Virus record (IMG/VR): IMGVR_UViG_3300035698_009601 | Coordinates: 1-20,500 of that record | Source of the DNA: a virus | Direction: 5' to 3' (one strand) | Length of the DNA: 20,500 nt | Shown: positions 1 to 20,500 of the stretch, piece after piece | How the letters are laid out: the number at the start of each line of letters is the position of its first letter | Position numbering within the stretch: position 1 is the first letter of the stretch | Program-made: the position numbers and the translations under genes | Notes under the pieces: generated by a model | The model's database searches: none | What the model saw: only the letters and a program-made list of their open reading frames with translations | What the model was told of the DNA's origin: nothing

Positions 1-1013
1 ACGGTAAAAACACCATCAGAGGCAGACCCCCCCGTAAAGTCTAGGGTTACAGATTCGCCCACCGTAAGGCCGTGGCCTACTGCTGACACTGTGATAACGG
101 TTGATGTTTGTGAATATGTCCCGGTTATTGACGGAAGGGGTATAGAAGAAAGTGTTACCGTATCCCCCACCTCTACATCATTTGCAGAATCCCGGTCTGT
201 GGGAAGCCCGGTGTCGGTAATGATTACTGTTGTTGAGCCGCTAGTCGTTGCGATTGGGTCCGAACCTAAAGTCGCCGCGTAAGTGACATCAGCGTCAATC
301 TTTTTGAGTACAATAACATCGCCCACCCGCACATTCGCAGCAGAAGGCAGGGTCATTGTGGCCTCCCCCTCTAGTGCGTTAACCTCTATCACCGCATGCA
401 TATCAGAAATAGTGACGGTATAATCATCGTCTTTTTCTATAATTCTTGAACGTGGCTCGTTGAAAAGCGTATACCATTCATCGCCATCACAAGAGACTGT
501 TACAGATTCGCCGGAGAGCATTACGTGAGTGCTCGCGTCATTAATCGTTTCGGAGCCGTCCGGGTCTATGGTTACACTGTCTGTGCCTATATTTTTCACT
601 GTAAATTCAAAACCATCAGCCGCGTCAGCGGCAGGAAGAAGCGAGATAGCAAGAGAGCCGGATGCGTATAATATAGCGTTTTGGTAAATTGGCGTTATAT
701 TTGTATTTGTTGTAATATCGTAAGATGTTGCCGCGCCCGCACTATCGGCGATTACATCATCTCTTTCATCAATAAACACATCACTGCTATCAAAAACCCT
801 GATCTTATAAGCGCCTTCGCCTAACCATATCTGATTTCTACCGCTGCTATCAGCAATTACGGGGTTCGCATTGGCGGTGTCCTCGCTAGAATCTGTATAT
901 GTATCCTTGGGGGTTACTGTTCCTGCCTCGTAGGTGTAAATCTTTGCGCCTGCTAAGGGGGCACCGTTGCCGTCAAATAGCTGTGAGTCTGGGAACGGAG
1001 TTAATCGTGCCAT
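1..1013 (-). CDS. Tail spike/tail fibre protein, N-terminal part (runs off the left edge)
   Basis: This is an open reading frame of 337 codons with no stop before the window edge. It starts at ATG 1013, with a GGAG ribosome site about 9 nt upstream. Residues 1-90 contain the modular N-terminal domain common in podovirus and siphovirus tail fibres and spikes, including LAGAKIYTYEAGT, a TDSSEDTANANPV stretch and SGRNQIWLGEGAYKIRVFDS; this part normally docks the fibre to the particle. Later residues are Thr/Ser/Val-rich beta-type sequence with recurring VGDVIV, VGDTVT and VGESVT motifs and a GHGLTVGESVTLDF unit seen in phage tail proteins. The gene is the last visible one of the late operon, where P22-like phages carry the tailspike (gp9). 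The receptor-binding or enzymatic C-terminus lies outside the window, so whether it degrades a host polysaccharide cannot be judged. Confidence 0.85.
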   Translation of the reverse strand, partial: MARLTPFPDSQLFDGNGAPLAGAKIYTYEAGTVTPKDTYTDSSEDTANANPVIADSSGRNQIWLGEGAYKIRVFDSSDVFIDERDDVIADSAGAATSYDITTNTNITPIYQNAILYASGSLAISLLPAADAADGFEFTVKNIGTDSVTIDPDGSETINDASTHVMLSGESVTVSCDGDEWYTLFNEPRSRIIEKDDDYTVTISDMHAVIEVNALEGEATMTLPSAANVRVGDVIVLKKIDADVTYAATLGSDPIATTSGSTTVIITDTGLPTDRDSANDVEVGDTVTLSSIPLPSITGTYSQTSTVITVSAVGHGLTVGESVTLDFTGGSASDGVFT

Positions 1014-1058
1014 ATTGTGTCTCCATTATTATTTATTGTGGGGGTTTTACGTTTATTA

Positions 1059-3644
1059 CTAATTCGCCGTTTGCGGCTTGGTTCCGTCTTGTATCTGCGC
1101 GGATGCTGCGGCCCCTGTTATTGCGCCGGGGGTGCGGCCTTTTGGCAGGCTGTCAATAACTGTAAAGTAGGCTTCTTGCGCCGCTCTGTATTGTTCTTTT
1201 GTTGTTTTTTTAGATAATTCTGTGAAATACCGGAGCTTTTCTGCGGGATCGGTTTCGTACAGTATTTTTGAAACTTGCTCTGATGTGTCATCGCTCAATC
1301 CGTCCGTGGCTTTTCTGATAAGCTTCATGACCGCATTCCTTGGCATTTGGGATATGCCCCCACTTGCCACGTCCGCGACCTCCCCAGCCGCGTCCGCCAT
1401 TTCGGCGGCGGCGAGCGCCTTGCCTGTTGTCGTTGAGTTGCCTAATATCTCATTGCGCATTAAAAATAAGCGGTTTTCCGCTTTAAGGGTTTTCTCTAGG
1501 TTCCTGTATTCATCAGGAGATAACAGTTTAGCTAAGCGTTCTTTTTTAGCTTTACTGCCGAATATCGCATTATACGGGTTTTGGCCTTCATTTCTCGAGT
1601 CTAAAATGTCGCGTATTTTCTTGCCAACGCCGATTTTAAACGCGACCTTTTCTTCTGCTGTTGAGTTTTTCGCCAGCTTCACCACAAGCTCGGGGTCTAT
1701 GTTCATGAAGTCCTTACCAGATTCCATTGCATTGGCTACTTTAAGATAATCGCCAGCCTCAGCCCTCGCTTTTGCGTATAAGCCGCCCGTTGTGTCCGCC
1801 TTATCTAGCTCTTTTAATAGGCTGTTTTTCAGGTTCTTAACAATATTAGCTTCGTTGCCGCTACCTTCTCTATAAAGTTTTTGGACCTGCTCGTCTAGGT
1901 TGATTTTAACTGAATTTAATGTTCTTAAATTAAGCCCAGAGGCTATAGGGCCATTTACTTCGTCCATCTTTCCTATGGCGGCTAAATCTCTTTGTATTGC
2001 CTTTAGTTCCTTACTAGGAAGTCCCATAAGCGCCCGGTCGTTCTGCATTACAGCCGCAGTTTCCTTAAGCGCCTTCCGGCCTGCTGGCGTTTGCAAGATG
2101 CTGTCAATTTCTTTTGAGTTTATTGCTTTATTCGCCGCGAATGCTTTTGTATATATAGGCTCGGCCCGTTTTCTGCCGGATGCTAGTAAGTCATCGGCGG
2201 TTTTGTGGTAATTCTCAACGGAGCTAATATTTTTTGAGACGGCTGCTCTTATTTTCTCTGGCGATTCCGCTACTGATTCCTCGAAATACTTTTGTGTAAC
2301 CGCCTTCCCGCTCGGGTATTGGGCTGCGCCTTGGCCTAGTGTTCGCGTCCTTGAGCCATAAGATTCAATTAATGCGCCGTCACCCGCTAGCCATGCCTCA
2401 AAAACCTCTTCACTGTCTTCGGGGAAGTCCTTCTTGATCGCAGCCTTTATTTTGGCTAGCGCTTTATTTTCGGCGGGGATGTTGGTGTTTATTGTTAGTT
2501 CACTTGACTGCTCAGCAATGCTCGGCATGTCAAGTGGTGCCTTCTTCGGGGCATTGTCTAGCTGTGCCGCTGCGGGTTTAAATAGTCGTTTTGCCCTTGT
2601 TAAAAGCGGCGAGGCGCGTTCTATTATCCCAGGAATTGACTGGCCCAAACGAGCGCCAGCAATACCAGCGGGGCCACCAAAAGCTCCACCAATAAGTCCC
2701 GATTTTGCTCTTTCTTGTAAGTCTCCATCGCTAGCACCGGATCCATATACGCCCCCCGATATAACACCAAGGATTCCGGCCGCTGTTTTTGGGTGGTTTC
2801 TTGCATATTTTGCTAACTTTCCTACTGAGGTTGGGCCTAATACCTTGGCCCCTATTTTTGCTGCGCCTAACCCTGTTCTAACATCGCCAGCAATTTCGCC
2901 AACCATGGAGGCTATTGGTGCGATTTCACGGTCTTGCGCAAAGGATTTTTGAATGTTGCCTAGATTAGACCTGTAATCGCCCGCAATGTCAATATCTTGC
3001 CCCGTGGCTGCTCTATAGGCCGTTGTGCCCATCGTTGCAGGCACCGCTAATACTTCATCAGCAAAGGAGCCGCCAAGCATGGGTTTAGTGAGTGCCGCGC
3101 GCCCGTATGCGCCAACCTCGTCTAATAGTGTCGGGTCTTCCCCCCCGAATTCTGCCTCTAACTCGGCCATATCTGCCTCAGAAAGTGCGGGTCCTTCGTC
3201 ATCATCTTTAAATTCAGCGCTAAACTCTTCTTCAAGTTCTGCCATGTCTGCCTCGGATAACCCCGGTTCTTCTTGGCCGAAAAAGTGGTCGAGCGCCTCT
3301 TGCCCGCCTTCCATTTCAACCATCGCTGGGAGGAATCTGTCTACATCCTCAGCGGTAAGGGCTTGCTGCGGGTCTAAGCCTGACTTCTCAGCTACGAAAT
3401 TAATATAGTTCCCGGTGTCGTTCTCTTGCGGCGGGGCGTAAACTGAAAGGAGGCTCTCAAGTGTCGGTTGATGTCCCTCGCCGTACTTTGAGGCCATTGC
3501 GGGGCTGTTGCCTGTGACTTTCGCCATAAGGTCGTCCCGCATTGCGCTCAAGCCGTCTTGCGGGCTAGAGAATTGCTGGAAGCCTTGCGTGCTACCCCTT
3601 GGGCGAAGGTTGCCGGGGTTGTTGTTGCGCTTAGATAGATCCAT
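1059..3644 (-). CDS. Large internal virion (ejection) protein with N-terminal peptidoglycan-hydrolase-like domain (gp16 position)
   Basis: The protein has 861 residues. Residues 6-85 match a lysozyme/transglycosylase-like domain found in many phage structural proteins: RNNNPGNLR at 6-14, then APPQENDTGNYINFV near 70-84. I cannot assign the catalytic Glu by eye. Residues 125-170 are very acidic and hold a 25-residue direct repeat (LSEADMAELE at 129-138 and 154-163). Residues 255-340 are Gly/Ala-rich and hydrophobic, with GVISGGVYGSG and SGLIGGAFGG, as in membrane-active ejection proteins. The rest is largely helical and charged. In gene order it matches P22 gp16, which is ejected with the DNA and helps it cross the envelope. 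It starts in a TAATG overlap with the upstream stop. Inferred role: local cell-wall opening and DNA entry. The family call is firm; the exact function is inferred. Confidence 0.75.
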   Translation of the reverse strand: MDLSKRNNNPGNLRPRGSTQGFQQFSSPQDGLSAMRDDLMAKVTGNSPAMASKYGEGHQPTLESLLSVYAPPQENDTGNYINFVAEKSGLDPQQALTAEDVDRFLPAMVEMEGGQEALDHFFGQEEPGLSEADMAELEEEFSAEFKDDDEGPALSEADMAELEAEFGGEDPTLLDEVGAYGRAALTKPMLGGSFADEVLAVPATMGTTAYRAATGQDIDIAGDYRSNLGNIQKSFAQDREIAPIASMVGEIAGDVRTGLGAAKIGAKVLGPTSVGKLAKYARNHPKTAAGILGVISGGVYGSGASDGDLQERAKSGLIGGAFGGPAGIAGARLGQSIPGIIERASPLLTRAKRLFKPAAAQLDNAPKKAPLDMPSIAEQSSELTINTNIPAENKALAKIKAAIKKDFPEDSEEVFEAWLAGDGALIESYGSRTRTLGQGAAQYPSGKAVTQKYFEESVAESPEKIRAAVSKNISSVENYHKTADDLLASGRKRAEPIYTKAFAANKAINSKEIDSILQTPAGRKALKETAAVMQNDRALMGLPSKELKAIQRDLAAIGKMDEVNGPIASGLNLRTLNSVKINLDEQVQKLYREGSGNEANIVKNLKNSLLKELDKADTTGGLYAKARAEAGDYLKVANAMESGKDFMNIDPELVVKLAKNSTAEEKVAFKIGVGKKIRDILDSRNEGQNPYNAIFGSKAKKERLAKLLSPDEYRNLEKTLKAENRLFLMRNEILGNSTTTGKALAAAEMADAAGEVADVASGGISQMPRNAVMKLIRKATDGLSDDTSEQVSKILYETDPAEKLRYFTELSKKTTKEQYRAAQEAYFTVIDSLPKGRTPGAITGAAASAQIQDGTKPQTAN

Positions 3645-4765
3645 TAAAGCCCCTTTGCTTTCATATATTTAGCTCTGCGTTGCTCTTTTGTCATGCCGCT
3701 GAAGGTTTTACTTCTGGCTTTTTTAGTGCCGATTGATTTATCAAAGTCCTTGCTTATACTATCAAAGGTAGGAAGGGTCCCGCCCCACCCGGAAATGGTC
3801 CCGTTTTCATCAAAATACTTTATCGCCGATTCCTTCGCTTTAGCCGCGCCCTCCATCGCATTTTGCAGAGCAACAAGCCTTTTAGAATTTGCGGCTTCGC
3901 TTAGTCTGGGGTTGTACGCTCTAGCAATAAGCGCCTCGCCCTCCCTCTCGGAAAACGACCCGCCTAGAACGGCCTTAAGATCCCTTTGCACTACGCTCTC
4001 GACTTTCTCCTGCGCATTCACGGAGGGTTCATTAAATAAACCCCTCATAATTTTGGGCGTGTAGCCAGCAATGCCGCCAGTGAGGTTTTTATGCGCCCCC
4101 GGTGATTCATTTGTCACTGCATCAAGGTCGCCGACTACGCCGGATATTTGCTGTACTTGCTTGTGCGCGTCAGCCCCGCCGCCTGTGGTGTACGGGATAT
4201 AAACATCTTCAATAAACTTTTCATTTAGCTTTTTCTCTACGGCTAACTTTGCCCCACTTTCTTGTTTTTTCATATCAAGGGCGTTCTGGTATTGCATTTT
4301 GTCGCCGACATTAGTTATTTCAGGAGGAGAGATTTGATTGGTATTGAACCCGCCCGGCGCTTGAGGCTGTTGCTGCGGTGCTTGGGGCTGTTGCTGCGGA
4401 ATCCCCGGAGGCTGGCCTTGTGGGGCACCCTGCTCTGGCTGCGCGCCCAATAGATCAAAATATGATTGGTTTGTGACGCGGTTTCCGTATTGGTCAACGC
4501 TAACCTTGGCTTGGTTCTGCGCGTCTTTCCATTTCATAGCGTTGGCCTGCTCTGGCGTAGGCTGTCCGCCGGAAGCTAGGGTCATAAACCCGGTTTCTGC
4601 CAATATTTCAGGATCGTTTGCCAGTTGCTCTTTTTTGTTCTTCATTTCTCTCTGGCGCTGATATGACTCAATGCCCTTAGAAATGCTGTCAAAAACAGAT
4701 TGTTGCTCGTCTTGCTTAAGCTTGGCGCTCTGCATAAAGCTATCATTGTTTAATTGAAAAGCCAT
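3644..4765 (-). CDS. Putative internal virion/DNA ejection protein, P/Q-rich (gp20 position)
   Basis: The protein has 373 residues. Residues 1-60 are a charged helical segment. Residues 108-138 are extremely Pro/Gln-rich and include the heptad QQQPQAP twice in tandem (124-130, 131-137), encoded by a near-perfect 21-bp DNA repeat. Residues 175-320 are predicted helical, with a conserved-looking core VQRDLKAVLGGSFSEREGEA followed by IARAYNP and a KESAIKYFDENGT stretch, which I recognise from minor structural proteins of podoviruses with this gene order. It lies between the S74-domain protein and the large gp16-like protein, the place of P22 gp20. Its start ATG overlaps the previous gene's stop by one base. 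No enzyme motif is seen. Likely part of the set ejected ahead of the DNA, inferred from position and composition. Confidence 0.6.
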   Translation of the reverse strand: MAFQLNNDSFMQSAKLKQDEQQSVFDSISKGIESYQRQREMKNKKEQLANDPEILAETGFMTLASGGQPTPEQANAMKWKDAQNQAKVSVDQYGNRVTNQSYFDLLGAQPEQGAPQGQPPGIPQQQPQAPQQQPQAPGGFNTNQISPPEITNVGDKMQYQNALDMKKQESGAKLAVEKKLNEKFIEDVYIPYTTGGGADAHKQVQQISGVVGDLDAVTNESPGAHKNLTGGIAGYTPKIMRGLFNEPSVNAQEKVESVVQRDLKAVLGGSFSEREGEALIARAYNPRLSEAANSKRLVALQNAMEGAAKAKESAIKYFDENGTISGWGGTLPTFDSISKDFDKSIGTKKARSKTFSGMTKEQRRAKYMKAKGL

Positions 4766-5874
4766 TATAGCACCTCTTTCATTTGGAGGCCGATCATGCC
4801 GTAATTAACCATTTTAACGCCGTCTTGCTCGATAACCGCCGCTGGGGTGATTTTCTCTACATCCTGCGCCATTACGCCCACATAAGTTTTATCTGGGTCT
4901 TTAATGTAATTAAACTCATAAATCGGGTATCCGTTATCTTCGCCTATGTGTTTGATGTTTTCCTTGACGTTTCTATCGGAAAACGACCACCCGCCGCCCC
5001 CGTATGTCGCGCCAGCCAGTTGAGCACCTGCCCCTAGTATCTGGCCGAACATGCTTCCGCCTCCGCTATTAGCGTTCTGCGCTGATTGCGCCGCGCCGCC
5101 CATTTGCCCGTAGATTGTCCCGGCTTGGTTGCCATAGTTTTGGCTTGCGTTGCCGAGTAGTTGGTTTGATGTTTGCCCCATGCCGGATACGGAGGCCAAT
5201 CTATTGAATATATTGTTCTGGTCGTTGTTATAACGGTCATATGCGTTGCCGTATTCTTGCGAGGCCATCCCGGAATTGTATTCGTTAAGAGCCTTCATAG
5301 CATTTGGTGTGAAGTTCTGGCCGCTTGCCGACATTTGGCGCTCTATGGCTTTATTTCCTTCGCCCAATCTAAACTGATAGCCGGGGTCTTCCTTGTAGTT
5401 ATCCATGCCGAATGACTCTAGTAAACTTCCGTAATCGTCAGATGTTTCTTGTGTGCCAAACATCGCTTCAATAGCTGAGTTTAACCCATCATGGTCTATG
5501 ACATCACGAAATTGCTCTTCACCACCACCGCTAAATAGCTCGTATCTATCAAACTCATTACGCGGGTTATATTCCCTCGCCGTCAAATTCCCCTCCCTGT
5601 CCACATACATAGGCTCACCTCCACCTCCACCGAAGGATTCTTGTGTGGTGTACTGGGGCATTAAATCGCCCCTAATTTGCTCGCGTGAGCGCATAGACCC
5701 GCCGCCGATGCCGAGGAGGTCAGAAAGGCGAGATATAGCCCCGGATCCCGCATCCTGCCATGGCTGGCTTCTACCGACCTGATCGTCATACATTCTCTCT
5801 TGCAATCTTAACGCTTTGTTGCCATATTCTATTGATGGTCCTGCGTTGTAACCGCCGCCGCTTTTGCCGCCCAT
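4765..5874 (-). CDS. Virion DNA-transfer-like protein with C-terminal S74 intramolecular chaperone domain (gp7 position)
   Basis: The protein has 369 residues. It is Gly/Ser/Asn/Gln-rich throughout. The middle (about 165-245) has the EDPGYQFRLGEG and QMSASGQNFTPNAMKAL motifs typical of phage DNA-transfer or injection proteins. Residues 299-369 form a peptidase S74 (intramolecular chaperone) domain: SDRNVKENI at the start, YEFNYI, then VGVMAQDVEKI and VNYGMIGLQM. In the endosialidase family this domain trimerises the protein and then cleaves itself just before the Ser of the SD-R-K motif; here that Ser is 299. The domain is best known from tail spikes, but it also occurs on podovirus internal proteins of this kind. 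Gene order matches P22 gp7. The 3' end overlaps the next gene by one base. Self-cleavage is inferred from the intact motif. Confidence 0.7.
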   Translation of the reverse strand: MGGKSGGGYNAGPSIEYGNKALRLQERMYDDQVGRSQPWQDAGSGAISRLSDLLGIGGGSMRSREQIRGDLMPQYTTQESFGGGGGEPMYVDREGNLTAREYNPRNEFDRYELFSGGGEEQFRDVIDHDGLNSAIEAMFGTQETSDDYGSLLESFGMDNYKEDPGYQFRLGEGNKAIERQMSASGQNFTPNAMKALNEYNSGMASQEYGNAYDRYNNDQNNIFNRLASVSGMGQTSNQLLGNASQNYGNQAGTIYGQMGGAAQSAQNANSGGGSMFGQILGAGAQLAGATYGGGGWSFSDRNVKENIKHIGEDNGYPIYEFNYIKDPDKTYVGVMAQDVEKITPAAVIEQDGVKMVNYGMIGLQMKEVL

Positions 5875-5876
5875 GT

Positions 5877-6338
5877 CTATTTTCCTTTGTAAAAACCAAC
5901 AAAGCCCCTTACAGAAAAGCCCATCATGCCGAATATTCTAGCATGTAATGGTAACTTTCCTTTGAACAGGTAGCATTGTCTAAATGTTAAATTAAGTTTG
6001 TCGGCAATGTCACAAACAGCATCTACTAGCTGCCTTGTCGCCTTTATGGTTCTATGCTGTGGTTGAACATAAAACATGTAATCCGCTAATAAGTAATCAT
6101 GTGACCATTCAGCTTTAATGATGCACAATCCCCAAAACCCAATTATCTCGCCGTCTTTTTCCAGCAAGACTTGGGGGGCTTGTTTAAACGCCTTTTGTAC
6201 CCATATAAATAATAAATCAGGGTCAACGCTTTCGGGCACAATCTCTTTTAATTCTTTATATCCAGCCCACGCCATGCGGTATACTTCGGGCAGGTCGCCC
6301 TCTTCTGCATACCTAACTAATGTCTGTGATTTTCCCAT
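5877..6338 (-). CDS. GNAT-family N-acetyltransferase
   Basis: The protein has 153 residues, the usual size of a single GNAT domain. The N-terminus gives beta1-alpha1 (LVRYAEEGDLPEVYRMA). The centre has the strand pair VLLEKDGEIIGFWGLCII and LADYMFYVQPQHR. The acetyl-CoA loop (motif A) appears as QPQHRTIKATRQL rather than the textbook Q/R-x-x-G-x-G/A, a degenerate form frequent in phage members. The C-terminus (GFSVRGFVGFYKGK) gives the last strands. The substrate is unknown. It sits inside the tail and ejection cluster, 2 nt from the S74-domain gene, and overlaps the preceding small gene by 26 nt, so it is co-expressed with virion proteins. It may modify a host or virion protein; this is inference. 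It occupies roughly the P22 gp14 position without resembling a structural protein. Confidence 0.7.
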   Translation of the reverse strand: MGKSQTLVRYAEEGDLPEVYRMAWAGYKELKEIVPESVDPDLLFIWVQKAFKQAPQVLLEKDGEIIGFWGLCIIKAEWSHDYLLADYMFYVQPQHRTIKATRQLVDAVCDIADKLNLTFRQCYLFKGKLPLHARIFGMMGFSVRGFVGFYKGK

Positions 6339-6504
6339 TTACGACCGTAACCGTGTCTGCATCACCATTTGTAAATGTGCCTGTAAACCCCGCATTATAT
6401 TCCTCCGCTATTGATTGCAACCAAAACACCCAAACTTGCGGGAATTTCCCTAGGCTGTTTATGGTAACTTCTTGTATCGGTGGGGGATCAAGTGGCATTA
6501 ACAT
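6313..6504 (-). CDS. Small conserved-type virion-module protein, unknown function
   Basis: The protein has 63 residues (MLMPLDPPPIQEV at the start, VTVVNGKITDIS at the end). I place the start at ATG 6504, which overlaps the gp10-like stop by 17 nt. ATG 6498 (two residues shorter) is also possible. A longer reading back to 6660 exists but its first 52 residues are read across the gp10-like gene and look non-protein-like, so I reject it. The C-terminal half (YNAGFTGTFTNGDADTVTVVNG) has the beta-hairpin style 'TVTVVNGIIT' seen in many small phage ORFs next to tail genes. It lies where P22 encodes the tail needle gp26, but is far too short and lacks heptads, so it is not a needle. No function can be assigned. 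Confidence 0.6.
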   Translation of the reverse strand: MLMPLDPPPIQEVTINSLGKFPQVWVFWLQSIAEEYNAGFTGTFTNGDADTVTVVNGKITDIS

Positions 6505-7906
6505 ACGCCCCGTTAATCTGCCAAAATACTGGGTCCGATCCGCTGAACGAAAACACCCTATCCCTTGCGCTGCCCAGTCTCGACCATCGAGCGCGCTGGA
6601 AGTGCCGCCCCTTCTTACCAACGCCGCGCCAAAGCTCTTGTGACCATGTGCGGCCCCCATCGTCTGAGTATCTCATCATTATCTGGGGGTCCGAACCTTG
6701 GCCAGCGGTAAGACCTACGCCAACCTCAATATCTAGCTCCAAAGAGCCGTAATCTATTACGCGCTTCTCGTCTTGGATGTGGGGACAGGTTCTTTCCCAT
6801 ATCTTTGCCGCGCCCGCATCATTATAATAGGATAAATCCATATCGTAAATCTTGCCTGTCTCTCTATCGCCGACTAAGTTTTTCTGGTCAAAGAAGAAAT
6901 GACAGCTTCCCCTATGCTGCTCTTTGCGGTTTAGCGTGGTGTTTTGAAAGCTGCGCTCGTGCCACTGTCTTGTCGCCATATCGAGAACAAGCGTTGTATC
7001 TAGACCTTTAATCTGTAAACAGTAAAATACATGGCCTTGCTCGTGATAAACCCAAGCGTAAGATTCAGTGAAGTCGGTTGCCTCGTCTATGCGCTTCTCG
7101 ATTGCTTGTGTTGATACCCTTGATGCTGCGTATCCTTCTGCGCGCCAAACAACGCCACGGCCCTGCTTATCTACGCCAAGCCATACAACCGTATTATCAA
7201 TTATTTTCGGGGTGTGTGCCGCAGCGCAGCCAGTAGGGATAACAGCGCCCGGAATACGTTGGACTGGAAAATTCGCATTACCAGTGTTGCGGAAAACTTC
7301 CGTACTCTCTTCGCAAAACATCCAAATATTTGACTTATCAGATAGAACCGAAACAAGATTATCAGGGCTGCTCTGAACAGTAGTAAAATCAAGTGCGCCA
7401 ACTGATGTCCCATTATTTATTGCTGTTATGTAAGCCTCGTTAGTATTGGGCCTATTGAATATGAAATACCCGTCTTGAAAGGTGACCGTACCTGATCCGG
7501 GAAAGTCTGGGTCTGTAACTTCAACAAACGTATCATCGGCGTATGTGAAAATAAACATTGTAGAGCCGTCAGATATAGCAACTTGAACGCCATTTTCCTC
7601 TACGCTTACCTGCCCCGTGAATGATGTTAATGTACCGCGAAGGGTAGAAGTTGCGTCCTTAAATACTTCGTAAAACTCTGCGCCGGACACAACAAAAGCC
7701 CGGCCGGTCTTGCGTGATGATATCGCGCCGCGAATAGGGCCGCCGCCAACGGTTGCGAATAATTTCAATCCGGGGGTGCCTCGTAAAGCAGTGGGGGTTT
7801 TAGTGTCCTCAACTTCGGCCATGATCGGGTAGGCATTAATGCAGCGCTGCACCCCAAAGGAAAGCGCGTCCATTTGATAGGTTGGGCCAACTACGGGAAT
7901 CATCAT
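6488..7906 (-). CDS. P22 gp10-like packaged DNA stabilisation / tail hub protein
   Basis: The protein has 472 residues, the same size as P22 gp10. It opens with IPVVGPTYQMDALSFGVQRCINAYP and contains the typical beta-rich sequence with GTPGLKLFATVGGGPIRGA, VVSGAEFYEVF, NIWMFCEESTEVFRNTG and a late RYSDDGGRTWS motif. In P22 six copies of gp10 sit below the gp4 ring at the portal vertex, close the channel after packaging and form the hub that holds the needle and tailspikes. The start is ATG 7906 or the second Met at 7903; the ATGATGA overlaps the previous gene's TGA by 4 nt, which implies translational coupling. The order gp4-gp10 is as in P22. Confident at family level. Confidence 0.9.
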   Translation of the reverse strand: MMIPVVGPTYQMDALSFGVQRCINAYPIMAEVEDTKTPTALRGTPGLKLFATVGGGPIRGAISSRKTGRAFVVSGAEFYEVFKDATSTLRGTLTSFTGQVSVEENGVQVAISDGSTMFIFTYADDTFVEVTDPDFPGSGTVTFQDGYFIFNRPNTNEAYITAINNGTSVGALDFTTVQSSPDNLVSVLSDKSNIWMFCEESTEVFRNTGNANFPVQRIPGAVIPTGCAAAHTPKIIDNTVVWLGVDKQGRGVVWRAEGYAASRVSTQAIEKRIDEATDFTESYAWVYHEQGHVFYCLQIKGLDTTLVLDMATRQWHERSFQNTTLNRKEQHRGSCHFFFDQKNLVGDRETGKIYDMDLSYYNDAGAAKIWERTCPHIQDEKRVIDYGSLELDIEVGVGLTAGQGSDPQIMMRYSDDGGRTWSQELWRGVGKKGRHFQRARWSRLGSARDRVFSFSGSDPVFWQINGAYVNAT

Positions 7907-8604
7907 CTAAAATAACCGCTGTAAATGTTATAGTTATCACCGCGCAAATAAGCCGCGTCTATCTTAAGGGCGTTCTTATTGTTTTTTCTGTTCTGCGCCT
8001 CGATCATGTCCCGGCCTAACTTAGCCGCAACCTTAACATCCGGTGATGCTGATTTACTGTAATCCGGGGCGCGCCGCACTGCGAGGTTGTTGATTATTGC
8101 TAATTCATACTCTGGGGGCATTGCGAAGACTGTATCAAGCGTTGCGAACCCCTCAAGAGGCTTTTGACTGATGATTGTCGCCGTTGTGTTTGAAAAGTTA
8201 ATGGGCCAGAAGTAAAGATTAGCTGTGGGGTAGTTGCTATCAAAATAAAGCAGCGTGGGGGTGCCCCGGAGATCCCGGTCATTGATGCATGAATATTCAT
8301 TGCTATCTATAATTTGTATAGGCTCGTCATAGCCGCTGTAAGACGTGTAGGCCGATGTAATCTTTCTAGGTACGGTAGTGTTGAAATCACCGCCTGCGCC
8401 TATCGTGTAGCTCTGTGCGCCCGTTAAAGAAAACGTCTCTTTCGTCTCTGTGTAGATCATGCCGCTACGGGTGGACCACATTGCAAGCATTCCGTTAAGC
8501 TCTTGCAGGCCGTCCACTGCATCCTCAGCGGTTAAATCTTGGCCAATACCTAATTCATTGATCTTTTTTAACGCTGATTTTATTAAATCTCGTGCTGTTG
8601 TCAT
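7903..8604 (-). CDS. P22 gp4-like head completion/tail accessory factor
   Basis: The protein has 233 residues, longer than P22 gp4 (166). The N-terminal half carries the family signature: MTTARDLIKSALKKINELG, then AEDAVDGLQELNGMLAMWSTR, with a mainly helical fold. The C-terminal extension includes AMPPEYELAIINNLAVRRAPDY and ends in NIYSGYFR, as in the larger gp4-type proteins of other podoviruses. In P22 twelve gp4 copies bind the portal bottom after packaging, and gp4 was reported to have peptidoglycan hydrolase activity; whether that holds here cannot be seen. The ribosome site AGGAGAG lies 7-8 nt before ATG 8604 and is one of the best in the operon. The gene follows the coat gene after a 53 nt gap. 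Confidence 0.85.
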   Translation of the reverse strand: MTTARDLIKSALKKINELGIGQDLTAEDAVDGLQELNGMLAMWSTRSGMIYTETKETFSLTGAQSYTIGAGGDFNTTVPRKITSAYTSYSGYDEPIQIIDSNEYSCINDRDLRGTPTLLYFDSNYPTANLYFWPINFSNTTATIISQKPLEGFATLDTVFAMPPEYELAIINNLAVRRAPDYSKSASPDVKVAAKLGRDMIEAQNRKNNKNALKIDAAYLRGDNYNIYSGYFR

Positions 8605-8657
8605 TCTTCTCTCCTAAACTTAAAAGAACACACCCTCGTAAGGATGCGCTCGATAAA

Positions 8658-9869
8658 TTAAGAAGTCAGGCGGGTAGACCATTCAGGCCGGACCGGATCG
8701 AAAGCGTAAAGAACATCAACGCGGGTGATGAACTTGCGAGTTCCAATTACGAAATCACGGACAATATTAACGGTAATCCCGTCAACGGTTGCCGTAGAAA
8801 CCATGTCAACGCCTTTAGGCTGGGCAAGTGGAACAGTTACCATCTTGAACGCTGAAGGGTGCCATGCAAGGCTTTGCTCTAGCGTAGTAGATGCCGCGCC
8901 AACAAACACCAATGCGGCGTTATCAGCTGGGAGAGCGTCAACATTCTGCAATCCAGCAGAGCCAGCGTAGATAGCTGGGCTAATGCCGATGCTAGTTGCG
9001 CTCGCTGTGGTCGCAACAAACTGTTGCAATGCGGGAGTAACCACCTTAGTGATTGGGTGAACGCGGTAAACGCCAGCGATTGTAAAGACCGTACCGACCG
9101 TGACTGCGCCGGAAGCGCCGTCAATAGTGAGTACAGATTCACCTTCGCCAAAGCTCGCATCATTAACAGCAACGCCAGTAACGTCTACGCCGTTTGTATG
9201 ATTGCCAACTAGCTCGTTTTCATACCAATCAAAGCCATCAGCGCGACCAATAAGGCCGTCACGGTACTGCTCAGCGATGTTATCAGAGGCTTGGAATAAG
9301 CCTTTACGTGCATCAACCGCTTTAGCACCAGCAGCAGAGGACATCAAAAGATTGCGTCCGCCGCGTGGGGCAAGGTTTTGGTTTTGGCTAGTACGCGCTG
9401 CGAGAACATCCGCAACGGTAAAGGCGTTTGATCCAGCAGTTCCTACTGAGTTGTATGTCGCGTCAGTAGCGATTTGCAAGCAACGTGCTTCCATGCTGTG
9501 TGCGATACTCTCGGCCGCTGGCATACCGAACTGTGTCAAGGCTCTCTTTACATCGACATCGGTAGCAAGCTCGAGTGAATCAAATTCCATCGCAATAGAT
9601 TCGGTTTTATCAAGCACAAGAGCGGCTTTTTCTTCGACACTATCACTGATAGCGCTAGAGATATCTAAATTATCCTGTTGGGGCACGTAACGAGCCGGGA
9701 TGGACGTATAGATAGTATCACCTGATTTAAAGCCGTTTTTTCCATCAAATTCTGATGGGTCAGCTTTATCAACTTTTTCACAAAAAACTAGAGAGTCTTT
9801 CAAGCTTTCCGCGATTCCCTGAGCAAATAGCCCTGGGCCGTCTTTGACGTTATTTAGTACATTAACCAT
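8658..9869 (-). CDS. Major capsid (coat) protein, P22 gp5-like
   Basis: The protein has 403 residues against 430 in P22 gp5. It reads as an HK97-fold coat of the P22 subfamily: GDTIYTSIPARYVPQ near 50-64, the long spine helix region with EKAALVLDKTESIAMEFDSLELA, SMEARCLQIATDATYN, and NLLMSSAAGAKAVDARKGLFQ. A domain at about 225-325 with VFTIAGVYRVHPITKVVTPALQQFV corresponds to the inserted I-domain of P22 coat, here somewhat shorter. The end has WHPSAFKMVTVPLAQPKG and RVDVLYAFDPVRPEW. The ribosome site AAAGGAA lies 8 nt upstream of ATG 9869. It stands directly after the scaffold gene, as in P22. About 415 copies would build a T=7 shell if the architecture is conserved, which is inference. Confidence 0.92.
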   Translation of the reverse strand: MVNVLNNVKDGPGLFAQGIAESLKDSLVFCEKVDKADPSEFDGKNGFKSGDTIYTSIPARYVPQQDNLDISSAISDSVEEKAALVLDKTESIAMEFDSLELATDVDVKRALTQFGMPAAESIAHSMEARCLQIATDATYNSVGTAGSNAFTVADVLAARTSQNQNLAPRGGRNLLMSSAAGAKAVDARKGLFQASDNIAEQYRDGLIGRADGFDWYENELVGNHTNGVDVTGVAVNDASFGEGESVLTIDGASGAVTVGTVFTIAGVYRVHPITKVVTPALQQFVATTASATSIGISPAIYAGSAGLQNVDALPADNAALVFVGAASTTLEQSLAWHPSAFKMVTVPLAQPKGVDMVSTATVDGITVNIVRDFVIGTRKFITRVDVLYAFDPVRPEWSTRLTS

Positions 9870-9895
9870 AGTTAAATTCCTTTGTTATGGCCGAG

Positions 9896-10798
9896 TTACT
9901 TCCTCAAGCCTAGGTGTGCTAAGACACTTTCGGCATTATCGAGGGATTTTCTCGGCGCTGCTTTTCCCTTGGTTTTAGTAAGGGGTTTGGGTAGTGGTTC
10001 AATTTCAGGAGCTTTTTTAGGAACGGCTAGTTCTTGATCGTATGATTTGAGTTTGTTGACAATCCATGCAGGCGGCTTGCCGAGCAATACATCAAACTTA
10101 TCCGGGTTTTCGCCAAGTAGGTTCAATAATGCGGGGCCGTTTTCGGATTCTGTCAGGATGTAATTCATTCCAGCTTGTGCGCCGGGGTCTTGAATTATGC
10201 CCGCTTGGTCCTTTGGTAGCATGTCCAGTGTTGCTTGGACTTTGCCTGCGTTTTCATTGTATTGAGGGGTTTGCGCTATAAATTCAGCCTCTTTTTGTTG
10301 AAAAGTCTCACGAGCGATGCCTAGTTTTTCATGCACTTCTGCATTTAGCTCTGCCTTCGTATCGCTTAACCTCTCTTCACGTAATGCATCCTGAACGGAT
10401 TTCTTACGCTCAGCGGCCTCATAGTCTTCCTCAGTATCAAATTCTGATCGGTCAAGTACTTCAACCTCTTTTGCCTCTAAATCGGCAAGTCGTCCTTTCA
10501 AGCTTAGGATTGTTTCATCCTTATGCTTAAGAGCCATTTTGCGGTTAGATTCCTTTGTTTTAATGGCTTCGACTTTCTCTTTTTCAAGATATGCCTTAAC
10601 CTTCGGGTCAGTTTTGACCTTCTCAAATTCCTCGTCCGACATTCCAGCAGCTTCCTGTGGCTGTTGGGGTTCTTCTTGCTCTTCAGTTGCCTCTTCGGCT
10701 TCCTCTTGAGCGGGGCTTTCTTCGGCCACTTCAGGTTGATTTTCGACATTATCCTGCACTGTCGTTTCTTCGGCTGTTACGCCTTCATCGTCTGACAT
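9896..10798 (-). CDS. Capsid scaffolding protein, P22 gp8-like
   Basis: The protein has 300 residues, against 303 in P22. The first 50 residues are almost entirely Glu, Gln, Pro and Ala (acidic, disordered). Residues 55-180 are highly charged and helical (KVKAYLEKEKVEAIK, EEDYEAAERKKSVQDALREE). The C-terminus is basic (PKPLTKTKGKAAPRKS) and ends in a short amphipathic helix DNAESVLAHLGLRK, matching the coat-binding helix-turn-helix at the end of P22 scaffold. It acts inside the procapsid, directs coat assembly and portal incorporation, and exits before or during DNA packaging. It lies between portal and coat genes, which supports the call. The ribosome site is weak (AGGT), 7 nt before ATG 10798. 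Sequence similarity to P22 itself is low, so the call rests on composition, length and position. Confidence 0.85.
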   Translation of the reverse strand: MSDDEGVTAEETTVQDNVENQPEVAEESPAQEEAEEATEEQEEPQQPQEAAGMSDEEFEKVKTDPKVKAYLEKEKVEAIKTKESNRKMALKHKDETILSLKGRLADLEAKEVEVLDRSEFDTEEDYEAAERKKSVQDALREERLSDTKAELNAEVHEKLGIARETFQQKEAEFIAQTPQYNENAGKVQATLDMLPKDQAGIIQDPGAQAGMNYILTESENGPALLNLLGENPDKFDVLLGKPPAWIVNKLKSYDQELAVPKKAPEIEPLPKPLTKTKGKAAPRKSLDNAESVLAHLGLRK

Positions 10799-10828
10799 GG
10801 TTTTTACCTATGTTTAGTTTTTAACCCA

Positions 10829-12943
10829 TTACTCGGCGGGGATGCCTTCAGGCTGGGCTGTTGCCTGTCTCTCCTCTTCTTTTGTCAAGAAAAGGTTAAT
10901 TACTTCCTCGTGCTCATCAGACTTTCTTTGGTATCCGTCCAGCACTGCTCCTATGTCCATTACGGCCTCAGCTATATCTGCTAAGGCTTCGCTCTCAGCG
11001 CCCTCGGCTTTAAGGCGCATTTCTTCAATCTTTGCCATTGTCATTAGACGGTCTGTTTCCGCTGAGGATTGTTTAACCTGAAGTTCGCCGGCTTTAATTT
11101 TGCCGTCCATTTCTTCATTCTTCTTTTTGTGGTCAAGAGCAACCATAGCGCTCTCTGTTTCCTTGCGGGATGCGTCTAGCTGTTTTAGCGTTTCCGCCAG
11201 CTTCATCGCCATAGGGTCGTCAGACTGCATTTCTGGGGGCATGTTGGCCCTGATACGGTCTGCGATTACCTCCGCATAAGGACCGCCAGCCGCTTCAATT
11301 ATCTTGTCACCAGCTAGAGAAGCGTATTCAGGCTGTGATGCCATAAGCTCTTTAGATATGTTAAGAAACTCTTGCTGCTGCGTTGCGTATGACGGGCCTA
11401 CATCCACGTCAATATCGTACTCACCTGCGCCTAGGTTATAGATGCCTTGCGCTGCATCAGTCTGCGCATTGGGGTCAACTGTCACTGTTTTCTCGACATC
11501 ATCTTTGCCGATAATCCGCAGGACTTGCTTTTTCTTGTAAATCTTTGGGATAAGGTCTGCTGCAATAATACCGACGTGCCGGATTGAGCAAGCTAAATTA
11601 TCAATAAAGTGGAATGTCGCCTTGTCGCCGCGAAGTTGCCGGGCCTGAATAGCAACGCCTGATATTGCATTACTCTCGCTGCCTCGGTTCTCTTCGTACA
11701 TGCCGAGCGCCTCAGTGATGCCAGTTTTCGCATTCATTTCAATCTGGAATAGCGCCGGGGATACCTGCATCGGTGCCTGCTTCATTGGCGGCGGGGCTGG
11801 CATTGATTGGCCCGTTATCTCATCCGTTGCAAACACTAAGTCATATTCAAGCGTTGCGTAATTCTCTATATTAGCGTTTGACCATCTATCATCTGTATCA
11901 AATTGGCCTACCGCGCCCACTGTGGGGTTGCTCTTGGGCTGGCTCCCCACCACCTCGGCAATAGTTGTCTTGACGATGTTAAGCATACGCTGCGAATCTT
12001 TGGCGTGCTTAATTAATGAATAGGACTTTAAGCGGCCCTCATGCCATACCAGCTTGCCGTAAACAGGGACAAGCGGGATATATTTACCTAGCCATTCAGT
12101 CTTTTCTAAGATGCCGCCGCCGTAAAGCTTGCACACTTTAACGGTTGCTATCTTTGTGTCGCGCTCTTGCAGGACTTGGGCTATAATGCCTAGTTCTTCG
12201 CCCTGCTCTTTTTGCTCTTTGGTCAATACGCTGGTTGTGCCATCTACCAGAAAGCACTCAAAGATAGTCTCATCTTCATAATCTTTGTAGTAATAATCAA
12301 CAATGCGGACTGTCTGCTTGCCGCCAATGTCTCTAACCCACCCTGTATCGCTAAAGCTTGAAGGCTCAGCGTCAGGCCATTCCTCCTCGAATGTCTCTAG
12401 TGCTATGTCCCAATGCCGGAATCCATATTCAGCATCAGACCCGTCAACCATTTCAGATTCCGGGTCAAGCATGATTGACTTCCAATCCTGCACGGCCTCG
12501 ATGCCTATCTCTTGGTTAAATGATTCCGGGCTAACGAAGTCCACTGTGGGCACAATCCACCCATAGCCGGACATTACCGAGTTCTGGACAGCAACGTCAT
12601 ACGCTACGGATGCCTTGCTACGGCGCTCAATGTTTCTTATTAGCCCTTTGAATACTTCCGCTGTCTCAACATCACCCTTGTCGTCTACTGGGGCCACCTT
12701 AATCGAAGGGCGCGTTTCCCTTGCCGAGTTAACAATTTGCTCAACGAACGGCATGCAGTGATTTTCCGTCAGGGCGGGGCGGCTATCATCGGCGCGGCGC
12801 TTAAGCTCGGCTGCATCCCATTGATCGCCCAGCGCAAAGCTTACATCTTTATCGCCTTGGCTGTATTGGTCTTCATAATACTCAAGGGTGTTTTCAAAAC
12901 GCTTTTTACCCTCAATGAATTTTTCATCGTCTACGCCATCCAT
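10829..12943 (-). CDS. Portal protein, P22 gp1-like
   Basis: The protein has 704 residues against 725 in P22 gp1. The N-terminus has the family's DVSFALGDQWDAAELKRRADDSRPALTEN region (about 33-62), followed by FVEQIVNSARETRPSIKVAPVDD. Further on are VMSGYGWIVPTVDF, IMLDPESEMVDGSDAEYGFR, and RMLNIVKTTIAEVVGSQPKSNPT in the stem/wing region, then the crown. Residues about 590-690 are a long charged helical tail (KKKNEEMDGKIKAGELQVKQ), comparable with the barrel/C-terminal helix of P22 portal. Twelve copies form the packaging channel and headful sensor at one vertex. The start ATG 12943 overlaps the end of the large terminase gene by 13 nt, which couples their translation. Confidence 0.92.
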   Translation of the reverse strand: MDGVDDEKFIEGKKRFENTLEYYEDQYSQGDKDVSFALGDQWDAAELKRRADDSRPALTENHCMPFVEQIVNSARETRPSIKVAPVDDKGDVETAEVFKGLIRNIERRSKASVAYDVAVQNSVMSGYGWIVPTVDFVSPESFNQEIGIEAVQDWKSIMLDPESEMVDGSDAEYGFRHWDIALETFEEEWPDAEPSSFSDTGWVRDIGGKQTVRIVDYYYKDYEDETIFECFLVDGTTSVLTKEQKEQGEELGIIAQVLQERDTKIATVKVCKLYGGGILEKTEWLGKYIPLVPVYGKLVWHEGRLKSYSLIKHAKDSQRMLNIVKTTIAEVVGSQPKSNPTVGAVGQFDTDDRWSNANIENYATLEYDLVFATDEITGQSMPAPPPMKQAPMQVSPALFQIEMNAKTGITEALGMYEENRGSESNAISGVAIQARQLRGDKATFHFIDNLACSIRHVGIIAADLIPKIYKKKQVLRIIGKDDVEKTVTVDPNAQTDAAQGIYNLGAGEYDIDVDVGPSYATQQQEFLNISKELMASQPEYASLAGDKIIEAAGGPYAEVIADRIRANMPPEMQSDDPMAMKLAETLKQLDASRKETESAMVALDHKKKNEEMDGKIKAGELQVKQSSAETDRLMTMAKIEEMRLKAEGAESEALADIAEAVMDIGAVLDGYQRKSDEHEEVINLFLTKEEERQATAQPEGIPAE

Positions 12944-14217
12944 GATGTTCTTGATCCTCTGCGCTGATTAGCGGGAATTTTCTCGCGGACCTTTTTTCCT
13001 CTAGGCTCGCTTGATGTTAAATATTGGGCCATGTAACGAAACGCCGCAGCGCTATCGTTTTCGTGTATCTCTTTAAATCGGCCAGTCTTCTCATTGAGTA
13101 CGGCCTTCTCATGCCTTAGCCCCTGAAGGCCAACGCTACATTTATCTTTGTCGATGTACGATTCTTTAATCAAGGTCTTCGCTAACTCGCGCCCTGCGTC
13201 AACGGACATGGGGGCTAGGCATTTTACATTCTTTAACCCGTAACCCTTTAGTTGGTCCTCGATTGAACCCTTCATGCCTAGCCGCTTATGCTTTGCATCG
13301 TGCGGCAGGACGTTGGTCCCGTTGTAATCGTTGTCTTTGATCCAGTCGGCGAAATAATCGAGGTCTTTAAAGTTGTCTTCAATGTGGTCAATAATGCGGA
13401 CCTGCAAGCCTACAATCTGGCATACCCATATCGCCGTGGGGTCTGATCGGCCTAAATCCCAAACTGTGACAATATCAACGCCAGTCTTCCTTGGCACTGA
13501 CGTTATGCGTCCGTCTTCCGCTGCTAGATCGAGCAGCTTGGCGTAATAGTGGCCGTGAAAGGTCGTATCAAAATCGCCTAACCAGATATTATCAAAGCTT
13601 TCTGGATTGTTCTTTTTATCTATCTCAACTTCGCGGTGTACCTCGTCACTGATAAACGGGTTGTCCTCGTAATTAACATGGATAACAAGACAATCAGGCT
13701 CATTACGCATTTGGTTGCAAAACTCTTCAATCGCATCAGACGGAAACTTAGGGTTCCATGTAAAGATAAGCTGCGAACCTGCCATTCTAATTGTTGGCCG
13801 TAAAACCTTCAGCGTGTTGGCTGTACAGTTCTGCGCCTCCTCAAACCACGATACCTTGAAACCCTCAAGCGATTTAGCATTGTCGGCAGTCAGGTCGTTC
13901 ATGCCCTGAAAATAGAACGTGCCGTGGTCGCTATTCTTGCGCACCTCGTTTTGTATTGACGTATAGAACTGCCCTAGGCCCATCTCTTCTATTTTAGTGT
14001 CAACCAAGCTCTTTGATGATTTCTCGATTGATTTCTGTATCTCACGCAGGCCGAGAATCTTTAAATCCTTCTCAGTGAATGAGCGCTCAACTAAATAGTT
14101 TGCCACCTCATGCGACTTACCGGATGAACGACCGCCCTTGATGAATATGTATCTGTATTTAGGGTCAAGCGCTCCGGCCCAGTCTGCCGTAGTGTAGCTA
14201 ACCGTTATCTCTGGCAC
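12931..14217 (-). CDS. terL: Terminase large subunit (packaging ATPase-nuclease)
   Basis: The protein has 428 residues and belongs to the PBSX/terminase_3-6 type. Walker A is GGRSSGKS at 28-35. Walker B with the catalytic Glu is VSWFEE at 122-127, and a coupling motif IFTWNPK follows at 151-157. The C-terminal RNase H-like nuclease has its three acidic positions at D254 (TVWDLGRSDPTAIW), D307 (LPHDA) and D388 (HENDSAAAFRY). It pumps DNA into the procapsid through the portal and cuts the concatemer; a headful mechanism is likely from the P22-like head module but is not provable here. It overlaps the small subunit gene by 20 nt upstream and the portal gene by 13 nt downstream. All motifs are intact. 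Confidence 0.95.
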   Translation of the reverse strand: MPEITVSYTTADWAGALDPKYRYIFIKGGRSSGKSHEVANYLVERSFTEKDLKILGLREIQKSIEKSSKSLVDTKIEEMGLGQFYTSIQNEVRKNSDHGTFYFQGMNDLTADNAKSLEGFKVSWFEEAQNCTANTLKVLRPTIRMAGSQLIFTWNPKFPSDAIEEFCNQMRNEPDCLVIHVNYEDNPFISDEVHREVEIDKKNNPESFDNIWLGDFDTTFHGHYYAKLLDLAAEDGRITSVPRKTGVDIVTVWDLGRSDPTAIWVCQIVGLQVRIIDHIEDNFKDLDYFADWIKDNDYNGTNVLPHDAKHKRLGMKGSIEDQLKGYGLKNVKCLAPMSVDAGRELAKTLIKESYIDKDKCSVGLQGLRHEKAVLNEKTGRFKEIHENDSAAAFRYMAQYLTSSEPRGKKVREKIPANQRRGSRTSWMA

Positions 14218-14461
14218 TGTGTACGATCTTGTTTACAGTCACGTTGATATCGCCGCCATCTTCGCCTACATGCTCTAGCGGTATCATGCGGCCCCAGAGC
14301 TTATAGAACTCTGTCTGGTTCTCTTCGGCCCATTTAGAAAGGTTCGCTACGCCGCCTATGTTCTCGAACGCATTCAGTATGCATTGTTTGACTGCTGTTG
14401 TTTGTTTGTTGGGTACGCCTTTTTTACGCCCTGCGCCTTCGCGCTTACCGCCATTAGACAT
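14198..14461 (-). CDS. terS: Terminase small subunit (probable)
   Basis: The protein has 87 residues from ATG 14461. A TTG start at 14476 would add five residues but has no better ribosome site. The N-terminus NGGKREGAGRKKGVPNKQT is the basic, Gly-rich DNA-contacting segment found in a common class of small terminase subunits. It is followed by a helical part (VKQCILNAFENIGGVANLSKWA) and FYKLWGRMIPLEHVGED, again typical of the class. The small subunit recognises the packaging site and regulates the large subunit. It directly precedes and overlaps terL by 20 nt. A 17-codon mini-ORF (ATG at 14505, with GAGGGG upstream) ends inside its start region and could couple its translation to the gene before; that part is speculative. 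Confidence 0.75.
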   Translation of the reverse strand: MSNGGKREGAGRKKGVPNKQTTAVKQCILNAFENIGGVANLSKWAEENQTEFYKLWGRMIPLEHVGEDGGDINVTVNKIVHSARDNG

Positions 14462-14510
14462 TTGATTGTCTTTCAACGGTTATATTATCATTCAAATACT
14501 TATTCATGGC

Positions 14511-14873
14511 CTATGCCCCCTCTAAAGTCTTGAGGCGTGACATTAAATCATCATGTATCTCGCCAGCGTGAGGGTGGTGCTCTACCCCTAGCATTGCGAT
14601 GTACATGAGGTAGTCAATTAAGTCCGGGCCGTCAAAGAAGTTGTATTCCCATTCTTCGCTTTTATCGTGCTCTTCCATTATGGTTAATATGTTAATCTTG
14701 CCGTAATGATTGTGTATCTCTAACATTAAGCACGCAACGTAAATATTGATTGGCTGCGTGAAGTCGTCTTCCGTGAATAGAGTAATTAGCTTAGGCTCCA
14801 TTAACACCGCATATAAATTAGATGCTTCCTTTAAGTCCTCCCTTAAGCTGGGGAATTGTATTATGTTTGTCAC
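14511..14873 (-). CDS. Hypothetical protein, GTG start
   Basis: The protein has 120 residues and I do not recognise it. It starts at GTG 14873: a strong GAGGAG ribosome site sits 9 nt upstream and no in-frame ATG lies near. The sequence is acidic and helical with many His residues (EIHNHYGKI, VEHHPHAGEIHDD) and a DLIDYLMYIAMLG hydrophobic helix. No membrane signal or known motif is seen. It lies in the short leader block between the late promoter and terS. Small genes here in related phages are mostly uncharacterised, so a packaging or late regulatory role is only a guess from position. Confidence 0.7.
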   Translation of the reverse strand: MTNIIQFPSLREDLKEASNLYAVLMEPKLITLFTEDDFTQPINIYVACLMLEIHNHYGKINILTIMEEHDKSEEWEYNFFDGPDLIDYLMYIAMLGVEHHPHAGEIHDDLMSRLKTLEGA

Positions 14874-14890
14874 TTATCGAGTCTCCTCTT

Positions 14891-15037
14891 TTAGCCTAAA
14901 GCGGCTCTTGTTTCTTTTAGTTTGTCTCTATGCCCTTTATCGAACATGTCTTGTAAAAACGTGCGGTCTTGTATTCCCCATTCCTTGGCGGGTTTGGCAA
15001 ATATCAATATTGCTTTTGCTATCTGGTCTTCTGTCAT
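14891..15037 (-). CDS. Small hypothetical protein (48 aa)
   Basis: A 48-codon frame from ATG 15037 to TAA 14891, beginning MTEDQIAKAILIFAKPA and ending KLKETRAALG. The start follows directly on the TAA of the preceding gene (TAAATG), and the stop is followed by the ribosome site of the next gene, so it fits the tight operon spacing exactly and fills an otherwise empty gap. The sequence is amphipathic and helical with a mixed charge pattern (EWGIQDRTFLQDMFDKGHRDK). I do not recognise a family. Its reality is supported by packing and codon pattern only. Confidence 0.6.
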   Translation of the reverse strand: MTEDQIAKAILIFAKPAKEWGIQDRTFLQDMFDKGHRDKLKETRAALG

Positions 15038-15358
15038 TTAAATATCGGTAGCCGTGATGGTTGTCACGCCGGGGATTATGTTGGGGATTTGAAACACTAC
15101 GCCAGCGGGGATTTTGTATTCCTTGGCGTTGTGTATTGCCTCGCCTGCTGTTTGGTTTGGATCTCGGCCCACAATGTTCGACTCAATGGTTGAGGCCGCA
15201 TCGCACCAAACGGACGCATATTGAGCGCCCGCTGGGGCTGCTGCCGAAGTTGCGGCGCTTGCTACTGTAACGGCATCAGATACCGGGTTGCCTTCCATAT
15301 TTAGCACGTCACCCTTGATAGGTTGCGTTAGCGACATCCAGTTGATGTAACAGGTCAT
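15038..15358 (-). CDS. First gene of the late operon, hypothetical (possible virion-surface protein)
   Basis: The protein has 106 residues. The ribosome site AAAGGA sits 7 nt before ATG 15358, which fixes the start. The sequence is Ala/Thr/Val-rich and looks beta-type: AVTVASAATSAAAPAGAQYASVW, then a GRDPNQTAGEAIHN turn and a closing IPAGVVFQIPNIIPGVTTITATD. This pattern (small Ala/Thr strands, 'DP.A' turn, 'IPAG', 'PG...I..T') resembles small phage proteins near head genes, some of them decoration or tail-attachment proteins, but I cannot name a family. It is the first gene after the putative late promoter and its leader, so it should be strongly expressed late. Virion role inferred. Confidence 0.65.
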   Translation of the reverse strand: MTCYINWMSLTQPIKGDVLNMEGNPVSDAVTVASAATSAAAPAGAQYASVWCDAASTIESNIVGRDPNQTAGEAIHNAKEYKIPAGVVFQIPNIIPGVTTITATDI

Positions 15359-15555
15359 GGCGTTATCCTTTATTTAAGTTGATGATAGATTAAGACCCCC
15401 ACCGGGTTTTTGCTTGGGGAAGGTTGGCCTCTCGCTAATGCGGTAGAGGCACAGCTAAAATACCCGGCGGGGCCGAAAAGCCCTCCAACTGGGGGAATCA
15501 GTCAGCGGGCTAATACATATTATAAAAGTGGAGCGTACCAACTAGGTACTATACC
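15359..15555 (-). other. Untranslated leader of the late operon
   Basis: About 190 nt lie between the predicted late start site (near 15549) and the first late ATG (15358). No minus-strand gene of useful length is present. It contains a small hairpin (15428-15449: CCTCT, CGC, loop TAAT, GCG, two bulged bases, AGAGG) and several G/C tracts near 15465-15500 and 15395-15420 that could also fold. No clean terminator (stem followed by a T-run in the minus direction) is seen. An untranslated leader of this length before a late operon is where an antitermination or attenuation signal would sit, but no known motif is recognised. Confidence 0.4.
15535..15555. promoter_or_regulatory. Overlapping palindromes at the late promoter start site
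   Basis: GTACC-AACTA-GGTAC (15535-15549) is a perfect 5+5 bp inverted repeat with a 5 bp spacer. It shares its right half with GGTA-CTA-TACC (15545-15555), a 4+4 bp repeat that abuts the -10 box. Together they cover the expected transcription start and look like an operator; the binding protein is unknown. Confidence 0.45.
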
Positions 15556-15584
15556 AATCTATCAAGGGTCTTGGGTATTGTCAA
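15556..15584 (-). promoter_or_regulatory. Candidate sigma70-type late promoter
   Basis: On the minus strand a perfect -35 box TTGACA (15579-15584) is followed after exactly 17 bp by TAGATT (15556-15561), four of six matching TATAAT. It begins 1 nt past the stop of the 149-residue gene and points into the late operon. Expected start near 15549. Confidence 0.6.
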
Positions 15585-15585
15585 G

Positions 15586-16035
15586 TCAATAATGCATATC
15601 GCCGTAGCTGTCTAATCCTGCCTTGTACCATTTCATGATAGTTTTATGGCTAAAGTTTAACATGCTGCCGTATGACCTTGCCGTGAATCCTTGCTGATTT
15701 AATGCCTCCACGGTGTGCATTTCATGGGTCTTGGCTGCGCACTGCCATTCGTTAAGCTTCCTTATGCTCTTTCTTGCCTCGTCAATCATGCGCTCCGATG
15801 CTTCACCGCCGCCTGTGGTGCCGAATAGATTGACGGTTTTCACGCCGAGCATTGCATAGCCGAATCCCTTCTCTAAATCCTCATAGCCCCGGTCTATATC
15901 CCTAGAGGCTTGGCTTTGAAGTTGGGTTAGCCTCATCTTTGCTACCGATGTCCGCAGGCCGTGAACTTTGATTGTTTGCTTTGATCCCTTTAGCGTTTCG
16001 GCAAACTGCCATTCAACCCCGTTATCGTTAATCAT
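15586..16035 (-). CDS. Unknown protein with possible C-terminal HTH; candidate late regulator
   Basis: The protein has 149 residues from ATG 16035. An in-frame ATG at 16041 would add two residues, but the AAGGA site lies 7 nt before 16035 and only 1 nt before 16041, so the inner start is preferred. The first two thirds are helical and basic (GLRTSVAKMRLTQLQSQASRDIDRG). The last 35 residues (FTARSYGSMLNFSHKTIMKWYK) resemble a helix-turn-helix: a 'SYGSMLNFS' first helix and turn, then a recognition-like helix ending in WYK. It ends the early arm and its stop touches the late promoter, which is where lambdoid phages keep their late activator or antiterminator (gene Q). There is no recognisable sequence similarity to Q. 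Function inferred from position and the HTH-like tail. Confidence 0.6.
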   Translation of the reverse strand: MINDNGVEWQFAETLKGSKQTIKVHGLRTSVAKMRLTQLQSQASRDIDRGYEDLEKGFGYAMLGVKTVNLFGTTGGGEASERMIDEARKSIRKLNEWQCAAKTHEMHTVEALNQQGFTARSYGSMLNFSHKTIMKWYKAGLDSYGDMHY

Positions 16036-16055
16036 CGGCATATCCTTCTGTTCGT

Positions 16056-16955
16056 TTAATTGGCCAACGATGGCCTAACCTCGATGTCGTATTTCTTCCC
16101 GAAAGTTTTTTCTATGCCAATCATGAACTCGCTCCTGATTTTCTCGGCTTGGAATCGCCTTGGAACGTAAAGCTTCTCGCCGTTGAGCTTTGCGCCGCTA
16201 AACCAGCTTTTGATGTTGTGCTCCCCGACATGCAGCGCTAAGGCGTGTTTCCAATCGGGCCAGTCCTCCGGGTCTTCCTGCACAATCACGGTTAATTCAT
16301 CGAAGTAACGCTTGCCGTGCAGCCATGTTGCCGGGTGGGGAATAAATTCCTTTTCTGTTTTCCGCATTTCTGCTCGGTGGGCTTTCATGGCCTCCACCAG
16401 ACCCTCATGGCTCATCACCCCAAGCGCTATCAAATATTTCTCCTCCGCTTTGCCCTTCCCGACCTTCTTCGGACATGCCTTCCAAAACTCTTCAAATTCT
16501 TTTTTGTTTATTTTTTTCTTTCTTTTATAACTGTTAACTGTTAACTGTTGACTAGCTGAGGGTAAGTCGTTGTTTTGGTTAGTTTCCGGCTCATTCTCAG
16601 GCTGTTTTCGGCGCGTTTTCGGCGTGTTTTCAGTTAGTTTTCGGGTGTTTTTCGCCGCGTTTTTGCGTCTATTCTTTGCGTTCTCGACCTCTTCAAGCGC
16701 TCTTTTTTGGTAGATTTTCCCGTCCAATACGGTAATAAAACCCCCTGGTATTAACTCATCTTTTACAGATTTTAGTTTTCTGACCGAGCAATTGCATAAA
16801 TTTGAGAGCCACCTGTCATCGTCGTTAATCGCTTCGTTTCTTGACCACATGGCCGAAACCATTTGTATATAAATTCCTCGTTGCTCTGGGGTGAGGCACT
16901 GAGTATCGAGCAGCCAGTCTTTTGCGTAAAAATCTACCCGGAAAATATCACTCAT
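16056..16955 (-). CDS. DUF1376 replication initiator/helicase-loader-like protein with DnaA domain I-like C-terminus
   Basis: The protein has 299 residues in four parts. Residues 5-90 are a DUF1376 (YdaU-type) domain: FYAKDWLLDTQCLTPEQRGIY, DDRWLSNLCNCS, GFITVLDGKIYQKRA. Residues 95-150 are a Lys/Asn/Glu/Gln linker. Residues 153-220 carry EFWKACPKKVGKGKAEEKY and PHPATWLHGKRYFDE, usual in phage replication proteins. Residues 232-295 (DWKHALALHVGEHNIKSWF, LYVPRRFQAEKIRSEF) match the spacing of DnaA domain I, the DnaB-contacting part of DnaA. Likely role: bind the origin and recruit the host helicase, like lambda O. The linker-coding DNA holds phased repeats (see separate entries). It overlaps the HNH gene by 4 nt (ATGA). 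DUF1376 is solid; the DnaA-I call is pattern-based. Confidence 0.75.
   Translation of the reverse strand: MSDIFRVDFYAKDWLLDTQCLTPEQRGIYIQMVSAMWSRNEAINDDDRWLSNLCNCSVRKLKSVKDELIPGGFITVLDGKIYQKRALEEVENAKNRRKNAAKNTRKLTENTPKTRRKQPENEPETNQNNDLPSASQQLTVNSYKRKKKINKKEFEEFWKACPKKVGKGKAEEKYLIALGVMSHEGLVEAMKAHRAEMRKTEKEFIPHPATWLHGKRYFDELTVIVQEDPEDWPDWKHALALHVGEHNIKSWFSGAKLNGEKLYVPRRFQAEKIRSEFMIGIEKTFGKKYDIEVRPSLAN
16491..16530. other. Pyrimidine-rich AT tract, candidate DNA-unwinding element
   Basis: Almost pure T with a few C on the plus strand (runs of 6 and 7 T, then TTCTTTCTTTTATAA), the most AT-rich stretch in the replication gene. It codes for the Lys-rich KRKKKINKK segment of the protein. Adjacent to two sets of short repeats, it has the place an AT-rich unwinding element takes beside iterons in lambda-type origins. 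Confidence 0.4.
16528..16548. repeat. Triplicated 7-bp tandem repeat TAACTGT
   Basis: Three exact tandem copies of TAACTGT (16528-16534, 16535-16541, 16542-16548) followed by a degenerate fourth (TGACTAG). The unit length is not a multiple of three, so protein repetition does not explain it. It joins the AT tract to the 11-bp repeat block inside the replication gene. Confidence 0.75.
16582..16669. repeat. 11-bp phased repeats (iteron-like) inside the replication gene; putative origin
   Basis: Eight units start every 11 bp at 16582, 16593, 16604, 16615, 16626, 16637, 16648 and 16659. The clearest are GTTTTCGGCGC (16604), GTTTTCGGCGT (16615), GTTTTCAGTTA (16626) and GTTTTCGGGTG (16637); the outer ones are degenerate (GTTTCCGGCTC, TTTTTCGCCGC, GTTTTTGCGTC). 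The period is close to one helical turn and is not a multiple of three, so the repeat is kept at DNA level. In lambda, iterons bound by O lie inside the O gene beside an AT-rich tract; the same layout is seen here. Origin function is inferred. Confidence 0.6.
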
Positions 16956-17431
16956 GACCGCCCTGCCCAGACTTGCAGCGTCTTGCCGCCCTTAGAGGCG
17001 TTGCAGGGGGCGCAGCTCACGGCCAGATTTTCAAAGCTTGTCGCACCGCCGAGCCTGACGGGGTAAACATGGTCTATGTGAAACTTCTCGTTTTCTTCGC
17101 CGCAATAAACGCACTGGTATCCGTCCCTATAAAATACCTTATTCTTAAGATGTTTTGGTAGGTTCGGTCTTTTTTGATTCCGCCTTAGTTCTTGCCTCTC
17201 AATATATGCGCTAACCTCCGCGATTATACACTCTTTGCTGGCGAGCCATCTTTTTAGGGGCATTCTTGCAATCGTGGATAGGGCTTTATCTTCCAGCGGA
17301 AGCCCCCCGACCCCCGCCTGATAGTGTGCAATGATGAGCATGGTAAACGCGCCTATCTCTGTGCCGTCCATTTGCATGACCCCGCCGAGGAAGTCCCCTA
17401 TGTGCCATTGTATGTGTGTGATGTTAGTCAT
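16952..17431 (-). CDS. DUF1376-HNH endonuclease fusion
   Basis: The protein has 159 residues. Residues 6-65 are a DUF1376-like domain (IQWHIGDFLGGVMQMDGTEIGAF, LEDKALSTIARMPLKRW), shorter than usual. Residues 92-150 are an HNH nuclease: FYRDGYQCVYC with C107 and C110, FHIDHVYP with the D120-H121 core, N135 (SFENLAVSC), and the zinc pair C140/C143 with CNASK closing the fold (an H-N-N variant). All metal and catalytic positions are present. The fusion could tie a nicking or cutting activity to the replication complex, or be a homing-type HNH gene captured by a DUF1376 gene. It starts at ATG 17431 with GGGGG upstream, overlaps the DUF559 gene by 8 nt and the replication gene by 4 nt. Domain calls are good; the role is open. 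Confidence 0.75.
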   Translation of the reverse strand: MTNITHIQWHIGDFLGGVMQMDGTEIGAFTMLIIAHYQAGVGGLPLEDKALSTIARMPLKRWLASKECIIAEVSAYIERQELRRNQKRPNLPKHLKNKVFYRDGYQCVYCGEENEKFHIDHVYPVRLGGATSFENLAVSCAPCNASKGGKTLQVWAGRS

Positions 17432-17885
17432 TATCGTAAAGCCCCCTTAATCTATCATCTATATATTGCGCGACCTGCTCCGGTATCCTATCACCATGCT
17501 TGTATATCTCGCTACCTGTAAATCGCAAAGTGTTAAACCCAAAGCCCTTAAAGTATAAATCTCGCTCCCGGTCTTTCTTTTTGTGGTTTTCTGATGTGTG
17601 GAATTGCTGTCCGTCACACTCTATAATTATTTTAGATTCTGCATTTGGGGGCCATATTTTTTGAGAATCCTTAAACCCCACACAGTGGATATAAAAATCG
17701 GCTCGGTAAGGGCCAAATTCCCATTGCGGATAAACAAAGTTCCCCACACCCTCGGCCTCCCCTTCCTCAACAATAATAAAATCACTAGACCGCGTAAAAT
17801 ACTTCATCATTAAATCTTCTATGGGGCTTTCCACTGATCCTGTTATAGCCCCGGCTGTCTTCATATATTCTGTTAATGGCCTCAT
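17424..17885 (-). CDS. DUF559-type nuclease (Vsr/PD-(D/E)XK-like fold)
   Basis: The protein has 153 residues. It shows the DUF559 pattern: ESPIEDLMMKYF (E19, E23), QWEFGPYRADFYI with D63, the strand KIIIECDGQQFH with E89 and D91, then KKKDRERDLYFKGFGFNTLRF and the closing TGSEIY. These are the acidic metal-binding positions of the Vsr/PD-(D/E)XK-like family, where the 'R-x-x-Y/L-x-x-G-F/Y-x-x-L-R-F' segment is characteristic. Such proteins act on DNA, but the substrate (mismatch, branched or foreign DNA) differs between members and is unknown here. Start ATG 17885 is one base into the stop of the upstream 59-residue gene (TAATG) with an AGGAGG-type site. It lies two genes from a DNA methyltransferase. 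Confidence 0.75.
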   Translation of the reverse strand: MRPLTEYMKTAGAITGSVESPIEDLMMKYFTRSSDFIIVEEGEAEGVGNFVYPQWEFGPYRADFYIHCVGFKDSQKIWPPNAESKIIIECDGQQFHTSENHKKKDRERDLYFKGFGFNTLRFTGSEIYKHGDRIPEQVAQYIDDRLRGLYDND

Positions 17886-18064
17886 TACTTCCTCCTGTAG
17901 TCGAGTTTGCTATTCGCCTTTAATATTTCTACGCCGCTGTCTCCTACGCCGTACAGCTGCGCATATTCAAGTCTCTTTTGCTCTAGCCCCCATAGCGGCA
18001 GAAATGTTTCATGGTCGAACGCGCCGACCTTTTGCTTGTCTACTAATATCCAATATCTAACCAT
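17885..18064 (-). CDS. Small hypothetical protein (59 aa)
   Basis: A 59-codon frame from ATG 18064 (AAAGGGGA site 6-7 nt upstream) to TAA at 17885, in a TAATG overlap with the nuclease gene. It begins MVRYWILVDKQKVGAF and ends KLDYRRK. It fills the only gap between the methyltransferase and the nuclease. A strand-like start (YWILVDKQKV) is followed by a helix (PLWGLEQKRLEYAQLYGVG). I do not recognise a family. The purine-rich end of the gene doubles as the next gene's ribosome site, so the two are translationally coupled. Confidence 0.65.
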   Translation of the reverse strand: MVRYWILVDKQKVGAFDHETFLPLWGLEQKRLEYAQLYGVGDSGVEILKANSKLDYRRK

Positions 18065-18074
18065 TTTTTCCCCT

Positions 18075-18761
18075 TTAAATTAAATCTGTTTGTACTGGCT
18101 CGGCCTGCGGAGGTTCAATAAATAAATCCGGCCGCTTGTACGCCTCTTCTATGCGCTTACAGGCAATATCGAAATACTTCTCCTCTAGCTCTATGCCGAT
18201 GAATTTACGCCCCAGCTTTGCACATGCAACTCCTGTTGTCCCGCTGCCCATGAATGGGTCAAATACCTTGCCGCTTGTCCACCGAACAACGGCCTCCATT
18301 AAACCTACGGGCTTTTCTGTTGGGTGGTGTTCGTTCCCCGTTCTCGCAGCGCTTATAACGTCCTGCGGTCTACCTGATGGGAAGAAGTGCTGCGCCCCGT
18401 TATAGAACAAACAAACCTCGGTCTGCCTTGCGTGTTCATGCTCCAGATCGCCCATAGACCAGTTGTTTTTTACCCACGTGATGCAGCTTTTTGGCTTGGG
18501 AACGCTTTGTAAATTATCCCATCTGCAAAACACATACCGCGAATGGCTGGACGGAATGTTACACGCCCACAGAAGCATGTCCTCACCGCTATCGTTTTGT
18601 ATTTTAAGGTGTTTTTCTTTCCTGTGGTTGCTCTGAAATGACATCCCATAAGGCGGGTCTGTCACAACCGCGTCAACCTTATCCAGTGTGGGCATAACAT
18701 CCATACAATCGCCCAAATATAGGGTGCAGTCTCCTATTATTTCTTTGCGCTTGTGGCTCAT
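18075..18761 (-). CDS. DNA methyltransferase, N4-cytosine/N6-adenine beta class
   Basis: The protein has 228 residues. Motif IV VVTDPPYGMSF (DPPY at 35-38) comes before motif I FDPFMGSGTTGVACAKLGR (167-185), the order of the beta class. HPTEKP at 146-151 and IGIELEEKYFDIACKRI (motif II region) complete the S-adenosylmethionine site. The target-recognition part between 60 and 140 is short, as in small phage orphan enzymes; the recognition sequence cannot be read from the protein. It methylates an exocyclic amino group of A or C in DNA. It overlaps the RusA gene by 4 nt (ATGA). Possible roles are protection from host restriction or marking phage DNA against its own nucleases encoded downstream; both are inferences. 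Confidence 0.9.
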   Translation of the reverse strand: MSHKRKEIIGDCTLYLGDCMDVMPTLDKVDAVVTDPPYGMSFQSNHRKEKHLKIQNDSGEDMLLWACNIPSSHSRYVFCRWDNLQSVPKPKSCITWVKNNWSMGDLEHEHARQTEVCLFYNGAQHFFPSGRPQDVISAARTGNEHHPTEKPVGLMEAVVRWTSGKVFDPFMGSGTTGVACAKLGRKFIGIELEEKYFDIACKRIEEAYKRPDLFIEPPQAEPVQTDLI

Positions 18762-19078
18762 GATATTACAACCTTGCCGCCCTTAACGACCTCGCTGAAT
18801 TGCGTAGGCCAGTGAATAATAAAATTACTATCGTCTGTGCCCCATGCGTCTTGTAGGCCATCCATGTATGCCTTTACGCTGGATATTGCGCCGTCTATGT
18901 TTCGGCTTGGTTTATTGCTTGGCGGGTAGAATGTGACGCTAAACTCAAGCATGGGCGGCTGGCCTTTTGCTATCATGCACGCATAGCCCCGGTGCTTTTT
19001 TGTTAGGCGCGCGCGCTCGTACCTGTTCTTTGTGCCGTTGGGGTGTAATTTGGGGTTGGGCCAAGGAAGCTCTATCAT
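18758..19078 (-). CDS. rusA: RusA-family Holliday junction resolvase
   Basis: The protein has 106 residues, slightly under the roughly 120 of RusA. It opens with the family LPWPNPKLHPN motif; a strand EFSVTFYPPS leads to RNIDGAISSVKAYMDGL and TDDSNFIIHW. The acidic sites correspond to D62, D73 and D82/D83, with K69 in the conserved SVKA position. The usual D-x-D-N reads N-I-D-G here, so the first acidic residue is Asn, a change that could affect metal binding. RusA dimers cut four-way junctions and help resolve replicative intermediates and concatemers before packaging. It starts at ATG 19078, overlapping the TGA of the 64-residue gene by 4 nt. Confidence 0.8.
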   Translation of the reverse strand: MIELPWPNPKLHPNGTKNRYERARLTKKHRGYACMIAKGQPPMLEFSVTFYPPSNKPSRNIDGAISSVKAYMDGLQDAWGTDDSNFIIHWPTQFSEVVKGGKVVIS

Positions 19079-19269
19079 GATGAAATAATCTCCCCGAACT
19101 CTTTTTTGCCCATCTTGAAGACCTTCATGGGCTTATTTGAATTGGTGGGGTATACGGGGATGCTGTGTAGCTCCTGCATAAAGGCTGTTTTCAATGGATA
19201 GCCTACGGCGCGCCCTGCTGGGTATCGCGTGAATGGGACTTTCTTCCCGTCTATGACTATGTGATCCAT
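19075..19269 (-). CDS. Small hypothetical protein (64 aa)
   Basis: The protein has 64 residues from ATG 19269, with AAGGA 6 nt upstream. It reads MDHIVIDGKKVPFTRYPAG and then a basic, mixed sequence (KPMKVFKMGKKEFGEIISS). There is no recognised domain. The small size, high Lys content and position at the head of the DNA-metabolism block suggest a nucleic-acid-related accessory protein, but only by context. Its ribosome site follows directly on a potential hairpin (19283-19296), so its translation or its transcript may be controlled by the structured leader described separately. Confidence 0.65.
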   Translation of the reverse strand: MDHIVIDGKKVPFTRYPAGRAVGYPLKTAFMQELHSIPVYPTNSNKPMKVFKMGKKEFGEIISS

Positions 19270-19282
19270 AACGAATCCTTGG

Positions 19283-19332
19283 CTTAGTGACCTAAGATCG
19301 GCCCTGCGGGTGCAGGTTTCTTGCGTTAGGTC
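19283..19332 (-). promoter_or_regulatory. Structured leader with two competing hairpins
   Basis: Minus-strand RNA can form a nested stem: GACCTAA (19326-19332) with TTAGGTC (19289-19295), enclosing CCTGC-ACCC-GCAGG (19303-19316). The inner arm of the outer stem is also part of a separate hairpin CTTAG-GTCA-CTAAG (19283-19296), so the two are mutually exclusive. The second one ends only 4 nt before the AAGGA ribosome site of the 64-residue gene. This suggests an attenuator, an antitermination site or a translational switch; no known family is recognised. Confidence 0.4.
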
Positions 19333-19392
19333 GAAATGAGCCTTTTTAGACGTGCTCAGGTCTTACGCAGTCAGGACGGAAACAAATAGGTA

Positions 19393-19482
19393 CTACGCTT
19401 CCCGTAAACCGCCCTGTTTAGTAATTGTTTCGTCAAAGAAAACTGGTATAGCGCCGTTTTCGGTGCCCACAAATACAATCAT
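19393..19482 (-). CDS. Short ORF (29 aa) coupled to the Cro-like gene
   Basis: A 29-codon frame (MIVFVGTENGAIPVFFDET, then ITKQGGLREA) whose ATG overlaps the stop of the Cro-like gene as ATGA, a typical translational-coupling arrangement. It has no family resemblance that I can name. The sequence looks protein-like (an alternating hydrophobic start and an acidic loop), but the length is too small to be sure it is kept as a gene. Confidence 0.4.
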   Translation of the reverse strand: MIVFVGTENGAIPVFFDETITKQGGLREA

Positions 19483-19685
19483 GATGCTGCCTTTGTGTAT
19501 TGCCAGTCTTCAAAATTAATCGCGCCCTTGGTTATGGCTGCAATTTCTATCCGCTTGTCCGCCGATGGCCTGCGCCGCCCGGTTTTGAGCAGGGATATCA
19601 TACCCGTTGATAGGCCGAAAAGCGCGGCGACCTCTGTTTGGCTAAGGCCGCTATCTGTAATCCACTTACTAAATACTTTGTTCAT
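19479..19685 (-). CDS. Cro/YdaS-like helix-turn-helix regulator
   Basis: The protein has 68 residues from ATG 19685; a TTG at 19721 would add 12 residues but crosses the operator, so I prefer ATG. It is a single HTH domain: FSKWITDSGLSQTEVAALFG, then STGMISLLKTGRRRPSADKR, with the recognition helix in GMISLLKTGRR. A short tail (EIAAITKGAINFEDW) matches Cro/YdaS-type phage regulators. As first gene of the early rightward-type arm (minus strand here) with a palindrome 11 bp upstream of its start, it should bind that operator and repress one or both divergent promoters. No partner CI repressor is seen in the window. The ribosome site is weak (GTGGA). Confidence 0.8.
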   Translation of the reverse strand: MNKVFSKWITDSGLSQTEVAALFGLSTGMISLLKTGRRRPSADKRIEIAAITKGAINFEDWQYTKAAS

Positions 19686-19695
19686 AAGGTCCACT

Positions 19696-19710
19696 TTTAC
19701 ACAACGTAAA
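19696..19710. promoter_or_regulatory. Operator-like palindrome TTTAC-N5-GTAAA (minus-arm side)
   Basis: TTTAC-ACAAC-GTAAA is a perfect 5+5 bp inverted repeat, 11 bp upstream of the Cro-like ATG. An additional half-site GTAAA follows at 19713-19717. The same half-sites with the same spacing recur at 20009-20023, which makes a shared binding protein likely. Confidence 0.6.
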
Positions 19711-20008
19711 CAGTAAAGCAATAACTTTATAATTCACGCAAAAGCGAAACGGCCAACTCTTTTTTAGGGGTGAGCGCTTCGTTTTTGGAAATGGTGCGCG
19801 TTTTTGTACCATTTATAGCGGGCTTTTTATTGCGGTTATGTTAGGGCGCAAAGTGCTATGTGTTTGATAAATATACTAAATCCCCTATAACCCCCACTTA
19901 ACCCCTATTCTGCGCCTTGGGTTTCTTCCCATGTTATGGGGATTGTTGTTTTAAAATAAGCGGTTAGATGTTTTTTTACTTTTTATTGTTTTTGCTGTTG
20001 CTATTACT

Positions 20009-20023
20009 TTTACAGTGTGTAAA
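20009..20023. promoter_or_regulatory. Operator-like palindrome TTTAC-N5-GTAAA (plus-arm side)
   Basis: TTTAC-AGTGT-GTAAA, a perfect 5+5 bp inverted repeat 35 bp before the first plus-strand ATG (20059). It is identical in half-sites and spacing to the palindrome at 19696-19710. Confidence 0.6.
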
Positions 20024-20058
20024 TATGGTTGCACTGAAACGAAACAAGGGGACGACAA

Positions 20059-20253
20059 ATGCACGAATTAATCAAAGACTTAGAAGCGCTACTAATTAAG
20101 CACAAAGAAAACCTATCTGAAGTAAAAGCTACTGGGGCCATACTGGACGCTATTGATGGCGCTATATACATATTAGAATGTGGCGATGGTCAGGAAAGTA
20201 CGGACTTAAACGAGCATGGCACATGGAATAAAACGCAAACGGGGGTAAAGTAA
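20059..20253 (+). CDS. Small hypothetical early protein (64 aa)
   Basis: The protein has 64 residues, first gene of the plus-strand arm. AAGGGG lies 7 nt before ATG 20059. The first half is one amphipathic helix (HELIKDLEALLIKHKENLSE), followed by a second helix (ILDAIDGAIYILEC) and a polar tail. I do not recognise the family; small helical proteins like this are common in the early region of temperate-type phages. Its stop overlaps the next ATG (TAATG). The palindrome upstream suggests control by the Cro-like protein or an unseen repressor. Confidence 0.65.
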   Translation: MHELIKDLEALLIKHKENLSEVKATGAILDAIDGAIYILECGDGQESTDLNEHGTWNKTQTGVK

Positions 20254-20381
20254 TGCAGCATTTTGATTTCACACAAATCGTAACGCCTGAAGAGGTCGCA
20301 AGGGCCGCGCTTCCTAAAAGCGACATTACTGTCTACGAGATAGACGGGGTTGTTCACATCACAGTCGGGGGGAAGTCATGA
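20253..20381 (+). CDS. Small hypothetical protein (42 aa)
   Basis: A 42-codon frame (MQHFDFTQIVTPEEVARAAL, then PKSDITVYEIDGVVHITVGGKS) between two coupled junctions: its ATG overlaps the previous stop (TAATG), and its TGA overlaps the next ATG (ATGA). The sequence ends in an alternating strand pattern (TVYEIDGVVHITVGG). The family is unknown. The double coupling is the main support. Confidence 0.6.
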   Translation: MQHFDFTQIVTPEEVARAALPKSDITVYEIDGVVHITVGGKS

Positions 20382-20500
20382 CACAAGACACAAAACCCAC
20401 GCCGCGGCCTTGGCACATAACCGATCCCGTAAATATGGCACCTAACCAAGATAAATTTGTTTACGGCCAGGACGGTTACATGATTGCCGATTGCTCACGC
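20378..20500 (+). CDS. Hypothetical protein, 5' part only (cut by the right edge)
   Basis: Open for 41 codons from ATG 20378 to the window end. It reads MTQDTKPTPRPWHITDP, then FVYGQDGYMIADCSR. The 'P-W-x-I ... G-x-D-G-x-x-I-A' pattern is seen in small phage early proteins of unknown function. GGGGGG lies 8 nt upstream as ribosome site, and the start overlaps the previous stop as ATGA. Confidence 0.55.
   Translation, partial: MTQDTKPTPRPWHITDPVNMAPNQDKFVYGQDGYMIADCSR

Follow-up and report, generated by a model that had tools for sequence, protein, structure and literature searches.

The feature described here is very probably a theta-type phage origin of replication, one that resides inside of the gene for its own initiator, in the DNA encoding the linker, as in phage lambda O and RepA_N plasmids, and whose iterons would be bound by the initiator's DUF1376 winged helix. 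The window, i.e., the whole stretch of DNA analysed, is a 20.5-kb viral contig (20,500 bases; IMG/VR record IMGVR_UViG_3300035698_009601, positions 1-20,500), on which Pfam recognises P22-like portal and terminase genes. A first-pass annotation of this same DNA had read the region as a candidate origin, and both synonymous shuffles and homologues favour that reading. The arrangement, furthermore, seems to be a recurrent one, of which the feature is a single instance. Coordinates are collected in Table 1.

Table 1. The initiator gene, its domains, and the repeats and AT-rich DNA found within it (positions are those of the window)
Feature	Position	Strand	Basis
Initiator gene, 299 aa	16056..16955	-	Pfam, PHROG, AF2 model
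DUF1376 domain, residues 9-91, predicted winged helix, proposed iteron-binding domain	16683..16931	-	Pfam, AF2
Conserved C-domain, residues 154-220, common to relatives	16296..16496	-	Family alignment
Possible DnaA domain I-like tail, residues 232-284	16104..16262	-	Pfam DnaA_N, below cut-off
Eight 11-bp-phased units, best form GTTTTCGGCGC (GCGCCGAAAAC on coding strand)	16582..16669	+	11-bp reading, TRF, shuffles
Ninth, partial array unit	16571-16581	+	
Best two adjacent array units, GTTTTCGGCGC / GTTTTCGGCGT	16604..16625	+	
Three exact tandem TAACTGT units (ACAGTTA on coding strand)	16528..16548	+	Sequence reading, TRF
AT-rich tract, candidate DNA unwinding element	16484..16543	+	Stability scan

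The initiator gene and its protein

The initiator consists of a winged-helix DUF1376 domain, a disordered linker, an FW..P.K/HPATWL C-domain, and a possible DnaA domain I-like tail. Its Pfam match to DUF1376 (PF07120) is at 3.7e-13, i.e., 50.1 bits versus a gathering score of 30.1, and its PHROG matches are to PHROG 9327, primosomal protein (1e-36), and to PHROG 270, replication initiation protein (1e-24). An AlphaFold2 (AF2) model, as built on 16 family members, confidently predicts a winged helix followed by a long helix over residues of about 10-110 (pLDDT about 88-97 over residues 11-100), with residues 121-146 disordered and with the C-domain found at 151-213. Upon comparison of residues of about 7-90 with structures using VIA-align, the plasmid Rep initiators 5kbj/4pql give a Z of 8.2 and DnaD gives 7.3-7.7, scores which nonetheless are tied with those of CRP and other winged helices, so that what is seen is a generic winged helix. 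Foldseek returned no significant match among solved structures. The tail scores 21.4 bits against Pfam DnaA_N, under the gathering cut-off of 24.6, and had no match when searched by sequence against the PDB; its resemblance to DnaA domain I may be viewed as suggestive only. Nor was any helicase gene recognised on this 20.5-kb fragment.

Directly upstream of the initiator, and overlapping the initiator's start by 4 bp, is a minus-strand gene (16952-17431) whose product has a DUF1376 N-terminal part and, fused to this, an HNH endonuclease domain (Pfam, PHROG); it is as though the N-domain of an initiator had been duplicated and then joined to a nuclease. The replication operon includes as well, at 17424-17885 on the minus strand, a gene for a DUF559/MTES_1575-type restriction-endonuclease-like protein (Pfam).

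Repeats within the linker-coding DNA

When the plus strand is read in 11-bp steps from position 16571, the array runs TGTTTTGGTTA, GTTTCCGGCTC, ATTCTCAGGCT, GTTTTCGGCGC, GTTTTCGGCGT, GTTTTCAGTTA, GTTTTCGGGTG, TTTTTCGCCGC, GTTTTTGCGTC, with two of these units, those at 16593 and 16659, being weak. Within the initiator, it corresponds to residues of about 96-125. The first-pass annotation had placed eight units exactly 11 bp apart, starting from 16582 through 16659, had placed three tandem TAACTGT units nearby, and had located these repeats where a DUF1376 gene encodes the linker. The coordinates of the former are correct, both by 11-bp reading and by TRF, which recovers the same 16582-16669 array with periods of 11 and 22. 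The TAACTGT units are indeed present, and exact, and Pfam along with the AF2 model confirms the linker location.

It had been claimed in addition that selection on the protein is insufficient to explain these repeats, with comparison of their periodicity with shuffled-codon controls offered as a check. That check was run, and the claim stands: The 11-bp lag in the linker is matched by 0 of 2000 codon-order shuffles, by 0 of 500 dinucleotide shuffles, and by 0.9-1.9% of synonymous-codon shuffles (null mean 39.8 versus 48 observed), and none of 200 synonymous shuffles, of which the best scores 17, attains the array's chained-site score of 18. Synonymous shuffles, that is, only rarely reach the observed values, reproducing the array in 0-2% of cases. 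As they do retain part of the signal, this signal is partly carried by the protein sequence, which is as expected if a DNA repeat has shaped the linker. That retained part might be viewed instead as favouring the repeats being a by-product of selection on linker composition, which is Lys/Asn/Thr/Pro-rich. Such an explanation is scarcely credible, however, given the failure of any of the 2000 linker codon-order shuffles to match, and given that linker-confined shuffles across the family still pick out 11 and 22 bp (below).

A-tract phasing in the array is the strongest of the window and is equalled by 2% of synonymous shuffles. The plain motif GTTTTCGGCGC, allowing for 2 mismatches, is seen 11 times over the whole window versus 8.25 expected, which is no enrichment; the signal, that is, is one of phasing. 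A lone copy of an array unit with one mismatch, GTTTTCGGTGC, is found at 19456-19466 on the plus strand, outside of the initiator gene and between ORFs, possibly by chance. No DnaA-box cluster was found in the window. TRF reports as well a 21-bp tandem repeat within a structural gene (window positions 4355-4399), which, its length being divisible by three, requires no explanation beyond an ordinary protein repeat (PQQQPQA).

Starting about 40-50 nt after the array, downstream as considered on the coding strand, is the AT-rich tract, which codes for the initiator's linker/C-domain junction. The T-rich tract that had been proposed for 16491-16530 is borne out: at 87.5% AT, these are both the most AT-rich and the least stable 40 bp in all 20,500 bases. 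The TAACTGT units, coding for residues 136-143, are the counterpart of the 6-7-bp arrays which in homologues precede the C-domain. A GC-skew turning point had been suggested as a further check on the origin, and none was seen at the array. GC skew is here uninformative, as the contig is only a fragment and its genes are almost all on one strand.

Recurrence among distant relatives

Single-protein and HNH-neighbour searches of viral contigs yielded no relative of the window's initiator with more than about 30% overall identity. Distant relatives, of about 18-28% protein identity, therefore were reached by alignment, and it is in these rather than in the window's own lineage that conservation of the repeats was assessed. 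Phages possessing a related terminase (63-75% identity) had no relative of the initiator within the stretches examined, and the replication module thus seems to move independently. The relatives considered come from viral contigs (80 loci) and from bacterial genomes (another 80). Several of the statistics were chosen after the first homologues had been seen; the genome set and linker-confined shuffles were run later, with the lag either preset at 11 or set against every other lag.

Within the linker DNA of the viral-contig set are arrays at 11-bp spacing of diverse sequence (CGTTCAAC, GTGCAC, GTCCGCA, AAGCACC, GCTAGC). Commonly, these give way, immediately ahead of the C-domain, to short tandem arrays, e.g., GATACA, AAAGAT, or TAACCA. 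By a lag-11 test, 19 of 29 sequence clusters from this set are at p<0.05, versus a chance-level 4.8% of 207 other ORFs from the same loci, and for the second set, from named bacterial genomes, 23 of 65 are at p<=0.005. Identical 6-mer pairs occur 11 bp apart at 1.15 per gene among 94 independent relatives versus 0.18 among 435 control ORFs, which is about a six-fold difference, and occur 22 bp apart at 1.11 versus 0.20 per gene, with lesser peaks at lags of 10, 23, 7, and 14. Lags of 7 and 14 bp are raised in the family also, both with pooled 6-mers and with linker-confined shuffles. Given codon shuffles that are confined to the linkers of 72 genes, it is lag 11 which leads (39% with p<=0.01), followed by lag 22 (29%). 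A finder allowing for inverted copies has 57 of 99 genes exceeding all 20 of their shuffles, with some arrays alternating in orientation at 11-12 bp. Roughly half of family members have no array by the criteria used, and some of these may have other spacings.

The AT-rich DNA recurs too. In 81% of 37 genes, the DNA from array to C-domain is richer in AT than is the gene on average (Wilcoxon 3.7e-6), and in 73% of those 37 the gene's most AT-rich 30 bp, to within one base, lie between array and C-domain. Across relatives, the repeats are of different sequence but recur in their spacing and position, as does an AT-rich stretch before the C-domain. The first-pass annotation had suggested just such an inspection of homologues, and the 11-bp DNA spacing and position indeed are kept as both linker protein and repeat sequence vary. 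Its description may be refined in that family arrays often mix direct and inverted copies and in that the AT-rich side often possesses its own 6-7-bp tandem array. In three relatives (L089, L090, L093) the N-domain coding region also carries an 11-bp-phased array, with a motif shared with the linker array, suggesting two-part origins.

Constraint and exchange

Among nine related phage sequences, synonymous differences are 0.098 for the repeat codons versus 0.31 for the N-domain and 0.28 for the C-domain, with the linker's amino acids varying. There is, that is, nucleotide-level constraint on the repeats, seen as about 3-fold less synonymous change and applying to that clade rather than to the window's lineage.

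Exchange is seen among prophages of E. coli. Rac ydaU and a gene of UC4316 are 95% identical over N-domain and repeats, and diverge at the array's end. Downstream of this shared part, UC4316 has a DnaT-type domain and a lambda-P gene, and Rac has another C-domain and ydaV, which encodes an ATP-binding protein. In other E. coli strains the C-domain is that of Rac, and ydaV is likewise there, but the N-domain is unrelated and the repeats, GTAACGCT, are not those of Rac. From these recombinants, the N-domain thus travels with the repeats, and the C-domain with the loader. They are stronger evidence of exchange than is a word-sharing score for the iterons, which at 0.078 for the same N-domain versus 0.028 for the same C-domain agrees in direction but is too coarse for reliance. 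In E. coli 10159, ydaU ends immediately past the repeats, next to an IS3-family element, and in E. coli O139:H1 W13-16 the C-terminal part of ydaU alone is left.

These observations bear on whether the repeats might be functionless, i.e., products of replication slippage within a disordered, unconstrained linker. The linker is in fact predicted by AF2 to be disordered, and the copy number of some of the 6-bp arrays varies among relatives, as slippage would yield. Nevertheless, 11 bp is no multiple of three and yet is the leading spacing across unrelated repeats, with inverted copies in phase; other ORFs are without arrays; and the repeat codons are low in synonymous divergence, with repeats swapping along with N-domains. 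Slippage is thus a very improbable account.

Proposed mechanism

As to binding, melting, helicase recruitment, and origin activity, we infer the following. The DUF1376 winged helix would bind the 11-bp-phased units side by side, along one DNA face, with phased A-tracts curving the array's DNA and thereby aiding this binding. The assembled complex then could strain and melt the adjacent TAACTGT/AT-rich tract. The C-domain, as the proposed recruiter of a helicase or of a helicase loader, would next bring in the replicative helicase or its loader.

Repeats bound by initiators often autoregulate too. The repeats considered here might, accordingly to that known habit, bind the initiator or instead another regulator so as to autoregulate the replication operon, with no origin involved, and it is the case that the 6-mer enrichment and low synonymous change are indicative of conserved sites resembling those bound by proteins rather than of replication. 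Against this, the array is found several hundred bp inside of the gene, beside the window's least stable DNA, in a layout equal to that of lambda ori, and an AT-rich tract beside the array recurs in the family. Autoregulation in lieu of an origin is therefore improbable, and an origin within the initiator gene is the reading preferred here.

Wider meaning

More broadly, there probably exists a large, unrecognised class of phage and prophage origins in which unrelated N-domains, DUF1376 and others, each have their own helical-turn iterons in the linker, with the whole being exchanged as one cassette, with DUF1376 serving as an iteron-binding domain, and with oriJ lying inside ydaU. If so, then DUF1376, a domain of unknown function, gains a concrete and testable role, and sequence by itself would suffice to predict the origins of many phages and prophages, with a candidate site provided for the Rac origin of E. 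coli K-12, which has long been known. As binding domain and sites are both in one stretch of one gene, they may be swapped together, easing change in replication specificity, and such swapping is suggested as a simple phage route to new specificities. A literature search, limited in coverage so that earlier description is possible, found no descriptions of such arrays, and DUF1376 was absent from the titles and abstracts of papers mentioning it.

Comparison with known systems

Rac ydaU, located at 1421119-1421976 of NC_000913.3, resembles the window in having a DUF1376 N-domain, TGTTCAAAC/TGTTTGAAC linker repeats, and then AAAGATACAGATAAAGAT. It differs in its C-domain and in its repeats being fewer and less regular; lag 11 is borderline (p about 0.06), and the chain finder does not rise above shuffles. 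The Rac prophage possesses an active origin, oriJ (PMC3945230), which we predict to be the ydaU array. For mycobacteriophages, a lambda-like origin has been proposed as lying just upstream of or within repA, with no repeats reported for the regions examined (PMC7157519). The RepA-like gene of Gordonia phage CheeseTouch shares the window's C-domain and has an 11-bp-phased array, but with its strongest array near the N-terminal coding part.

The first-pass annotation had likened the region to the lambda O gene, a likeness which is valid: A blind finder, as applied to lambda O as a positive control, yields the annotated iterons (score 15 versus at most 9 for shuffles), and the most AT-rich 40 bp of O begin 2 nt after the array, with the window's AT tract being equivalently placed. 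In both cases the origin, known or candidate, is within the initiator gene, in the linker-coding part between N-terminal DNA-binding and C-terminal recruiting domains, and in both cases the iterons precede the 40 bp of the gene that are richest in AT, with the coding strand there being A-rich. Lambda, however, has four 18-bp iterons 20-24 bp apart whereas the window has about eight 11-bp units one turn apart and, unlike with O, the N-domain is DUF1376 and the C-domain is unrelated. Neither Pfam nor PHROGs indicates homology to lambda O, with no O-like family among the matches.

The RepA_N plasmid initiators, which share the window's ori-inside-rep arrangement, may be viewed as an equally close analogue. 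With pSK41 Rep, the ori is central within rep and has four boxes to which an N-terminal winged helix binds; the central part of the protein, which the ori encodes, is a linker that can be dispensed with, and A+T tracts within the boxes matter; and N-domain and ori are exchangeable together, as with the known chimera pPR9 (PMC5703833). The window differs in Pfam family and in its phage context, with the fold of its N-domain no closer to RepA_N than to unrelated winged helices, and no RepA_N domain was found by Pfam in the initiator, for which DUF1376 and a weak DnaA_N were the sole matches. As profiles thus indicate homology with neither lambda O nor RepA_N, the initiator would seem to work like both and to belong to neither.
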